DNA from: Planctomycetota bacterium
GTDB lineage: Bacteria; Planctomycetota; Phycisphaerae; UBA1845; UTPLA1
Reading direction: 5' to 3'
NCBI GenBank assembly: GCA_016235815.1
Contig: JACRIM010000050.1
Span: forward strand, 1 to 64,000
Length of the DNA stretch: 64,000 nucleotides
Shown here: piece after piece, positions 1 through 64,000 of the stretch
Position numbering within the stretch: the first letter of the stretch is position 1
Layout of the letters: each line of letters opens with the position of its first letter
Position numbers and translations under genes: made by a program
Notes under the pieces: model-generated
Told to the model about the DNA's origin: nothing
Seen by the model: only the letters and a program-made list of their open reading frames with translations
Databases searched by the model: none

Positions 1-2
1 AG

Positions 3-107
3 CATCCGCGCGGCCCCAAGAAACCCAGGCCTCGCCGAACACGCTTCGCAAAGGCCAAACACATCTCCACCGCACGCCTGCTGGCTGACGAGAAACGATT
101 ACAATGA
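3..107 (+). CDS. C-terminal fragment of an unidentified basic protein
   Basis: An open frame enters from the left edge and stops at TGA 105-107, giving about 34 residues rich in Arg, Lys and Pro (HPRGPKKPRPRR near the edge, then STARLLADEKRLQ at the end). The basic, proline-rich tail resembles the C-terminal ends of some transposases, but that is an impression only. No start is in the window. It could equally be a chance frame. Nothing else in the first 300 bases looks coding. Confidence 0.3.
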   Translation, partial: HPRGPKKPRPRRTRFAKAKHISTARLLADEKRLQ

Positions 108-154
108 CACCTTCAAAGGGCTGGTTGTACTCAACCCACCTAGCTACCTTCCCA

Positions 155-216
155 CCCAGCCCCGTTCACGGGGCTTTCCCGAAGGGCTACTAGCCCGGCC
201 CTTCGAGGGCCGGGAC
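155..216. repeat. 62-bp direct repeat, copy 1
   Basis: This 62-bp stretch is repeated, apparently exactly, at 1364-1425 in the same orientation. It contains two stem-loops: GCCCCG-TTCA-CGGGGC and CCCGGCCC-TTCGA-GGGCCGGG. The two copies bracket the PEP-CTERM gene. The hairpins could act as bidirectional transcription stops or as a REP-like element; there is no T-run. Confidence 0.85.
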
Positions 217-326
217 GCTCACGGCGCGCAATTCTCTCCATCCTCCCGTCCCTTTTTGATCGGCCTGTTGATCGGTCCGGTGAAAGACGAGTGGATATAA
301 TGAACTAAGGGATCGTGTTTGCATCC

Positions 327-1076
327 ATGCCAAAGCGAAGAACAGCTTGTCTTGCCGTAGTGCTTCTTTTCGCCTCCAAGAACACTGCCCTTGCGTCGTT
401 GTTCACCGTCGACCAGTGGTCTGTGGGAGTTGGAACACGCGGGGAGTTTCCGTACTTCGACGGAGATTCGTCCAACATTGTAAGTAATCCATTTGTTGAG
501 TCATTCCAGGCCATGGACCGAGCCTCTTCTGCCACCGCCTCGTTCGATTTCTCGTGGAACGACAGCTCGGGGGATTTCTTGATCGACGGATCGCTTCGAT
601 GCGTGGCTCAGAATCTGCCGCCCTATCCTGGGGCGATCGGTTCCGAGCTTTGTGCCGCCAGTGCTGGCATCTATTTCACAACCACGGCCGATTTGCTGAT
701 GTCCGTTGATGCGGCGTTCGACTACAACCTCGCAGGGCCAAACCTCTTCGCGTTTATAGACTTCAATGTGTATCCGGTGACGACCAATAAACCTGTAGAC
801 CCAATATTTGCGTCCAGCATGCACGATGACACGTATACCCATTACCCCGCGGCGGGAACGCTGCGAATTACGGGTCAGGCGATTGTCCCCGCAGGTCAAA
901 CATATCTTTTCAGCCTTAGTCAAATCCTGATTGCTGATCGCAACACTGGCGCGATCGCCATGGGCGACGGATACTATCACTTCACTCTCCAAACAATTCC
1001 TGAACCCGCAACGTCGGCGCTGTTGATCCTCGCCACACTCCTGTTTAGCCGATCCCAGCGATATCGCTGTCGATGA
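327..1076 (+). CDS. PEP-CTERM sorting-signal exported protein
   Basis: Exported protein of about 249 residues. The N-terminus from ATG 327 (MPKRRTACLAVVLLFAS...ALA) is a signal peptide; an upstream in-frame GTG at 315 is possible but would put four residues before it. The last 27 residues form a PEP-CTERM tripartite signal: PEP, then a short hydrophobic segment (ALLILATLLF), then a basic end (SRSQRYRCR). PEP-CTERM proteins are recognised by an exosortase and processed at the cell surface in known systems. The middle is a beta-rich domain without motifs I recognise. The gene stands alone between two copies of a 62-bp repeat. No exosortase gene lies in the window. Confidence 0.85.
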   Translation: MPKRRTACLAVVLLFASKNTALASLFTVDQWSVGVGTRGEFPYFDGDSSNIVSNPFVESFQAMDRASSATASFDFSWNDSSGDFLIDGSLRCVAQNLPPYPGAIGSELCAASAGIYFTTTADLLMSVDAAFDYNLAGPNLFAFIDFNVYPVTTNKPVDPIFASSMHDDTYTHYPAAGTLRITGQAIVPAGQTYLFSLSQILIADRNTGAIAMGDGYYHFTLQTIPEPATSALLILATLLFSRSQRYRCR

Positions 1077-1363
1077 TCCAAGCGCTTGTTCGGCGTGAAA
1101 ATCCGCAATGGCATGCGAAGAATTCCGCGATTTCGTGATTGAATTGGGCCGTGATTTTCTCATCACAAACATGTGACCGCGCCTTTTTCAAACTCCCCCG
1201 CGCACACCGCCCACGGATCGCACCGGCGCGCCAAGCGCACCGATCACGCGTAGGCGTTAACCGAGAAAGAGACTCACGTCCCTCCCGACGCCTCATATCC
1301 CACCATGCGCTTCAATCCCGACTACGTTTAAGTGCCCAAAAAAATATAACGCTCAGTCCCCCC

Positions 1364-1425
1364 CCCAGCCCCGTTCACGGGGCTTTCCCGAAGGGCTACT
1401 AGCCCGGCCCTTCGAGGGCCGGGAC
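1364..1425. repeat. 62-bp direct repeat, copy 2
   Basis: Second copy of the element at 155-216, same orientation, 287 bases after the PEP-CTERM gene. It lies in the gene-free stretch 1077-1575, in which I see no coding sequence apart from this repeat and the long hairpin that follows. Confidence 0.85.
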
Positions 1426-1447
1426 AGCGAACCGCCTTTGATTCCTT

Positions 1448-1502
1448 CCACCCTCCCCTCCCCCCCCCCCCGCCTTCGGCGGGGGGGGGGAGGGGAGGGT
1501 GG
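1448..1502. terminator. very long C/G-tract hairpin 3' of the CHRD gene
   Basis: The left arm (CCACCCTCCCCT, a C-run, then GCC) pairs with the right arm (GGC, a G-run, then AGGGGAGGGTGG) around a TTC loop. The stem is about 24 bp, broken only because the C-run is two bases longer than the G-run. It lies just 3' of the minus-strand CHRD gene that ends at 1576, so it may stop transcription, although no T-run follows. A degenerate version (CACCCTCACCCTC TGCC TTCGG) lies at the equivalent place near 2118-2152 after the second CHRD gene. Confidence 0.6.
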
Positions 1503-1575
1503 CAAAGCAACACAACCAGGCGAAAAAGAGTGGTATTACTTATTGAGCAAAATGAACTCTAGGCAACGACCGTAA

Positions 1576-2106
1576 CTACCATCCAGGCGCAGGTGTTATT
1601 TGGCCACGGATCTCGCCTTGTGGAAAGTGAGCGGTATGTATGTCCACATATACTTCTCCCGCCTTGAGGGCCGTGAGTTCGGATGAGGAAGGCTGCCACC
1701 TGCTAATCACAAAGGGCCGCGAAGTACTTGTCTCGGATACCACGTACTTACTTAGCATATCGAAGATCACAGTACCGTTCTTGCCTTTTGTTGCTCGGTG
1801 AATGTGCACAGCAGTCACGGAACTTGAAAGACTTTCGGCACCAACGCTGATCGTAAACCCATTGTCTCCTTTGCTACACCGGCCTCGGCCCACGCTAGAT
1901 ACAGGAATGGGGGGCACAACTTCCCGACCATTACAACTGAATTGTGATGTATTTTGCAATTCGTATTGCGCCATCTTCTGAACATCACCGGGCCCCGGCC
2001 TCGACTCCCAACAACCAAGTACGGCGATTAACGAGAACGACAGCAAGACGAGCGAAATGGTTCGCGTCACAAACAATCTAACCACGACTGAAATGATAGC
2101 GAACAT
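1576..2106 (-). CDS. CHRD-domain lipoprotein, copy 1
   Basis: The 176-residue protein has a hydrophobic N-terminus ending in VLGC, a relaxed lipobox at about residue 32, then a CHRD-type domain. Hallmarks of CHRD are visible: VTAVHIHRATKGKNGTVIFD and the terminal YVDIHTAHFPQGEIRGQI. CHRD is named from chordin and occurs in exported bacterial proteins; its role there is mostly unknown. An AAAGGAA SD sequence sits 8 bases before ATG 2106. The neighbour on the same strand at 2225-2734 is a paralogue, and a third lipoprotein gene lies upstream, so the three may be co-transcribed. Export to a membrane is inferred from the lipobox. Confidence 0.8.
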   Translation of the reverse strand: MFAIISVVVRLFVTRTISLVLLSFSLIAVLGCWESRPGPGDVQKMAQYELQNTSQFSCNGREVVPPIPVSSVGRGRCSKGDNGFTISVGAESLSSSVTAVHIHRATKGKNGTVIFDMLSKYVVSETSTSRPFVISRWQPSSSELTALKAGEVYVDIHTAHFPQGEIRGQITPAPGW

Positions 2107-2224
2107 CTTCGATTCCTTTCACCCTCACCCTCTGCCTTCGGTGGAGGATGGAAAAGCAAAACAACCAGAAAAAGAGAGGTATTACTTATTGAGCTAAATG
2201 ACCTCTGGGCAGCAACCGTATCTA

Positions 2225-2734
2225 CTACCATCCTGGTGCCGGTATTATTTGGCCACGTACCTCGCCATCGGGGTACGTATTTGTATGTACATCAACATAA
2301 ATATTCCCGGCTTTCAGAGCCTCTCGATCGCCAGACGATGGTTCCCACTTGCTGGTGATTTTGAGTTTTGCATCCTTGACTTCGGTAAATGAACTGCACT
2401 TTTGCATATCGAGAACTACTGAACCGGACCTACCCTTTGGAGCATGATGAAGGTGAACAGACGTGACTTTGCTGGATAATCCTTCAACTACAATTGTGAT
2501 CGTAAATGTATTATCCCATCGACTGCAGCGCCCGTAGCCCCTTGCAGTGCATCCAGAATGTGAACTCAGCGCAGGGGGGTTACACTGGAATTGCGATGCA
2601 TTCGCTAGAATATACTGTGCCGATCTTTCGGTCTCGGATGGGCCGGGTCTTGACTCCCAGCAGCCGGAAAGTATTACGAATACACTCGCCTGCAAAACCA
2701 ACCATAGTGTTCGACTTTTTGACCAGCTTATCAT
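2225..2734 (-). CDS. CHRD-domain lipoprotein, copy 2
   Basis: The 169-residue paralogue of the adjacent 1576-2106 product has a better lipobox (ILSGC, Cys about residue 25) followed by the same WESRPGP segment. The CHRD domain shows VTSVHLHHAPKGRSGSVVLD and YVDVHTNTYPDGEVRGQI. It carries two cysteines around HSGCTARGYGRC that copy 1 only partly shares. No convincing SD sequence is visible before ATG 2734. The pair arose by tandem duplication; a specific ligand or partner cannot be named. Confidence 0.8.
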   Translation of the reverse strand: MISWSKSRTLWLVLQASVFVILSGCWESRPGPSETERSAQYILANASQFQCNPPALSSHSGCTARGYGRCSRWDNTFTITIVVEGLSSKVTSVHLHHAPKGRSGSVVLDMQKCSSFTEVKDAKLKITSKWEPSSGDREALKAGNIYVDVHTNTYPDGEVRGQIIPAPGW

Positions 2735-2790
2735 GTTAAAAACAAGGCGTAGAAAACATGGTCTGGAGTTGTACTCAACCCACTAACCAA

Positions 2791-3366
2791 TCATTTCGCG
2801 TCACAAGAAAAGCTCTTAAAAACCAACCCCACTCTCTCGTCATCCGCATGCCCGCTGGCTCCATCAAGATAATTACCATCCATCGAACGATATGCGATGC
2901 GCAGTTGACCATCCTTCAGCGTCACGAGCGCCGTCGACGAATGCTCGGTCCCGTCCTCTCGCTCTTCAGTAATCACAATCCGATCGGTGCCGGCAATGGA
3001 GTAATGCCCCGTTCGAACGATGTACGCCGGCCCCTGCAAAATCCAATACGTCACACTCATCTGCGCCGGATCAAAATGAAACGCCTCATATCCATCAAAC
3101 GGCAGGCCAAGAAAACTGCTTTGATATGACGCGCCAAAGCATCCGGACAACTGAGATAGATCATCGTGGATCGTCCCAGGCGCCGTCTTGGCCAGCGAAT
3201 CCGTTTCACTCTGTTTGAAATCAGCCGGGTGCTCCATCACAAACGTGATTTGTGACGAGTAGGCGGCCCCAGAAACTCCGCCCGGTTGTAGCAGGCCGCT
3301 ACACCCCGATGAGCCCGTGACAAAGATCACCGTCAGACACGCGACAATCGTGGAACGCGTTGTCAT
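2791..3366 (-). CDS. putative lipoprotein of unknown function
   Basis: The 191-residue protein starts with a signal peptide and lipobox (VTGSSGC, Cys about residue 22). AGAGGAA lies upstream of ATG 3366 as an SD sequence. The rest is predicted mostly beta-strand, with no motif I recognise (segments such as GYEAFHFDPAQMSVTYW and GHYSIAGTDRIVITEE suggest a small barrel or lipocalin-like fold, a guess only). It precedes the two CHRD lipoprotein genes on the same strand with a 56-base gap, so shared transcription is plausible. Confidence 0.65.
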   Translation of the reverse strand: MTTRSTIVACLTVIFVTGSSGCSGLLQPGGVSGAAYSSQITFVMEHPADFKQSETDSLAKTAPGTIHDDLSQLSGCFGASYQSSFLGLPFDGYEAFHFDPAQMSVTYWILQGPAYIVRTGHYSIAGTDRIVITEEREDGTEHSSTALVTLKDGQLRIAYRSMDGNYLDGASGHADDERVGLVFKSFSCDAK

Positions 3367-4269
3367 GAGTGTTCCTCTCAGACAGGAGCGATCATTCTAC
3401 CCAATGGACTGCACCACCGTCAGCCGCGCGGGCAATCACGCGCCCATTGGAGAAGTCGCTTCCCGATCCCCTCGCGCAACGCATCGTTTCACTCAAATTA
3501 GGAAAAAACAGGATTCGCCCCCCTGACCGCTATTAACTCTCGACCAGCCCAAGACTTATCGCAATTCCAGTCCGTCTGAAACGGTGATCAAGATTGATAG
3601 GTGTAGGTAAAGAAGGGACGTTGAGTCACAACATGAGAATCACGTATGGCCCAGACAAAACAAACCCCATTGATCGCCCAACGACTACATCATCGTTCGA
3701 CCGTGGGGATTCGACATTCGGCACGCCTTCTCCCGCCGCCGTGCCGGGAAACGCCAGCAGACGCCAGCTGTTTTTCAATTCCCACGTCAATTTGCCGCAA
3801 TTGCGGCCCCACCCCCACGTCGCGCAGCGATCATCCTCCTGCGCCTCAGGACTCAGGACTCAAGACTCAAAACTCAGGACTCAGGTCTTCCTTCCAATCC
3901 CTTTGTGCGATTTTGCGCGCTCCAGCCCGGTTTTTGTGCTTTTTTGTGGGGGGTATTTTTTTACAGCCCAACGTCGCGCAGCGACCCCTTCCTCGGCTCT
4001 GTTCCCTGTTCCCCGTTCCCTGTCCCCTCTGTGCCTCAGTGCCTTCGTGCCTCTGTGCCTATCGCTTTTCCTCGGCCCCTCTTCCCCCCACTTCACCGCA
4101 TCCCTCCCAATCTGCAGTTTCAACAATTCGCCAACAGCCGCGCCGGCCCCTCATCCGTCTTCCCTCGGTACTGACATCACGCAGCGCCTTCGAGCAATCC
4201 ATTCACCCGGCGCGGTCCGGGTGACCGGGGCGCAGCGCGGTCGGTGCCAACTTCAACGAGGGATGACCC
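3367..4269. other. gene-free, repeat-rich stretch
   Basis: About 900 bases with long open frames on the plus strand but no credible protein: the translations are low-complexity and shift between Ser/Pro/Arg-rich runs. It holds word repeats: an ACTCAGG/ACTCAAG series at 3844-3889, an 18-bp piece of which (3872-3889) recurs inverted at 59284-59301; a GTTCCCTGTTCCCCG series and a GTGCCTC series at about 3997-4060; and two copies of ACGTCGCGCAGCGA near 3818 and 3971. The last 20 bases carry the SD sequence (GAGGGAT) of the beta-helix gene. Confidence 0.65.
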
Positions 4270-5571
4270 ATGAGACATGCGACCACCCGAACCGCCATCG
4301 CCACGATGGCCCTGCTTGCCATCACCACCACCCTGCACGCACAACCGACTCTGCTCCCGCCCGGCCCGCCGACCGGGCCGTCCGGCCGCATGGGCGTGCG
4401 CACCCAAATCACCATGTTGCCCTATTTCATCACCGCACCGGGGTCGTATTACGTCGCGCAGAACCTGACGCAGACGGTGGCCGGATCACCGGGCATCACC
4501 GTCGCGGCCAACGAAGTCACCATCGACCTCGGCGGCTTCACGCTGTTCGGGCTTGGCACGCCCGGCGACCACGGCATCACCAGCGGCCCGGGCGCGGTTC
4601 GCGATGTGACCATCCACAACGGCTACGTGGCGTTCTGGGGCGGCAGCGGAATCATGCTCCCCACCGTGAACAACGTTCACATCTGGGAGGTCACGGCGTT
4701 TGACAACGACGCCGAAGGCGTCACCGTGGGGGCAAGCAGCATCCTGCGACATGTCATCGCCACCAACCAGATCCTCGGCGGCATTCGCTGCGACCGTTGG
4801 TGCAAGCTCACCAACTGCGTCGCCACCAACAACCTCGGCCCCGGCATCATCACCGGCCCCTATTGCCACGTCAGCGACTCGGTCGCCGGCTTCAATTCGG
4901 CGGATGGACTTGCCCTTGGCCCCAACAACACCGTCATCGCCTCCACAGCCTGCAACAACGGCATGAATGGAATGACCATGCCGATGTCGACCAAAGTCAC
5001 GGACTGCGTCGCCTCGGAGAACGGCTTCGGCGCCGGCTTCGGCAGCGGCTTCAACTGCTTTGGCGATGGCAACTCCCTGCAGGGTTGCACGGCCTTCAAC
5101 AATTTCAACAGTGGCTACAACAGCATTGTCACTCCCCCCTTCGGCGGGAATTCGGCGCAGGAGTGCGTCGCGCAGTCCAACGGATTCGCCTCCGGTATCG
5201 GCGACGGCTTCACCTACTTCAAGACGATTCTCCATTGCCAGGCAAATGGCAACTTCGACAACGGCATCGAAGTCGCAAGCTCGTCCAAGGTTATGTACAA
5301 CAACTGCAACGGCAACGGCGCCAATGGCATCGAGGCCATCGGTGACGGAAATGCCATCGAGGAAAATCACGTCGTCGGTAACGGCATCTTCGGCATCAGC
5401 ACGCTGCCGAACCCAGGCCCCCCGGGCAACCTCGCCACGCGAAACCGGGCACACATGAATGGTGCCGGTCCCTTTGCCTTCATCGCGGGCATTGACACCA
5501 CCGGTGCCGTCATCGCCGGTCCCGTCGTCCTCGGTGCGATCGGCGCTCACATGGCCAACATCGCGTACTAA
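4270..5571 (+). CDS. secreted right-handed beta-helix repeat protein
   Basis: The 433-residue exported protein has a signal peptide (MRHATTRTAIATMALLAITTTLHAQ) and an SD GAGGGAT before ATG 4270. Residues about 65-400 are short repeating units of the kind ITVAANEVTIDLGGFTLFG, NGSGI, NNCVATNNLGPGI, with regularly spaced Asn, Gly and Val and many NG turns, typical of NosD/pectate-lyase-like parallel beta-helices. Such folds bind or cleave polysaccharides or serve as surface adhesins; no catalytic set is obvious. The WxENxGW-repeat gene starts 36 bases downstream on the same strand, so the two are probably co-transcribed. Confidence 0.8.
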   Translation: MRHATTRTAIATMALLAITTTLHAQPTLLPPGPPTGPSGRMGVRTQITMLPYFITAPGSYYVAQNLTQTVAGSPGITVAANEVTIDLGGFTLFGLGTPGDHGITSGPGAVRDVTIHNGYVAFWGGSGIMLPTVNNVHIWEVTAFDNDAEGVTVGASSILRHVIATNQILGGIRCDRWCKLTNCVATNNLGPGIITGPYCHVSDSVAGFNSADGLALGPNNTVIASTACNNGMNGMTMPMSTKVTDCVASENGFGAGFGSGFNCFGDGNSLQGCTAFNNFNSGYNSIVTPPFGGNSAQECVAQSNGFASGIGDGFTYFKTILHCQANGNFDNGIEVASSSKVMYNNCNGNGANGIEAIGDGNAIEENHVVGNGIFGISTLPNPGPPGNLATRNRAHMNGAGPFAFIAGIDTTGAVIAGPVVLGAIGAHMANIAY

Positions 5572-5607
5572 CGTGTCAGACCGAACCCTGTGAATGGAGA
5601 TATGACC

Positions 5608-6330
5608 ATGAAAGCAAATGTGAATCATGCGACGGGGGTGCGACACGTTGCCCTTGCATCGCTTGCACTGGTGCTCACGGCCGGAGCGGCGTTCGCGCAG
5701 TCGAACATCAGCCCGGTCAACAAATGGACCTGGGCCGAGAACGCCGGCTGGGTGAACTGGTTCGACAACGGCGTCACCAGCGGCGCGTTCGTCGGCAACT
5801 TCGTCCTCTCGGGATACATCTGGGCGGAAAACATCGGCTGGATCTATCTCGGCGACGGCGTGCCGGACTTCGGCAACACCTACAGCAACGCGACGGCCGC
5901 CGACACCGGCGTAAACATCGCCGCCGACGGAACGTTGACCGGATACGCCTGGGCCGAGAACGCCGGGTGGATCAACTTCGACACCGCCGTGGCCGGACCG
6001 CTCCGCGCAAGGCTTAACGGCTGCTGCACGGATGGGCGGCTGCACGGTTACGCCTGGGGCGAGAACCTCGGCTGGATCAATCTCGAACCGACGCCGGGAA
6101 TCTTTGTCTCCATCGCGCCCGGTTCAATCCGCAAGAAGGCGGACACCGATGCCAATACCCTTCGCAACGGTCGTGACGCCCAGCGGTTCATTCAGACATT
6201 CCTGAACCCCGCGGCGGCGTCGCACTTCGACTTCTGCGCATCAGACTTGAACAGCGACGGCGTGGTGAACAACCTCGATGTGCCGCTCTTCGTGAACTGC
6301 CTGCTGAACGGCGCGTGCGTCTGCCCGTAA
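5608..6330 (+). CDS. secreted WxENxGW-repeat protein with dockerin-like tail
   Basis: I chose ATG 5608 because GGAG sits 8 bases before it; GTG 5590 and ATG 5602 are also in frame. The product is about 240 residues with a signal peptide ending AGAAFAQ. Four repeats follow: WAENAGWVNW, WAENIGWIYL, WAENAGWINF and WGENLGWINL, spaced about 35-45 residues. The C-terminal 60 residues have paired EF-hand-like loops (DTDANTLRNGRDAQRFIQTFL and DLNSDGVVNNLDVPLFVNCLL), as in dockerin-like domains of planctomycete exported proteins. In cellulosomes dockerins bind cohesins; no cohesin gene is seen here. Function is unknown, probably extracellular. Confidence 0.75.
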   Translation: MKANVNHATGVRHVALASLALVLTAGAAFAQSNISPVNKWTWAENAGWVNWFDNGVTSGAFVGNFVLSGYIWAENIGWIYLGDGVPDFGNTYSNATAADTGVNIAADGTLTGYAWAENAGWINFDTAVAGPLRARLNGCCTDGRLHGYAWGENLGWINLEPTPGIFVSIAPGSIRKKADTDANTLRNGRDAQRFIQTFLNPAAASHFDFCASDLNSDGVVNNLDVPLFVNCLLNGACVCP

Positions 6331-6414
6331 GTGCCTCGCTGTATGTGCCTCGCTGTAAGTGCCTCACTGTAAGTGCCTCACTGTAGGTGCCTCACTGTAA
6401 GTGCCTCACTGTGG
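6331..6414. repeat. six tandem copies of a 14-bp unit
   Basis: Six direct copies of GTGCCTC(A/G)CTGTRN, each 14 bp with one or two variable positions, begin right after the stop codon of the WxENxGW gene. The unit is not a multiple of three. It resembles the GTGCCTC words in the 3997-4060 region. It could vary in copy number by slippage. Confidence 0.9.
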
Positions 6415-6433
6415 CACCGGTTTCCAACCGGTG
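6409..6433 (+). repeat. dispersed 25-bp palindromic repeat, intergenic copy
   Basis: This 25-bp sequence contains the inverted repeat CACCGGTT-TCC-AACCGGTG. The same 25 bases occur in reverse orientation at 58766-58790, inside the Rieske oxygenase gene, where they are translated. It overlaps the last unit of the 14-bp tandem repeat. Confidence 0.85.
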
Positions 6434-6484
6434 ACACTTGGCAACGCAATTACGTGGCGTTTTGATTGAGAGACTGTTACGCTA

Positions 6485-6511
6485 GGGAGCGCCGGGAGAC
6501 CCGGCGCTCCC
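6485..6511. promoter_or_regulatory. 12-bp perfect hairpin abutting the tatC start
   Basis: GGGAGCGCCGGG, loop AGA, then CCCGGCGCTCCC form a perfect 12-bp stem that ends one base before ATG 6513. There is no T-run, so it is a poor intrinsic terminator. It would bury any SD sequence (the GGGAG is in the stem). It could control tatC translation, or the real start could be ATG 6564. Confidence 0.55.
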
Positions 6512-6512
6512 C

Positions 6513-7532
6513 ATGCGTATCAAAGACACGGACACCACCGAAGCCGCCATCGAACGAAGCCGCATGTCGTTCGGCGAACACCTTGAAGAGCTGCGCAAGC
6601 GGATGATCCGGGCGCTGCTGGGGCTGCTGCTGGCCTTCATCATCTGCTTCAACTACGGCAGCGAGATCATCTCGACGCTGACCACACCGTACACGATCGC
6701 CATGCGGGACCTGGGCTTCGACCCGCGCATGGTGCAGCTCAATCCGATCGAATCCTTCATGGAGTATTTCAAGATCTCCCTGGAGTTCGGGCTGGTGCTG
6801 GCGGCGCCGTGGATGCTCTATCAACTGTGGCAGTTCATCGCCGCGGGGCTGTATGAACACGAGAAGCGCGTGGTCCGGCACTTCGCCCCGGCGTCGATTT
6901 TCCTCTTCGTTACCGGCGCATCGTTTATGGTCGTGTTCGTGCTGTCCGGCTTGATGAAATTCCTGATCGGCATCGCCCTCTGGTTCCCCCTGCCGACCGA
7001 GAGCAATCCGCTCTACCAATGGCTGGAATCGCGCTATGTCACCACCGCACCCGCCGATTCGCTGACCGCCATCCCGCCGATGCATGTGCCCGTGCTCACC
7101 GAGAACCCCAAGACGCCGGCGCATGGCGACGTGTGGATCAATCGAACCTCGCGCCATCTGAACGCCTACTACGACGGCCAGACCTACTACACCTCACTGC
7201 AGAAGGCGGCCGATCAGCAGTTCGTGCAGCCCTTCTTCAGTATCTCGGAGTATCTGAATTTCGTGGTGAACCTCGGCCTCGCCTTCGGGCTTGGGTTTCA
7301 GATTCCGATCGTGGTCGTGTTCCTCGCGGCGATCAACCTCGTCACCGTCGCCGACATGGCAAAGGCGCGGCGCTATGTCATCGTCGGCGTCGTGGTGTTG
7401 TCGGCCGTCCTGACGCCGACGCCCGACATCGGAACGATGCTGCTGCTTGCGGTGCCGATGCTCGTCCTGTTTGAGGTTGGATTGCTGGTGGCGCGATCGG
7501 TGGAGAAGAAAGAAGACCCGGCGAAAGCCTAG
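6513..7532 (+). CDS. tatC: Sec-independent protein translocase TatC with enlarged loop
   Basis: TatC is the membrane receptor that binds twin-arginine signal peptides for export of folded proteins. Family signatures: SFGEHLEELRKR at residues 19-30, six hydrophobic segments, PWMLYQLWQFIAAGLYEHEKR at 99-119, and the TM4-TM5 block beginning SEYLNFVVNLGLAFGLGFQ. The protein is 339 residues; TatC is usually about 250. The excess is mainly a soluble insertion of about 65 residues (about 160-240) between TM3 and TM4, on the periplasmic side. The N-terminal 17 residues before MSFGEH are extra; ATG 6564 is an alternative start. No tatA is nearby. Confidence 0.93.
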   Translation: MRIKDTDTTEAAIERSRMSFGEHLEELRKRMIRALLGLLLAFIICFNYGSEIISTLTTPYTIAMRDLGFDPRMVQLNPIESFMEYFKISLEFGLVLAAPWMLYQLWQFIAAGLYEHEKRVVRHFAPASIFLFVTGASFMVVFVLSGLMKFLIGIALWFPLPTESNPLYQWLESRYVTTAPADSLTAIPPMHVPVLTENPKTPAHGDVWINRTSRHLNAYYDGQTYYTSLQKAADQQFVQPFFSISEYLNFVVNLGLAFGLGFQIPIVVVFLAAINLVTVADMAKARRYVIVGVVVLSAVLTPTPDIGTMLLLAVPMLVLFEVGLLVARSVEKKEDPAKA

Positions 7533-7553
7533 GCCACTCGACCAGGGGCGAGA

Positions 7554-9092
7554 TCACTTCGCGGTTCGGCTGGTCGGCATCGTCGTTACTTTTTGGGTGG
7601 TGGGGTTCATCGCGGAAGAGGCTCGTCTAATCGGCGTAACCGGTACCGGCTTGGCCGTCGGTCGGGTAGTCGGCGGCTGCGGGACAAAGTCGAGGTCGCT
7701 CGTCTTGCGACCGCTCTTCGTCGGCAACGTCGTGCCGGCGGGCTTGGTGGGGTTGGGACCGGGTTCAGGGCTTGAACCGCCCATGTTCGGCGACTTCTTG
7801 GTGTTGGCCGGCGCGGCACGCATCGTCGTCGGTTGCGATGTTGTGGCCGGTTGGCCCGGAACATGAATCGCCGGCTTGGCGCGGGCATCCTCCTTGGGCA
7901 TGGGCGGTGCGACCTTGCCGCCGACGATGACGGGCTTGGGCGTCGGCGTCTGGCTGACCGTGACCTTCAGATTCTGTGCGTTGCCCGTGGTGAGCTTCAT
8001 CGGCCCCATGGATTGTCCGTCGATTTCGGCGATGACGCCGACCTCGCGGCGAAGGCTGAATTGCACGAGCTCGCCGCGCGTCACATCGAAATCGACGTTG
8101 CCGGTGAAGGCGGTGCGGTCGAGCTTGAATTCGCGTGGCTTGGCCGGCGCGGTGGTCGGCTGGCCGGGCCGCGTGGTCGGAGCGGGCTGCATGACCTTGT
8201 CGGGCTGGAGTGAGACATCGCCGGAGATATCAATCGCGGCGACGTCGCGACCTTCCACACTGCGCAAACCGCGAAGCGCGCACTTCACGACCGTGGTGAC
8301 GATGCCGACGTTGCGTTGCACGTCGATGATTTTGTAGGACCAGACGCTCCCAACCGGCACCGGTTCGCGCGGCAAGAAAAGCGGACCCATGTCATCGAGA
8401 AGCTTTCGCATGTTTTCCTGGGTGAGCTGGCATTTCTCGGTGGTCTTCGTCGCCGCCCCCCGGCCCGCCTGTCCCCCCGCCACGGATGCAGCGCCGATGA
8501 GAAAGTTTGACGAAACGCCTTCGGAATCGATCTGGAACGTCACCGTCGAACCAGGAATAGACCCGAGCATATAGAGTGACGGCGGCGGGAAAAGGTGCTT
8601 GAGTGAATCGAAGACGGCCTCGTCTTTCATGCTCTTTTCGCGGGCTTCGTAGCGATCGCACTCCCACTTGACGGTGTGCTTGCCCAGCGCCGGCTGGGTG
8701 GTCGGCGGAAGAACGCGCTGGGTGATGAAGCGGCGTTCCTTGGTGCTGCTGGTGTAGGAAAGCAGCGGTTGGACGCCGCCGGTTTCACGGAATTCGTTTT
8801 CAATGGTGAGATAACGAACATCCCCGGGAGTCCACTTGTAGGCAAGCGTGACGGCCGGGCCTTCGCCGCGCGTGACGATGCTGGGCGGCGTCGTGGAGCT
8901 GGTCGCCGAGAGGGATGGCTGCATCACATTCGCTGCGGGCATGGAGGCGACAGGCTTCGCCGGAGTTGCGGCGGGTCGCGATTGACCGGAAACGCTCGGC
9001 GAATTGGTGCAGACGGCGGACCCAATGAGTGAAAAGAATATGGCACCAAGCATCGCAAGTCGTCGAGGATGCTCCGCCATGACGAGCCTCAT
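7554..9092 (-). CDS. exported protein of unknown function with Pro/Thr tail
   Basis: The 512-residue protein has an N-terminal signal peptide (LAMLGAIFFSLIGSAVC); ATG 9080 is an alternative start. A beta-rich globular part (about 80-350) begins VTLAYKWTPGDVRYLTIENEF, and the last 150 residues are low-complexity Pro/Thr/Lys (TTRPTAKPVPVTP type) and probably disordered. It resembles in outline exported planctomycete proteins that start with a VxLxYKFxxG strand, but I cannot name a family. It ends 21 bases from tatC (convergent) and follows rplU on the same strand by 37 bases, so it may be read from the rplU promoter. Confidence 0.65.
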   Translation of the reverse strand: MRLVMAEHPRRLAMLGAIFFSLIGSAVCTNSPSVSGQSRPAATPAKPVASMPAANVMQPSLSATSSTTPPSIVTRGEGPAVTLAYKWTPGDVRYLTIENEFRETGGVQPLLSYTSSTKERRFITQRVLPPTTQPALGKHTVKWECDRYEAREKSMKDEAVFDSLKHLFPPPSLYMLGSIPGSTVTFQIDSEGVSSNFLIGAASVAGGQAGRGAATKTTEKCQLTQENMRKLLDDMGPLFLPREPVPVGSVWSYKIIDVQRNVGIVTTVVKCALRGLRSVEGRDVAAIDISGDVSLQPDKVMQPAPTTRPGQPTTAPAKPREFKLDRTAFTGNVDFDVTRGELVQFSLRREVGVIAEIDGQSMGPMKLTTGNAQNLKVTVSQTPTPKPVIVGGKVAPPMPKEDARAKPAIHVPGQPATTSQPTTMRAAPANTKKSPNMGGSSPEPGPNPTKPAGTTLPTKSGRKTSDLDFVPQPPTTRPTAKPVPVTPIRRASSAMNPTTQKVTTMPTSRTAK

Positions 9093-9129
9093 GAGATGAT
9101 TGTTTCGGGGGACTGCGCCGAGGGATCGG

Positions 9130-9444
9130 TTAACCGTTGATCTTCTCGATGGAGACCTTGAGGAGGTTCTGCCGGTGACCCTTGTGTAGCTTGTAGCCCT
9201 TGCGGCGTTTGAACTTGACGATCTCCAGCTTCGGCCCGCGGATCTTGGTCATAAGCTTCGCCGAGACACTTGCGCCATCGACATAGGGAGCGCCGACCTT
9301 GCTGTCCTTGCCGTTGCCAAGCATGAGAACGCGGTCGAACTGAACGGAGGAGGCTCCGTCGGGCAAGTCACGGGTTTCGATATAGATCGTGTCGCCCTGC
9401 TCCACGCGGTACTGCTTTCCGCCATCTTCGACAATCGCGTACAT
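9130..9444 (-). CDS. rplU: 50S ribosomal protein L21
   Basis: The 104-residue product matches bacterial L21 in length and sequence: MYAIVEDGGKQYRVEQGD at the N-terminus, VGAPYV in the middle, and KFKRRKGYKLHKGHRQ near the C-terminus, the L21 signature. L21 binds 23S rRNA in the large subunit. SD AGGAG is 12 bases before ATG 9444. Unusually, rpmA (L27), which normally follows rplU, is not next to it; an exported unknown follows instead. Confidence 0.96.
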   Translation of the reverse strand: MYAIVEDGGKQYRVEQGDTIYIETRDLPDGASSVQFDRVLMLGNGKDSKVGAPYVDGASVSAKLMTKIRGPKLEIVKFKRRKGYKLHKGHRQNLLKVSIEKING

Positions 9445-9655
9445 GGGTCTGCGTCTCCTGCTTCGGTTGGTTTAGAGCCTGGAGAGTATCCCCGATTTAC
9501 GGCCGATTGGCAAGCCGAGGAAGTCGCTGGCGGTTACCACTCTAACATTTGGCCAATTAAGGCTTTATAACAAGTGCCTCGGACCCGCAACATACGCATC
9601 TCAACTCACAATACCTGATACGATAAATGGCAGAGCCACGATACGGAGAGAATCC

Positions 9656-11029
9656 ATGCGTCGAATCATTATCGCCGGGTTGTTTGGAACGATCGGTTTC
9701 TCAAGCAGCGTGCGAACGCTGAATGCGGAGGGCGTTGAAGGGAACTGGCCCGGGTTTCGCGGGACGATGGCCTCCGGCGTGGCCGACGGAGCGAAAATCC
9801 CGACGACATGGAACGTCCAGACCGGGGAAAACGTTCGATGGAAAACACCGATCCCAGGACTTGGTCTTTCAAGCCCGATCGTCTGGGGCGAACGCATCTT
9901 CATCACCACGGCGGTCTCAACGGACGAGAAGGGCGACAAGCTCAAGGTCGGTCTCTATGGTGACCCCAACCCCATCAACGAAAAGAAAACCAGCGAATGC
10001 ACCTGGCGAGTTCTTTGCCTCGACAAGAAGACCGGCAAAGTCCTCTGGGACAAGGAATCTTACAAGGGCATTCCGAAGATTCGACGGCACCCCAAAGCGA
10101 GCCATGCGAATAGCACGCCGGTGACGGATGGCCATCACGTCGTCGCGTTTTTCGGCTCGGAGGGGTTGTATTGCTACGACGTTGATGGAACGCTGCTGTG
10201 GAAAAAGGACCTCGGGACACTGGATGCCGGGGCGTACAACGACGTTGATTTACAATGGGAATTCGGCAGTTCGCCCACGATTCACGACGGCAAACTTGTG
10301 ATTCAGTGCGACGTGCAGGAGACGCCGTTTCTCGCCGTGCTGGACTTGAAGGACGGCAGCGAAATCTGGCGCATCGATCGCAACGATGTCTGCTCCTGGA
10401 GTACGCCGACCGTGCTGACGACCGGGGATCGCACACAAATCATCTGCAACGGCTATCACAACATTGCAGGGTATGACTTCAAAACGGGCGAACGTCTCTG
10501 GACGACCCGCGGCGGCGGCGATGTACCGGTCTGCACGCCCATCGTTTCGCATGGCCTCATCTTCATCACCAACGCTCATGGCCCGCTCGCGCCGATCTAC
10601 GCGATTGAACCGGCCGCGACGGGCAAGCTTCCGACGCCGTCCGCAGAGAGAACCAGCCGGTACATCGCGTGGTACGAAGCGCGCGGCGGCAACTACATGC
10701 AAACGCCGATCGTGGTCGGCGATTTCATCTACTTCTGCCGGGACAACGGCGTGCTCACCTGCTACAAGCCCGAGAGCGGCGAGAAGGTGTTTAGCGACCG
10801 GCTCGGCAAGGGAACGACCGGCTTCACGGCCTCGCCAGTCGCATCGGACGGGCGGATTTTCTACACAAGCGAAGAAGGGGATGTGTACGTCGTGAAGGCG
10901 GGACCGCAGTTTGAAGTCCTGGCGACCAATCCGATCGGCGAGTACTCAATGGCCACACCGGCTATTTCGGACGGAACACTCTTAATACGGGGGCAAAAAC
11001 ACCTGTTTGCGATCGGTGCGTCCCGCTGA
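9656..11029 (+). CDS. PQQ-like beta-propeller exported protein
   Basis: The 457-residue protein has a signal peptide ([18 protein letters not shown]) and SD GGAGAG before ATG 9656. The body is built from PQQ-like propeller blades with repeated W and G positions: [103 protein letters not shown]. This is the BamB/PQQ-repeat class abundant in planctomycetes. There is no sign of a quinoprotein dehydrogenase active site, so a binding or scaffolding role is more likely than catalysis. It is transcribed divergently from rplU. Confidence 0.88.
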
Positions 11030-11204
11030 ATACGATCCTCATTTTTTTTTCAACACCCCTGTTACTACCACTTGAAATTCCAAAGCTGTTCTTATTAAGC
11101 TACGGAATGGTAAAACGCCTCCGTTTCGCCGAATCGCCGTAACGGGGGGCCGTCGGCCCTTCGCGGCTTTTTCATGTCTACGCGTTTTCCAACTGGAGTC
11201 TCGC

Positions 11205-12674
11205 ATGACTACTCACGCGCGAAATGCACATCATCACCTCGTCCCCCGGGCCACTCTATTGGCGACGTGCTTTTTCACATCACTCGCGAGCGCTCAAAAC
11301 TGTAATACGGCCGGTTGGTGTCTAAAGGGCGACATGGACCAGAATCGCAAGGTGCAACTGGCCGATGTGCCGGGTTTCGTCAATGCCATTATCACGGACA
11401 CCGGCAATGCGACGCTTCGCTGCCTCGCGGACACTGACCTGGACACTAACCTGAACGGCAAGGACATTCGTAATTTCGTTCGCGCCGTGTTAAGCCCCGA
11501 TGCGGACATGGATGACATCCCGGATGTTTGGGAGACGAACAATGGAACGGTGACCAGTGCAATCTCAACCGGCACCAATCCGGCCAATGCGGATACCGAC
11601 GGCGACTCTATCAAGGACGGCGATGAGCTTTTCTGCACGCCGCCGTCGGTCGGAGGAGGCGGACTCAATCTCCGCGCGCTCGGAGGCTCTCCGGTTCGAA
11701 AGAACCTTTTCGTGGAAATCGACTGGTTCGATGAAAACTCAGAGGGCGGGGCCCACAGTCATGCCCCGAGCGCTGCCGCGGTGACAAACGTCGTGACGGC
11801 GTTTGCAAACTCACCGGTTACAAATCCGTATGCCGCAGCCAACGGCATTACCATGATCGTTGACTACGGCCAGGGCGGCCTCTTTACGGGCGGCAATCTT
11901 ATCGGCGGCGGCGATACGGTCGTGACCTTCGACGCCGAATTCAACACGTACAAAGGTGCCAACTTCGCGAACAATCGCAATGACTACTTCCACTACGTCA
12001 TCTCGTGCCATCGCTACAACACGGGAACGAATCCCAGCTCGGGCATCGCCGAGATCAACGGCGACGATTTGATCGTATCGCTCTACACCTTCCATAATAC
12101 CTATAACTTTTCCGTCACTTTCATGCACGAATTGGGCCATAACCTGAATCTCCTGCACGGTGGCAATGAGAACCGGAACTTCAAGCCCAACTACAACTCC
12201 ATCATGAACTACCGATTCCAGTTCCCCGGCATCGACGGCGCCTGCGCGGCCGGCGGCGCGGCCGGCGATTCCTGTGGAGACATGATCTTGAACTACTCGA
12301 CGGGCACTCGAATAGCGCTCGATGAAACCGCGCTGAACGAAAACCGGGGGGTTTGCGGCGCCGCAGGACCAGCGATTGACTGGGACGGCGTCGGCGGCAT
12401 CACCAACCCCGTGATGAGAAACATCAATTGCTACTGCACCACGACCGCGGCTTGCGGCACGGCCATGGCCGCGTGCCCGGCGGCCGACGGCGGCGACAGT
12501 GTCTGCGACACCTACAACGACTACAACGACTGGGGAAACATCAGCTTCGCGGGATTGGCGGAGGCCGACCTTCCCACGTTCGTTCACCCGACGATCACAT
12601 GCCAGGAAATTCCCAAGGAGTATCAGAACAGATTCGATGATGAGCCGTCGCAATTCTGGGTACTCCCTGACTAA
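11205..12674 (+). CDS. secreted metzincin-like zinc protease with dockerin-like domain
   Basis: The 489-residue protein has a signal peptide ending SLASA. Residues about 40-105 form a dockerin-like pair of EF-hand loops (DMDQNRKVQLADVPGFV, DTDLDTNLNGKDIRNFV). A calcium-type DADMDDIPD / DTDGDSIKDGDE segment follows. The protease motif is HELGHNLNLLH (His308, Glu309, His312, His318), with a downstream Met-turn SIMNYRF (Met334), as in metzincins. The Gly usual at the eighth position is Asn here. The region 11030-11204 before it has no gene, only a T-run at 11043-11050 and a GC-rich inverted repeat near 11140-11165. It is probably secreted and calcium-stabilised; the substrate is unknown. Confidence 0.8.
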   Translation: MTTHARNAHHHLVPRATLLATCFFTSLASAQNCNTAGWCLKGDMDQNRKVQLADVPGFVNAIITDTGNATLRCLADTDLDTNLNGKDIRNFVRAVLSPDADMDDIPDVWETNNGTVTSAISTGTNPANADTDGDSIKDGDELFCTPPSVGGGGLNLRALGGSPVRKNLFVEIDWFDENSEGGAHSHAPSAAAVTNVVTAFANSPVTNPYAAANGITMIVDYGQGGLFTGGNLIGGGDTVVTFDAEFNTYKGANFANNRNDYFHYVISCHRYNTGTNPSSGIAEINGDDLIVSLYTFHNTYNFSVTFMHELGHNLNLLHGGNENRNFKPNYNSIMNYRFQFPGIDGACAAGGAAGDSCGDMILNYSTGTRIALDETALNENRGVCGAAGPAIDWDGVGGITNPVMRNINCYCTTTAACGTAMAACPAADGGDSVCDTYNDYNDWGNISFAGLAEADLPTFVHPTITCQEIPKEYQNRFDDEPSQFWVLPD

Positions 12675-12698
12675 CGCCGATGGCCGGCTGCTGCGGCG

Positions 12699-14486
12699 CT
12701 ACGGTGCCCGGCAGAGATCCAAAAGCCGCGTTGCGTCGGCATGGCCGGGTTCCAGTTCAAGCACGCGGCGCAGGTGCGGCTCCGCTTCGGTTGCGCGCTT
12801 CGCCTCCACCAGTGCAGCGCCAAGATTGAATAGAACATCGGCGCGCTCCGGCAGTAGCTCGGCCGCCCGTTTGAAGTGTCGGATGGAATCGTCGAATCGC
12901 CCCAGTTGATGCATCGCAATCGCCGCGTTGTTGTGGGCCTCTCCATAGTCCGGCGCTAGGGTGATTGCCCTCTCATAGGCATTGCAGGCGGGTGTCCAGT
13001 CGCCCTTTCGCGCCAGCGTCAAACCAAGGTTGTAATGAGCCTCCGCATTTCGAGGATCGAGCCGAATCGCCCTTCGCAACGACGCTTCCGACAAATCCAA
13101 TCGACCTGTGCGGGCTTGAAGGGTACCGAGGTTGTTCCACGCGCGCGCGTTGTCCGGTCGCTTCCGCGCAACATCGGTCCACAAGGCTTCGGCGGAGTGA
13201 TAGACTCGATTGCGCTGGATCGTGGCCAGGCCGAGCACTGCCGAAAGCACAAAAAACAGGGTGAAATATACCTTCCATCGTGCGGCTGGATTCTGTGATC
13301 TTGCTCGACTTGCGACGTGCGCCGCGAACACAACCAAGAGCACGATCGGCGATACCAGGGGCAGATACATTCGATGTTCCGCCGCGGCGTCGCGTATGGG
13401 AATTATGCTCGATGTCGGGCTTAGCAGCAGAAAAAAGAACGCCGACACGAATCCGATGGACGGGTTACGCACCCAGGTAACGACCACCAGCACCAATAGT
13501 GAGAACACAATCAGCGCGGACCCCATCGCCTCCTTGAGTGTCGTGACAACTGGCCATGCATAATCAAAGCAAAGCGACGATGGCCAGACCGCCAGCCAAA
13601 GGTAATGAAGAACTACGCCCGTCTGCGTCAGCGCATAGTGCCACGGAGAAATGTCGTTTAGTCCAAAGCCGACGCGTGTTGCGGCGGATGCTGACGGATA
13701 CAAACCCTGAATGACGCCGCCGACCCAGAGAATGCTCCACGCCGACATCATTCCGACATACACCAACCAGCGCCGACGCAACAGTGCACCGAGCGAAGTT
13801 GCAAAAAAAGTACGCTCATAAAGTAGTGCGGCAAACGGCGCAACGACCATGACCGCCTTGCATCCCATTCCCACGAAACATAATGCGACGGTTAGCATCG
13901 ACCACGCGATGGATGCGACGTGCCGCCGTGACCCATCATGCGCGGTCCGCGCAATGCAATAGAACACCGCGAGTAAGCAAAGGCCCATCATGCTCTCGCC
14001 GCGTTGAATAATGTAGGTAACACTCTGGGTCTGGAGCGGGTGAAGCGCCCAAAGCAGCGCGACGGGCAACGCAACGGAATCAGCTCGCGCCCTCCACGCT
14101 TTCAATCGCATCGATAGCAACAGCGTCCGACGCATAACCCCGAAAAGGCAGAGCGCGGCGGCCGAATGAATCGCAACGTTAACGGCGTGGTACCCCCCGG
14201 GATCAAGGCCTCCCAACCAATAGTTGATTGCCAGCGACCAACTCACAACGGGCCGGGAACTGCCCGCCATGGAAACCCACGGGGGCCAAACCGTGCGAAT
14301 TCGGGAGTTGTTTACAATGTGCTGGATGTCATCGAATACGAAAACGCCGGACCCGGAATTCCAATAGCTGGCCACACAGGCGGCAATTATGGCAAACGCA
14401 GCAACCTGACCCTGAATCCGCGATATCAGGCTTGAAAAGGCCGACATTCTCGGGCGTTCCAAACTGGTATTCGTCACGTTATTCAT
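12699..14486 (-). CDS. polytopic membrane protein with C-terminal TPR repeats
   Basis: 595 residues. The N-terminal 420 residues carry about 10-12 membrane helices. The start contains FVFDDIQHIVNNSRI, an acidic loop after TM1 like that of GT-C mannosyltransferases of the TMTC/PMT type, followed by LFGVMRRTLLL and LLWALHPLQTQSVTYIIQRGE. The C-terminal 150 residues are tetratricopeptide repeats (ARAWNNLGTLQARTGRLDLSEASLRRAIRLDP, AEAHYNLGLTLARKGDW and so on). This architecture suggests a membrane glycosyltransferase acting on proteins, but the donor and acceptor cannot be told. A paralogue with the same layout is at 30303-31997. The gene converges on the protease gene. Confidence 0.8.
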   Translation of the reverse strand: MNNVTNTSLERPRMSAFSSLISRIQGQVAAFAIIAACVASYWNSGSGVFVFDDIQHIVNNSRIRTVWPPWVSMAGSSRPVVSWSLAINYWLGGLDPGGYHAVNVAIHSAAALCLFGVMRRTLLLSMRLKAWRARADSVALPVALLWALHPLQTQSVTYIIQRGESMMGLCLLAVFYCIARTAHDGSRRHVASIAWSMLTVALCFVGMGCKAVMVVAPFAALLYERTFFATSLGALLRRRWLVYVGMMSAWSILWVGGVIQGLYPSASAATRVGFGLNDISPWHYALTQTGVVLHYLWLAVWPSSLCFDYAWPVVTTLKEAMGSALIVFSLLVLVVVTWVRNPSIGFVSAFFFLLLSPTSSIIPIRDAAAEHRMYLPLVSPIVLLVVFAAHVASRARSQNPAARWKVYFTLFFVLSAVLGLATIQRNRVYHSAEALWTDVARKRPDNARAWNNLGTLQARTGRLDLSEASLRRAIRLDPRNAEAHYNLGLTLARKGDWTPACNAYERAITLAPDYGEAHNNAAIAMHQLGRFDDSIRHFKRAAELLPERADVLFNLGAALVEAKRATEAEPHLRRVLELEPGHADATRLLDLCRAP

Positions 14487-14604
14487 AATACTCGCCCACA
14501 GGGACTAATGAACCCGAGCCAGCCAGTGTCCGAGTTGACAGCCGTTTCACCCACCCTCTAGACTGCCCTTCCCGCGGAAACGCCAGCGTGAAAATCCCCG
14601 GGAG

Positions 14605-14632
14605 AGCAGCGGAGATTCCGCCGCTTTTTTTT
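14605..14632 (+). terminator. intrinsic terminator shape upstream of atpZ
   Basis: AGC-A-GCGGA, loop GAT, then TCCGC-C-GCT give a nine-pair stem with one mismatch, followed by a run of eight T on the plus strand (14625-14632). No plus-strand gene ends nearby (the upstream neighbour is divergent), so it is either an attenuator in the atp leader or a stop for antisense transcription. Confidence 0.6.
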
Positions 14633-14666
14633 GACCGACTTTGTTCTTTTTATCACAAAGTCTGAC

Positions 14667-14909
14667 ATGGAGGATCCCCACCGCCCTTCGGATCGTCGTG
14701 ACGAGGCTCGATTGTTCGCCCTCGGGATGCGATATGCGGGCGTTGCCTCCCAGTTTGGAATCACGCTGGCGGTGTTGGCGTACCTCGGGAATCGGTTGGA
14801 CGAGTCACGCGGCTGGTCGCCGTGGGGTGTGTTGGTCGGGATCGGATTGGGTATGTCGATCGGCATCTGGTCGATGCTGCGACAACTGAAAAAAATGGGC
14901 GGTCAGTAA
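14667..14909 (+). CDS. atpZ: AtpZ/AtpI-type ATP synthase accessory protein
   Basis: The 80-residue membrane protein from ATG 14667 has two hydrophobic helices and the pattern GMRYAGVASQFGITLAVLAYLGNRLD...WSPWGVLVGIGLGMSIGIWSMLRQLKK, typical of the small AtpZ protein (F0F1-ATPase gene 1) encoded first in many atp operons. It is thought to help assemble the c-ring or move Mg2+. A longer frame from TTG 14631 exists, but it would start inside the T-run of the hairpin. It is 18 bases before atpI. Confidence 0.82.
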   Translation: MEDPHRPSDRRDEARLFALGMRYAGVASQFGITLAVLAYLGNRLDESRGWSPWGVLVGIGLGMSIGIWSMLRQLKKMGGQ

Positions 14910-14927
14910 CGCCGGATTTCCTCATTC

Positions 14928-15344
14928 ATGAAGATCAGCCTCGCATGTTTCATCTCGCTCGCCCTCGCCACGGTGTTGTTGGTGGCAATTGGGCAATCTC
15001 CGACGGAGGCGCGGTGGGGCGCGGAAGGTGTTTCGAGCTTACGCGCAGTCGCGGCGATTTGCTTGTCGGCGGCCGTCGCGGGATTGTTGCCGCTCGCGGT
15101 GGTGGCGACAAAGTGGCCGTCGTACGTGGGGCAGGCGGCGTTGTGCGGGACGGCGATTCGGTTGATGCTGACGATGGCGGTCGGCGCGGCGTATCAAACG
15201 CTGGCCAAGCCGCATTTGCCTTCGTTTTTGTTTTGGGCCGTGGTGATTTACTGCGTGTTACTGGCGATTGAGACGGGATTTGGCGTGTATCTGACTCGCT
15301 GCTCGTTTCCGGTTGTTTCGACTAAGCGTGAGGTACCGGCGTGA
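14928..15344 (+). CDS. atpI: ATP synthase subunit I-like membrane protein
   Basis: The 138-residue protein has four predicted membrane helices (MKISLACFISLALATVLLVAIG, ...AAVAGLLPLAVVATKW, GTAIRLMLTMAVGAAYQTL, FWAVVIYCVLLAIETGFGVYL). The position between atpZ and atpB and the AAL.GTAIRLMLTM segment fit the AtpI family, whose members are poorly conserved and assist c-ring assembly in other bacteria. The stop codon overlaps the GTG start of atpB (GTGA), indicating translational coupling. Confidence 0.75.
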   Translation: MKISLACFISLALATVLLVAIGQSPTEARWGAEGVSSLRAVAAICLSAAVAGLLPLAVVATKWPSYVGQAALCGTAIRLMLTMAVGAAYQTLAKPHLPSFLFWAVVIYCVLLAIETGFGVYLTRCSFPVVSTKREVPA

Positions 15345-16432
15345 TCTCGATGATTCTGGCAAGCCATGACCCGGTGGACCACGTATTGCCGCATCGCTTC
15401 GGCGACGTGATCAAGCATTGGAATATTGATTACAAGGCTCCACTCAACATCTTTTCCATTTCGCCGCACGACACCTACTTCACGAATCACATGCTGATGA
15501 CGCTTGTCGCAGCGCTTGTATGCCTGATGATCTTTCCGATCATCGGGCGCAAATACGCGGCAATGATCGAGGGTGGACCGGATCGCGTGGTGCCGAGTGG
15601 ATTCTCAAATCTGCTTGAGGCGATGATGCAGTTCGTTCGGAATGACGTGGCGCGACCGGTGCTTGGAGACCGAGCCGATCGTTTCATGCCCTTTCTCTGG
15701 ACCGTTTTCTTTTACATTCTCATCTGCAATTTGCTGGGCATGATTCCGCTGGACTCCATCGTCTATTTGGCCAGCGGCCAGAAGCTGCAGCACGTCGGCG
15801 GGACGGCCACCGGCAACATCATGATCACGGCGGGACTGGCATTCTGCTCCTTTGTGATGATTCACCTGTCAGGCGTCATCGAAGTCTACCGCGGTTTGGT
15901 TTCCGGCACGTACGGCCATCATCACCATGAGGAACATGGGGACGATCACGGGCATGAAGACCATGGCCACGCCGGACATGGGCACGAGCACGGGCATCAT
16001 TATCCGCACGGTAAGCCGGCGGCGACGGCGGCGGTCATGGCGCCGGCGCTGTATCTATGGAACTTCGCACCGCATGTCTTCATGCCGAAAACGTTTGACA
16101 ATCCGATGTCATACGTGCTGGTGATTGCTGATTTGATCATGTGGGGCATTCTCCTGGTACTGGATGCGATCGGTGCCATTATCAAGCCGTTCGCTCTTTC
16201 CATTCGACTTTTTGCAAACATGGTCGCCGGGCACGTGGTGCTCGGCTCTATTCTGGCGTTGATTTTTATGTTCAAAGGATCGGTTGCGGCGAACTACGGG
16301 CTGGGCGTCGTTGCCTCGCTCGGCGCGGCAGCTCTGAGTTGCCTTGAATTGTTCGTCTGCTTCCTTCAGGCGTATGTGTTCACCTTCCTGACGACGCTCT
16401 TCATTGGGGCGTCGGTCGCGCCGGAGCATTAG
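15341..16432 (+). CDS. atpB: ATP synthase F0 subunit a with His-rich insert
   Basis: Subunit a forms the proton half-channels next to the c-ring. The protein is 363 residues (ATG 15350 is an alternative start to GTG 15341). Core signatures are present: NLLGMIPLDS in TM2, and SIRLFANMVAGHVVLG with the essential Arg, then LELFVCFLQAYVFTFLTTLFIG. Residues about 192-224 are an inserted loop with 15 His in 33 residues (GHHHHEEHGDDHGHEDHGH then a similar run), between helices where family members have a short loop. It might bind metal. It overlaps atpI by 4 bases and is followed by a 149-base gap before atpE. Confidence 0.96.
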   Translation: MISMILASHDPVDHVLPHRFGDVIKHWNIDYKAPLNIFSISPHDTYFTNHMLMTLVAALVCLMIFPIIGRKYAAMIEGGPDRVVPSGFSNLLEAMMQFVRNDVARPVLGDRADRFMPFLWTVFFYILICNLLGMIPLDSIVYLASGQKLQHVGGTATGNIMITAGLAFCSFVMIHLSGVIEVYRGLVSGTYGHHHHEEHGDDHGHEDHGHAGHGHEHGHHYPHGKPAATAAVMAPALYLWNFAPHVFMPKTFDNPMSYVLVIADLIMWGILLVLDAIGAIIKPFALSIRLFANMVAGHVVLGSILALIFMFKGSVAANYGLGVVASLGAAALSCLELFVCFLQAYVFTFLTTLFIGASVAPEH

Positions 16433-16581
16433 CAGTCATCCGAATCACATCGCTCCGCCCCGGGCGTCGAGCGAGACACAGACTGAGGTTGGGGCAGCCG
16501 ACGCCTTGGCCATTATTTTCACTGTCGGCGACGGTTGGTTGGCGATCCGCAAAACCGCCAAGCATGACAGGAGTTTGAAAC

Positions 16582-16845
16582 ATGATGGATATTCTTGCAC
16601 AGGGCACCCAGTTGATGGGTGAAAAGGGCCTTGTGGCCCTCGGCGCCGGCATCGGCGCGGGCTTGGTCACGCTCGGCGCGGCCAAGGGCATCGGACACCT
16701 TGCCGGCGAAGCGGTCAGTGGCATGGCCCGTCAGCCAGAGGCAGGCGGCAGGATTTTCACGTCGTTGATCATCGCAGCGGCGCTGATCGAGGGCTTTACC
16801 TTTTTCGCGTTGGTCATTTGCAACGGTATTGCCGGCAAGCTGTAA
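16582..16845 (+). CDS. atpE: ATP synthase F0 subunit c
   Basis: The 87-residue two-helix proteolipid has a Gly/Ala-rich first helix (GLVALGAGIGAGLVTLGAA), the polar loop RQPEAGG (residues 50-56), and a second helix with the ion-carrying Glu70 in IAAALIEGFTFFALVI. The Gln and Ser/Thr ligands of Na+-type c-subunits are absent (Glu70 is followed by Gly), so I infer that the enzyme is proton-coupled. The preceding 149 bases (16433-16581) hold no gene I can support. Confidence 0.95.
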   Translation: MMDILAQGTQLMGEKGLVALGAGIGAGLVTLGAAKGIGHLAGEAVSGMARQPEAGGRIFTSLIIAAALIEGFTFFALVICNGIAGKL

Positions 16846-16944
16846 AGCGGCTGGTGTCGTCGATCGCGGCGCACATTCGATCATGGATGTGCGCCGCGAA
16901 CGTACTCTTGTCAGTGTTGAATGTGAACCCTCGGATCGGGGCGT

Positions 16945-17592
16945 ATGGATATGCGAAAGCGATTTGGAATTGCCGGTCTGCTTCTGGCGATGGTTTTGGC
17001 CACGGTTCCCGTGCGAGCGTCGGACCCACCCGTTGGTCACGCGACGAGTGACCATGCGGCTGCAGCCGGGCATGATGAGCATGGTGGTGACAAACCGGCA
17101 TTGCTTCAATGGGATATCGGCACGGCCGTTTGGTCGATTGTCGTCTTCGCCGTGCTGCTGGTGATTCTCCGAATCGCCGCGTGGAAGCCGATTTTGGCGG
17201 GCCTTCAGCAACGCGAGAAGTTCATCATTGACTCCATCGCTGAGGCCAAGCGTGGCCGTGAGCAGGCGGAAAAACTGCTCGCCGACTATTCCGCGAAAAT
17301 CGAAAAGGCGCGGCTTGATGCGACGGCCATCGTGGAAGAGGGCCGGCGCGATGCTGAAGCCCTTCGGCGGAAGATTCAGGAAGACACGAATCACGAGGTT
17401 CAGGAGATGCTGGCCCGTGCCCGTCGCGACATCAAGATCGCCCAGGATGCCGCGGTGAAAGAGCTTTCCGACCGAACCCTCGATCTCGCCGCGTCGGTCG
17501 CCTCCAAAATCATCCGAAAGCAGACGACGCCCGCCGACCATCGAACCCTGTTGGACGAATCAATCGCCGAACTTGGCCGGATGAACAACTAG
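16945..17592 (+). CDS. atpF: ATP synthase F0 subunit b
   Basis: Subunit b is the peripheral stalk linking F0 to F1. The 215-residue protein is longer than the usual 160 because it begins with a signal-peptide-like segment (MRKRFGIAGLLLAMVLATVPVRA) and a His/Ala-rich linker (ATSDHAAAAGHDEHGG) before the membrane helix (TAVWSIVVFAVLLVILRIAAWKPI). The rest is a long charged coiled coil (REKFIIDSIAEAKRGREQAEKL onward). ATG 16951 is an alternative start. A processed N-terminus is inferred, not shown. Confidence 0.94.
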   Translation: MDMRKRFGIAGLLLAMVLATVPVRASDPPVGHATSDHAAAAGHDEHGGDKPALLQWDIGTAVWSIVVFAVLLVILRIAAWKPILAGLQQREKFIIDSIAEAKRGREQAEKLLADYSAKIEKARLDATAIVEEGRRDAEALRRKIQEDTNHEVQEMLARARRDIKIAQDAAVKELSDRTLDLAASVASKIIRKQTTPADHRTLLDESIAELGRMNN

Positions 17593-17617
17593 GACCGCAT
17601 CGAGAACGGATTACGAC

Positions 17618-18220
17618 ATGGCTTCGGATTACGAACTGTTCAGCGCTGCCGCCTCAATCTATGCGGAGAGCATCCTCGATCTCGCCACCAAGGCGGGACA
17701 GGATGCCGCCGTTGCCGAGGAGCTGGCGTCGCTCGCCGATTTGTGGACGCGCGAGCCGGCGTTCGCCGCGATGATGAGTTCGGCGGCGATTGACGACGAC
17801 GCACGACGGGAAAGCCTGAAGCGCATCTTCACAGGCAAACTCAGCCCGCTGACACTGAATCTCCTGCTCGTGCTGAACGACAAGCGACGGGCGATGATTC
17901 TGCCGCACGTGTGCGCCGCGTTCCGACGAAAGCGCGACCTCTTACTGGAACGAACGGTGGTCACCGTGCTGTCGGCCGCACCACTTGACGACGGGCAGCG
18001 CGCCAAGGTCTCGGCCGAAGTGAAACGCATGACCGGCCGAGCGGCCGAACTGGAAGAGCGCGTGGACCCGACCATTCTGGCCGGTCTGTCGATTCAGATC
18101 GGCGACCGTGTATACGACTTTTCAGCGCGCCGGCGCATTCGCGAGATCCGGCGAAGCCTTGCGGAATCCATGCAGCGATTCCTTATCAGCAGCTCGACAC
18201 GATTTGTGACGGAAGGATAA
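17618..18220 (+). CDS. atpH: ATP synthase F1 subunit delta
   Basis: The 200-residue, mostly helical protein follows atpF by 25 bases and precedes atpA by 7, the standard place of delta. The N-terminal helical bundle begins [24 protein letters not shown], and the conserved C-terminal block reads [37 protein letters not shown]. Delta joins the stalk to the top of the alpha3beta3 head. Confidence 0.93.
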
Positions 18221-18227
18221 GACACTC

Positions 18228-19904
<1,677 letters not shown>

Positions 19905-19961
19905 TCGACTGCGTGAACCATGACCGAACCGCTTCGCATCGCCTGCTTGTGGAGACCATGA

Positions 19962-21539
19962 ATGACGCATGTCTCCGCCGGTTTTCCGCGATGGATGGTC
20001 ACCGCGCTGCTGCTGGCAGTCGCGGTCGCCGTGCATGGACACGTGTCGGCGTCACGTTCACAAACGCTCTTGGAACACGACGAAGCGATCTCGCTCATGG
20101 CGGCGGCGGGCAAGTCGCACCTGGCCCATCAGCTTTATCAGCGCAGCGATTCACCACGCGTGTCCTCGGCCGGCGAATTGCAGCATTTCATGCAATACAC
20201 CGGCACGACGGGATTCTGGGATGTCCTTCGGTCCCTGGCCAACTACGACATTCATCCGCCGTTCTACTTTCTGCTGCTGCAGGGCGCCGAGCGGTTGGGC
20301 ATCACCTCCCACACCCTGCTTCGCTTGTTTGGGCTGATCATCATGAGCGCCGCCGCATGGGTGGGGCATCGCTATGTCTGGCCCGACGCAGCGCCACCGG
20401 CCAGGGCACTGGCGGCGGCGTGGCTGCTTCTCTCGCCGACGTGCATCGAGCTTGCAACTCAATTGCGGCAGTATCCGCTGGTCTGGCTTGGAACCATGCT
20501 GAGTCTCGCCGGGCTTGTTCGCCTCACCAAGGATACGAATCAGCCTGCACCATCCGCGGTATTGATTGGAGCGGGACCGCTTGTCCTCCTGGCATCGCAC
20601 TTCGGCACCGCCGTCTGGATTGTGATACTCGTTTTGTGCGGCGCGTGGATCGTGCGAATCCAATCTTCGAGAATGCGGCAGCCATTCATCGTCGCAGTCG
20701 CGGGGGCGCTCGTGCTCGCCTCGCCGCTTCTCTATTGGTGGTGGAAGTACGCCGGCGATATCGGTGCCGCGCCATCCATTCCGCCGGCGCGATGGTGGAA
20801 CGAAATCCTTCGACCCATGTTCGACAGTCTGGGCCATGCGTGGGCTTCGTGGCCGAATCGATGGGACGATACGGGGCTTGGGCCGGTGGTTGGAATTGGA
20901 ATCGCGGTGATCGCCGGTGTCTTGGCCGTGCGACGACGCGCAACACTCGAGTCCATCCTGGGGTTCGCGATTGTGGCGTGGGTGGCATCGTGGATGGCGC
21001 TTCTGGCCGCCGGGAAGATGCCGGCCCATGCGGTAATGCCGAAGTATTTGGCGCCGCTCATGCTTGGCGTCCTGACGATCATTGTGCGATCGACAGCGCG
21101 TACGCTCGCCCCGCGAATGCGAACCATGGCGTTGACGCTCTTACTTGCAGCCATGCTTTCTCACGGATTTGGCATGCGTCAGGCGTTGGCGCGGCCGAAG
21201 GCCGAACCGCTCATGGACGCTCTGGCGCGATGCGAATGCCTGCTCATCAATGTGCCGAAGCGGGGGTTTGTTCTGCCGCTGGTGGCGCCGATGCATTCGT
21301 CGGCGCGCGTCATCGTGGCGACGCCCGAGCAGGCGCTGCGCGACTGGAGCGCAATGGAAACGCTGCTCCCGACCAACGACGTGTTGGCCGTGGAAGTCAT
21401 GCAGGAGCCCAGCGCCGAAGCGAGGGAGTTGGCGAATCGGTTGAAACGGAAGTACGAGTACGCCGACCGGCTGCGTGATGAGCCGGCCCGCGTGATGACC
21501 TGGTATCGGCGCCCTTCGGGGCCATGGAAGATGCGATAG
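19962..21539 (+). CDS. GT39-like polytopic membrane protein inside the atp operon
   Basis: 525 residues, ATG 19962 with GGAG 8 bases upstream. About 10 membrane helices in the first 400 residues, then a soluble C-terminal domain. Near the N-terminus is LEHDEAISLMAA and, further on, YDIHPPFYFLLL, the acidic pair and HPP motif of the dolichyl/undecaprenyl-phosphate sugar transferase (GT39/ArnT/PMT) fold. It probably moves a sugar from a lipid carrier outside the membrane; donor and acceptor are unknown. It sits between atpA (57 bases) and atpG (4 bases), so it must be co-transcribed with the ATP synthase. A longer frame at 19901-21478 in another phase is a shadow. Confidence 0.8.
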   Translation: MTHVSAGFPRWMVTALLLAVAVAVHGHVSASRSQTLLEHDEAISLMAAAGKSHLAHQLYQRSDSPRVSSAGELQHFMQYTGTTGFWDVLRSLANYDIHPPFYFLLLQGAERLGITSHTLLRLFGLIIMSAAAWVGHRYVWPDAAPPARALAAAWLLLSPTCIELATQLRQYPLVWLGTMLSLAGLVRLTKDTNQPAPSAVLIGAGPLVLLASHFGTAVWIVILVLCGAWIVRIQSSRMRQPFIVAVAGALVLASPLLYWWWKYAGDIGAAPSIPPARWWNEILRPMFDSLGHAWASWPNRWDDTGLGPVVGIGIAVIAGVLAVRRRATLESILGFAIVAWVASWMALLAAGKMPAHAVMPKYLAPLMLGVLTIIVRSTARTLAPRMRTMALTLLLAAMLSHGFGMRQALARPKAEPLMDALARCECLLINVPKRGFVLPLVAPMHSSARVIVATPEQALRDWSAMETLLPTNDVLAVEVMQEPSAEARELANRLKRKYEYADRLRDEPARVMTWYRRPSGPWKMR

Positions 21540-21543
21540 CTGT

Positions 21544-22419
21544 ATGGCAAAGGCAAGACAAATCGTCAAACGCCGCAAGGCGGTGACCAACATCCGCAAG
21601 ATCACGAAGACGATGCAGCTCATCGCCACGGCGCGATTCCAGCAAGCCTTCAACCGCGCGGTGGCCTCCAGACCCTACACCAACAAGATCACGCAACTCG
21701 TCGGCGAATTGTCCGCGGCAACGGCCGGAACGATCGAGCATAAGTTGATGCAACAGAATCCCGCGGCGCCCAAGGATCTGCTCCTCGTGCTGACATCGAA
21801 CCGCGGACTGTGCGGCGGTTACAACGCGGGCATTTTGCGAAAGGCCTCGGCCCATCTGCACGCACACACCGACCGCCCGACAGAATTGCATGTCGTCGGG
21901 AAAAAGGGCAATGCGTACTTCCGATTCATCAAGCGCGTGGTGGACCGCGCCATCACGACAATCGACGACCGCCCGCGATTCGAACAGGTTGAGCCAATCG
22001 CAACGGAATTCATTTCGCGCTACGAGGCCGGCGAGTTCGGCGCGATTTATGTGTGTTATATGAGGTTTATTTCGACCGGCAAGCAGGTTCCCGAGGTCAT
22101 TAAGCTGTTGCCGCTCTCGCAAGACGAAACGTCGAAGAGCGCCGCAACGACAACGACCACGGTTCAATATGATTTTTCGCCGCAGCCGGAACAATTGCTG
22201 ACCGTGCTGCTCCCGCAGACCGTCAAAGTGCGGCTGTATCAGTCCTTTACGGACATGGCGGTCAGCGAACAGGTGGCGCGCATGGTCGCCATGAAGGCCG
22301 CGACGGACTCGGCGGGCGACATGATCAAGAATCTGTCCCGCGCGTTCAACCGCGCCCGACAGAGCCAGATCACGATGGAATTGTTGGATATTGTGGGGTG
22401 TGCGGAAGCATTGAAATAA
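21544..22419 (+). CDS. atpG: ATP synthase F1 subunit gamma
   Basis: 291-residue rotor subunit. Signatures: RRKAVTNIRKITKTMQLIATARFQQA at the N-terminus and AVSEQVARMVAMKAATDSAGDMIKNLSRAFNRARQSQITMELLDIVGCAEAL at the C-terminus, the two ends of the coiled coil. ATG 21544 is 4 bases after the GT39-like stop. The TAA stop (22417-22419) is immediately followed by the GAATAGCG-word repeat that opens the inserted four-helix-bundle cassette. Confidence 0.96.
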   Translation: MAKARQIVKRRKAVTNIRKITKTMQLIATARFQQAFNRAVASRPYTNKITQLVGELSAATAGTIEHKLMQQNPAAPKDLLLVLTSNRGLCGGYNAGILRKASAHLHAHTDRPTELHVVGKKGNAYFRFIKRVVDRAITTIDDRPRFEQVEPIATEFISRYEAGEFGAIYVCYMRFISTGKQVPEVIKLLPLSQDETSKSAATTTTTVQYDFSPQPEQLLTVLLPQTVKVRLYQSFTDMAVSEQVARMVAMKAATDSAGDMIKNLSRAFNRARQSQITMELLDIVGCAEALK

Positions 22420-22420
22420 T

Positions 22421-22448
22421 AGCGAATGTCGAATAGCGAATAGCGAAT
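22421..22448. repeat. left inverted repeat of the four-helix-bundle cassette
   Basis: The stretch from AGCGAATGTC to AGCGAAT repeats the words GAATAGCG/GAATGTCG three times. Its core GAATAGCGAATAGCGAAT (22431-22448) is the inverse of the repeat at 22872-22902. It begins one base after the atpG stop codon. Confidence 0.85.
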
Positions 22449-22462
22449 TTACTGCACATAAC

Positions 22463-22861
22463 GTGGATGCGATTCGAAACAACGATGGTGAGAGTGCGGA
22501 GAAGAAAACTCGAAATCCCCGCAACATTGAAGCAAGGACATTTGAATTCGCGATACGAGTTCTGCGACTCGTAAAGTGTTTACAGAATGATACGGTCGGA
22601 AATGTGGTCGCACGGCAATTGGCCAGGTCAGGAACCAGTGTGGGCGCGAATGTCGAGGAGGCACAAGGATCGCACTCACGTGCAGAGTTTGTCCGGAGAA
22701 TGGGCATTGCCCGATCAGAGGCACGGGAGGCCCATTACTGGCTTCGAATTATTGGCGAAGTAGGATTGGTTAAGCCGTCACGGCTTGTCAAGATCATTAA
22801 AGAGTCCGAGGAGATACTGAAGATTCTGACTGCGATAGTTAAGAACAGCAGAAAAGTGTAG
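22463..22861 (+). CDS. four-helix-bundle protein (S23/TIGR02436 type)
   Basis: The 132-residue helical protein reads FEFAIRVLRLVKCLQNDTVGNVVARQLARSGTSVGANVEEAQGSHSRAEFVRRMGIARSEAREAHYWLRII, which has the signature of the four-helix-bundle family first seen in 23S rRNA intervening sequences and related to the Avd accessory protein of diversity-generating retroelements. The start is GTG 22463; no SD sequence is visible. It lies between atpG and atpD, framed by inverted word repeats, and no reverse transcriptase or rRNA is nearby. The function of the family outside those settings is not established. Confidence 0.85.
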   Translation: MDAIRNNDGESAEKKTRNPRNIEARTFEFAIRVLRLVKCLQNDTVGNVVARQLARSGTSVGANVEEAQGSHSRAEFVRRMGIARSEAREAHYWLRIIGEVGLVKPSRLVKIIKESEEILKILTAIVKNSRKV

Positions 22862-22871
22862 GCCGTCGGCT

Positions 22872-22902
22872 TTCGCTATTCGCTATTCGCTATTCGCTAT
22901 TC
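22872..22902. repeat. right inverted repeat of the four-helix-bundle cassette
   Basis: Four tandem copies of TTCGCTA-words, inverse of the left repeat at 22421-22448. It ends 18 bases before the atpD start, leaving the SD (GGAG) of atpD intact. Confidence 0.85.
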
Positions 22903-22917
22903 TGAACATCGGAGTGA

Positions 22918-24381
<1,464 letters not shown>

Positions 24382-24394
24382 GTGGCCGGCCGTT

Positions 24395-24423
24395 TTGCCA
24401 TTCCGCCAACCGGGTTATATAAT
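24395..24423 (+). promoter_or_regulatory. near-consensus sigma-70 promoter abutting the next start
   Basis: TTGCCA (24395-24400), a 17-base spacer, then TATAAT (24418-24423). The -10 box ends six bases before ATG 24430, which would place the transcription start at or very near the start codon, so the message for the next gene would be leaderless. Confidence 0.65.
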
Positions 24424-24429
24424 TAGGAC

Positions 24430-24666
24430 ATGGTTTCCAAGACCATACGAGAAATGCTGGTCCGGGAGCCGTTCCAGCCGTTTCGCATTCGCGCAAGCAG
24501 CGGACGCGCCTATGACGTGCGCAATCCGGAGTTGGTTGTTGTGATGAAATCGCAGTTTTTCATCGCCGATCACGGATCTGATCATTTTGACATCGTGCCA
24601 TTTCTTCATGTGGCCGGTATTGAGGCGGTCGGAAACGGTCATACCCGGCGATCCAAACGGCGGTAG
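24430..24666 (+). CDS. small conserved-type protein of unknown function
   Basis: The 78-residue protein begins MVSKTIREMLVREPFQPFRIRASSGRAYDVRNPELVVVMKSQFFI. The pattern EPFxPFRIxxxxGxxYxVxxPE is one I associate with small planctomycete proteins of unknown role; it likely forms a compact beta-sheet. It occupies the place where atpC would be expected but has no epsilon features. It has its own strong promoter directly before the ATG and no SD sequence. Confidence 0.65.
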   Translation: MVSKTIREMLVREPFQPFRIRASSGRAYDVRNPELVVVMKSQFFIADHGSDHFDIVPFLHVAGIEAVGNGHTRRSKRR

Positions 24667-24780
24667 CCAATCAGATTTCTTCATGCGCAGGTGAAATACT
24701 CGCGTCCGTCCACCGAATACCATGGGGGAACGCGCCTGATCCGCGCCTGTGACCCCGACTAACCAATCCGGAGCCTTGCC

Positions 24781-25698
24781 ATGGTACGAATCGTTCTCTC
24801 CATCCTTGTGCTGGCCATTGGACAGCAGGCACTTGCCCAGCAGATGGCCGATCCGAACTTCAAGCCGGTGGCCTCCAACCCGGCCTACACGGCCAAGCAC
24901 CCGCGCGTGCTGTTCGACGAGGCTCACTTCAACTTTCACACCGCGTCGGGCCGCTACAAGCCGTTTGCCGACCTGATCACGTCCGACGGGTGCGAGATCA
25001 CGCCGAACAAGAATGAGTTCACGGCAGATTCGCTCAAGGGATTCGACGTGCTCATCATCGCCAACGCACTCGGGGCGGAAAAGATGGGTTCGGCCCGCGC
25101 CGAAGCGCCGGCCTTTACCGAGCAGGAATGCGACGCGGTGCGCGATTGGGTAAAGGGCGGCGGGGCGCTGCTGCTCATCACCGATCACTACCCAACCGGC
25201 TCGGCCGCCGAGGTTCTCGGGCAGCGATTCGACATCGACTTCAGCAAAGGCGCGACGGCGGAATACACCTACACAAGGGAAAAGGGACTCGGCGATCACG
25301 CAATCTTGCGGGGACGAAGCGAGGCCGAACGCGTGAAGAAGGTCGGAACATTTACCGGGCAATCACTGAAAGGCCCAAAAGGCAGCACGGAGTTTCTCAT
25401 TTTGCCGGATGACGCCGAGGAGAAGATTCCTGATCCGGCGAATCCTTACAAGAATAAGCCGCTCTCCCGATCGGCCAAAGGGCGTTGTCAGGCAGTGGCG
25501 TTGAAGTTTGGTAAAGGTCGAATGGTCGTGCTCGGTGAGGCGGCCATGTTATCCGCGCAGGTCGCACCAGACGGCCACGCTTTCGGAATGAATGTGAAGG
25601 GCATCGACAACCAGCAATTCGCATTGAACGTGATTCACTGGCTGACGGGGTTACTGGATGCTTCCAAGCCGAGCGAATCCGCGAAAAAGAAACCGTGA
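24781..25698 (+). CDS. exported DUF4350-like / GATase-fold protein
   Basis: The 305-residue protein has a signal peptide (MVRIVLSILVLAIGQQALAQ). HPRVLFDEAHFNFHTASGRYKPFADLI, GFDVLIIANALG, VRDWVKGGGALLLITDHYPTGSAAEVL and GRMVVLGEAAMLSAQ match the arrangement of the DUF4350/ThuA-like glutamine-amidotransferase fold, in which GGxLLLITDH is a core strand. The usual nucleophile Cys of amidotransferases is not evident, so a binding role is likely. It ends in a Lys/Ser-rich tail and converges on the BtpA-like gene with a 27-base gap. Confidence 0.7.
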   Translation: MVRIVLSILVLAIGQQALAQQMADPNFKPVASNPAYTAKHPRVLFDEAHFNFHTASGRYKPFADLITSDGCEITPNKNEFTADSLKGFDVLIIANALGAEKMGSARAEAPAFTEQECDAVRDWVKGGGALLLITDHYPTGSAAEVLGQRFDIDFSKGATAEYTYTREKGLGDHAILRGRSEAERVKKVGTFTGQSLKGPKGSTEFLILPDDAEEKIPDPANPYKNKPLSRSAKGRCQAVALKFGKGRMVVLGEAAMLSAQVAPDGHAFGMNVKGIDNQQFALNVIHWLTGLLDASKPSESAKKKP

Positions 25699-25725
25699 TC
25701 GCGCCACGCCGCCGACAAGGCTACG

Positions 25726-26553
25726 TCATTTGCTTCTGAGCGCGGAGATGGATCGAACCATCGCCTCCACACGGGCACGGTCCGGCGGGTTGTGCCATTT
25801 GCCATCGACTTTCAGGCAGCTCCCGACGATCACCGCGTGTGCATGGCCAGCAACATCGTTGACATTGGCGGGTGTCACGCCTGAACCCACGAATACAGGA
25901 ATGCCGACTGCCTTGCGCACGGCGGCAACATCGTCGGGCTTCGTCGGCTCGCCTGTCGCGGTACCAGTGACCACGACTCCGTCGGCACCAAAAAACTCGG
26001 CGGCCTTCGCGGTCTCGGCCAGATCGACGTCGGCGGTGATCGCGTGCGCCGAGTGTTTCTTCTTCACGTCGGCGATGACGGCCACATCGGTCGCGCCGAT
26101 CATTCGTCGATAGCGCAGCAGCGGCCCGGCATCCGCCTCCGCCATCAGGCCCTCATCGGCCACGTGCGCGAACACGAAACCCTCGCATCGAACATATTGG
26201 CAACCCGCCGCATGCGCGACGGCCACCGCCTCGCGATTCGCGCCCGCGAGCACCTGAACGCCAAGCGGCAACGATACCGCCGCGCGCACCGCCGCGCAGA
26301 TCGCGGTCATGGCCGAGACGATCTCCGGTCCGACGTGCCGATTCAGGTAGGGCGTATCGTGCATGTTTTCCAGGAGAATCGAATCGACACCGCACTCGCT
26401 GAGAAGGCGTGCTTCGTCCACTGCCTGACGCGCGAGCGCATCCACCAACATGATTGAACGAGGCGTACCGGGAAGTGCGCCGACGTGGACCATCGCGACC
26501 AGCGCCGGCTTGCGCGTCGAATCGAGGAATGAAAGTCCTATCGTAACCGCCAT
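25726..26553 (-). CDS. BtpA/SgcQ family TIM-barrel protein
   Basis: 275 residues from ATG 26553, where GGGAGCA lies upstream; the longer frame to 26742 adds an unlikely 63-residue tail. VHVGALPGTPRS, VDEARLLSECGVDSILLENMHDTPYL and CQYVRCEGFVFAHVADEGLMAEADAGPLLRYRR are BtpA-family signatures, and GADGVVVTGTATGEPT plus IPVFVGSGVTPANV form the phosphate-binding end of a TIM barrel. BtpA was named for a role in photosystem I accumulation; SgcQ is an uncharacterised relative. A nucleoside- or sugar-phosphate substrate is inferred. The neighbours give no pathway. Confidence 0.85.
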   Translation of the reverse strand: MAVTIGLSFLDSTRKPALVAMVHVGALPGTPRSIMLVDALARQAVDEARLLSECGVDSILLENMHDTPYLNRHVGPEIVSAMTAICAAVRAAVSLPLGVQVLAGANREAVAVAHAAGCQYVRCEGFVFAHVADEGLMAEADAGPLLRYRRMIGATDVAVIADVKKKHSAHAITADVDLAETAKAAEFFGADGVVVTGTATGEPTKPDDVAAVRKAVGIPVFVGSGVTPANVNDVAGHAHAVIVGSCLKVDGKWHNPPDRARVEAMVRSISALRSK

Positions 26554-26793
26554 GCAATTGCTCCCGAGGGCAGGTTTTCGTGAGGATACCGGAGCAGTAA
26601 AAAAGGTGCGAGGGTCGCCTCCCCTCTGGAAACGACCCACGCCGCTTCGGGAAGCATCGGCATCCTGCGGGAGCGCATTGGCCGGGCTTTCACTCATTTT
26701 AGGTTGCAAACGTAAAAGAAAGTCATCTCGAATTACACGCAATCACGAACAACCAAATAGAGATACACGGCTGGTGGCTGCCGACAACGTTAA

Positions 26794-29253
26794 TCAAATG
26801 AAGAGATTCACATTGGCTGTCGATGCTGAATCGAGATACACGCCAACGCCGCCGATTTCCACGCCGTCGATCAACTCTTCACGATGGATCCCCATTACAT
26901 CCATCGACATCGCACAGGCCACGAGGCGCACGCCGGATTGCCGGGCCGATGCCATCAATTCGTCGAGCGTCGCCACCTGCTTGACCCGCATCGTGCGCTT
27001 CATCATGGTCGTACCCAGGCCGGCCATGTTCATCCTGGACAATCCCAGACGCGACGCCCCGCGCGGCATCAACCAACCAAACATGCGATCCATGAACGGC
27101 TTTGCGAGCGCCGGGCCCGAAGTCTTTCGCAGAGCGTTCAGCCCCCAAAACGTGAAGAACAATGTGACCTTGCTTCCCATCGCCGCTGCTCCGCTCGCAA
27201 TGATGAATGCGGCCATGACCTTATCGAGATCGCCCGAGAACACCACGATGGTCTTATCCATATGTGGCGTTGTTGTGGTCGGGCGAATTGATGCCGCGCT
27301 CACCAGCGCGGACTTTCGCACGACGGCGACGAAATGCCCGTTTTCGGGTCGAACGTCGATCAGTTCATTTCCCGTCTGCCGACACCACGCCGGCATGTCC
27401 GATGCAAACCCGGGATCGCTGGCCAATACTCTGACTAATCCGCCGTCGGGCGTCTCGCGGAGACAGTTCGCAACCGCCACGATCGGCCCGGGACATTGCC
27501 GACCTCGTACATCGAGCACCCGCTCCGTATTCGACGTCGACGCACCAGCAGCGCAAACGGCAGTGCCTTCTGAACGGAACGAGTCGCCACACGTCGGCGC
27601 GCCGGCCTCTCCAAGCGGGGCTGCGTGAAACATGCGATAAGTTTCAATTCCTCCGGAGAGATTTCGAACGTCGTATCCATGCTGGCTCAGAATTCGTGAC
27701 GCCGTGTACCCACGCAGGCCGACCGCACAATAGACGACGATCGCGCGATCCTTAGGCAATTCATGCAGACGACCCCGCAGGGAGTCGATCGGAATGTGAA
27801 TGGACCCGGGAATCGCCCCGACCTGATGTTCTTCGTGTGTGCGGACATCAAGCAGGATCGCATCAGCCAAGGCATCGGCGTGAGCCGACCGAACATCGCC
27901 GCGAAGCACATTGGCCGCGACGAAACCCGCCATGTTCAGCGCGTCCTTTGCTGATCCGAACTGGGGCGCGTACGCCAACTCCAACTCCTCAAGATCAAAT
28001 GCCGTCATACCTGCCTGGATTGCCGTTGCGACGACGTTGATACGGGTATCGACGCCATCCCGCCCGACGATTTGTACTCCGAGGATCTTGCCATCCTCCG
28101 GCGCGAAAAGCATCTTGATTGACATTCGCGACGCCCCGGGGAAATACGTGGCATGATTCGACGGGTGCAGGTACACCTTTTCAAATTTCGCGCCCGTTCG
28201 CTTTAGCGTTTTCTCAGAGGCGCCGGTCATAGCGACCACGAGGTCAAACACCCGCACAATGCTCGTCCCTTGTGATCCGCGATATCGACTCGTTCGGCCC
28301 AACGCATTTTCGGCGGCAATTCGCCCCTGTCGATTGGCCGGGCCCGCCAGTGGAATCATCGCTTCCATTTGAGTGACAACGTCACGAACTGCAACTGCGT
28401 CTCCCACCGCGAGAACATTCGGATCGTTTGTGGCCATCGAATTGTCCACCACGATTCCACCGCGCTCGTTCACCGCCAACCCCGCCGATTTCGCCAACTG
28501 CGACTCCGGCCGGACTCCGATTGAAAGTATGACCAAATCGGCCGTCAGGCTTGCTCCACTCTTCAACTGCGCGTTCACTCGGCCATTGTCATCGTGAAAT
28601 GTGCTGACGGCGTCACTGAGATGCACGCGCACTCCGTGCAGACCGAGCATGGCCATCACCGGCGTCGTCATTTCCTTGTCCAGCGGCGGCATGACCTGGT
28701 CGAGCATTTCGACCACGTCCACCTCCAGCCCGCGCCGCCGCAGATTCTCCGCCATCTCCAGTCCAATGAAACCGCCGCCGATCACCATTGCCGTTCGAGC
28801 CCCGTTCGCAGCCTCCTGGATGCGGTCCATGTCGGGGACGGTTCGCAGCGTAAAAATCCGCGGATGATCGATACCCGGCAGTGGCGGCCGAAGCGGTGAT
28901 GCACCCGTCGAAATAATCAACTTATCGTATGGCTCTTCATAAGTTCGGCCGTCGACGATACTTCTCACTGTCACGGTTCGTGCCTCGCGATTGATGGACA
29001 ACACCTCGGACTGCACACGAACATCAAGGTTATGCCTGTTCAGGAGCGTCTCGGGGGTTTGCAGCAATAGCGATTGTCGATCTGCAATCTCTCCACCAAT
29101 GTGATATGGAAGCCCGCAGTTGGCAAAGGATACATACGGCCCTCGCTCGAACACGACAATCTCTGCCGCCTCACTCACCCGCCGCGCTCGCGCTGCCGCC
29201 GTCGCTCCGCCCGCCACGCCGCCGATAATCACGAGCTTCATTGCATCCGACAT
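26794..29253 (-). CDS. CoA-disulfide reductase fused to rhodanese, TusA and DsrE domains
   Basis: 819 residues in four modules. (1) About 1-450: FAD/NAD(P) disulfide reductase with GGVAGG at 11-16, redox Cys46 in SFANCGLPYHIGG, and GGGFIGLEMAENL. (2) About 465-555: rhodanese with Cys509 in VVYCAVGLRGY. (3) About 580-655: TusA-like with Cys587 in DVRGRQCPGPIV. (4) About 665-819: DsrE-type (FSGDLDKVMAAFIIASGAAAMGSKVTLFFTFWG). Related polypeptides reduce CoA persulfide/disulfide or pass sulfane sulfur between cysteines. SD GGAGGT precedes ATG 29253. It follows an ArsR-family regulator by 30 bases and shares its promoter. Function in persulfide handling is inferred. Confidence 0.9.
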   Translation of the reverse strand: MSDAMKLVIIGGVAGGATAAARARRVSEAAEIVVFERGPYVSFANCGLPYHIGGEIADRQSLLLQTPETLLNRHNLDVRVQSEVLSINREARTVTVRSIVDGRTYEEPYDKLIISTGASPLRPPLPGIDHPRIFTLRTVPDMDRIQEAANGARTAMVIGGGFIGLEMAENLRRRGLEVDVVEMLDQVMPPLDKEMTTPVMAMLGLHGVRVHLSDAVSTFHDDNGRVNAQLKSGASLTADLVILSIGVRPESQLAKSAGLAVNERGGIVVDNSMATNDPNVLAVGDAVAVRDVVTQMEAMIPLAGPANRQGRIAAENALGRTSRYRGSQGTSIVRVFDLVVAMTGASEKTLKRTGAKFEKVYLHPSNHATYFPGASRMSIKMLFAPEDGKILGVQIVGRDGVDTRINVVATAIQAGMTAFDLEELELAYAPQFGSAKDALNMAGFVAANVLRGDVRSAHADALADAILLDVRTHEEHQVGAIPGSIHIPIDSLRGRLHELPKDRAIVVYCAVGLRGYTASRILSQHGYDVRNLSGGIETYRMFHAAPLGEAGAPTCGDSFRSEGTAVCAAGASTSNTERVLDVRGRQCPGPIVAVANCLRETPDGGLVRVLASDPGFASDMPAWCRQTGNELIDVRPENGHFVAVVRKSALVSAASIRPTTTTPHMDKTIVVFSGDLDKVMAAFIIASGAAAMGSKVTLFFTFWGLNALRKTSGPALAKPFMDRMFGWLMPRGASRLGLSRMNMAGLGTTMMKRTMRVKQVATLDELMASARQSGVRLVACAMSMDVMGIHREELIDGVEIGGVGVYLDSASTANVNLFI

Positions 29254-29283
29254 AGTGACACCTCCGGTGACATGCGATGTTCC

Positions 29284-29589
29284 TTAATTCCTGATCTCGT
29301 GTGTTCGGATGCACTCGATCACATTGCGGGCACTCGAATTACACACCTCGTAATAGACCACGCGCCCACGCCGCGATGCCTTGAGCAGGCCGTGCGCACG
29401 CATGAGGTTCAGGTGTTGACTGCATGCGGCCGGTGAAAGCTTCATCCGCTCGGCAAGCTCCCCGACGGAAAGCTCGTGATCGCAGAGCAGTTCGACTGCT
29501 TTGAGTCGATGAGGATGCGCGAGAACGCGTAGGGCAGCGGATACGCGCTCCAGTACGGCGAGGGGGATGGGCACGGGGGTTTTTCTCAT
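29284..29589 (-). CDS. ArsR-family winged-helix regulator
   Basis: 101 residues. RVLAHPHRLKAVELLCDHELSVGELAERMKLSPAACSQHLNLMRAHGLLKASRRGRVVYYEV is the ArsR winged-helix fold. The metal-site ELCVCDL of ArsR itself is absent. Four cysteines are present (36, 56, 83, 93); paired cysteines far apart in sequence are the sensor in the persulfide-responsive members SqrR/BigR, and Cys36 with Cys83 or Cys93 could be such a pair, an inference. It is the first gene of a two-gene unit with the sulfur-trafficking protein. Confidence 0.88.
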   Translation of the reverse strand: MRKTPVPIPLAVLERVSAALRVLAHPHRLKAVELLCDHELSVGELAERMKLSPAACSQHLNLMRAHGLLKASRRGRVVYYEVCNSSARNVIECIRTHEIRN

Positions 29590-29595
29590 ATACTC

Positions 29596-29623
29596 AATAT
29601 ATCATGAAATTTTGATATGTCAA
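29596..29623 (-). promoter_or_regulatory. ArsR promoter with overlapping operator
   Basis: Read on the minus strand: TTGACA (29618-29623), a 16-base spacer, TATATT (29596-29601). Within it lies a perfect inverted repeat ATATCA-N8-TGATAT (29599-29618), which spans the spacer and would block RNA polymerase when bound by a dimer such as ArsR. The -10 ends six bases before ATG 29589, so the message is probably leaderless. Confidence 0.7.
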
Positions 29624-29704
29624 GCGGATTCGTCAAACCCGTGTCCAACGCCACCAGGGCAGGCAATTCATGTCTTCAGATGTCTGAATAGCACGGCGGC
29701 GCGC

Positions 29705-29732
29705 AAAAAAAGCGGAGGCACGCGGCCTCCGC
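29705..29732 (-). terminator. intrinsic terminator of the coiled-coil gene
   Basis: On the minus strand GCGGAGGC, a short loop, then GCCTCCGC (29712-29732), followed by seven T (29711-29705). It lies 48 bases 3' of the coiled-coil gene and is well placed to end that transcript before the ArsR promoter region. Confidence 0.8.
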
Positions 29733-29780
29733 CTCAGCAGGATGTGTTTCGGATGATCGGTGGTGGCAAAACGTGCCGTA

Positions 29781-30056
29781 CTACGACTGCTGCTCGCCGC
29801 CCGACTGTTCCTCCAGCATCTTGCGGAGGTAGTTGTTTTCGCGGCGCGTTGCCTCGAGATCGAAAAGCAAATATTTGATCGACAGCCGCAGGTAATCCAG
29901 CGAATCCTGCAAACTGCTCACTGTCTTGCGCAGTTTCTCGTGGCGTTCCTTGGCCTGGGCGGCCAGCACTTCAAACTTCGAGCGGTCGTCCTCCGGCAGG
30001 TTGCCGATCTCCTGGACCAACTCACTCAATTTCTTCTGAAAAGCTCCCTCGTCCAT
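29781..30056 (-). CDS. small coiled-coil protein of unknown function
   Basis: 91 residues from ATG 30056 (MDEGAFQKKLSELVQEIG); the longer frame to 30197 adds an Arg-rich tail without protein character. The protein is almost all charged helix: NLPEDDRSKFEVLAAQAKERHEKLRKTVSSLQDSLDYLRLSIKYLLFDLEATRRENNYLRKML, with heptads that predict a coiled coil. I recall similar small proteins in planctomycetes but know no function. It is monocistronic, ending in a clear terminator. Confidence 0.7.
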   Translation of the reverse strand: MDEGAFQKKLSELVQEIGNLPEDDRSKFEVLAAQAKERHEKLRKTVSSLQDSLDYLRLSIKYLLFDLEATRRENNYLRKMLEEQSGGEQQS

Positions 30057-30302
30057 CGGATGTCCTCCCCCCTGTCGCCGACTCGGTGGCACGGTCCTTT
30101 GCCGCGACAACGCTGGTCGGCGAGAATGCGTTTGGATTGGCAAAGAGCGTGCCAGGCCGCCCTGCGGATGGGACCCTCGCCATCGCGACTTTCGCACGGA
30201 GCAGCCCGGCCTTTATGGGGGCGTGGATCGCCAACGGGCGCAGGTCTGAATAACGTCGTTGCCGCATGAAGACGATGATGAGAAGACGCAACGTCGCAAC
30301 CC

Positions 30303-31997
30303 ATGACTAAAGGCACGCCCTCGAATCCTGTTACGCCCTCGCACCGTCGACTATCGGCCCTGCTCATCGGCATGATCGTCATTGCCGCCATCATCGCGTT
30401 CGCGCCCGGGCTGCGCAGTGAGTTTCTCAACTGGGACGACGATCGCAACTTCCTCGACAACCCCGATTATCGCGGCATCGGCGCAGCACAATGGCAATGG
30501 GCGTGGTCCACCTATCACCTCGGGGTATGGCAGCCGCTGGCGTGGATGCTGCTCGGCGCGCAATACGCGGTGGCTGGAATGAACCCCGTCGGCTACCACA
30601 CAACGAGCATCGCCCTTCACGCCCTCAATGGCGTGCTGGTGTACTTTCTCACTCGGCGCATTCTGCAGGGCATCGGCGGGCGCATCGGCTCCGATGACCC
30701 CGCAACCCAATTGGCATCCGCAGCGGGCGCGATCTTGTTTGTCGTCCATCCCCTGCGCGTCGAGGCCGTGGCCTGGGTGTCGTGTCAGCCCTACTTGCCG
30801 TCCGTTGCCGCGTACCTCACCGCAATTCTGGTTTATCTTCGTTCAGGCGATTTCGCGCAAGGCTCGAATCGATCGCACCGGCGGTGGGCAACTGTCTTAG
30901 GACTCTACATCGTCGCGCTGTGTTTCAAAGCGGTCGCCGTCAGCCTACCCGCCGTATTACTTGTGCTCGACGTCTGGCTCCTCGGTCGTTGGCGACGTGG
31001 AAATCGTGTTCGCCTCGTTGCGGAAAAGGTGCCGTTCTTCCTCGTTGCCGTTGTCGCGTCGCTTTGGGCCCTTTCAGCCAAGGATTACAACGAATCGCGC
31101 GTACCGTTTCACGAGCTCGACTTCGTCGTGCGCTTCGCGCAGTCGGCATGGGGAATCTGGTTCTATTTGGTCAAGACCGTCTGGCCGACCGGGCTGCTCC
31201 CATACTATCGCCTGCCGGACGATCTTCGACTCACAACGCCGATCTACGCACTGTGCGCGGTGGGCGTCACGCTAATTACCATCGGCCTCATCCTCGCTCG
31301 TCGCCGGTCACCGGCGTTGCTCGCGGCATGGCTCTGTTATCTCATTATTCTTCTTCCCAATCTCGGCGTCATTCAGATCGGATTACAGCTCGCGGCGGAT
31401 CGATACAGCTATCTCGCCATCATCGCACCGACGGTCGCGCTTGCATGGTTGCTGCGCTTCGCGTTGCGCGATGGGAAGCGTGTCGTTTCCGCATGCGTCG
31501 CGGTTATTCTCATCGCCTCGTTGTTCACGCGCGCCACATGGAAACACCTCACCCTTTGGTCCACGTCTGAACGGCTTTGGTCTGCAACGATTGAGGCTGA
31601 CCCGAAGTGCGCCGTGGCCCACTGCAATCTCGGCGAGGCCCTGATGCGGAAAAGCCAATTCACGGAGGCATCGAAGCACCTCAGCACCGCCATCGATGTC
31701 GATCCCCGACTGAGCTTCGCCTATGCAAATCTCGGGACGCTTTTCTGCCAGGTGCGAAAATTCGACGAGGCCATTCACTGCGGAGAGTACGTCCTTCAGG
31801 CACAGCCGGGACTCAAGGGGAAAGACCTTGCCCGCACCCACGCCATGCTCGGTCAGGCATACGCCGGAATACGACGCGATGACATGGCATGGAAGCACAC
31901 GCGAGAAGCGCAGAGGCTGGGCCTGGCCGAAGCATCAAAAATGATCGAATATTTGTCGACGGTTTCGAAGGAGCCGGCGACGAAGGCCAGTCCGTAA
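30303..31997 (+). CDS. polytopic membrane protein with C-terminal TPR repeats, paralogue
   Basis: 564 residues, same architecture as the 12699-14486 product. After TM1 comes SEFLNWDDDRNFLDNPDYRG, the acidic loop typical of TMTC/PMT-like GT-C enzymes, then about 10 membrane helices (GAILFVVHPLRVEAVAWVSCQ is a conserved segment) to residue 420, and TPR repeats (AVAHCNLGEALMRKSQFTEASKHLSTAIDVDP, SFAYANLGTLFCQVRKFDEAIHCGEYVLQ). A role in protein or polysaccharide glycosylation at the membrane is inferred. The 246-base stretch before it (30057-30302) has no credible gene. Confidence 0.8.
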   Translation: MTKGTPSNPVTPSHRRLSALLIGMIVIAAIIAFAPGLRSEFLNWDDDRNFLDNPDYRGIGAAQWQWAWSTYHLGVWQPLAWMLLGAQYAVAGMNPVGYHTTSIALHALNGVLVYFLTRRILQGIGGRIGSDDPATQLASAAGAILFVVHPLRVEAVAWVSCQPYLPSVAAYLTAILVYLRSGDFAQGSNRSHRRWATVLGLYIVALCFKAVAVSLPAVLLVLDVWLLGRWRRGNRVRLVAEKVPFFLVAVVASLWALSAKDYNESRVPFHELDFVVRFAQSAWGIWFYLVKTVWPTGLLPYYRLPDDLRLTTPIYALCAVGVTLITIGLILARRRSPALLAAWLCYLIILLPNLGVIQIGLQLAADRYSYLAIIAPTVALAWLLRFALRDGKRVVSACVAVILIASLFTRATWKHLTLWSTSERLWSATIEADPKCAVAHCNLGEALMRKSQFTEASKHLSTAIDVDPRLSFAYANLGTLFCQVRKFDEAIHCGEYVLQAQPGLKGKDLARTHAMLGQAYAGIRRDDMAWKHTREAQRLGLAEASKMIEYLSTVSKEPATKASP

Positions 31998-32024
31998 ACA
32001 GTTCGCTCCACTATTTGACGTATA

Positions 32025-33029
32025 TCAACTCGCCGATCGGAAGGGATGGTCGTCTTCAGCCGGCGGATTCGTAATCACACCCTGAAACGTGCCCGACTGC
32101 CCGGACGCCTCCGCCGGCGGTTGGCTGCGACGCATCGTTAGGACATGAAGGATAGGGCCGCTCAATGCATAGGCTGCCGTTGCCAATGCGATCGTAAGCT
32201 GCGGCTGAATAATCAGGCCGACCAGGAGGAAGATCACCAACCCCACGACCTGCCGAAAGGATCGCCGGCGGCGAAGCAGCGAATTGACCATGTGTAAGTA
32301 GCGAAAGCGACTCACCATGAAGAGACCAAGCACCATTGCGAATGGCGGCATCAACAACGCCACCGAGTGCAGAGCCTGCGCCGACGCAAGCCCGCGTAGC
32401 AATTCTTCGTGAAACAAGACCAACCCGACGACCGCGCCCGCCGCGCCCGGGGTCGGCAGGCCGCGAAACCCCATGTGCGCTGATTCGTCGGCAACGTTCT
32501 CAACATTGAATCGCGCGAGCCGCAGCGCTGCGCAACACGAAAACACGGCCGCCATGACCCATTCAGTACGCCAATAGACTCGTTCAAACCCGCCGAGACT
32601 TGTGACATCGCCGGGATGCGCGATGCATAGGACAAGCACGGCCGGTGCGATGCCGAAGCTCACCATGTCGGCCAGCGAATCCAGCTGAGCTCCGAACTCG
32701 CTCGTTTTTCGCGCAAATCGGGCCAGTCGCCCGTCGATTCCATCAAAGGCCATCGCGCCGACAATCAAATAGGCCCCGATGGCAAGAAACGTCGGGAAGA
32801 AATGCTCGATCTTGCTGTTGCCGAGGGTGGTGCGTTCCAAATCGGCGCCGTCCGCGCCAACACTCAACATGCACATGTAGATCGCGCCAAGACCACAGAC
32901 GAGATTTCCCAGCGTCGCCAGTGACGGCAACACGGCCACCGTCTTCAGCACGCGCTCGCGTCGTTTGGCCCATCGGCGGCGACGCTCATGCGCCGAATGC
33001 ACTCGAAGATACGAATCGCGTTCTCTCAT
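32025..33029 (-). CDS. pssA: CDP-diacylglycerol--serine O-phosphatidyltransferase
   Basis: 334 residues. The CDP-alcohol phosphatidyltransferase signature DGRLAR-(x8)-G-x3-D-x3-D is present as DGRLARFARKTSEFGAQLDSLAD; the Asp residues bind Mg2+ and CDP. Seven or so membrane helices follow. It makes phosphatidylserine from CDP-diacylglycerol and serine at the membrane. Its start overlaps the psd stop by four bases (33026-33029), so the two are translationally coupled and form the route to phosphatidylethanolamine. The C-terminal 45 residues are hydrophilic. Confidence 0.93.
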   Translation of the reverse strand: MRERDSYLRVHSAHERRRRWAKRRERVLKTVAVLPSLATLGNLVCGLGAIYMCMLSVGADGADLERTTLGNSKIEHFFPTFLAIGAYLIVGAMAFDGIDGRLARFARKTSEFGAQLDSLADMVSFGIAPAVLVLCIAHPGDVTSLGGFERVYWRTEWVMAAVFSCCAALRLARFNVENVADESAHMGFRGLPTPGAAGAVVGLVLFHEELLRGLASAQALHSVALLMPPFAMVLGLFMVSRFRYLHMVNSLLRRRRSFRQVVGLVIFLLVGLIIQPQLTIALATAAYALSGPILHVLTMRRSQPPAEASGQSGTFQGVITNPPAEDDHPFRSAS

Positions 33030-33766
33030 GCCGACACGGACTCCATCACGCGATTGCCCGATGACGTGGCGGACGACTTTGATCCACCCGATTGCACGCG
33101 CGCCGGCCGCAGCAAGATCGTCTCCCGGCCTTTCACATGCTGGCCCACCGTGACGGCGGCCTCCAGTTCACCGGTATCCGGCACAATCAGGTCGGTTCTC
33201 GAGCCGAACTTGATCAGCCCGAAAAGCTCGCCGCGGGCAAGCCGGTCACCGGATTTGGCGTTGCAGACAATTCGCCGTGCGATGAGGCCGGCAATCTGGC
33301 GAACAATAATTGGTCCCCTGCCGCTCTCCGGTTGGAGGACGAGTGTGTTTGACTCGTTGCGAATGCCGCACTCCGGATGCCGGGCATCGAGAAACTCGCC
33401 GGGCTTGTACGTCACGCCGAGCACCTTGCCATCACAGGGTGAAGCGTTTACGTGAACATCAAATACGGAGAGAAAAATGCTGATCTTGATGGCCGGGCCG
33501 GTGAGACCCTCGTGGGCGTCGAGTCGCGACACTTCCGTAATACGCCCGTCGGCCGGCGCCACCAGGATGCCGCCCTCGGCTGGAACCGCGCGACTCGGGA
33601 TTCGAAAGAATGCGATGGTGAAAAGCCATGTGCCGCCGGCAACGATCGCGGGAATGAACCAAAGCGGCGATCCATGCGTCGCGGCCCACGCACACGCCGC
33701 CGCGGCCCCTCCAAGGGTCACGGTCGAAGCGAACATTTCCCGCCAGCCGTCGCGCGCCAGTGTCAT
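33026..33766 (-). CDS. psd: phosphatidylserine decarboxylase proenzyme
   Basis: 246 residues, the short bacterial type. Motifs are FFRIPSRAVPAEGGILVAPADGRI near residue 70, FLSVFDVHVNASPCDGKV at about 125 with the conserved His, and FGSRTDLIVP at the C-terminus, where self-cleavage at Gly-Ser yields the pyruvoyl group. It decarboxylates phosphatidylserine to phosphatidylethanolamine. Two N-terminal membrane segments anchor it. It is upstream of pssA in one unit. Confidence 0.93.
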   Translation of the reverse strand: MTLARDGWREMFASTVTLGGAAAACAWAATHGSPLWFIPAIVAGGTWLFTIAFFRIPSRAVPAEGGILVAPADGRITEVSRLDAHEGLTGPAIKISIFLSVFDVHVNASPCDGKVLGVTYKPGEFLDARHPECGIRNESNTLVLQPESGRGPIIVRQIAGLIARRIVCNAKSGDRLARGELFGLIKFGSRTDLIVPDTGELEAAVTVGQHVKGRETILLRPARVQSGGSKSSATSSGNRVMESVSA

Positions 33767-33827
33767 GGGGGTCCTTTGTGGCCTTCAATGAGATTCTATC
33801 CGAAGTTCGGTCCGGCCGCCGTGACAT

Positions 33828-33862
33828 AAAAAAGGCCGGTCACGCATGGTGAGCCGGCCTTC
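33828..33862 (-). terminator. intrinsic terminator of the pseudopilin gene
   Basis: On the minus strand AAGGCCGGCTCAC, loop, then GTGACCGGCCTT followed by a T-run (33833-33828). It lies 27 bases 3' of the stop codon of the pseudopilin-like gene and is a textbook terminator. Confidence 0.85.
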
Positions 33863-33889
33863 GGAGAAGTTAATTAAATTGATCGGGCA

Positions 33890-34834
33890 TCACGGAGGTG
33901 TGCCGCGGTAGAAGTCGGGCTGCCAAATGGAGCCACCGAGACCGTAAACAATTCGTGTGTCAAAGAAACCGTGTGCAGCGTGCCCATCGCCAAATCCCAC
34001 GGACCAGAATGAAAACTTGCGATGCCACCCGTTGCGTTGAGGCCTCGCACCGCTCCATTCGACCTTTTCAGCGGCATTCTGTGCCGCGCTGTAAAAGCCG
34101 ATCTCGTCCCATTGGATGAACCGTGACGCCGCACCACCGACTGTTCCGCGGGCAATACGCGCCTTGGCGGCGGAGAACTCCGTCGCATTGTTGAGTGCCG
34201 AAGAGAAGTTTGAGCCGTAATAACCCTGAAGCCACCGCGTGTTCAAGCCGTAACTGCTGCCGAGGGCATCATAGGCCGGTCGATCGTCTTCTTCAGCAAA
34301 GGAGGGGGTTGAGCCGATCGTCGAGACCGTGTTATAGCGATCACCGGGACAGACAAACAGCTTGATGACATCCTTGCCGCGATCGTTCTCATCCTGTGGA
34401 TCGCAATGCGCCGTCGGTTCAAGGTACTTGTTGATCGGGCGGAATTGAGCCGGGTAGATGCTGCTATCCGCCGTGTTGTAATCGCCATAGGGACGCGGAG
34501 CTCGGAAGCCGCCGAAGACCCAGGGCGTGATGACCGTGGGATCCGCAAACATGCCGCTTGCCGTACCGTAGGCCGGGCCGCCGTTGGGTCTGGTGAAGTA
34601 CCACGGCAACTCGCGGCTGTCGCCATTGTCATTGTCATACATCGCGTTGCCGCGCAGAATTTCCTTCAGGTTGCTGAGGCAGACCGTCTTGGTGCCTTCA
34701 TTTCGGGCGGCCTGCAAGGCCGGCAACAGAATGGAAATCAGCAGGGCAATGATCGCAATGACGATCAATAACTCGATCAACGTGAACGCTGACCGGCGGG
34801 GTGTTCGATTCAATCCACTTGACAGTAATCTCAT
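33890..34834 (-). CDS. pseudopilin-like protein with prepilin leader
   Basis: The 314-residue protein has a class III leader: short basic tract [31 protein letters not shown], with cleavage expected before Phe and Glu at mature position 5. The remainder is a globular domain of the kind in the large planctomycete family of prepilin-leader proteins, ending with a [13 protein letters not shown] segment like the H-x9-DG tail of that family. It is probably exported by a type II/IV pilus-like system and held in the membrane. It follows the zinc-ribbon gene by 75 bases on the same strand. Confidence 0.85.
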
Positions 34835-34909
34835 GACAATAACTCACTTCGCACCCTTCGTAGGGGTGCAATCATCCATCACTTCAATTGCCCGATGCCG
34901 ACATCGGCA

Positions 34910-35365
34910 TCAGGCAGCCTTGGGTCGCTTGATCTTCTTCACAGCCGGAGCGTCAGGCTGGTCGGCCTTCTCTTCATCGGTGGTAGGCACTTCAATCTCA
35001 TCCGGCTCGGGGGGTGGCGGTTTGGCGTCGGGATTGCACTTGGGGCACTGCCCCGAGGAATCCGGTACGTCGCTGCCGAAGTAAGGTGTCTGGCAGGTTG
35101 GACACTTTAGCGCGCGATACACTTTCTTCTCTTTACATTTCGCACAAATCATCGGAGGCGCGGGAGGACCGGCTTCCTTTGCGAGGGCTTCGACCTGCTT
35201 GATCGTATAGTCTGCCGTCTCGCCACATCCACCGCACATCCAAAAAGTCTTGGCTTCTTGCGAGACGAGGTGGACTTCCTCATTGGACCGTCCGAACACA
35301 AAATACACTCCGACAGCTGCCACCAGGCAGCCACCGGCAATACCAATCTTCGCACCCTGTTTCAA
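34910..35365 (-). CDS. membrane-anchored zinc-ribbon protein
   Basis: 151 residues. A single N-terminal helix (GIAGGCLVAAVGVYFVFG) is followed by three CxxC-type pairs: CGGC about residue 44, CAKC about 74, and CPTC ... CPKC at about 89-108, each able to bind zinc. The C-terminal 40 residues are Pro/Glu/Lys-rich (PPPEPDEIEVPTTDEE). It has no enzymatic motif. Placed just before the pseudopilin gene, it may belong to the same surface system, an inference from position. Confidence 0.7.
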   Translation of the reverse strand: MKQGAKIGIAGGCLVAAVGVYFVFGRSNEEVHLVSQEAKTFWMCGGCGETADYTIKQVEALAKEAGPPAPPMICAKCKEKKVYRALKCPTCQTPYFGSDVPDSSGQCPKCNPDAKPPPPEPDEIEVPTTDEEKADQPDAPAVKKIKRPKAA

Positions 35366-35580
35366 GACAGTTCTCCCGGTGAGCGATGTCCCCCAAGACC
35401 CGCCAAACCCACTAAGTTAAGATTATATGGCGCGATCACCTGCCATGTCCAGCCGCTTACCTTTTAAGAAACGGCCGTAACCTCAAAAAGGGGGCCAACT
35501 TACGGATGCGCAGGCCACCTGACAATCCTGAGCTTCACCTATGTAATGATCCCGGGAACAAGCAATCGACGGTGCAGAAA

Positions 35581-36333
35581 TCACCAAAATCTCCAGTCGC
35601 CGGCCCGCAGGACATAGATGTACAGTGCAAGATTGGTAATTCCATGGGTCAGGAACATGCATAGCAGGCTCTTGTGCCAATAAAACACGCCGTTGAATAG
35701 CAGCCAGCACAGAATGCTCACGCCCCAGTTGTCAGGGTGCTGAATGGTGGAAAGCAGTGCAGTGCCCACGAATGCACGCCAGTAGAACTTCCCATATGGA
35801 ACTTGTTCATACCGGTCCCAACTGACAAACGCCTGAAGCAAAAAACCGCGCCAGAGCAGTTCCTCGACCACCGGCACAGCCGTCGTCGCCCGAACAATTT
35901 TCAGAATCGCATACACCCAGAACTGGGTGCCGTCGCCAAAGTCGGTATGTGGGTTGTAAGGCGTCGGGACGCCCGGATAAATCGGCAGCCGTCCTCCCAG
36001 ATTCCATGAGCCGACGATTACGCCATCGAGGAAGTGTTGGACCTCCACCCAACCCCACGCCGCCACGACGCCTACGACAAGCGCCGTCAGCACATGCGGT
36101 TTCCCGAGCGCTGGATAATGACCCCGGAACATCCAGAACACCAACAGCGCGAGAAACGTGTGTGCGGCAATAGCGATCGGCCAAGCGCCGGGCGGGAGCT
36201 GGCCCTGGATGGCCAGCAAGAGCAGGTACGCCAAATACGGGAACATCAGGGGCGCACGTGGCTCGGCCGCCACCAATCGGGGCAACCAGTGCGCGTGCGA
36301 GGATGAGTTGGTTGTCTCCGGCTCCTGCATCAT
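35581..36333 (-). CDS. CPBP-family intramembrane protease, PEP-CTERM-associated type
   Basis: 250 residues, about eight membrane helices. The catalytic EE-x3-R motif is in PVVEELLWRGFLLQAF, with later conserved His in STIQHPDNWG and LCMFLTHGITNL, as in CAAX/CPBP glutamic proteases. The distal block ending LRAGDWRFW resembles the group called CAAX prenyl protease-related in PEP-CTERM/exosortase contexts; that assignment is from memory. A PEP-CTERM protein is encoded at 327-1076 but no exosortase is near. The 215-base stretch upstream of 35581 (35366-35580) shows nothing coding. Confidence 0.85.
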   Translation of the reverse strand: MMQEPETTNSSSHAHWLPRLVAAEPRAPLMFPYLAYLLLLAIQGQLPPGAWPIAIAAHTFLALLVFWMFRGHYPALGKPHVLTALVVGVVAAWGWVEVQHFLDGVIVGSWNLGGRLPIYPGVPTPYNPHTDFGDGTQFWVYAILKIVRATTAVPVVEELLWRGFLLQAFVSWDRYEQVPYGKFYWRAFVGTALLSTIQHPDNWGVSILCWLLFNGVFYWHKSLLCMFLTHGITNLALYIYVLRAGDWRFW

Positions 36334-36396
36334 AGTCCGCTCTTAAGATGCCGGATTCTGACGGTCCTCACGCTGCCACGCAACTACGGGGGGGAC

Positions 36397-36437
36397 AAAA
36401 AAAGTCCGCCCGCAGGAAGCAACCCACGGGCGGACTT
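36397..36437 (-). terminator. intrinsic terminator of the sigma-factor gene
   Basis: On the minus strand AAGTCCGCCCG, loop, CGGGCGGACTT (36402-36437), followed by seven T (36397-36403). It starts 22 bases 3' of the sigma-factor stop codon and is of strong terminator form. Confidence 0.85.
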
Positions 36438-36459
36438 GGAATTCACTGAATTTGCCCTG

Positions 36460-37299
36460 CTAATCCCGCAAGACCGCATCGGACGCGATGGCATCCCGGA
36501 GCTTCGAAATCGCCGCGATCTGGATCTGCCGGACGCGCTCCTTGCTGACCTGCATCTGCCGGCCGATTTGCTCGAGCGTCTGACGCGTTCCCTTGCGGTC
36601 CAGCGAGAAGCGGCGGGCCAGCACCAGCTTCTCCACTTCGGACAACATCGCATTATCCAGTCGGAGAATTCGCTGCAACCGTTCCTCGAACAGCGCTCGC
36701 TGGCCGTCTCGACGAAGCTCGGGCATGTCGCCCTCTTCGAACTCCGGATCCCACGGGCCGGCAATCTTGCTGCGGCGCTTGGAATCCTGCATGGCGGCAC
36801 GAGAAAACGCCCGGATAATCGCATTGCAGGCATAGGTGCTGAAGCGGAACCCTCGCCACGGATCAAACGTGTCGACGGCACGCAAGAGCGCCATCATGCC
36901 TTCACTGGTCATCTCCTCGCGTTCGAGATTCTCAAACCGCGTTCGGCCGATCAAGTCATACACCAAACCGAGGTTGCCCTCCGTGAGGCGCGTTCGTATC
37001 TGGTTGTATCGAGCGGTCCACAAGGCATACTGTCGCTTCAACGAAGCGCTGATGGTCGCGCCCCGTGCTCGCTTGTAGAGCTTGCTCAACATGTAGCCGC
37101 AGAAATGAAGCTGCTTGAAGAGCAGATTCTCATCTTCGTACTTGACGCGTCCGCTTCCAGCCGCCGGACCGGGCCACGTTGCAAACAACTTGCCCTCGGT
37201 GGACTTCTTGCGAAGCTCTTCGTTGAGCACGTAGGGCGGTGGCGCCATCCAGTCCCGAAGGGCTCGGCGGTCGGACAATTTTGTGGTTACTCGAAGCAT
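36460..37299 (-). CDS. sigma-70 family RNA polymerase sigma factor
   Basis: 279 residues from ATG 37299 (MLRVTTKLSDRRALRDW); longer frames to ATG 37347 or 37467 add residues without family character. Region 2: EGNLGLVYDLIGRTRFENLEREEMTSEGMMALLRAVDTFDPWRGFRFSTYACNAIIRAFSR, which binds core enzyme and the -10 element. Region 4: TLEQIGRQMQVSKERVRQIQIAAISKLRDAI, a helix-turn-helix for the -35 element. It lacks region 1.1 and a full region 3, so it is an alternative sigma of the RpoD-like class rather than the housekeeping one. A likely promoter is at 37419-37446, giving a long leader of about 110 bases. Confidence 0.9.
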   Translation of the reverse strand: MLRVTTKLSDRRALRDWMAPPPYVLNEELRKKSTEGKLFATWPGPAAGSGRVKYEDENLLFKQLHFCGYMLSKLYKRARGATISASLKRQYALWTARYNQIRTRLTEGNLGLVYDLIGRTRFENLEREEMTSEGMMALLRAVDTFDPWRGFRFSTYACNAIIRAFSRAAMQDSKRRSKIAGPWDPEFEEGDMPELRRDGQRALFEERLQRILRLDNAMLSEVEKLVLARRFSLDRKGTRQTLEQIGRQMQVSKERVRQIQIAAISKLRDAIASDAVLRD

Positions 37300-37418
37300 A
37301 ATGGGCGTCCGTTTCTCGGCTCGACTTTGGTGACCTGTACGAGCCATAGGGTGATCACACTGATAAAGTGAACTCCCTATAGCTAATACCGGCGAGCGAC
37401 CTGTTTGTTCTCCCAGAA

Positions 37419-37446
37419 ACTGTAACAATTTAGTGCAGATTGTCAA
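37419..37446 (-). promoter_or_regulatory. candidate promoter of the sigma-factor gene
   Basis: On the minus strand TTGACA (37441-37446), 16 bases, TACAGT (37419-37424). Just upstream (37487-37501) is the perfect palindrome GTGCCAT-A-ATGGCAC, with further GTGCC/GGTAC half sites nearby, a plausible activator or repressor site. Confidence 0.5.
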
Positions 37447-37612
37447 GCACAAAATCGTGCAAAACAATCATAATCTTGTGCCGGTAGTGCCATAATGGCA
37501 CAGTACCTGGACAATAGTACCATAACTTGCTTATTGATAAGCCTTTATGAAGCAACAAGATTGTTAATGTAGCCTAGGGAAGGCGAACTCTCAAAAACAC
37601 TGCTACATGAGA

Positions 37613-37888
37613 TTAGCGACGGGAGCCGCTCGAATCCGCACTTCGGGGGGTGATGATCGCACCGATTCCATCGTAAAGGGCAGCCCATGCCTGCCGAAGG
37701 CCGTCCTCTGCGTTCTGGGGATCGGTGATGGCAGCCGTTGCGCCGGCGGTAAGGCCCGGGGCATAGGCCTCACGAAATCGAAGGGCGATTTCCGAGCTGA
37801 GGCATCCTGAATCGAACGCGTGCCCCATTGCCAGGGCGGCGGTTGCAGCGACCAGTTTCTTTCGAGTGGAGAACCAGGCTCTTTTCAT
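37613..37888 (-). CDS. small exported protein of unknown function
   Basis: 91 residues with SD AAGGGTG before ATG 37888. The N-terminus is a Tat/Sec-type signal (MKRAWFSTRKKLVAATAALAMG) with a Cys about residue 29 (SGC) that may be lipid-modified. The mature part is short and Ala/Gly-rich (APGLTAGATAAITDPQNAEDGLRQAWAALYDGIG). No homology is apparent. The 140 bases 5' of it (to 38028) hold no gene. Confidence 0.6.
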   Translation of the reverse strand: MKRAWFSTRKKLVAATAALAMGHAFDSGCLSSEIALRFREAYAPGLTAGATAAITDPQNAEDGLRQAWAALYDGIGAIITPRSADSSGSRR

Positions 37889-38066
37889 ACGTCACCCTTT
37901 CGATCGATCTGATTCAGTATCGACGAAACCCGCGCCCTCCCGGCGACACGTGAAACACGCCGACGTTATCAGACGAGAACGCACAGGAGGCTCGCAACCT
38001 CGGCATCCACTGCGCGAAATTCGCCACTCGCCGTTCACTTAACCGCCCGTCGAATCGACCCGATAA

Positions 38067-40715
38067 GTGAACGAGATCATGTCTATCGCGGCGGCGCTAC
38101 TATCGCTCTGGCTCGTCATTCCCACGGGCACTCCACCCGCGAATGGAGATTCGGAGCATGTGGCGCGCCGCATGGTTAAGCAATTCGATTTCGATGAGCG
38201 CAAGTTTGGGAACTTCGAATCCATCCCGATCAACTGGCGGCGCATCATCGAGCCGGGCTTTCCCAGGTTTCTGGAGCCGCGGTTCGACCTTTCCGTCGGA
38301 CACGAACGGTCACCATCCCTGTACCTCACCGTTTCAGCCGGCAGCAGTGGGATGTACTACGTTGCAAAAGACATCGCCGTCATGCCCGGCTGCGACTACG
38401 TCGTAACGGGATGGATTCGCCCGCAGAAACTCACACACGCCGCGGCCCGTCTGACCGCTTATTACCTGGACGGATCACTCACACCACTGGACGCCGGGAA
38501 GCAGTCAGGCGAACTCGTTCGCTCAAATGGCGACGATGCAACGTGGCGCAAGGTCGAGCTTCGGCTGTCTGCCGGCGTGGCGGGCGCGCGTTACATCGGA
38601 CTTCGCTGCACGGTGGAACAGTCAGAGCGCTTTACAACACCCGAGACGTCGCCTCGACCCATTCCGCATCGCGATGCCGATGCGGGGGCATGGTTCGACG
38701 ACATCACCGTGCTCCGAATGCCGCGTGTCTCACTCTCCGCCGTCGCGACGGCGAATGCCTTTCTGAATGATCAGCCGATCGAACTGCTCGCGTGCGTGGC
38801 CGACACCGACGGCGCCGGCCTCTCAGCGGAACTCGTCATTACGGACTCGGAGCATCGCACCCTTCACACCCAGCCGGTCGCCACCGTCGCCACCGATCAC
38901 CCCGGCGAAACGCTTCGCCTCCCGCCACTGGCCTACGGGCTTTATGTCGCGACCTTGCGGGTTGCGGCAGCGCACGGCGTCATGGCCGAGACATCGCTTG
39001 AGTTTATTCGCGCCACGGTTCCGATTACACGACAGGAGTCACCGGGCGCCGTCGGTGTTGCGCTGCTTCCCGAATCGGCTCATCAGCCCACCCACACCTT
39101 ACGAATGCTGGATTGTGTATCTGCCGGAGCGATCGATGTTCCGCTATGGCACACGGCGACACGCGAGGCATCGCTCTTGCAGGGAGACTCTGATTGGGAT
39201 CAGCTGCTGCAGGCGTCACGAAAGAAAGGGCGATGCATTCGAGCCTCGTTGCTAAGCCCACCGGGAACGCTGACATCGTTGGTCAAGGCGCCGGCCGATA
39301 CGGTATTTGATCTTCTGTCACTCCCGCCAAGCGCATGGCGCGCCTATCTGGCGTATCCCCTGACGCGCTACGGCGCGATGGTCGACGCGTGGCACGTGGG
39401 CGACGTGTTCCAGCCCATGCCTGCCCGGTCTCCGACGGTCGCCGGCGCGATCCGCGCCATTCGAACGGAGTCGCAACAACTTCGGGGCGATGCTCGAATC
39501 GAATCGACGCTTCTCATTAGCGAGTCCCCCCCACCCAAGGCAAAGCTCGATTCCGACGGTGTCACGCTTTCAATTCCGACGTCGATTCAACCGGATGACA
39601 TCCCTGATTATCTGCACACGTTCGAGGAGGCCGGCTACCGGGAAGCGACAGTGGCCTTGTCACCGGTGGCCATGAGTTCGGCGAAGCGAATTCCCCGGCT
39701 CTCCGACTGGGCTAGACGAATCATTCTGGCGCGAGCCGCCGGCGCCGGCCTTCTGTTGACGCCCCAACCGTGGCGTTGGCAGGAAACGACCGGCCAGACT
39801 ACGTTCGATGAATCGCTGTTTATTTCTCGAACGCTGTCGGACGCACTTGCTAGGTTGCGATCCGTCGGGCCTGTTTGGATGGATCACGGCGTTCGAGCGT
39901 GGCTCTTTGCAGACAAAAAACGCAGTCGCGGCGTGTTGGCGGTGTGGACCGACGGTGAGGACGCACGCGACGTTACCTACGACTTTGGCGCCGATGTGAC
40001 GCGGCTCGACATGTGGGGAAATCAAACAACCGTCGTGCACAGGCCGGGAGGCGCAAATTTCCAGGTCGGCGAGATTCCGATCATCCTCCTCGGGGCGAAT
40101 CCGACTCGAGTCGCACGAATGGCAGGCTTCGACGTGGACAGTCCGGGGTTCGCCGTGCAGACGCTTCCGCAGGCCCGCGGTGTGCAAATCGCAAACCCGG
40201 GCGACACCCGCATGCGCGGTCATCTGCGATTGCGACCGCCGAGCGGCTGGCGCGTGCAGCCCGAATCGTCGGTCATCGACGTGCCGGCCGGCGCGACGCA
40301 GACCCTTGAGGTCGCATTCATCGTCCCGAGCAATGCAGGCGCGGGCGACTATACCCTTGGCGGTGAATTGGAGATCGATGACGCAAAGCCCGATGTCCTG
40401 GTTCTGCGCACCCCCCTGCATATCGGGAGCATGGAGGCCGAGATGGCGGTGTTCTCTCGCACCGAATCTGACACGGTTCACGTCACGCAACGAATCACGA
40501 ACCTGAGCGATCGACCTCTTCGATTGCGGGCCTCGCTGTTGATACCGACGATCGCGAGACAGTCCCGCCTGATCAACAGCCTGGCGCCGGGCAAGACCAC
40601 CCTGCGCGACTACACGCTGCCGCTTTCAAGAATGAATGGTGTGGACCAGATTCGGGCGTCGATCGAAGAGATCGGCGGACCGGTTCGGCTGCATCGCACG
40701 ATTCAGCTGGACTGA
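38067..40715 (+). CDS. large exported carbohydrate-binding-like protein of unknown function
   Basis: 882 residues. A weak signal peptide (MSIAAALLSLWLVIPTG) is followed by a beta-sandwich about 40-230 with the pattern YYVAKDIAVMPGCDYVVTGWIRP and ARLTAYYLDGS...AWFDDITVLR, typical of CBM-like galactose-binding modules. A middle part (about 340-640) has SDWDQLLQASRKKG and DAWHVGDVFQP segments suggestive of an alpha/beta barrel. The C-terminal part (GVQIANPGDTRMRGHLRLRPPSGWRV...PAGATQTLEVAFIVP) resembles NEW3-type beta domains that flank glycosidases. Catalytic residues cannot be assigned. Its 3' end overlaps the GNAT gene end by 13 bases (convergent). Confidence 0.65.
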   Translation: MNEIMSIAAALLSLWLVIPTGTPPANGDSEHVARRMVKQFDFDERKFGNFESIPINWRRIIEPGFPRFLEPRFDLSVGHERSPSLYLTVSAGSSGMYYVAKDIAVMPGCDYVVTGWIRPQKLTHAAARLTAYYLDGSLTPLDAGKQSGELVRSNGDDATWRKVELRLSAGVAGARYIGLRCTVEQSERFTTPETSPRPIPHRDADAGAWFDDITVLRMPRVSLSAVATANAFLNDQPIELLACVADTDGAGLSAELVITDSEHRTLHTQPVATVATDHPGETLRLPPLAYGLYVATLRVAAAHGVMAETSLEFIRATVPITRQESPGAVGVALLPESAHQPTHTLRMLDCVSAGAIDVPLWHTATREASLLQGDSDWDQLLQASRKKGRCIRASLLSPPGTLTSLVKAPADTVFDLLSLPPSAWRAYLAYPLTRYGAMVDAWHVGDVFQPMPARSPTVAGAIRAIRTESQQLRGDARIESTLLISESPPPKAKLDSDGVTLSIPTSIQPDDIPDYLHTFEEAGYREATVALSPVAMSSAKRIPRLSDWARRIILARAAGAGLLLTPQPWRWQETTGQTTFDESLFISRTLSDALARLRSVGPVWMDHGVRAWLFADKKRSRGVLAVWTDGEDARDVTYDFGADVTRLDMWGNQTTVVHRPGGANFQVGEIPIILLGANPTRVARMAGFDVDSPGFAVQTLPQARGVQIANPGDTRMRGHLRLRPPSGWRVQPESSVIDVPAGATQTLEVAFIVPSNAGAGDYTLGGELEIDDAKPDVLVLRTPLHIGSMEAEMAVFSRTESDTVHVTQRITNLSDRPLRLRASLLIPTIARQSRLINSLAPGKTTLRDYTLPLSRMNGVDQIRASIEEIGGPVRLHRTIQLD

Positions 40716-41344
40716 ATCCGTGTGACGTCCGCGGATGACGCCACCCCGTACGCCACCGGAACCGTCGACAATTTGCCCGCGTGAACAAGCCGGCGATAGC
40801 GCGCAACGTGAATGCCCATGCGCAGAAACTCGTGGCGGCGGCCCGTCAATTCAAAATATTTATGCTCTCGACCAAGTGAGACAAAGCCGGCGCGAGTGTA
40901 GCAACGAATGGCCAGATGATTCTCTGGAAAGACCACAAGAAGCACGTCGCAAGCGTTCAACTTCACAAAAGCATGAGCAAGTAGAGCTTGTGCGAATCGG
41001 TATCCCATGCCTATACCACGAAACTCAGGGCTTAGTATGAAATGCCCGATCCAAAACTGATCGACCCGACTTGGCATCATGTTTAGCTCAGCATATCCCA
41101 ACGGGGTAGAGCAATCATCGACACTAAGGAGCATCCGACAACGATGCTCCAATCCCCAAGAGAGGACTTTCTGGACCGTCAGCGGCGGCGGCGTTCCGGG
41201 AGCAAGCCAAAGCAATTCTCGATCATTGAGGACCCAGGAAGCCACATCATGGGCGTGTGCATCCGTGAAAGGCAACAAGTTAAGCCTAGGACAAGTCCAA
41301 TGAGTTCTTAATGTATTACCTAACTGCATCGACCGAACCGCCAT
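40703..41344 (-). CDS. GNAT-family N-acetyltransferase
   Basis: 213 residues. The acetyl-CoA-binding segment is SPEFRGIGMGYRFAQALLAHAF (about 109-130; loop RGIGMG), followed by NACDVLLVVFPENHLAIRCYTRAGFVSLGREHKYF, the RimJ/RimL-like layout. It likely acetylates an amine on a small molecule or protein; the target is unknown. It converges on and overlaps the 38067-40715 gene by 13 bases at the 3' ends. The C-terminal 45 residues extend beyond the usual domain. Confidence 0.85.
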   Translation of the reverse strand: MAVRSMQLGNTLRTHWTCPRLNLLPFTDAHAHDVASWVLNDRELLWLAPGTPPPLTVQKVLSWGLEHRCRMLLSVDDCSTPLGYAELNMMPSRVDQFWIGHFILSPEFRGIGMGYRFAQALLAHAFVKLNACDVLLVVFPENHLAIRCYTRAGFVSLGREHKYFELTGRRHEFLRMGIHVARYRRLVHAGKLSTVPVAYGVASSADVTRIQSS

Positions 41345-41441
41345 AAGTCGTATTGTATAGCGAACGGTTATTCGATCCCGAACCTCTACTTTTACGCCCT
41401 AGCACGACCTTTCTACTCGTTCAACGATCGGCATAAAGCAA

Positions 41442-41475
41442 CCGGCCCTCTGGAGCAATAGTTCCAGAGGGCCGG
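41442..41475 (-). terminator. terminator-like hairpin after the giant gene
   Basis: CCGGCCCTCTGGA, loop GCAATAGT, then TCCAGAGGGCCGG: a perfect 13-bp stem 38 bases 3' of the 1691-residue gene. Only a weak T-rich tail follows on the minus strand, so termination may be imperfect. Confidence 0.65.
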
Positions 41476-41513
41476 ATAGTTGATAACAATCGCTTACGCG
41501 ACCTTGAGTCCTA

Positions 41514-44500
41514 CTAAGGTTGATTCACACGAAGTGTAAACACACCGTTGGTACCCTGCCATCCGCCGATGCGGATCCAGTAGGTCCGACCTGCCGTAAT
41601 CGTCGTTGCAGTAATCTGCGACACGGTCGACGCTTGGGCGCTGCAGAAGTCGTCGTTGCAACCGCCCGGAATCTGGACACCGCCCGCAGCCGGACAGTTG
41701 TCATAGACAGCCATGATCGAGTCATAGCGGAAGTCGTCGTTGTTCACGGGCACGCCGTCGATGTTCGCACCAGGAGTCCATGCGTCGCACATCGTGAAGG
41801 TGGCGTTTCCATTGAACGTCGCGACCCACTTGTACCAGACGTCGTTGGCCGAATTGCAACCGCCGCCGCAGTTGGCTTCGCAGGAGTAACTCGGACCGTC
41901 GATGGTCGCCGGGAACAGGGTCGAACCGCTATAGATCGGACCACTGGTGATCAGGTACGCATTCGCGCACATATCGTTCAGCGGGAACGGCGGACAGGAC
42001 GCGGAGCAATCCAGGCCTGACTGCCACAGACCACCGAGAATGACCTCGCAAACCGGCTGCGTCTGAATGCTGCACGTTCCAAGCGCCGACATCGGCGGAT
42101 AGACGCAGCACTTGCCGAGCGGCAAGCCGCAATCGAGATTGTCGATTCGCAGACCCGGCAGACAGAAGGCAAAGTCATCGGTGGCAAAGTCGAACGAGTA
42201 CCAGTTCGACGCACCGGCCGGACCGCCGCCAGTCTTTTGGACGCTGACGCCGTTACCCATCGTGGCCGAGGTTTCCCAGTGCCACAGGCAACCACCGGTG
42301 GTGGCATTCACGATTTCGACCCAGTAACAGCTACCCGGGGCAACCGCCACAGCAGCCGGAAGCGTTGCCGTGTACTGGAACCGTCGGACCGACCGAGCCA
42401 GGTACGTGATATCCACACCCGTGTCGACCTTGCCGACGGTGCTGAGCGTCTGCGTTCCAATGACCGTGCCGGGCAGACCCGACGCGTCGTTGTAGAACGT
42501 GATCTTCCAGCTATCGGCCGAGTCGCCGCTCGTCGGCGTGCAACCAATCACGGCGTTGTAGTTGAAGTAGAAGCCGTACCAGCAGACGGATGAGATGCTG
42601 GTGCCGGTGACAATCTTGAAGTCGTCGGCCACGCGGAAGCCGCCGCCAAACGTGCTGGTGGAGAGGTCGCTGACCACGCCGCTGTCGTCCAGTGACGGCA
42701 AGTGGCAGGCCGCGGCATCGCCGCACGACGTCGCCGGGCAGGAACCGCCGGCAAGCAACAGCGTGACAAAGCCACTGAGATCCGACAGATCGACCTTGTA
42801 GTCGTTGTTGGCATCCGCGCGGCAGGTCAACACGTCGAAGCAGCCACCGACCGGGTTGAACGCGATGGCCGGCTGACCGCCATTGGCGATCGGCAGGACC
42901 TGGTTGATCCACGGCTTGATGTCCTTACCGTTGATCGAACCGTCGTTGTTCATATCACCCTTGCAGCAGCCTGACGCCGCGATGGACGGTGAGCTGCACG
43001 TGAGGGTGGCGTAGTACAAGCTGCCGCAGGGCACGCCGTTCTCGTTGGTCGGGACCACCACAAGGTAAGCCCAGCCCACGCAGAGATCGGCGGCCGCCGT
43101 GGTCGCACTGCACTGCGAGATGTTGACCGTATTGGCCACCACCGTCTGATCCAAGCAGCTGTTCGTCGGCGACGAAATGATCTGCAACGTGGCCGGGAAG
43201 GTCGCGTTGACAGTCCAGGTCAGTCGAGTCGGCTGCGTGATCTGGATTCGGTAGTAGTCAAAATCCTGCTCGTTGTCGGTCGGACCCTGGCAAACCAGCG
43301 AAATGCAAGTGTCATTCAACTCGCAGTCGGGCGTTGCCGTACAGGGTCGGTTCGTGCGATACGTGGCGGACGAACCGCAGAAGGTCTGGCCGCAGGTGAT
43401 CGTGGTGAAATTCTGATTCGCCTGGAGCGAAGCAGCACAACCACCGTTGGTCGTGTCCACGTAGTCCGTACACGGAGCACCCGGCAACACTTCAGGATTG
43501 GCCGTTGCGCCACCCGGGCACGAGAGGTTACAGATGAAGCACGAACTCGGGTTCGTGATCTGAATCCGGATTTCGCGCTGATTGTCGCAGCCTTCGGCTC
43601 GAAGCGGATCGAAGAACGGCCGCGGGCTGTCGCCGTTGGACGTACCCTTCTGAGTACCCACACCGATGTAAATGGTGTCGCCCTGTCGGACTTCACCGGC
43701 AACCGGCGTGCTAAGGGCCGAAATGACCTTCAGACACAGACACGCGTCGGTCTCGCCCGGGCCGTAGCACGAAACCAGGCCGAACGCACCACCGGAGCGG
43801 GCATCCGTCTGATTGCAATCCTCGACACGAGCAATTTCCGAGTTGTTGTACGCAGCGATACACGGCGCAACGCCGGCCGACTGCGAACCGTCGCACTCAC
43901 CCGTGGCCGAGTTGAACTGGCCACGATAGACCGCGAAGGCCGTATCGAGCGGGAAGACGCCAGGAAGCTGTGGCTCGCGTTCCGAGCCGCAGGTGTTGAT
44001 CACGATGCCGCTGCCGACCGGGGCCGACACGGGAACCACATACTTGTAGTACGTCTTGTTGTTGGTCTGGCGCGTTACCGTGCCTTCACCACCACCGTAC
44101 AAGGCGTTTAGGTCCCAGGCATTGAAACAGGCTTCGCCCTGAGCCGGACACGGCAGAACAGCGCAACCGACGCCGTCGATTTCACCGGCCGCGACCGTCT
44201 GCGGAGGCGTTCGGCCTTCGTAGAAGTCGGTTCGGTTGCGGATATAACCGCCGGCCACACCGCAGCAATTGAACAGCGATCCCAAGCCCGAGTTGGGCAG
44301 GATCTGGCAGGAGCCATCCGGGAAGCAGCAGCGACCCGAGTTGGCATCCCAACCGGCCTGACCGGCATTCGACGTCGCCGCGCAGACGAAGTCGACACGG
44401 AGAGTGCCTGCACCGAAGTCATCTTCGGTAAGACCACCCACGCGCAACTTCACGCAGCCATTCGCCGCACCAGGAATAATCGTCTGGCTGGATCGTCCAT

Positions 44501-46589
44501 AGACGAAGGGGCCGACATTGACGATCGGAGGACCGGCTTCAAGCTGAATCGGAACCAGGTTGACACCGCCGATGAGGCTGATACCGGTGCACTGAGTCGC
44601 TTGTGCGGCGTTGCAGTTGGACACTCTCAACATCTGAATCTTGCTGTTGAAGCAGGTTCCGATGTTGCTGACGATGACGCGACCGTTGCTGCAAGCGCCA
44701 GGCTGCTGGACGGTGTACTTGTACCAGACGTCCTTGAACACAGCACCGGCACCACCACCAAATGACTGGCCTTCACCACCGGCAAAGGTCGTGTCATAGG
44801 TCACGATGCACGAGGAGCAAGTCAAGGCTTTCTTATTGACGCAGATGTCGTTCGCAGGAATGCCGGTGCACGCGCCGTTCGGGCACGTCGTACCTTCACC
44901 CTGGAAGAAGATCGTGTCATTTCCAGTCAGAATCAAACAAGCCAGCCGCGAGGTATAGACGCACGCCGTCTCAGTGCAGCAGGCACCGAGTTCAGCCGCC
45001 GTCGGGGCTCGCGTGCAGGGTTCGCACGTCAGCGAATACTCGTACGGCAAACCACAGAGGGCGCTTTCGCCAAGCTTGGTCAGCGCGGGACGTGCTCGCA
45101 GGAAGTAGCGGAAGGGACCTTCAACACCACTTCGACCGGGCAGACAGGCCGTTGCAACGGTTTCGTTGCAGGCAGCAGCCTGAGTGAAGGAAACGTCGCC
45201 CGGTTCGGTCGCAATGACGGTCGGACAATTGACGCCCGTGCTCGTGCCATTGGTCTGGCGGAGCGTGAACGAAACGATGGCCTGGCTCGGGAACTTGCCC
45301 TTGACGGTCCACGTAACGCGGGTGTCCTGAGTCAGCGTGAGCAAATAGTGATCGTCGTCGCGACGATTCTCGGTGACCTGCTGGTTGGCACCGCCCTGAA
45401 CAAAGACGTTCAGGAAGGTGTAGGTGCCGCTTCGACCGCAGCCGCTCGTCGCGGTGGTGCAATTGAGCGGCGTCCAGAACGTACCGATTGCGCGGGTCGT
45501 CAGGTTCTGACAGCCGCGATTCGTCGTATCAACATAGTTGGTGAAGCAATCCGGCTCCTGCTCGCGATTCGGCGGATTCGGGCCGGGGAAGGCACAGGCC
45601 GTGGTGCACGCGACGCAGGGCGGCGCGTTGGCACAGCTTAATTGGCTCCACGATTGAGTAAGGAAATTGTTGCAAACGCCCTGCTGAATGCCATCGGTGC
45701 AGATACCGGTGGTCAGGTCGCAGCAAGAACCGGCAGGACCGGACGAGCCAAGGAGGGTGCAGGTAAAGCCGGCGACAGGATTGCCACCGAAGAAGAAGAA
45801 ATCGCAACCGGGCTGACCGTTCAGCACGGCAAAGATATCGAGGGTCGAGCCAACGTCATTGATACCCGACGTGGCGCGGGCGATTTCCCAACCGGCGTCC
45901 GGGTTGTCGGACTGGCACAGAACCCAGAACGTGTCATCGACGTCGAGGTTCGGCGGATCGACCGTGACGGTCTGCACGCGCTGCAAGCCGTCATTCAAGA
46001 TTGAGAGGAAGCTGCCCTGGGCGAGCAGGGTCGCACCCGGATCTTCGGGACAGTCGGACCACACCTGCACGAGCAGGTTGTAGGAGCCGGGACCGCCCTG
46101 GTTGAAACCGAGGGTGGTGACTTGCGCGGCGCAAACGAACCGGTTCGCAGAACCGGGCGGCAGCGTACAGTCATCGACGGCGGTATCGCCAAGCGGCGGA
46201 CCACCGAACAGGAATACTGAAATCTGGCTCGTGGGCAGATTTCGATAGGCGATGTTGGAACAGGGCAACAAGGCGCGAACACTGGATTCGGCCTCTTCCC
46301 GGTTGAATCCGTTCGCGGGAATCTCCTTCACGCGAGACATATCCGCCTGCTCCACGAGATAGCTTCGGCTTGCGGGATCGACGATATCCAGGTTTGCCGC
46401 AATCCGCGAAGGGGGAAAGGCATCCGGGATATCGTGAATCGAAACCTGGCGATCGTTCTGTGGAATCTCCGAGTCAGCCAAGGCGGACGGGGTCGTCTGG
46501 TTCGGCGTTTCGGCGATCGTACTTCGGAACGCCCAACACAGACACGCAGTCAGTGCAATGGACGCAACAACTAACTTTTGCTTGGACAT
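41514..46589 (-). CDS. giant secreted Cys-rich protein with internal dockerin-like domain
   Basis: 1691 residues with signal peptide (MSKQKLVVASIALTACLCWA) and SD AAGGAG before ATG 46589. It is built of recurring Cys-rich modules: CTTACAFPGPNPPNREQEPDCFTNYVDTTNRGC and CNLSCPGGATANPEVLPGAPC..YVDTTNGGC, several NDxCxNAxxL / DVWYKYT modules (for example NDICVNKKALTCSSCIVTYDTTFAGG and NDMCANAYLITSGPI), and GTCCxxxxGxC linkers. At about residues 1205-1285 lies a dockerin-like pair (CCKGDMNNDGSINGKDIKPWINQVL, CRADANNDYKVDLSDLSGFVTLLL). Typical of planctomycete giant surface proteins. No enzymatic motif is visible; a structural or adhesive role is inferred. Confidence 0.8.
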   Translation of the reverse strand: MSKQKLVVASIALTACLCWAFRSTIAETPNQTTPSALADSEIPQNDRQVSIHDIPDAFPPSRIAANLDIVDPASRSYLVEQADMSRVKEIPANGFNREEAESSVRALLPCSNIAYRNLPTSQISVFLFGGPPLGDTAVDDCTLPPGSANRFVCAAQVTTLGFNQGGPGSYNLLVQVWSDCPEDPGATLLAQGSFLSILNDGLQRVQTVTVDPPNLDVDDTFWVLCQSDNPDAGWEIARATSGINDVGSTLDIFAVLNGQPGCDFFFFGGNPVAGFTCTLLGSSGPAGSCCDLTTGICTDGIQQGVCNNFLTQSWSQLSCANAPPCVACTTACAFPGPNPPNREQEPDCFTNYVDTTNRGCQNLTTRAIGTFWTPLNCTTATSGCGRSGTYTFLNVFVQGGANQQVTENRRDDDHYLLTLTQDTRVTWTVKGKFPSQAIVSFTLRQTNGTSTGVNCPTVIATEPGDVSFTQAAACNETVATACLPGRSGVEGPFRYFLRARPALTKLGESALCGLPYEYSLTCEPCTRAPTAAELGACCTETACVYTSRLACLILTGNDTIFFQGEGTTCPNGACTGIPANDICVNKKALTCSSCIVTYDTTFAGGEGQSFGGGAGAVFKDVWYKYTVQQPGACSNGRVIVSNIGTCFNSKIQMLRVSNCNAAQATQCTGISLIGGVNLVPIQLEAGPPIVNVGPFVYGRSSQTIIPGAANGCVKLRVGGLTEDDFGAGTLRVDFVCAATSNAGQAGWDANSGRCCFPDGSCQILPNSGLGSLFNCCGVAGGYIRNRTDFYEGRTPPQTVAAGEIDGVGCAVLPCPAQGEACFNAWDLNALYGGGEGTVTRQTNNKTYYKYVVPVSAPVGSGIVINTCGSEREPQLPGVFPLDTAFAVYRGQFNSATGECDGSQSAGVAPCIAAYNNSEIARVEDCNQTDARSGGAFGLVSCYGPGETDACLCLKVISALSTPVAGEVRQGDTIYIGVGTQKGTSNGDSPRPFFDPLRAEGCDNQREIRIQITNPSSCFICNLSCPGGATANPEVLPGAPCTDYVDTTNGGCAASLQANQNFTTITCGQTFCGSSATYRTNRPCTATPDCELNDTCISLVCQGPTDNEQDFDYYRIQITQPTRLTWTVNATFPATLQIISSPTNSCLDQTVVANTVNISQCSATTAAADLCVGWAYLVVVPTNENGVPCGSLYYATLTCSSPSIAASGCCKGDMNNDGSINGKDIKPWINQVLPIANGGQPAIAFNPVGGCFDVLTCRADANNDYKVDLSDLSGFVTLLLAGGSCPATSCGDAAACHLPSLDDSGVVSDLSTSTFGGGFRVADDFKIVTGTSISSVCWYGFYFNYNAVIGCTPTSGDSADSWKITFYNDASGLPGTVIGTQTLSTVGKVDTGVDITYLARSVRRFQYTATLPAAVAVAPGSCYWVEIVNATTGGCLWHWETSATMGNGVSVQKTGGGPAGASNWYSFDFATDDFAFCLPGLRIDNLDCGLPLGKCCVYPPMSALGTCSIQTQPVCEVILGGLWQSGLDCSASCPPFPLNDMCANAYLITSGPIYSGSTLFPATIDGPSYSCEANCGGGCNSANDVWYKWVATFNGNATFTMCDAWTPGANIDGVPVNNDDFRYDSIMAVYDNCPAAGGVQIPGGCNDDFCSAQASTVSQITATTITAGRTYWIRIGGWQGTNGVFTLRVNQP

Positions 46590-47145
46590 CTACCCTGCTC
46601 CTTACAAGAAACCGTGGGTTACCGCGTTAAAAAATGCTTGTCCTACTCCACGCGACAATTCACGCTGAATTGCCGCACTTCTCGATAAATTGTTCTGGAA
46701 ATCGCTGGGGACTTCCGTCCCTCGAGAATTTCCCACTCCTGAATTAGGTTTTTCAGTCCACCTCAGACGCCAAGGCGACAAGAGAACGAAGCACATGCTC
46801 GCACAGGCGGGAGGCACAGACCATTTTCGGCTGTGCGCTGTGAGATAATGAGCCTCTTCCCCTTTCCGCTCGGTAAGTCGAGAGTGTCCCTACTTCCACC
46901 TAGTTATGTAACCTATCGTAACGAGTCAGAGTACCCAGAGTCAAGTAAACGGACCCTAAAACCGTAAAAGAAACCGCATTGGCGGGGCTAAAATGAGCAT
47001 CCAACGGTCTTTCCCCCCAGGAAACATTCACTGCAAGAACCAACCAAATGCCCACTACAGGTAGTGGTTCCACGACATCCCGTCGCTAGGCGCGAGACGC
47101 GTCCCATAAGAACGCGCCTCAAACAGCGTGCATAAACACACACCC
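46590..47145. other. 556-base gene-free region: promoter, long leader and hairpins
   Basis: Contains the 5' side of the giant gene and the 3' side of the metalloprotease gene, with no credible open frame. A promoter candidate is at 46915-46944, giving a leader of about 320 bases. Near the protease stop are hairpins CCACTAC-AG-GTAGTGG (47052-47067) and AGGCGCG...CGCGCCT (47088-47119), probably terminating it. The leader has inverted repeats but I could not match a known riboswitch. Confidence 0.6.
46915..46944 (-). promoter_or_regulatory. candidate promoter of the giant secreted protein
   Basis: On the minus strand TTGACT (46939-46944), 18 bases, TACGAT (46915-46920). Match to consensus is moderate. 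If used, the 5' leader would be about 320 bases, long for a bacterium and compatible with leader-RNA control. Confidence 0.45.
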
Positions 47146-49962
47146 TTATGGGGCGGCGAGAAGTGCGGTTGCGAAACCGCCTGAGTCATCCGAGTCCAAG
47201 GCGGCGCTGGTGTTGAAATCACCGGCACAGATCTGACTCTGGGTTCCGCCCGTCAAAAGCGCCTGGATGAAGGCCCCGATGTCGTCACCGTTCAGAAGCG
47301 TATCGCCGTTCATGTCGCCGGTCGGAGCGCCGCAAAGTGGACATCCATAGACCGCAAAGCCGTCAATTCCTGCTTCGATCACGCTGCCGGGATCCACATC
47401 CGCCGCAGTGAATCGAATGCGGAATTGAGTCGTCGCGGTATTGAACCCGGCGACGTCGGCAAGTCGGTAGGCCTTCAGGAACCAGCCGCCATTGACCTCA
47501 GGGTTTGGCGACGCCGTGGACGGGCCAACGGTCTCCAGGTTTCGCCAGACGCCGCCATTGTTATCCGACACCTCGACAACAAACACATCGAGCTGCGGCG
47601 ACGCGCCGAACGTGTTGCTATACCAGCGGGCGTATCGCACATACGGATCACCAAGCCCGGTCAAGTTAAACGCTTCTGACGTCAGGGTCGTCGATCCACC
47701 GTCAACATCGGAGTTGCATGAGGCAGCCGCGCTGTTATCCGTGAGCCAGCACTTGGTTGAGCCGACTGCTTCGTAGTCCGTCGCGGGGTCGCCTCGCGAA
47801 CAATTCACGGGGACGCCCGGCGCGGCATCCCATTGGCCATCCGTCGCCGTGCTGTTGACGGTCCAGGCCGGCGTGGATTCGAAATTGTATGAAACGAGCG
47901 TATTCGCCACACTCGCGCGATAAAGCTCGGTCGGCGCAAAGAGCGGGGAGGCAAAGCTGCTTCCACCGGTGTGATCCACCGTGAAGTAGTATTCAATGAT
48001 GGAACCGCATGGCGCCGCGGGCAGCTGCGCTTGATACTGGTTCGACCCGACCACGGTCATCATGGTTTGCGTGAACGATCCGACCGGCCCGACGCGATAG
48101 AACAACCGCCCTGTTCCTTCGATGGGAGTCGGGCACAGCACGCCGGTGACATTCACATTCACTGCGAACGAGGCGTTCGGCGGAATGATCTCCGGCAATC
48201 CACTGGGGAAGGTGTACGAAGCGCCGAGGCCGACAACACCCATCGCATGACGACCAAAGGCCAGTGCGATTTCGGTGCAGTGGGGCGTTCCGTTGGCAAG
48301 GTTGGCGTCGTCGTCGTCCAGGGTGAGGAAATCCGTGGTGATCTGTGGTGTGATGGTGCCGGACCCGACATGCAATGGCACACTGTTCACGGTCAGATCC
48401 TTCAGGATGTCTCGGTAGGTTCCGGGATTTGAAACCACGAGCAGGCGGCGCATATCCCACACGCATCCCGATATCAATTGACCGCAAAAGTGGATCTCAC
48501 TGCTGCACGGATATTGCACCGTGTTGTCCGCGGTTCGAATGCCATTCGAGCAATTCAATTGAAAGCCGGTCCCGAGCTTGGGTTGATCCGTCATCAACAC
48601 CGCCATGCAATCGCCCATGCCCTCGCCATACTGATCCTGGCCACTTCCACCCATTTGGACGACGTGATGGCCGTATTCATGGTGAATCACGTCGGAAAAC
48701 GCGGTATTCGAGCAGCCGCCGCCATTGCGATAGAAGTTGAGGGTTTGATTGCCGGGACTGTAGAACGCGTTGCAGTTCAGATTGATGTTCGAGTTGATTC
48801 CCATGTCGACCTGCGTGCCGATCGTGGGATACGCCGGATTCGCCGACACGACCATGTCGCGCACGAGGTTGGCGTTGATATAGGCATTGACCGACGCTCG
48901 CAAAAACTCGTTCGTGTTCGCGGCGTTGTGTGTGAAGTTGGCAGGGCCTGGAGGGGTCACACTTTGTGAAAGCACCGGTGTCGACGCGGATTGGTCGCTC
49001 ACGATGAAACGCCGGCCCGTCACGCGAGACTCAACCGTGACCGGCGTTGCCCCCGGATTAGGAATCGTGAAGTTGCCGTTCACGTCGGTATAAACCGTGC
49101 CCTGAGCCTGGATGTTCACGGAGGCATACGGCAAGGGAGCCGAGTTTTCCGGGAGACACTCCGCGGCGGCGGGAAAGTCGGTCGTCAGCCCGGTGACGGT
49201 GCCGGAGACGTTTTCGGTCAAAACTTGATCTTCCTTGTAAAGCACCACGCCCGTCGACGCGTCGACAATAAACAGCCATTCTTCATAACCCTTCGTCGAT
49301 GCCTGATCGCCGCTGTGACCGCTGACCTGAAACGCGAGGGTCGGCGCCGCGCGAACATGCTCAACACCGGCCCAGATGACGCGCTTCGGTTCGGAGAAAA
49401 CGCTGAGCGTCGGCGCCGCTCGCTTCACGGCGTCCACAACCTGCGTATTCGTCAGTACCGCGGCGCGGGCGTCTGGCGAGTAGTCGCCAAGGTCCCGCAC
49501 GTTCGCGGCGGCAAGTACAAGCGGATAGTTGGCAATGTTTCTGGCAAGTACGCGAAGCTCGGCGCGGAAAACGGGGATGCCGTCGCGCGCCTGACTAAAA
49601 CAAACCAACGTAAATTTGTAGGTGCCGGTCGCGGGTTCGTACATCAGCGGCTGGGTATGACGACCGTCCTGCAGGCTGCTGCGTGGCTCAAGGTCATGCG
49701 GGCGCACACCAAGAACGGCGGCGTAGTTGCGGCGAAATTCGTCCGCCGACGTCAGCGCATCCGGTCCTACTCCAAACGAGGTCCCATAAATGCGGCTTAC
49801 CTGCCCGTTGTCGTAGTAGAACGCAGCTCCCGGGAAGGCTTGGGAGAATGCCGCAATCGCCGTCGATTGCTCTTGCGATGGCATGAACGGCACGGATGGC
49901 TGTTCTGCCACAACTACTACTGATGAAACGACGGCAAAGGCGATGCTGAATGCCAAACGCAT
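47146..49962 (-). CDS. secreted gluzincin-type metalloprotease with dockerin-like tail
   Basis: 938 residues with a signal peptide. N-terminal propeptide-like region about 25-230 (FTP/PepSY-like, PVFRAELRVLARN, YEEWLFIVDASTGVVLYKEDQVL). The catalytic core has HEYGH (His428, Glu429, His432) and GEGMGD with Glu447 about 15 residues on, as in M36/M4-like gluzincins. The middle has a beta-sandwich (STPAWTVNSTATDGQWDAAPGVP) like proprotein-convertase P or MAM domains. The C-terminus is dockerin-like (DMNGDTLLNGDDIGAFIQALL, DFNTSAALDSDDSGGFATALL). It is secreted as a zymogen by inference. Promoter 50002-50030; SD GGGAG. Confidence 0.82.
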   Translation of the reverse strand: MRLAFSIAFAVVSSVVVVAEQPSVPFMPSQEQSTAIAAFSQAFPGAAFYYDNGQVSRIYGTSFGVGPDALTSADEFRRNYAAVLGVRPHDLEPRSSLQDGRHTQPLMYEPATGTYKFTLVCFSQARDGIPVFRAELRVLARNIANYPLVLAAANVRDLGDYSPDARAAVLTNTQVVDAVKRAAPTLSVFSEPKRVIWAGVEHVRAAPTLAFQVSGHSGDQASTKGYEEWLFIVDASTGVVLYKEDQVLTENVSGTVTGLTTDFPAAAECLPENSAPLPYASVNIQAQGTVYTDVNGNFTIPNPGATPVTVESRVTGRRFIVSDQSASTPVLSQSVTPPGPANFTHNAANTNEFLRASVNAYINANLVRDMVVSANPAYPTIGTQVDMGINSNINLNCNAFYSPGNQTLNFYRNGGGCSNTAFSDVIHHEYGHHVVQMGGSGQDQYGEGMGDCMAVLMTDQPKLGTGFQLNCSNGIRTADNTVQYPCSSEIHFCGQLISGCVWDMRRLLVVSNPGTYRDILKDLTVNSVPLHVGSGTITPQITTDFLTLDDDDANLANGTPHCTEIALAFGRHAMGVVGLGASYTFPSGLPEIIPPNASFAVNVNVTGVLCPTPIEGTGRLFYRVGPVGSFTQTMMTVVGSNQYQAQLPAAPCGSIIEYYFTVDHTGGSSFASPLFAPTELYRASVANTLVSYNFESTPAWTVNSTATDGQWDAAPGVPVNCSRGDPATDYEAVGSTKCWLTDNSAAASCNSDVDGGSTTLTSEAFNLTGLGDPYVRYARWYSNTFGASPQLDVFVVEVSDNNGGVWRNLETVGPSTASPNPEVNGGWFLKAYRLADVAGFNTATTQFRIRFTAADVDPGSVIEAGIDGFAVYGCPLCGAPTGDMNGDTLLNGDDIGAFIQALLTGGTQSQICAGDFNTSAALDSDDSGGFATALLAAP

Positions 49963-50001
49963 GAGAAGTCTCCCGCCCGACCCAGAATAGAGTCAGGCCC
50001 G

Positions 50002-50030
50002 GCGATAAATAGCACCTAACTATCTGTCAA
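50002..50030 (-). promoter_or_regulatory. candidate promoter of the metalloprotease gene
   Basis: On the minus strand TTGACA (50025-50030), 17 bases, TATCGC (50002-50007). The -35 box is perfect; the -10 is weak. It gives a leader of about 35 bases with SD GGGAG before ATG 49962. Confidence 0.5.
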
Positions 50031-50209
50031 TTAAAAAGTTACGCGCAGCGGAGGACGCAGACTGGACCACTTCTTCCACCACCCACTACAACGATCTTAC
50101 CTGATTTATCAATCAAAAGTCCAGCGTGATTGCCGTTTCGGAGTCGATCATTATTCATCAGAACCGGGACCACCCCCAAAACCGAGATGCCTGTCCGCAC
50201 CAGCCCCCC

Positions 50210-51958
50210 ATGATCCATTCGACTTCAATCCGCGCTCCCGATCGAAACCCGACCCGATGGTCCAACACCGTGATTCCTGTTGGGATTGTGCTTTCCGCGA
50301 TCGCCATGCGCGCCGGCTTTCTTTGGGGAAGCCCTGATCGGGCATGGCCGCCCAGCGCCCTTTATGAAGGAGATGCGCCACTCTGGGTTCAATTCGCGCG
50401 CTCGATTCACGACGGCACGTCCTTCGAGATGGGAATACCCTTGCACGCACCGGGGATGGCGTGGCTGCTTCGTTGGATCGCGCCCATCGGCAACGGCGCT
50501 ACTTTTCTGTCGACGAAGTTGCTGATGTCCGGACTCGGTTGCGTCAATTGCCTGATCGCCGCGTTATTGGCCCGGCGTGTCGCCGGCACGACGGTCGGTG
50601 CGATCTGCGGCGTGCTCTGCGCCGCGTCCTTCGGCTTGACGGTCCAATCCACGACGCTCAACAACGAGACGCCGTATGCGTTTCTGTTACTCCTCTCGCT
50701 GCTCATGCTCCGCAGGACCGGCCGGCCACGTGCCGGTCGCGCGGCACTCTGGGGAGCCGTGAACGCACTCGCCGCGCTGCTTCGACCTGAGCATGCGCTG
50801 ATCTTCTCCCTTCTCGTTCTTTATTCGCTCAGTCGCGGCGAATCCTCGTCGTCACACCCTGCGCCACGGCGAGGCGTCGGACTTGCCCTGTTGTCGGCGG
50901 CTGTATTTGTGCTCATACCGCTTCCCATGAGCTATCGGTCGTATCATGCCATCAAGCAGTTCAACACCGTGGAGCCGACGCCGGTGGATTTTGCGTCACT
51001 CGGTATTCGCTGGACCGATGACGCTCGCGAGACAATCGCCGGCTTCCCCGCCTTTGCCCGCGAGCCGAATGCTCGGTTGCTCTCTGCCCTCGCGCGACAG
51101 CGCGGCCTCTCCGACGTCACGCAACCCTTCATCGAGAAATGGCTGACGGAAGAGGTGCAATACACACCTCAACCTCTCAGCGCGATTACATTCCTCAGCA
51201 GCCAGGGTCCGCTGGCCTTCGCCCTCGCCAACAACGCTGATGCCGACGGCGGCTTCTCCACGCGACTGCTCGACACCGTGATGGGCGCACCGGCCCCCGA
51301 CGGCGCGGTATCGGTCAACGATTTCTCGTTCGCCAACCCGTGCCACCTGCGCCTCTACCAGCACGGTTACTTCGCCGGACTGCAATACATCTACCTCAAC
51401 CCCGTCGCGGCCATGTCGCTTGTCGGGCGCAAGCTCGCGAACTTCATGTCGGGAATCGCTTCGGGTTTGACGCTGTGGAATCTCCCGACCGGCGTCATCG
51501 GCGTGCGCCGACCGGTCGATCAACTCGCCGCGAACCTCGGCGAGGTGAAAGTCTGGAGCCTGCTGCTGCTTGCACTGACCATGGTCGGCGTGTTCACGGC
51601 GCTGAGCCGCCGCGTCGGCGGAACCCTGCTTGTCGTCATTGGGGGCAAATTGCTCATCACCTGCGCGTTCTTCGGTTACGCGCGCCAGGGTGTGGCGACA
51701 TTGCCGTTGGTCTATGTGTTCTTCGCCATGGGATTTGAGCGGCTGTTCATTTCGCCGTTCGTGCAACCCGGCGCGGCATTGGAGCACCTGGGCCGCCGAA
51801 TCTTTCTCGGCGCATGCGCGGTGGTCATCGTCAGTAGTCTCTGGCTCGGCGGTCGCGGATGGTCTTATGACATCTCCGGCCGGGCCGACCCCGCACCGCA
51901 GTGGGGAGTGGCCGCGTTTGAGTCGCACCAGCCGCTGCGTATCGACATAATTCGCTGA
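50210..51958 (+). CDS. GT39-like polytopic membrane glycosyltransferase
   Basis: 582 residues from ATG 50210 (GTG 50126 would add 28 residues, without SD). About 11 membrane helices. Near the N-terminus is SALYEGDAPLWVQFARSIHDG, the extracytoplasmic acidic loop of GT39-type lipid-linked sugar transferases, and LHAPGMAWLLRWI follows. A large periplasmic segment lies about 280-400. It likely transfers a sugar from a polyprenyl-phosphate carrier; the acceptor is unknown. The next gene starts one base after its stop, so the two are coupled. Confidence 0.78.
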   Translation: MIHSTSIRAPDRNPTRWSNTVIPVGIVLSAIAMRAGFLWGSPDRAWPPSALYEGDAPLWVQFARSIHDGTSFEMGIPLHAPGMAWLLRWIAPIGNGATFLSTKLLMSGLGCVNCLIAALLARRVAGTTVGAICGVLCAASFGLTVQSTTLNNETPYAFLLLLSLLMLRRTGRPRAGRAALWGAVNALAALLRPEHALIFSLLVLYSLSRGESSSSHPAPRRGVGLALLSAAVFVLIPLPMSYRSYHAIKQFNTVEPTPVDFASLGIRWTDDARETIAGFPAFAREPNARLLSALARQRGLSDVTQPFIEKWLTEEVQYTPQPLSAITFLSSQGPLAFALANNADADGGFSTRLLDTVMGAPAPDGAVSVNDFSFANPCHLRLYQHGYFAGLQYIYLNPVAAMSLVGRKLANFMSGIASGLTLWNLPTGVIGVRRPVDQLAANLGEVKVWSLLLLALTMVGVFTALSRRVGGTLLVVIGGKLLITCAFFGYARQGVATLPLVYVFFAMGFERLFISPFVQPGAALEHLGRRIFLGACAVVIVSSLWLGGRGWSYDISGRADPAPQWGVAAFESHQPLRIDIIR

Positions 51959-51959
51959 C

Positions 51960-52643
51960 TTGCCGACGGACACCGGGCCGACCTACGATCCGCCCGTGGA
52001 CACGACGCCGCTGACGCTCTCCGCCCTGACACCGCGCCCGATTCACGAAATCGCCGCCGCAGCGCGGGCCGTGCAGGCGAATGTGTTCTCGCTCAAGACG
52101 GCCTGGTGCAAGCGCCTGGGCCACGACACTTCGGCGCACGACATTCGTACACCCTCCCCCGGTGCCGTCCACGCGGCACGCGACATGCTGATCGACTGGC
52201 GCGTGCTCAAGGATTATTCCGCCGAAGAGATTGCCCTGCGTTTGCGACAGGTGTGGGGCGAGTTCTCGGCGCTGTGCTGGATGTTTCCGTTCGTCGATCC
52301 ACAACACCCCATCGACTTCGACCAACTGCCGGAAAACCAGTCGCTCCGCTGCTGCGCCGACGTTCAGACAAAGCTGCACGAGATACAAACCGGCCTATGG
52401 CGCATGAAGCATGAACAGCGGCTTCGCTTCGACCCGACTGCGAAAACAGACCCGGCGTTTCAGCGTGACCATGAGATTGCCCTCTCCACGCGCTTGAATG
52501 TGTTCGGGCAGTCGATTTCGCAATGCAGCGATGAAGATCTGCTGTGTTGTGCCTGCGAATACGCGGGAATGCTCGCAGCGCTGCGCTGGGTCTCGGACAA
52601 TCGGTGGAAGTGGGAAGCGCCGGGGATCATGGAATTGGGGTAA
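51960..52643 (+). CDS. hypothetical soluble protein coupled to the GT39-like gene
   Basis: 227 residues if TTG 51960 is the start; GTG 51996 is an alternative. Mostly helical with conserved-looking acidic and Cys residues: SLKTAWCKRLGHDTSAHDIRT, WGEFSALCWMFPFVDPQHPIDFDQLPENQSLRCCADVQTKLHEIQ, SISQCSDEDLLCCACEYAGMLAAL. I recognise no family. The close spacing after the glycosyltransferase suggests a shared transcript. The following 157 bases (52644-52800) hold no gene and become AT-rich. Confidence 0.55.
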   Translation: MPTDTGPTYDPPVDTTPLTLSALTPRPIHEIAAAARAVQANVFSLKTAWCKRLGHDTSAHDIRTPSPGAVHAARDMLIDWRVLKDYSAEEIALRLRQVWGEFSALCWMFPFVDPQHPIDFDQLPENQSLRCCADVQTKLHEIQTGLWRMKHEQRLRFDPTAKTDPAFQRDHEIALSTRLNVFGQSISQCSDEDLLCCACEYAGMLAALRWVSDNRWKWEAPGIMELG

Positions 52644-52800
52644 CGTGGCCTTCACAATCATAATATCATAGCAATTATGCCTGATAAGATACCGGCTTCG
52701 AAATTGGTAAGCCTACTGCCAATATTGCACCGTAGCGTCGGATAGATCCGAATCGATTTCCGCCGGTTGCCGCAAGCTTGAGCACCGAAAATGCTCAACA

Positions 52801-53049
52801 CTAGCCGATTCTCCGATTCTTGATCAAGTCTCGAAATACGTCCTCCGGGTCAACTTTGCAGGCCAAACACCAGCTCAAGAATTCTGTGATATCTACTCTC
52901 CGCTCTCCGATCTCGGACTTGTGAACCCAAGGCTGAGTCCGCCGCACACGTGTTGCCAGTTCGCGTTGGGTAAGTCCAGCATTCTCCCGCAACCTGCGTA
53001 GCATTCGCGGAAGAACACGATAGGTCCATGACTGCTGGGCCTTCTCCAT
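52801..53049 (-). CDS. XRE-family helix-turn-helix regulator
   Basis: 82 residues. LPRMLRRLRENAGLTQRELATRVRRTQPWVHKSEIGERRVDITEFLSWCLACKVDPEDVF is a complete XRE/Cro helix-turn-helix with the usual LTQxELA recognition pattern. A perfect palindrome CGCCGCA-ATA-TGCGGCG (53050-53066) touches the start codon, so it may self-regulate. It lies at the edge of an AT-rich stretch that also holds the Ig-like lipoprotein gene, divergently. Confidence 0.85.
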   Translation of the reverse strand: MEKAQQSWTYRVLPRMLRRLRENAGLTQRELATRVRRTQPWVHKSEIGERRVDITEFLSWCLACKVDPEDVFRDLIKNRRIG

Positions 53050-53066
53050 CGCCGCAATATGCGGCG
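53050..53066. promoter_or_regulatory. 17-bp perfect palindrome at the XRE start codon
   Basis: CGCCGCA-ATA-TGCGGCG immediately before the ATG of the XRE gene at 53049. It could be an autoregulatory operator or, in the transcript, a hairpin that covers the ribosome-binding region; no SD sequence is otherwise evident. Confidence 0.55.
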
Positions 53067-53254
53067 GCCGCCCCTTGATCCCGTTTCGTTATCAGGTTAT
53101 CTTGATACCGTTTTAGAATCGGCGGACCTGAATTACAGATATACTGGATCCTTGTTATGCACACACAAAAATAATCGCTCACATGCGGTTTCCGATTTGC
53201 TCTTCGTGTAGGTGCCCTTTTTGTTAACCTAGGATATCTGATTGGAGGCTTAAA

Positions 53255-53890
53255 ATGAAGTTCTTTGCAATACTTTTGATGATTTGCCTTGTGACGGGCT
53301 GTGGTACTACTTGTCCCGATATATCATTTGATCCGCAAACGTTACCTACAGCGTCTGTGGGAACAACATATAACCAAACTCTGTTCATAAGCGCAGGAAC
53401 CGCACCAATTGAATGGAAGATCATTTCAGGGCAACTACCGCCTGGGCTGTCGCTCACAAATGGGAAGATTTCGGGTACACCCAATTCTCCGGGTACCTAT
53501 GATTTCACAATCCAAGTTACAGATGCAACAACTTGTGTTTCCCAACAGGCCTATTCCATTAAATCGTCTCTAGATGGAAATTGGAAAGCAACAAGTACGA
53601 CAGGGTTAGGAATATCGTGTTACACCGTTTTCGCAGATAAGGTCACGGTCGTTGACGACGGTTGCTTAGGGAACTTTTTGGGCGTTTCAAGTTCGCAGGC
53701 AGCCGCAATTTCTGGAAAAAGTGTCATTTGGGTAATGGTTGTAACATTCCCTGACCTTTCGACCGCAGGATTGACCCTGAACTTAACGCTCCAAGCCGAC
53801 GGATCGATGCAAGGCACATTAAGTCTAAACTTCGGGGGTACACCGTCAATTCAAGGAATTACAATGGTAAGGGTTTTAGAATTGCCCTAG
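53255..53890 (+). CDS. lipoprotein with Ig-like (He_PIG) domain
   Basis: 211 residues. SD TTGGAGG before ATG 53255. Lipobox LVTGC (Cys about 16). Residues 25-105 match the putative Ig domain pattern: GTTYNQTLFISAGTAPIEWKIISGQLPPGLSLTNGKISGTPNSPGTYDFTIQVTD. The rest (YTVFADKVTVVDDGCLG...LNLTLQADGSMQGTLSLNF) is beta-rich and unassigned. Base composition is visibly more AT-rich than neighbours, consistent with recent gain. Its role on the cell surface is unknown. Confidence 0.75.
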   Translation: MKFFAILLMICLVTGCGTTCPDISFDPQTLPTASVGTTYNQTLFISAGTAPIEWKIISGQLPPGLSLTNGKISGTPNSPGTYDFTIQVTDATTCVSQQAYSIKSSLDGNWKATSTTGLGISCYTVFADKVTVVDDGCLGNFLGVSSSQAAAISGKSVIWVMVVTFPDLSTAGLTLNLTLQADGSMQGTLSLNFGGTPSIQGITMVRVLELP

Positions 53891-53908
53891 CAGATTCCAA
53901 TGCTGTAT

Positions 53909-54514
53909 TTAGCACACAATGGCGATCATAAATGAGCAGTCCAGTACCGATCGTGCACGACCACTTTGGGTGCCGAGTTCTCGCATAAATGACACAACTG
54001 ATAATGCCGCAACGCGCGGCCCGCGGAAGTTGGCGTGGCATTCGTTGCATGTCGAGATGATCTGATCAAGCTGCTTTCTGATCTGCGCCATGTCGGCGCG
54101 TCGGGCCATCGACTCCAGCTCCCGACAATGCTCGTGCAATTGGCGAGCCTGTTGATCGAACACGCGACGGATCTCGGCCGACATCTCCAGATCTCGATAC
54201 GTAATCGGAATCATCCGCGCATCGGCTGCCAGCGCCGACGCAGACACGGCGATCCGCTGAATACGGCTTTGGTCCGCGCTGCCTGCGGCAAGCTCGTCCG
54301 ATGTACGCTCAAAATTCAGCGCCCGCAGCTCGTCCATCAGCACGCGCAGCCGCACGTTGTTCACCATGTGCAGGCCGTGGTCCTCGTCAGCGGTGGCGAG
54401 GTGTTCGTGTTTGGCCGGCTGCTGACAGGATGCGCCCGCGGCAAGAACGATCGCCAGCACGCTGGGGAAAACGATGACAAGATGCAACGCAATTCGTCGA
54501 GACATGATCCGCAT
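53909..54514 (-). CDS. cytochrome c-prime-like exported haem protein
   Basis: 201 residues with a signal peptide (MSRRIALHLVIVFPSVLAIVLAAGASC; Cys suggests a lipoprotein). The mature part is helical and carries one haem-binding CxxCH near the C-terminal end (CNECHANFRG, about residue 156), the layout of cytochrome c-prime/c556, where the four-helix bundle ends in the haem motif. About 35 residues (ALSVVSFMRELGTQSGRARSVLDCSFMIAIVC) follow the motif, unlike the usual short tail, possibly a frameshifted extension. Expected in the periplasm, in electron transfer or gas binding. Confidence 0.7.
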   Translation of the reverse strand: MRIMSRRIALHLVIVFPSVLAIVLAAGASCQQPAKHEHLATADEDHGLHMVNNVRLRVLMDELRALNFERTSDELAAGSADQSRIQRIAVSASALAADARMIPITYRDLEMSAEIRRVFDQQARQLHEHCRELESMARRADMAQIRKQLDQIISTCNECHANFRGPRVAALSVVSFMRELGTQSGRARSVLDCSFMIAIVC

Positions 54515-54608
54515 CCCTTTGATCGCAGGCTTGCGGCGTCCACAGGAGCATAGTCACCTCGCGACGCCTTGCCAATGCGAGACCCGCAAACCGACTTATC
54601 ATTCCCGA

Positions 54609-54992
54609 ATGTCCCGACCGGCCAAGATTTCGTACCTGCGCATCCTTCGCCGAGGCCTTGCGCGACGCTGCCCGCAGTGCGGCGTGGGGCGCATCTTTGG
54701 CCGATGGATGCACGTCCGCGACCGGTGCGAGCACTGCGGCCTTGTCTTCGAGCCTCTGGAGGGCAATTCGTGGTGGTTCATGTATTACACCACGGGCCTG
54801 CTGACCGGATTGTTCATCATCGCGATGCTGCTCATTCGCCCGACGAACATGTTGCTCGGGCGGATCGTAGTCTTCGTGGCGGCCATCGTCGCCATCGTGT
54901 TGACGCTGCCGATTCGAAAGGGCCTGGGTCTGGCGATTGATTATCTGTCGGAGCTAAAGTCAGGCCATCGGGATGACATTCGGCCACAGTAA
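54609..54992 (+). CDS. DUF983-family membrane protein
   Basis: 127 residues from ATG 54609 (MSRPAKISYLRILRRGL); the longer frame to 54474 overlaps the cytochrome gene. Two CxxC pairs in ARRCPQCGVGRIFGRWMHVRDRCEHCGLVFEPLEGNSWWFMYYT, then two membrane helices (LLTGLFIIAMLLI, LLGRIVVFVAAIVAIVLTLPI). DUF983 proteins are small zinc-ribbon membrane proteins of unknown role. It is convergent with the RNA methyltransferase gene, with no gap. Confidence 0.88.
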   Translation: MSRPAKISYLRILRRGLARRCPQCGVGRIFGRWMHVRDRCEHCGLVFEPLEGNSWWFMYYTTGLLTGLFIIAMLLIRPTNMLLGRIVVFVAAIVAIVLTLPIRKGLGLAIDYLSELKSGHRDDIRPQ

Positions 54993-56195
54993 TCAGGCTT
55001 CATCCTTCGGCTTTCGCCGCGTCCCCTGATACATCTCATACTTCAGCAGCCGGCATTCGATCTTCGCGTTCCAAAATGGAATGCGGCGACTCGCGGTCAG
55101 GCGGATCTTCTTGGCGAGGTCTTTGTTCCCGGTAAAGACGTAGCCCGTCCAGCCTGCGCATTGCTTCTTGAAGAAATCGCCGATGCGGTCGTACGTCTTC
55201 TCCAGCGTGGCGATTTCACCGAGGCGCTCGCCATACTCGGGGTTCAACAGCACGATCCCGGGCGTCTCAGGAATCTTCGTCTCGGTGAAATCACACACGG
55301 CGAATTGAATCATGTTATCCACGCCGGCCGTTTTGGCATTCTGTTTGGCGGCGCTGATCGCCCTCGGGTCGATGTCGGTCGCGATGATTGGCGCGGGAGT
55401 GGTCCGCAAAGCGGACCCTACGACGGCGGGCCGCCTGGAAACCTCGCGCCGGACCGACTGCCATATTTCCTCATTGTGCAGCAAAGTGTGGGAAAGCCCG
55501 AAGTCCGTCCGCAGCAGCCCCGGCGCGCGGCCACTCGCCATCAGCGCCGCCTCGATCGCCAGCGTGCCGCTGCCGCACATGGGGTTCACCAGCGGCTGTT
55601 CACCGGTGTATTCCGCCGCCATCAACACGGCGGCCGCGAGCGTCTCCTGCATCGGCGCCAGATGCGGCATGCGCCGATAGCCGCGGTCGGCGAGTTTGTT
55701 GCCCGAGGCATTCAAATAAAGTCGGCACACCGTCCCGACCCAATAGACCTGCACCACCACACCGCTTCGATCGGGCCCGCTGTCGGGTCGACGACCGGCC
55801 TTCTCGGCGATGCGATCGACAATGGCATCCTTTACGCGCAGGTTCGCGATATTCCAATTGGTGACCGAGGGATTATTCACGCGCGAGGCGACCGTCAGGT
55901 AGCCATCGGCCGGGACGAACTCCTCCCAGGGGATTCCGTTGGTGCGTTCAAAAAGCTGTTCGAGATCGTTACATCGGAACTCGGCGAGAAGAAAGAGAAC
56001 TGCATAGGCCGTGCGCAGTTGCAGGTTCAGCCGCATGGCGTCGATCAATGTGCCTTCGACGTCAACCCATGTGTCGCGCTCGGTCGGAGTCGGCGCTTTG
56101 AAACCCAGCGCGGCAAGTTCGCTCGCAAGATAGGGAGCGACTGCCGGCGCGCAGGTGATACGGAGATAGCCGGGCAGATCGAGGGTCAGAGACAT
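54993..56195 (-). CDS. RlmL-like class I RNA methyltransferase with THUMP domain
   Basis: 400 residues. N-terminal 150 residues are a THUMP-type RNA-binding region (ITCAPAVAPYLASELAALGF ... LQLRTAYAVLFLLAEF). The methyltransferase has LVNPMCGSGTLAIEAALMASGRAPG (motif I), ATDIDPRAISAAKQNAKTAGV, and motif IV as VLLNPEYGERLG, where the usual sequence is NPPYGER; the second Pro is Glu here. It corresponds to the N-terminal half of E. coli RlmL (m2G of 23S rRNA G2445); without the C-terminal RlmK part. The exact target is not provable. Confidence 0.85.
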   Translation of the reverse strand: MSLTLDLPGYLRITCAPAVAPYLASELAALGFKAPTPTERDTWVDVEGTLIDAMRLNLQLRTAYAVLFLLAEFRCNDLEQLFERTNGIPWEEFVPADGYLTVASRVNNPSVTNWNIANLRVKDAIVDRIAEKAGRRPDSGPDRSGVVVQVYWVGTVCRLYLNASGNKLADRGYRRMPHLAPMQETLAAAVLMAAEYTGEQPLVNPMCGSGTLAIEAALMASGRAPGLLRTDFGLSHTLLHNEEIWQSVRREVSRRPAVVGSALRTTPAPIIATDIDPRAISAAKQNAKTAGVDNMIQFAVCDFTETKIPETPGIVLLNPEYGERLGEIATLEKTYDRIGDFFKKQCAGWTGYVFTGNKDLAKKIRLTASRRIPFWNAKIECRLLKYEMYQGTRRKPKDEA

Positions 56196-56429
56196 CGTGC
56201 GTGGTCGCTCCTCATCGAGCGGGAAGGATAGTCCGAATAGTGGAATCCTGCAGCGTACGACGTGTGGCGGCGATGCAACGAAACAAAACTCGTATCTATG
56301 GATTGAGATGTCCGTTTGTGAAGAGACGTTGCGAGAGGGGTGAAGTGAAGGGATGTGTGTTCACACCCGAAGAAAGGCATACGCGGAATTCGGCGAAGGG
56401 CGCTCGAACAGACCGCGTAAAAACAAGCC

Positions 56430-56900
56430 ATGGCCCGCGTCGTACCACAATTAATCCAACGCAATGGTCCAGCGGCCGGTCAACGCGCCGCAATGCCCGC
56501 ATTTACGCTGGTCGAGTTGCTGATCGTCGTCATCATCCTGGGGATTCTTGCGGCCGTCGTGATCCCGCAGTTCAACAAGACCACCGACGAGGCCAAGCTC
56601 CGCGGCATGGTCACGAACCTTGAGCACATTCGAAAGCAGCTCGACCTGTATGAACTGCAGCACAACGGGGCGCTTCCGAGTCTTGCCCAATTCACCTCGC
56701 AGATGACGACAAAGACCAACGCCGACGGCACCACCGGCGGCACGCCAAAGTTCGGGCCTTATCTAAATATGATTCCGACCAACCCTTTCACCAATCTTAA
56801 CGACGTCTCCAACGGCGGCGTCGGTTCCAGCTCGTGGTACTACGACGAATCGACGGGCGACTTCCGGGCGAACTGCCACGCCTCGCATTCGACGTATTAA
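56430..56900 (+). CDS. type II/IV pseudopilin (GspG-like)
   Basis: 156 residues. Class III prepilin leader AAMPAFTLVELLIVVIILGILAAVVIPQF with Glu5 after the cleavage site. Residues about 60-120 are the helical stalk and a short globular domain (LEHIRKQLDLYELQHNGALPS, YLNMIPTNPFTNLNDVSNGGVG, SSSWYYDESTGDFRANC), which resembles GspG-like pseudopilins (including a YDESTG segment). No other pilus or secretion genes adjoin; the 234 bases before it (56196-56429) hold nothing coding. Confidence 0.85.
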   Translation: MARVVPQLIQRNGPAAGQRAAMPAFTLVELLIVVIILGILAAVVIPQFNKTTDEAKLRGMVTNLEHIRKQLDLYELQHNGALPSLAQFTSQMTTKTNADGTTGGTPKFGPYLNMIPTNPFTNLNDVSNGGVGSSSWYYDESTGDFRANCHASHSTY

Positions 56901-57040
56901 TGTCAGACTCCAGTGGCGCAATATCGACGCTCGACGACCATAGCCCATTGCCCGCATATGCGATATAATGTGTGTCAGTACACCAAAACGCCGAGAGGTT
57001 AGCAAATAGAAGCACTATTCATAGCGAGAGCCCTTTGTCG

Positions 57041-57349
57041 ATGAAGAATGCACGAACCAAATTCCCCCGAAGTCCTCGGCGTCGCGCAGTCACCTTGAAT
57101 AAACCCCGCATGGATAAAGAGGAGGAAACGCTGGAAGACCAGTTGGTTAGACTGGCAACCAGCGGAAAGCTTGCAGGGGCCGCGCGCGATGCCGTGCGAC
57201 GGCAACTGGCAGGCGGCTTCTCCGCTGTATTCCTCCGAGGTCGCAAGGTCATTCGACTCAGCCCCGATGGAAAAATCGACGTCCTTGCAACCTTGAATCC
57301 CCTTACAAACATCAGGGGAAGAGCAAAAAAGAAGCCCTCCCGCAAGTGA
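57041..57349 (+). CDS. small basic protein coupled to a zeta-type kinase (candidate antitoxin)
   Basis: 102 residues from ATG 57041 (ATG 57110 is an alternative). The N-terminus is Arg/Lys-rich (MKNARTKFPRSPRRRAVTL), then a helical part (EETLEDQLVRLATSGKLAGAARDAVRRQLAGGFSAVFLRGRKVIRLSPDGKI) and a basic end (RGRAKKKPSRK). The stop overlaps the GTG of the zeta-like gene by four bases (GTGA), a layout common for antitoxin-toxin pairs. Antitoxin function is inferred from position only; it does not look like a classic epsilon antitoxin. Confidence 0.55.
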   Translation: MKNARTKFPRSPRRRAVTLNKPRMDKEEETLEDQLVRLATSGKLAGAARDAVRRQLAGGFSAVFLRGRKVIRLSPDGKIDVLATLNPLTNIRGRAKKKPSRK

Positions 57350-58065
57350 GTACGCCTAAGCTACGAATGATCGCAGGACCCAACGGCGCTGGGAAAAGCA
57401 CGCTCTTCAGCTACCTCGGCCTCAACTTCAGTTTTCCTCTGGGATATTGCCTAAACCCGGATGCCATCGAACGCGAAATTCGTGAACACCAACGACTTTA
57501 CGTTGGCGGCTGGGGGACTCGCCTGAATGAACCTCAATTGGTGGCGAGCCTGAAGAGGCACCCTCTCTTGCGATTGAACCGGGGTCCATGGCCTTCGCTT
57601 CAAAACGACATCATCACGTTTTCAAAGCCTGCAATATCCAATTATACGACGACGGCGATTTGCGATTGCCTGCGTGATACATGGCTAAAATCCGGCGAGT
57701 CATTCACATTTGAGACGGTCATGTCCCACGCGGGCAAGATCGCCCTCCTGCAAAAGGCACGAAAACGCGGCTATCGCGTCTATCTTTATTATGTCTGCAC
57801 TGACAGCGTCCTGATCAACCGCGAACGCATCAAGATTCGGCAACAGCAAGGCGGTCATGGCGTTCCCGCGGACCGAATCTCGGCCCGTTATGACCGTTCA
57901 CTTCGATTGCTTGGTCGAGCGATCGCACACTGCGACCGGGCTTACTTGTTTGACAACTCAGGAAGAAGTCACGAGTTGGTTGGAGAGTTTGACTCCGGAC
58001 AGCTCGTGTGGGTTCAGCCATCCACGCCCTCATGGTTCAGTAACCATGCAATACAAAAAAAATGA
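57346..58065 (+). CDS. zeta-toxin-family P-loop kinase
   Basis: 239 residues. Walker A GPNGAGKST at 11-19; NPDAIEREI segment, FTFETVMSHAGKIALLQKARKRGYRVYLYYVCTDSV and QQGGHGVPADRISARYDRSLRLL, which are the zeta/UNAG-kinase signatures (GGHxVP and the RxxR helix). Zeta toxins phosphorylate UDP-N-acetylglucosamine to block cell-wall synthesis. The start is GTG 57346, inside the stop of the small upstream gene. It may be a toxin, or a nucleotide kinase of other function. Confidence 0.85.
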   Translation: MSTPKLRMIAGPNGAGKSTLFSYLGLNFSFPLGYCLNPDAIEREIREHQRLYVGGWGTRLNEPQLVASLKRHPLLRLNRGPWPSLQNDIITFSKPAISNYTTTAICDCLRDTWLKSGESFTFETVMSHAGKIALLQKARKRGYRVYLYYVCTDSVLINRERIKIRQQQGGHGVPADRISARYDRSLRLLGRAIAHCDRAYLFDNSGRSHELVGEFDSGQLVWVQPSTPSWFSNHAIQKK

Positions 58066-58117
58066 ACAGCGAACCGGAAAGCCGACGGGCACCGTTCAAT
58101 TCGAGCCTCGGCCGCCA

Positions 58118-59326
58118 TCAGCCTTCCGCCAACCGAAAATTATCATGCAGCAGCCGGTGAAACAGATGTTCCCCCGCCTCGCGGCGCACCGATAATCGCC
58201 CCGTGTCATACGCCCTTGATTGCAGCCCGCGCTGCACCGATTCGCAGATGTCCACGTCTTCCTGCTGCACACTCGTGCCGACTTCCACGCTCTTCCTGTT
58301 TCTTTCTTCCGCGGCCGGGCTGATGTCGTCGAAGTAGAAATCGAACACCACGAGGCATTTGTCGACGGCGAGGGGGATGACGAGGTTGGTGTCCATCACG
58401 CCTTCGTACCAGTTCAGCATGAAGTTCGGGTGCAGCCAGTAGTAGTAGGCCGTGTCGCCCCGGCGGACCGCGGCGAAGCCGGCATCCTTGCCTTGTTTCA
58501 TCGGGCTCCATTGCAGGCAGTAGCGATCCCGCGTCTCAATCAGGTAGTCGCTGTACTCAAGGACCGTGTTCAGCCCTTTGTGCAGGTGCGGAATGTGGTA
58601 GCCGCCGTCGAGGTAGTTATCCACGTAGACCTTCCAGTTGCAGTTGATCGGCCAAGAGCGGCGCTCGAAGAACTTGAGCGTGGACAGATTGAGCGGCTTT
58701 GTGCGCTCCGGAATGTCGCCGAGGTAGTCGGCAAGAGAGGGAATGGGGGCGACTGAAGGGGAGGACACCGGTTGGAAACCGGTGCCACAGGTTTGACCGG
58801 TCAGGAGACCGGTCCCACAAGGTGGACAAGTCCCTAGGTGTACAAAGACCAAGTTCTCCCACGTGTCCACGCGCACGGGCACGAGGCTGTTTTGCTTTTT
58901 GTCGAACCACTCCACGCCGTCGAACTCGGGGGCGCCTTTGAGCGAGCCGTCAAAGTCGTAGGTCCAGCCGTGATAAGGGCAGCGAAGCACGCCGCAGGTT
59001 CCTTCGACCTCGGTCGCGATGATGGCGGCGTGGTGGCGGCAGACGTTGAAGCAGGCGTGGAGCTTCCCGTCATTGCCGCGGGTCACAACGATCGGCTCGC
59101 CGCCGACATCGGCCGTGATGAAGCGACCCGGTTCTTGCAGTTGGTCGAGTCGGCCGACGAACTGCCATGTGTTACCGAAGACGGTGCGGCGTTCAAGCTC
59201 GGCGATGCGCGCGTCGGTGTACCACGCGCTGGGGATCGTGGCAGCGCGGGCCAGCGGCAACGTGGGGTCGTACGCATCGAGCAAAGACCTGAGTCCTGAG
59301 TCCTGAGTTCTGAGGGGCGTGATCAT
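58118..59326 (-). CDS. Rieske-type aromatic-ring-hydroxylating oxygenase alpha subunit
   Basis: 402 residues. Rieske [2Fe-2S] site: CRHHAAIIATEVEGTCGVLRCPYHGW (Cys/His pairs CxH and CxxH) at about 95-120. Mononuclear iron site: NCNWKVYVDNYLDGGYHIPHLHKGL (about 235-258) with the two His and the Asp bridge. Such subunits take electrons from a ferredoxin/reductase to oxidise a substrate; no partner genes are nearby and the substrate is unknown. Two repeats lie inside the frame: an ACTCAGG-word repeat coding for residues 6-12 (RTQDSGL), and two palindromes coding GTGLLTGQTCGTGFQPVSS about 175-193. Confidence 0.88.
   Translation of the reverse strand: MITPLRTQDSGLRSLLDAYDPTLPLARAATIPSAWYTDARIAELERRTVFGNTWQFVGRLDQLQEPGRFITADVGGEPIVVTRGNDGKLHACFNVCRHHAAIIATEVEGTCGVLRCPYHGWTYDFDGSLKGAPEFDGVEWFDKKQNSLVPVRVDTWENLVFVHLGTCPPCGTGLLTGQTCGTGFQPVSSPSVAPIPSLADYLGDIPERTKPLNLSTLKFFERRSWPINCNWKVYVDNYLDGGYHIPHLHKGLNTVLEYSDYLIETRDRYCLQWSPMKQGKDAGFAAVRRGDTAYYYWLHPNFMLNWYEGVMDTNLVIPLAVDKCLVVFDFYFDDISPAAEERNRKSVEVGTSVQQEDVDICESVQRGLQSRAYDTGRLSVRREAGEHLFHRLLHDNFRLAEG
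58766..58822 (-). repeat. palindromic repeats inside the Rieske gene
   Basis: Read on the minus strand: GACCGGTC-TCCT-GACCGGTC, a short spacer, then the 25-bp sequence containing CACCGGTT-TCC-AACCGGTG (58766-58790) that also lies at 6409-6433. Both remain in frame and are translated as the TGLLTGQTCGTGFQPV segment. Confidence 0.85.
59284..59315 (-). repeat. ACTCAGG-word repeat at the Rieske N-terminus
   Basis: Four ACTCAGG/ACTCAGA words; 18 bp (59284-59301) are the inverse of 3872-3889. It begins two or three codons after ATG 59326, so it codes the N-terminal PLRTQDSGLRS. Confidence 0.8.
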
Positions 59327-59368
59327 GGGCGGCTCCGATGCATTGAAATGATAAGGGATGCGGCGCGC

Positions 59369-59450
59369 GAATGACCAATGTCAAATTACCAATTACAAAA
59401 ACTCGCTGCCGCCCGCCACATGCATTTGGTAATTGGTAATTCGTCATTCG
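59369..59450. repeat. inverted-repeat unit 1, over the glycosyltransferase stop
   Basis: Left arm 59369-59396 (GAATGACCAATGTC...AATTACCAATTAC) and right arm 59425-59450 (TTTGGTAATTGGTAATTC then GTCATTCG) are largely inverse, separated by about 28 unique bases. The glycosyltransferase stop codon (59444-59446) lies in the right arm, so its last two codons come from the repeat. Confidence 0.8.
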
Positions 59451-60616
59451 ACCTTAATGCGTTGATACATCCCCTCAATGCGATCCACCATGACGTTGTG
59501 ATCGAACTCAATGATACAGCGGCGGCGGCCTGCGGTGCCGTAGCGGCGTCGAAGCGTTGGGGCGTGGGCGAGTTGGACGAGGGCGTCGGCGAATGCATTC
59601 GTGTCACCGAGTGGAGCAAGCTCGCCGGTCACGCCGGGGATCACCACCTCGGGCGCGCCATCGACGGCGAAACTCACGGCGGGCTTCTCCATAAGCAGGG
59701 CCTGCACGACCGCGCGCGGCAGGCCCTCCCATTGTGACGTGTGGGCGAGAAGGTCGATGCCGGCGAGGACGCGGGGAATGTCGGCGGGGGGAATGAGTCC
59801 GGTGAACGTGACGTGCTGGCGGAGGCCGCGGCGCGAAAGCTCCGCTTCGTAGTGCGCACGATGAGAGCCGCCGCCGACGCAAAGGAAATGAAGATCTGGT
59901 GCGTGTGGGACAGCCCGTTCAATGACGTCGATGAGTTGCTCGTAGCCCTTGTTGGGGAACAGGCGGGCGATGGTGGCGACGATACAGAGTTCGTCAGCGC
60001 GCTCATGAAGTTCTTTGGGAAGCAGCGCTCGGCGACACTCGGCGGCATCGTGCATAGCGGGGTTGAAATCAGCGACGACCATGCCGCTGCGGATCGTCGT
60101 GTACTGCTCCGCGTGGCCGATGCAGGCGTCGAGAGATTGCTCGGTCATGGCGTCGGCAACGGAGACGATCTTCTGGCAGTAGTCGGCACAGAGGCGTTCG
60201 GCTGTCGCGTAAAGAAGCTGCACCGGGCGCGGCTGCGTGCGGTTGAAGCTTCTGCCGTGGATGGTGTGGACGATGATCGGCACGCCTGCCAGATGGGCGG
60301 CGATGCGGCCGAGGATGCCCGCTTTGCTGGAATGCGTGTGGACGACGTCGGGGCGGAGTTGTTCGAAGCGGGCGCGAAGATCGTGCAAGGCGCGGAGGTC
60401 GCAGAGAGGGGAGACGTTGCGCACGAGCGGCGCGATCTCTTCGAAGCGATAATGTCCGCCGCGAGCGCGTTCCACGAGCGAGCCTTCGGGACCGGTCGTC
60501 GGGCCGGAGAGCAGGATCACATCGTGCCCGCGCGCGGCGAGGCCTTCGCAGGTGAGCAGGGTGTTCTCCTGCGCCCCGCCGATGATGAGCCGGGTGATGA
60601 CGTGGACGATCTTCAC
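59444..60616 (-). CDS. GT4-type glycosyltransferase
   Basis: 390 residues. N-terminal Rossmann half begins MKIVHVITRLIIGGAQENTLLTCEGLAARGHDV with the GGAQ nucleotide-sugar loop; PDVVHTHSSKAGILGRIAA follows. C-terminal half has ATIARLFPNKGYEQLIDV and LLAHTSQWEGLPRAVVQALLMEKPAVSFAVDGAPEVV, the EX7E motif of GT4 enzymes (E...GLPR...E). It transfers a sugar from a nucleotide donor to a glycan or lipid in the cytoplasm. Its stop is inside an inverted-repeat unit. Confidence 0.9.
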   Translation of the reverse strand: MKIVHVITRLIIGGAQENTLLTCEGLAARGHDVILLSGPTTGPEGSLVERARGGHYRFEEIAPLVRNVSPLCDLRALHDLRARFEQLRPDVVHTHSSKAGILGRIAAHLAGVPIIVHTIHGRSFNRTQPRPVQLLYATAERLCADYCQKIVSVADAMTEQSLDACIGHAEQYTTIRSGMVVADFNPAMHDAAECRRALLPKELHERADELCIVATIARLFPNKGYEQLIDVIERAVPHAPDLHFLCVGGGSHRAHYEAELSRRGLRQHVTFTGLIPPADIPRVLAGIDLLAHTSQWEGLPRAVVQALLMEKPAVSFAVDGAPEVVIPGVTGELAPLGDTNAFADALVQLAHAPTLRRRYGTAGRRRCIIEFDHNVMVDRIEGMYQRIKVE

Positions 60617-60686
60617 GCGAGGTGCTCCGGTGTGGAGGGTGGTGCATGGTCCGGGGGCGTCTCGATGGATCGCGGCGGACGGCCCG

Positions 60687-60779
60687 GAATGACCAATGTC
60701 AAATTACAAATTACCAAAGGGGTGCGACAACGAGTGTTTTGTAATTGGTAATTCGTCATTCGTCATTCTTCATTTGTCA
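60687..60779. repeat. inverted-repeat unit 2, over the truA stop
   Basis: Left arm 60687-60718 (GAATGACCAATGTC...ACAAATTACCAAA) and right arm 60737-60779 (TTTTGTAATTGGTAATTCG, two GTCATTC words, TTCATTTGTCA) match unit 1 at 59369-59450 in both sequence and order. The truA stop (60763-60765) lies in the right arm. Confidence 0.8.
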
Positions 60780-61611
60780 GGTCGGTGCTTGCCGCGCCGT
60801 GCGGCGGCAGGGCGTTGCGGGCGCGCTCCAGCATCTCGGCATCCGGCTCCGGCAACCCTGGCAGATCGTATCGCACCCATTGCAGGCACAGCCCGCGGGC
60901 CGGCGCGGTGGGGCCGCCGACTTGCTGGCGGTTGCAGGCGGCAAGGTCGTCACGCACGCGCTCCGGCGTCCACAAGCCGCGACCGACTTCGATGAGCGAG
61001 CCGACCATGTTGCGGACCTGTTTGTAGAGGAATCCGTCGCCTTCCACGTCGAAGCGAACTTCCTCGCCGTGGCGGTAGATGTCGAACCGGTGAATCGTGC
61101 GCACGTTCGTCTCGCGGTCGTTGCCGGGCGAGGCAAACGAGGTGAAGTCGTGGGTGCCGATGAGAAACTCGGCGGCAGCGCGCATCGCGTTGAGGTCGAG
61201 CGGTTGCCAAAGGTGGTACGTATACCGCTGGGAAAGAGTTTCGACCGGGCGGCCGCGCGTGTTATGCACGCGATAACGATAGAGCTTGGAAAGTGCTGAT
61301 CGCGTGGCGTGAAACGTCAGCGGGACTTCCTCGGCGCGGATGAGCGACATGTCCTTGGGCAGGCGCGAGCCGACGCCGCGCTGAATCCCCGTCGCGGGAA
61401 TCGGCGTCGCAGTGAAGAAATTGGCGACATAGCCCAGGGCATGAACACCGGCGTCGGTGCGGCTGCATCCGATGACCGTGACCTGGTGACGAACGAGCCG
61501 ACGCACGGCCTGCTCAAGGCAGGATTGGACGGTGCGCAATTCGGGCTGAAGCTGCCAGCCATGGAAGTCTCCGCCGTCATAGGCGAGCGTAAGCATGAAG
61601 TTACGAAGCAT
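60763..61611 (-). CDS. truA: tRNA pseudouridine(38-40) synthase
   Basis: 282 residues from ATG 61611 (MLRNFMLTLAYDGGDFHGWQ); the longer frame starts at GTG 61650. The catalytic Asp is in CSRTDAGVHALGYVANFFT. Other TruA blocks are LSKLYRYRVHN, FIGTHDFTSFAS and RFDVEGDGFLYKQVRNMVGSLIEVGRG. It isomerises uridines 38-40 in the anticodon arm of tRNAs. The terminal residues TDLTNEE are encoded in part by an inverted-repeat unit, so the C-terminus may have been altered by it. Confidence 0.95.
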   Translation of the reverse strand: MLRNFMLTLAYDGGDFHGWQLQPELRTVQSCLEQAVRRLVRHQVTVIGCSRTDAGVHALGYVANFFTATPIPATGIQRGVGSRLPKDMSLIRAEEVPLTFHATRSALSKLYRYRVHNTRGRPVETLSQRYTYHLWQPLDLNAMRAAAEFLIGTHDFTSFASPGNDRETNVRTIHRFDIYRHGEEVRFDVEGDGFLYKQVRNMVGSLIEVGRGLWTPERVRDDLAACNRQQVGGPTAPARGLCLQWVRYDLPGLPEPDAEMLERARNALPPHGAASTDLTNEE

Positions 61612-61693
61612 TCGTCGCCCATCGTAGGGCAACGAAGGAAGGGCTGTCACGCCACCGGTGACGCGAGGATGTTACGGCGGCGTCGGGGCGAGC

Positions 61694-62767
61694 CTACGGT
61701 TGCGTGGGCGTGATGGACGGGAACTCGGCACCGTCCGCACCCGGGGCCGAAAGGAAGGATCGCTGGGTGCGGCGTCGCTGCCGAATGCGGGCGTGCCTCT
61801 TATGCGGCGCAACGACGGGAAGAGAGTTGGGATCGAGCGACCAGTAGCTGACGACGCGGCCGCGCGGGACCTCCTTGGCAACAAAGAGGGCAATGTCGGA
61901 TTTAAGCATGAAGGTATCGGCGTTGAAGGCGGGGTCGTGTCCGTCATAGTGTGCCACGCCGAAGCCGGCGTAGAAATGTTTCGGCTGGCTTCGTGCATCG
62001 AATGCGATGGAGGCAAACGTCTGCCGCAGTCGCTCGGCCAGCGCGACGGCCCGCTCGGGTGTGCTGTCAGTCAGCACGATCGCGAATTCCTCACCGCCGA
62101 TTCGACCGGCCCGGCAGGTCGGCGATTGCACGCGCTTGATGAGTCGGGCAAACGTAAGCACCACCTCATCGCCGAACTCGTGCCCGTATTTTTCGTTGAC
62201 CAGCGCAAGATTGTCGATGTCCGCGAGGATGAGAAAGCTGTCCGTCTTGGCGCGCTTCGACGCCATCACCGCATCGGTCAGATAAAGAAAAAACTGGTGA
62301 CGATTCGCCAAACCGGTGAGCTGGTCGAGCACTGCCAGGCGTCGATAGGCATCGCGGAGGGCTTGTTCCTGAAGCACAACGCGGATACGCCCGAGCAATT
62401 CCACGCGACTGACCGGCTTGATCAGCACATCGTGTCCGCCCGCATCGAAACAGTGTTGAATCAGATCATCGCTTCGTGGTGAACTCGAAAGGAAAAGTAC
62501 CGGCGTATCCGCCGACATCATCCGCTCTTTGATTTCCTTGCACAGCGCCAGTCCACTCATGTCGGCAAGGTTCATGTCCAGCACGACCGCGTTGGGCCGG
62601 AATCTCTCGATCATAAGCATGCCGGCCGCGGCATTGTCGGCCCAGGCGGCGCGATACCCGGCATTCTGCAATTGCTGAATGACCGCCTCCGCGCTTGCGT
62701 GATCGTGATCAATCACGAGCACCAAAGAATGATCGTCGCGGCTTGTGTCGTTGAACTCAATTTCCAT
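61694..62767 (-). CDS. REC-GGDEF response regulator (diguanylate cyclase)
   Basis: 357 residues from ATG 62767 with GGGAG six bases upstream. Receiver domain about 15-130: VLVIDHDHASAEAV, phosphoacceptor Asp in AVVLDMNLADMSG, and Lys in VLIKPVSRVEL. GGDEF domain about 150-320: DQLTGLANRHQFFLYL, GRIGGEEFAIVL (GGEEF, the active variant) and the terminal FMLKSDIALFVAKEVPRG. The RxxD inhibitory site is absent (Cys at the Asp place). It probably makes c-di-GMP from GTP on phosphorylation. The C-terminal 40 residues are Arg-rich. No partner kinase is in the window. Confidence 0.92.
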   Translation of the reverse strand: MEIEFNDTSRDDHSLVLVIDHDHASAEAVIQQLQNAGYRAAWADNAAAGMLMIERFRPNAVVLDMNLADMSGLALCKEIKERMMSADTPVLFLSSSPRSDDLIQHCFDAGGHDVLIKPVSRVELLGRIRVVLQEQALRDAYRRLAVLDQLTGLANRHQFFLYLTDAVMASKRAKTDSFLILADIDNLALVNEKYGHEFGDEVVLTFARLIKRVQSPTCRAGRIGGEEFAIVLTDSTPERAVALAERLRQTFASIAFDARSQPKHFYAGFGVAHYDGHDPAFNADTFMLKSDIALFVAKEVPRGRVVSYWSLDPNSLPVVAPHKRHARIRQRRRTQRSFLSAPGADGAEFPSITPTQP

Positions 62768-62911
62768 GGCGCTCCCACGTGGTCGCCGGGCGTTGCCCAG
62801 CACACCAGTAGGTACTATCGGGTAGCGAAAAGTCGAACCCCAGTTACTTCGGCCCCCTGCACTCCGCCTCGAATCCCTTCACCCGCCAAACGCCATGAAC
62901 ATTCTGGGACA

Positions 62912-63985
62912 TTAGCCGATCGCGGATTCCGGCTGATTATCGGGTGTCCCACCGCGAAGTTCGATGACCCGTCGGGCGGGAGGAAAAGCAGCTCGCGAGG
63001 AATAGGTGTGAAGGTCGCTTTCAAATCGCGCCGGCAATTTTTCTCCATCCACGAATTCAACGCCAGAACCAAACAACTCCTCCGCAATGCGATACAGCAA
63101 TTTCGCCGCCGCCTCTCCGGGGTCGCCCGGGGTTCGCATTTGAACATCCGGCAGGCCAAACGCGCACAGGCCGGCCGTATCGCAGACGACGCTTCCATCA
63201 GCCTCCGGAAACGTACGAAAACTGAGACACACCCCCGTTATGTTCGAACCCGGTCGCATCAGCCGCTGCAATTCACCGGGCGCAATCAAACGCCCCGCCT
63301 CGGACCACAACACGGCGCAGATCGGCGCAAACTCGGCCAGCGCGACCTGCGCTCGAAGATGTTGCCGCACCACATCGGACCGCGAAACGTCATCCGTGGC
63401 CTGACTCGCGATCACGATGTGCGCCGCGTGGCCTTTGACATGGGTCGCCGCCTCGGGCCAGTCGAAGGCCTGTGCAAGCGCGTAATCAAGTTGAGCAGGC
63501 GGAACGGGCTGACCCGCCATCCGCAACTCAATCGCAACAGGTCCGATCTCCACGCGAATAGGTTCGCCCTTGGTCACCAGTTTCGCCTCGCGCTGACCGC
63601 TTCGACGCAATGACGCGAGGAAGACTTCGCCCGTCGCCTGCCATCGAGTTCGTAGCAAAGCGATACTGCTGACCGTGCGCAACGGTTTCGGCGGAGCGGC
63701 AGGAGTCGGCGTCGGCGATTCCGCAGGCATCGATTGAATAGGCTCACTCGTGTGCGTATCCCGCGTTACGGCTTTGAACCACGCCGCGACTTCCACCAAC
63801 CCGGCAACGAGGACCGCCGTCCAACCCGTCGACACCTGATGCCCCATCATCCACGCGGCGCCGGTCAGGAACAGCGCGACGAAATGCAATCCCGACTGGA
63901 TGCTTCGTGCCCGAAGCGTGATCAGAAAACCGAACAGCGCCGCGGTGAAGACGCACAGTCCAAGGATGACAAAAAGCCACAGCAC
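62912..63985 (-). CDS. DUF4261-domain membrane protein
   Basis: 357 residues, start GTG 63985 with GGAGA upstream. Two N-terminal membrane helices (LWLFVILGLCVFTAALFGFLITL, GWTAVLVAGLVEVAAWF), a Pro-rich linker (PAESPTPTPAAPPKPL), then the DUF4261-like part: YALAQAFDWPEAATHVKGHAAHIVIASQATDD, AEFAPICAVLWSEAGRLI, and SVVCDTAGLCAFGLPDVQM. The role of DUF4261 is unknown. The window ends just after its start. Confidence 0.75.
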   Translation of the reverse strand: MLWLFVILGLCVFTAALFGFLITLRARSIQSGLHFVALFLTGAAWMMGHQVSTGWTAVLVAGLVEVAAWFKAVTRDTHTSEPIQSMPAESPTPTPAAPPKPLRTVSSIALLRTRWQATGEVFLASLRRSGQREAKLVTKGEPIRVEIGPVAIELRMAGQPVPPAQLDYALAQAFDWPEAATHVKGHAAHIVIASQATDDVSRSDVVRQHLRAQVALAEFAPICAVLWSEAGRLIAPGELQRLMRPGSNITGVCLSFRTFPEADGSVVCDTAGLCAFGLPDVQMRTPGDPGEAAAKLLYRIAEELFGSGVEFVDGEKLPARFESDLHTYSSRAAFPPARRVIELRGGTPDNQPESAIG

Positions 63986-64000
63986 GATTCAAGATTCTCC

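Follow-up and report, generated by a model that had tools for sequence, protein, structure and literature searches.

In Coxiella burnetii the intervening sequence (IVS) of the 23S rRNA carries 28-bp terminal inverted repeats and an S23 open reading frame (ORF), and is excised by RNase III in vitro; IVS distribution is sporadic, and function and origin have been described as unclear (PMC4990558). A resemblance of Avd to the family PF05635, to which S23 proteins belong, has already been noted (PMC10053308). Dispersed heptameric repeats are described from Xanthomonas and Nostoc, with 70-75 inverted pairs per genome in Xanthomonas (PMC4692102). S23 genes in rRNA intervening sequences, the S23-Avd resemblance, dispersed heptamers and some inverted pairs of them are each known separately. 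In the open-access literature, to which our search was confined, we were not able to find any work linking S23 genes to word arrays, or any S23 cassette with array ends in operons or coding sequences.

Here we describe such a cassette at positions 22418-22902 of the window (the whole stretch of planctomycete DNA that was analysed, 64,000 nt), between the ATP synthase genes atpG and atpD. Like the 23S rRNA IVS, it holds an S23-family ORF within a unit whose complementary ends make a long stem. Unlike the IVS, its host is an mRNA operon or, for other copies, a coding sequence rather than an rRNA; its ends consist of tandem words of 7-8 nt, different in each element; and in the copies inside dnaE2 the host frame is open. 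The arrays share with the Xanthomonas and Nostoc heptamers and with the cyanobacterial STRR sequences that they are dispersed tandem heptamers, but here they end a gene-bearing unit, and no link to S23 is made in the passages found in the heptamer paper (PMC4692102). We consider it probable that 22418-22902 belongs to a family of small mobile elements that spans the bacteria, in which an S23 gene lies between inverted arrays of 7- or 8-nt words.

The S23 unit between atpG and atpD

Both host genes are intact: atpG (21544..22419, plus strand; PF00231, E 1e-85) ends in the stop codon TAA at 22417-22419, and atpD (22921..24381, plus strand; PF00006, E 5e-69) starts at 22921, behind a ribosome-binding-site-like CGGAGTG at 22910-22916. 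A preliminary description of this DNA had stated that the cassette broke neither gene, which is borne out, and had set its borders at 22420 and 22902. The downstream border stands; the upstream border has to be moved, because the 5' arm begins at 22418, inside the atpG stop codon, whose last two bases are overlapped by the first GAATAGC word.

The 5' arm (22418..22448, plus strand) repeats the heptamer GAATAGC in tandem and is rich in purines on its sense strand, and the 3' arm (22872..22902, plus strand) is the inverted heptamer array, (TTCGCTA)x4.4, with a tandem identity of 100%. The arms form 30-nt inverted repeats (22418-22447 and 22872-22901) of about 4.4 heptamers each that are 93% complementary, and the early observation that the same words return inverted on the far side of the gene is thus confirmed. 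When up to 2 mismatches are allowed, the 14-mer GAATAGCGAATAGC has 5 matches in the window where 0.22 would be expected; all of them lie at the cassette, and this number was reached by no shuffle. In the predicted RNA fold of 22410-22925 the arms pair across the whole unit (22418..22902, plus strand), with an MFE of -173 kcal/mol and a z of -4.0 relative to shuffles. The GC content of the cassette is 49%, compared with 59% for the window. A search of Rfam with the unit gave no match to a known structured RNA, and we rejected this identity for it. The unit satisfies the IVS criterion that an S23 ORF be enclosed by complementary ends able to pair into a long stem; being intergenic, it does not satisfy that of a location in a 23S (or 16S) rRNA gene. 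In-frame insertion into a coding sequence, seen for related copies in dnaE2, is also absent at this locus.

The gene between the arms (22463..22861, plus strand; predicted GTG start) encodes 132 amino acids. It matches both PF05635 (E 4e-20, 72.3 bits against a curated cut-off of 33.8) and TIGR02436 (E 2e-25, 89.3 bits against 24), so that its initial assignment as a 132-residue S23/TIGR02436-type gene between atpG and atpD is secure. The AlphaFold2 (AF2) model of its core has a pLDDT of 97 and meets the criterion of a four-helix-bundle fold; the best PDB matches found by Foldseek are 2RLD and 2GSC, solved structures of S23 proteins. The core model also shares the fold of Avd from the diversity-generating retroelement (DGR) of a Bordetella phage (4DWL, TM 0.73), in agreement with the kinship between the S23 family and Avd that had been invoked from the start. 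S23 is the only gene between the arms, and the earlier remark that no transposase is present therefore applies to the unit, which does not meet the transposase criterion of a DNA transposon. The unit resembles REPIN/RAYT systems in placing a gene between inverted repeats of a kind also found alone in the genome. RAYTs, however, belong to the HUH transposases and have a defined REP motif, whereas the gene found here encodes an S23 four-helix bundle with no known catalytic site, its words vary, and the HUH criterion is not met.

The Avd-like fold would be in line with retro-mobility, in which a reverse transcriptase supplied in trans would move the element, as Avd serves diversity-generating retroelements; the sense orientation described below would also suit an RNA intermediate. 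Unlike in Avd systems, no reverse transcriptase was found in the window's genome (G000, 95% complete; 0 matches to RVT_1), which extends to the whole genome what had been reported for the neighbourhood of the cassette. The DGR criterion of a cognate reverse transcriptase is not met, and a reverse transcriptase in trans was rejected as a candidate on this ground. RVT_1 was detected in 27 of 61 genomes, yet it is undetectable also in the S23-rich genomes G036 (12 S23 genes), G051 and G058 (8 each). We regard retro-mobility as very improbable.

Word arrays around S23 genes

We compared the window's genome with 60 relatives (61 genomes in all), and with a named set that spans many bacterial phyla and includes some archaeal bins, in which one genome per species was scanned and 74 of 80 named loci were usable. 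S23 genes are present in 48 of the 61 genomes. For 115 distinct loci in these genomes, the 400 nt upstream of S23 were tested against the 400 nt downstream, with an inverted score of at least 15 as threshold. Inverted arms were found at 72% of the loci. The direct orientation gave 8%, flanks paired across different loci 1.7% and random windows 1.0%, and with these controls we could reject that arms are a feature of any intergenic region. Among the named loci, 51 of 74 had inverted arms across phyla (cross control 1.4%). Arms belong to the S23 cassette family in general, not to the atpG-atpD locus in particular. They are missing from about a quarter of the S23 loci, and from nearly all members of two clades.

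The best arm period was 7 or 8 nt for 155 of 159 arms in the relatives and for 80 of 82 in the named set, and 5' arms were purine-rich in 79 of 88 cases in the relatives. Periods of 7 and 8 also dominate the arrays of the sampled genomes, which meets the criterion of the heptamer type (dispersed tandem arrays of ~7-nt units); these array counts rest on samples. A prediction drawn from the known Xanthomonas repeats held: S23 genes of Xanthomonas, Pseudoxanthomonas and Rhodanobacter carry G-rich heptamer arrays on both sides, and one Rhodanobacter gene (L283) lies between arrays of GGGATTC, close to the xanthomonad word GGGAATC. The longest arms seen, ~240 nt on each side, belong to a Planctomycetota S23 gene (L266). 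A location in rRNA was checked for 20 named S23 loci, and none of these was in rRNA.

The window's genome has seven S23 genes, six of them with inverted word arrays and each of these with a different word. Arms on TIGR02436-type genes elsewhere, for which the preliminary description had proposed a search, are indeed found family-wide, but the word itself is not shared. No single sequence marks the ends, since each element has its own word, and fixed-word terminal repeats were rejected because words differ between loci. The word arrays themselves are the ends of the unit. The earlier observation was right, and it understates the case.

This diversity bears on DNA transposition in trans, by which a distant transposase would recognise the iterated ends and move the unit like a MITE. 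Such a process would produce inverted ends, presence and absence at sites, and gene-less derivatives, all of which are found. Each element has its own word, however, with at least six in the window's genome, so that a single transposase recognising all ends is unlikely; the strong sense bias and the in-frame copies with an alternative frame kept open, both described below, further weaken this explanation, and we find it very improbable.

Gene and arms evolve together. At a given site, the resemblance between two arms is far greater if they belong to one element than if they come from different elements (medians of 31 and 11 in dnaE2, and of 22 and 10 at atpG-atpD). Word similarity rises with the identity of the S23 proteins (Mantel r 0.35, with 0 of 2000 permutations as high), and words are shared mainly among elements with similar S23 proteins.

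Insertion and orientation at host sites

An S23 cassette is present between atpG and atpD in 7 of 30 genomes compared, the window's genome included, and many other genomes have only 11-60 nt between the two genes. The spacing in relatives that lack the gene identifies empty sites, also within genera: G013 is filled and G002, of the same genus, is empty, and another genus contains all three states, intact (G014), decayed (G006) and absent (G016). The gap holds a lone array in G010, and arms without an S23 gene in G018 and G025. The element has inserted, being present, absent or decayed at given sites, and the original proposal of a mobile cassette bounded by word repeats is supported. The empty sites come only from other species, too diverged to resolve a target-site duplication or a strain-level empty site; mobility and ends are well supported, and no movement step was seen.

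The S23 copies at atpG-atpD fall in one S23 clade and keep paired arms. They represent one S23 lineage tied to the site, and the cassette is therefore not a random insert. The same two facts might be taken as signs of a domesticated operon gene, with S23 passed on vertically as a stable member of the atp operon and with the hairpin serving in regulation or mRNA processing. Against this, presence is patchy, with empty and decayed states inside genera; a copy of the same clade sits between atpA and atpG in G019; and the elements at atpG-atpD carry different words at the same site. Domestication thus appears highly improbable to us. In the window, the interval between atpA and atpG holds an ORF of 525 aa without a Pfam match (19962-21539); in G013 and G019 an S23 cassette lies upstream of atpG, at the operon position of this ORF.

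In nine genomes the same variable loop of dnaE2 holds an S23 cassette; in other genomes this loop is empty and consists of a short stretch of ordinary residues. A second cassette of G029 (L057) lies at a different dnaE2 position. Ten cassettes in total sit inside dnaE2-type polymerase genes, and two further copies (L022, L059) are found at similar places in Eco57I-type methylase genes. The dnaE2 genes of G000 and G015 belong to one tight clade together with the empty relatives G001, G008 and G013, yet their S23 proteins are only 51% identical and their words are unrelated; the G015 element instead groups with an element in another family (G035), to which it has 63% S23 identity and a similar word. 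Since the hosts are close while S23 proteins and words are distant, we infer that these copies were inserted separately into one site. Vertical inheritance alone is disfavoured at dnaE2 by an AU test against a single same-family dnaE2 S23 clade (p 0.018), although this test had few columns and a group that was chosen after seeing the tree.

S23 genes are strongly oriented with their hosts. Loci with both neighbours co-directional with S23 outnumber those with both opposite by 71:2 in the relatives and 42:1 in the named set (113:3 in total), as compared with 86:89 for random points. Gene calls were made by a simple open-frame method, in which single calls may err but which has no strand bias. 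It could alternatively be that the sense bias reflects a need of S23 for host transcription, or purging of antisense copies.

In all ten cassettes the dnaE2 host frame stays open from end to end, always at one fixed offset from the S23 frame, so that one DNA stretch is kept open in two frames, the element's and the host's. By synonymous shuffling of S23 codons the chance of this is ~1e-12 if the copies are independent, which they are not fully. A wider set of read-through copies had been selected by openness, and only the dnaE2 copies, identified independently through the similarity of their flanks, were therefore used in this test. In-frame inserts were also sought in the named set, and none was found there. 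Rickettsia palindromic elements are likewise palindromic inserts in frame inside protein genes; they have no gene of their own, whereas the inserts described here also encode S23, in another frame.

A proposed transcript-resident element, and arrays without S23

Sense bias, paired arms and an Avd-like fold together point to an element whose home is the host transcript. Our best reading, which we favour without regarding it as settled, is that the element is mobile, follows the orientation of the transcript and is related to the 23S rRNA intervening sequences, and that its word-array arms form its ends. We propose that the element would reside in the host's transcript, as those intervening sequences do, be expressed by read-through from the host promoter, and form a long stem from its two paired arms. 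We presume that S23 binds these arms; as a relative of Avd, it may bind the stem or the word array and aid insertion at related sites, with cutting and joining left to an unidentified host enzyme. Intergenic copies could be made harmless by RNase III trimming of the stem, which is likewise inferred, and copies within genes by in-frame translation. Several points count against this explanation: S23 has no known catalytic activity, and no mechanism is known for fast, concerted word change in both arms; to these are added the quarter of S23 loci without arms, the arrays of G008 described below and the absence of any observed movement step.

If this reading is extended, S23 might be the mobility factor of bacteria-wide, transcript-oriented elements with variable word ends, which would be the source of the unexplained heptamers and of which the rRNA IVS would be the rRNA-resident branch; we offer this wider proposal only tentatively. 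Two old puzzles meet in it, the spread of S23-bearing rRNA intervening sequences and the origin of dispersed heptamer repeats, and if S23 and heptamer arrays are parts of one element, a single protein with its cognate word would suffice to test both. Such a family, found in most bacterial phyla sampled, would so far be filed as a hypothetical protein plus junk repeats. Our results point to a widespread, largely unrecognised kind of mobile element, and there is a real chance that the S23-array element is a class of its own.

Arrays also occur without the gene. The genome G008 has 50 matches to GAATAGCGAATAGC, with several close convergent pairs, and only a single weak S23 hit; arrays can therefore spread or persist without an adjacent S23 gene, and a confinement of words to genomes with a cognate S23 is not upheld for GAATAGC. 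Matches to the word AACTAGA are scarce, and several of them belong to the arms of its own S23 elements. In the window, two hairpins at 59370-59453 and 60689-60777 have near-identical arms (GAATGACCAATGTCAAATTAC...), unrelated loops and no S23 gene, and flank one gene-sized stretch. Together with G008, such S23-less hairpins indicate that arrays may have a life of their own.

It is possible, in fact, that the hairpins are independent repetitive DNA (of the cyanobacterial and xanthomonad heptamer type, or REPIN-like) that slippage or an unrelated host enzyme has spread, and that S23 is a passenger caught repeatedly in their loops. S23-less arrays are common, as in the two window hairpins, in G008, and at atpG-atpD in G018 and G025, and many different words occur within one genome, as this explanation would have it. 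It does not account for words that track S23 identity, nor for frames at ~70% of S23 loci in all phyla sampled, and a sense bias of 113:3 is unexpected under random gene capture by DNA hairpins. We consider a passenger role for S23 unlikely, though not to be dismissed, and retain the reading of S23 and its arrays as one mobile, transcript-oriented element.

In regions with a dnaE2 S23 cassette there are also S23-less arrays of the same word as that cassette (L127, 5816-5845; L138, 7204-7717), which suggests local spread of the word. Three solo GAATAGC arrays of the window's genome (L008, L016, L017) lie within three copies of a larger dispersed repeat that also holds an array of the word GTGGGA. 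Finally, three different word arrays stand in a row at 3843-4060 of the window: CTCAGGA, CTGTTCC and CCTCTGTG.

Follow-up and report, generated by a model that had tools for sequence, protein, structure and literature searches.

How do dispersed palindromes come to lie in the reading frame of an enzyme, and which element put them there? The question is raised by a Rieske oxygenase gene in the window, that is, the whole stretch of 64,000 nucleotides of planctomycete DNA that was analysed. According to the original prediction, this gene has absorbed two kinds of dispersed repeat in frame, a palindrome and an ACTCAGG heptamer, by an insertion process that preserves the frame and generates new coding sequence.

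Palindromes in the Rieske oxygenase gene

The open reading frame (ORF; Table 1) matches both Rieske (PF00355) and Ring_hydroxyl_A (PF00848) above the Pfam cut-offs, and its peptide includes CGTGLLTGQTCGTGFQPVSS, as described earlier. The structures in the PDB nearest to its AlphaFold2 model (overall pLDDT 82.4, pTM 0.86) are those of carnitine monooxygenase CntA (6zgp and 6y9c; TM 0.78/0.85 for 6y9c). A pseudogene was considered and ruled out: the frame is intact, both domains are over their cut-offs and the model folds well.

ORF, peptide and coordinates agree that the palindromes are in frame. Both copies are GTGG-tagged and lie in tandem within a 27-residue insertion. Searches with the protein gave a match in 26 of 61 genomes, and the two homologue sets that were aligned contain 19 and 27 rows other than the window protein, two of which are common to both. 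The insertion is present in none of the 19 other rows of the first alignment (20 rows with the window protein); in the second, columns 170-196 are gapped throughout in 25 of the 27 other rows and over 26 columns in the remaining two. The alignment check proposed with the prediction thus identifies the palindrome segment as an insertion. Repeat-free homologues with the same peptide were looked for and no aligned homologue has it, so that the absorption of a dispersed palindrome in frame by this gene is well supported. Among the homologues, L006 of G002 (ORF 693-2166) has another, longer insertion at the same loop, with the repeat-like peptide SPSPRPSPLKGEG; in L007 of its congener G013 the loop is empty, and L005 has about a dozen additional residues there.

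Residues 167-191, as well as residues 1-8, have pLDDT values below 50 in the model, which homologue-poor columns would also depress, and the inserted segment is predicted to be a disordered loop. New coding sequence has literally been generated here, as had been proposed, but the segment is one of predicted disorder and nothing suggests selection for it.

Table 1. Positions of the repeats and genes discussed in the text (window coordinates unless a locus is named)
Feature	Position	Strand	Basis	Remarks
Rieske non-haem oxygenase (CntA-like fold), 402 aa, insertion carrier	58118..59326	minus	Pfam and AlphaFold2	
Insertion of 81 bp in the Rieske gene (residues 166-192)	58751..58831	minus	homologue alignments	coordinates derived from residue numbers
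REP copy 1 in the Rieske gene	58767..58789	minus	exact match to TGTGGCACCGGTTTCCAACCGGT	translated CGTGFQPV
REP copy 2 in the Rieske gene	58796..58819	minus	TGTGGGACCGGTCTCCTGACCGGT	translated CGTGLLTG
ACTCAGG heptamer array, at least 3 units, N-terminus of the Rieske ORF	59287..59308	minus		translated RTQDSGLR
ACTCAGG-type heptamer array, at least 4 units	3845..3887	plus		inside a 371-aa open frame
Exact REP copy	6410..6432	plus	pattern match and frame scan	no spanning frame of 150 aa
PurH-RAYT frame of this genome (G000, C21)	L058 1323-3704		Pfam	one open frame, 793 aa
SpoU/TrmH-type rRNA methyltransferase (G000, C23)	L069:9471-10691	minus		REP array between its two domains

The REP family of this genome

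A sample of 864 kb of this genome (G000), made up of the window and 40 further stretches, contains 53 matches to the 23-mer TGTGGCACCGGTTTCCAACCGGT when up to 6 mismatches are allowed; the reversed control contains 1. Among these, 39 have at most 4 mismatches, and at least 4 of the remainder are known copies read from the opposite strand. Genome-wide (4.58 Mb), the pattern TGTGGCACNGGTTTCCAACCNGT, a 23-mer with two free positions, occurs in 73 copies against 0 in the control, and 12-mers of the family are the commonest in the 864-kb sample. The unit consists of a TGTGG tag, an ACCGGT stem and a loop, which fits the definition of a GT[AG]G-tagged palindrome of 20-40 nt; the stems vary with compensation (CCGG/CCGG, CAGG/CCTG, CGGG/CCCG), and tag and loop are mostly constant. 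The sequence features of the GTAG superfamily are all found, namely a tagged palindrome, a high dispersed copy number and a RAYT flanked by the same REPs. Judged by these features, the Rieske palindromes are REPs, GTGG-tagged hairpins such as are ascribed to REP-associated tyrosine transposases (RAYT or TnpA_REP, HUH enzymes). Another 12-mer, GAAAAGTCGAAA, is also among the commonest words of the sample (26 times in 864 kb).

About 1.03 Mb of the genome, partly chosen for having copies, contains 116 REPs (up to 4 mismatches) in 41 clusters, of which 22 are spanned by a frame of at least 150 aa. Scanning of the frames of interest, short ones excluded, placed 10 of the 41 inside Pfam-supported genes, eight in number, and left 31 without a recognised gene. 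The eight genes encode the Rieske protein, PurH (2 clusters), SpoU, a Ser/Thr kinase (2 sites), methionine synthase, SelB and two family-4 glycosyltransferases. TGFQPV-type peptides had been said to recur in planctomycete proteins, and these ten clusters bear this out within the present genome. In SelB, the REP lies between winged-helix matches close to the protein end. The array in the SpoU gene has 13 tandem 30-bp units (L069 9927-10309), all in frame, which encode about 128 residues of DRLETGATRG. The codon phase is identical (CGTGFQPV or HRLETGAT) at 9 of the 10 in-gene sites, the left arm in PurH being mixed. This is so although the REP consensus is stop-free in all six frames.

The idea that the insertion mechanism itself preserves the frame is better replaced by one of survival, given the 31 clusters without a recognised gene: in-gene REPs appear frame-preserving because an insertion that was out of frame, contained a stop or lay at an intolerant place would not be found in a gene. 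The same clusters fit a wider explanation, in which insertion of REPs and RAYT units is random, rare cases in frame within loops survive, and inheritance is vertical with frequent loss; recurrent insertion sites would then be tolerant loops, and no homing would take place.

The copy near 6409-6433, which had been called intergenic, is exact and free of a spanning frame of 150 aa (Table 1). A tandem GTGCCTCACTGTAA-like repeat occupies positions 6330-6410, immediately ahead of it. In another genome, G019, a REP array (C4:225741-227481) is spaced at about 66, 132 or 198 bp, with the value 133 occurring twice.

A RAYT domain inside PurH

Ten Y1_Tnp loci were found in the genome, and a scan of up to 1.5 kb on each side, with perfect 6-bp stems, detected TGTGGCACCGG-type REPs at C21 only. 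This locus is purH: the single frame contains an MGS match at 30-145 and an AICARFT match in two pieces, with the Y1_Tnp match between them. In the whole protein, the latter scores 20.3 bits against a cut-off of 23. With NF047646 (cut-off 80 bits), the PurH insert scores 75.2 and that of RarA 76.9, and the inserts of IleRS, LeuRS and GcvP, described below, reach 86.4, 87.9 and 83.8, respectively. Inverted REP pairs flank the RAYT (L058 2233-2858), 2233-2258 being paired with 2833-2858 and 2258-2282 with 2808-2832, in arms of 26 and 25 nt. No second AICARFT locus was found genome-wide (the genome is 95.5% complete), leaving purH as the sole copy. From the identity of the REPs, we infer that the RAYT inside PurH is the most plausible agent of REP insertion into the Rieske gene. 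Such a RAYT would recognise GTGG hairpins and mobilise REPs singly, in pairs or together with the RAYT as a whole unit, and in genes an insertion would last only in a tolerant surface loop and if it kept the frame and added no stop.

A second REP family, GTAGGGTCCGCTGTGCGGAC, forms inverted pairs around another Y1_Tnp gene of this genome (L042:1262-2067, C29), which encodes 228 aa and is apparently free-standing.

Nested RAYT domains across the order

A search of 31 genomes with the PurH-RAYT as query located this type, referred to as the first type, within PurH in three genomes (G000, G019 and G029) and close relatives in frames of 540-1647 aa that Pfam identifies as IleRS, GcvP and RarA/MgsA. 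A 13-row RAYT alignment, searched over 114 genomes of the order (E <= 1e-20), matches 48 places in 35 of them; G046, with 12 exact REP copies, and G031, with 8, have no match at this threshold. Fifty frames contain a RAYT match. By host homology, the same host protein lies on both sides in 31 (PurH 13, IleRS 9, GcvP 3, LeuRS 2, MmeI 2, methylase 2), and RarA is added by Pfam. The host is found on one side only in nine, comprising six PurH frames (five end at a contig end and that of G065 is broken) and three IleRS pieces of G065, which are broken or beside a run of X. The remaining nine have no assigned host, and L252, L253 and L257 were counted in this way because their one-sided methylase match probably arises from the N-terminal part of the RAYT itself. 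The frame of L267 (RAYT 86-248, MutS 542-1405) was left out of the nested count. In this frame (L267:1364-5587, minus strand, G110), the RAYT is upstream of MutS, possibly as an N-terminal fusion or a neighbouring element.

The PurH site of G002, G013, G012 and G030 holds a different TnpA, with NHxH or DHxH, a Y...Q motif and other REP-like peptides (AARAEARGSL). By the Y...Q motif, this second type resembles class 3 as defined in the accessible text of PMC6006769, a resemblance only. Second-type inserts score low with NF047646 (AlaRS 30.2 and ValRS 24.7 bits). A second-type query has matches in 51 of the 114 genomes, in frames that are mostly shorter than 280 aa or longer than 800 aa, some being intermediate. 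Nested cases make up 24 of the 25 frames looked at, a count that is not a rate, since 20 frames were chosen by length and the others are C34 of G000 and the four PurHs. Their hosts, again by homology, are AlaRS (11), PurH (7), ValRS (4), LeuRS (1) and MmeI (1). The sole alaS of the present genome is among them (C34, a 1238-aa frame), and the alaS model, spanning the insert, gives it 854 bits (cut-off 457). A second alaS turned up in none of the 11 genomes that have a nested one; in this check, G083 and G084 end at contig ends, the gene of G107 is split over two contigs, and the last part of that of G027 is in another frame.

Both types together amount to 56 open frames in 42 of the 114 genomes in which a RAYT-type domain lies inside a host recognised on both sides, a lower bound as part of the frames was examined. 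The host proteins are PurH, AlaRS, IleRS, ValRS, LeuRS, GcvP, RarA, MmeI and a DNA methylase. The nested frames are 645-1686 aa long (contig-end frames excluded), and the RAYT domain has no stop of its own. A curated host model exceeds its cut-off across the insert in six of seven nested proteins (PurH, IleRS, AlaRS, LeuRS, ValRS and GcvP), RarA falling short; PurH passes NF002049 but not TIGR00355.

All of this evidence is sequence from assemblies, many of them drafts, and separate genes might seem fused through errors of assembly, frameshifts or annotation, as the broken frames of G065 could suggest. Against this stand the 56 stop-free frames with their hosts recognised on both sides and the six proteins that pass the curated cut-offs. 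The number of independent assemblies already makes an artefact unlikely as a general account, and we regard it as extremely improbable.

Outside the order, 69 of 392 genomes of the phylum have a match, with up to 10 candidates scored per genome. Among the 122 places listed, 19 are in frames of at least 780 aa, including PurH of the present genome and a frame of G129 with two internal stops, and three of the long frames (1224-1389 aa) belong to other families of the same class. The rest are mostly below 400 aa and apparently free-standing.

Insertion sites and constraint

In 17 PurH proteins (13 of the first type and 4 of the second), the insert lies between an ELTR-like segment and CVFIKHTNACG, which in the present genome corresponds to a position between residues 269 and 276 of PDB 3zzm. 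IleRS inserts are found before VSLLVWTTTPWTL in six frames and after ISTLLF in three, and that of G010 falls between residues 212 and 220 of 8c8v. The two first-type inserts of LeuRS precede LRVFTTRPDTIFGA, a site that looks paralogous to the IleRS position, and the second-type insert is further along. In AlaRS, the main site is before VM.D.AYRVI and another is before VISGEDAF. The insertion sites thus recur across genomes. Random insertion with chance survival is compatible with where the inserts lie, that of the Rieske protein in a model loop and those of PurH and IleRS at short gaps when the proteins are aligned with solved structures, but it is less easily reconciled with two TnpA types that carry different REPs and share the same PurH site.

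Of the 38 host-associated RAYTs, some of them in cut or broken frames, 30 are flanked by inverted REP-like matches; the corresponding counts are 1 of 114 for shuffled pairs and 10 of 150 for cross-locus pairs. The HUH (D-H-x-H) and Y..NP residues are invariant in all 13 aligned first-type RAYTs (11 nested, 2 free), and by analogy to the known RAYT family we take them to be the catalytic residues. Rough dN/dS values of the RAYT domain are 0.07-0.20 in the 9 of 13 pairs that were computable (dS 1.2-2.9), the other four being saturated, and most dS values lie close to saturation or beyond it; one pair includes L256, whose host is only tentatively labelled 'N6Mtase?' in the RAYT tree. The clearest case, the PurH pair of G002 and G013 (dS 0.64), has dN/dS of 0.13 in the domain, 0.12 in the C-part and 0.30 in the N-part of PurH, and 0.32 and 1.12 in the linkers.

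Constraint on the domain and not on the linkers could also mean that the RAYT domain is now useful to the host enzyme, in regulation or nucleic-acid binding, and is conserved for this reason; nucleic-acid enzymes are indeed common among the hosts. Empty PurH homologues exist within the same family, however, related domains occur in unrelated enzymes, and the invariant positions include residues of the transposase catalytic type, so that we consider exaptation improbable.

An intein reading of the nested RAYTs was also considered and rejected, as Pfam scans of the nested proteins revealed no splicing family and no intein splicing (Hint) domain.

Histories of insert and host

A tree of 48 RAYTs, from which pieces below 95 aa were excluded, clusters by host gene, with 13 changes against a shuffled mean of 27.3 (0 of 200 shuffles are as low). 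G019 has three nested first-type RAYTs, in PurH, IleRS and GcvP, and they fall in separate parts of this tree. The RAYT of PurH in the present genome groups with f4 genomes (98/89 in the 48-row tree and 93/79 in a smaller set). The RAYT trees hold G000, G072, G019 and G044 together, a clade not starred in the smaller tree, and host PurH data reject this clade (p-AU 0.0002, quick tree; the tested clades were chosen after the trees had been seen). The host PurH of the present genome lies outside a group (97/93) in which f4 and f8 are joined by a single genome each of f2 and f1; the PurH tree does not recover family f1 as one clade, with G003 placed in the f4/f8 group. Rows missed by the motif split (e.g., G007, G011, G015) are excluded from the PurH trees. 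PurH RAYTs of G041, G032 and G050 group with IleRS RAYTs (91/92), and this grouping may in part explain why a clade of every PurH RAYT except that of G000 is rejected (p-AU 0.005). The phylogenies of insert and host thus disagree for PurH of the present genome, and horizontal spread is supported for this case only. Perhaps first-type RAYTs entered the PurH site on more than one occasion, with the second type arriving separately.

Vertical inheritance of chance survivors agrees with the fact that PurH RAYTs largely group by family, f4 or f8. This explanation is weakened by the host PurH data, which reject the clade holding the RAYT of the present genome, and by the 31-genome search, in which this genome alone among those of f1 has the first type in PurH, so that vertical descent needs many losses. 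We consider it doubtful, although a serious contender. The conflict between trees would equally result if recombination had exchanged parts of host genes (purH, ileS or alaS) with the insert already in place, with no transposition at all. Against this alternative, after the insert the PurH of the present genome matches the empty PurH of G008 (f1) at 82%, though the insert itself falls with f4; a tract transferred along with it would have to be short. In addition, catalytic-type residues of the RAYT are kept, and transfer of host segments appears unlikely.

The REP/RAYT explanation as a whole, with REPs in the Rieske gene, RAYT units resident in host proteins, and a putative movement with homing-like re-entry, is quite probably the best one. 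In this explanation, a stop-less unit in an essential protein would be shielded from loss, because imprecise excision would harm the host, in a manner akin to inteins but without protein splicing. Within the host enzyme, the transposase would form an additional domain, held by flexible linkers that REPs encode, and units would re-enter the same site in other lineages, a homing-like behaviour suggested by the recurrent sites and the phylogenetic conflict. More specifically, and tentatively, stop-less REP/RAYT units in essential enzymes may be a non-splicing counterpart of inteins, homing into the same loops (PurH, the VWTTTPWTL/VFTTRPDTI region of IleRS/LeuRS, AlaRS, ValRS and GcvP) and seeding REPs genome-wide, including those of the Rieske gene.

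Relation to known systems

Small mobile elements consisting of REPs and their transposases are widespread in bacteria, and their spread has been called poorly understood in the accessible part of PMC8266576. Accessible sections of PMC6006769 define RAYT/TnpA_REP by HUH and Y..NP or Y...Q motifs and flanking GT[AG]G REPs, describe GTGG tag variants, and report REPs inserted into tnpA_REP genes with the frame undisrupted. The median TnpA lengths given there are 148-325 aa by subclass, in contrast to the stop-less domain within the long frames described here, and unexpectedly long TnpA proteins were discarded as fusions or annotation errors. The nested frames are thus a warning to annotators, since long proteins thrown out as fusions may be nested RAYTs.

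REPs inside genes, of the GTAG and CGTC families, are described in the accessible text of PMC3733652 as tagged palindromes that are translated, often as paired or grouped copies that add 20-30 residues; a GTGG tag variant (Opitutus) and families in planctomycetes are mentioned as well. These are repeats within genes, whereas whole transposase units are in frame here, and the largest REP-encoded regions given there, 43-82 residues, are shorter than the SpoU array of the present genome. The Rickettsia palindromic elements treated in the same text are likewise palindromes in frame in genes that likely encode functional proteins, but they have a CGTC tag or are of the longer RPE-1 kind, belong to another phylum and are described there with no mention of an embedded transposase; the tag here is TGTGG. 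REPs inside genes are therefore already known. For RAYTs that lie in frame within housekeeping proteins, the literature covered gave no report, most subscription papers and bioRxiv preprints lying outside this coverage.

Inteins have recurrent insertion sites and carry a nuclease within the insert. In the accounts accessible to us, inteins with homing endonucleases are also in frame in important proteins and sporadically distributed; nested RAYTs differ in having no splicing domain, linkers encoded by REPs, and an HUH transposase as the enzyme. They offer a testable case of homing without splicing, and also a natural experiment in domain insertion, in which aminoacyl-tRNA synthetases have received a transposase of some 140 residues, joined by linkers that REPs encode. 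According to the accessible text of PMC10632474, these synthetases are among the essential genes of Planctopirus limnophila that are common to other bacteria. A RAYT lineage locked in essential enzymes would have a direct reason for persistence.

Heptamer arrays

The second repeat of the Rieske gene was expected to encode its first residues. The N-terminal array does read as expected (Table 1), but whether it is translated depends on the start codon. ATG 59326 is preceded by GGAG at 6 nt, and a TTG just downstream of the array is a possible alternative start. The distance from Met to TIP is 29 residues in the window protein. Among 14 close homologues, a distance of 22 is possible in 8 (4 of which also offer another Met), 5 have 20-26, and 1 has no Met. 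An insertion of 21 bp, that is, three heptamers adding 7 aa, is plausible and fits if ATG 59326 is the start.

The further copy at 3872-3889, said to be intergenic, does belong to an array, but one within an open frame (Table 1), which leaves its intergenic status unproven. In DNA sampled from this genome, 16 of 20 ACTCAGG-type clusters are in an open frame of at least 200 aa, with the sense orientation in each listed frame. The opposite strand of the arrays contains TGA, and several arrays are in long frames (2354 aa in L082, 764 aa in L077) that are candidates as genes. The reversed-pattern control (138 vs 126 matches) is invalid, the reversed heptamer being a rotation of itself. The TAACTGA repeats of Beggiatoaceae are also tandem 7-bp units dispersed over a genome, as far as the accessible text of PMC4679880 describes them; the unit here is a different one, and one array may have added seven residues to a protein. 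Just upstream of the Rieske gene, at 59378-59445 of the window, inverted ATTGGTA-type heptamers (AATTACCAATTAC ... GGTAATTGGTAATT) are present.
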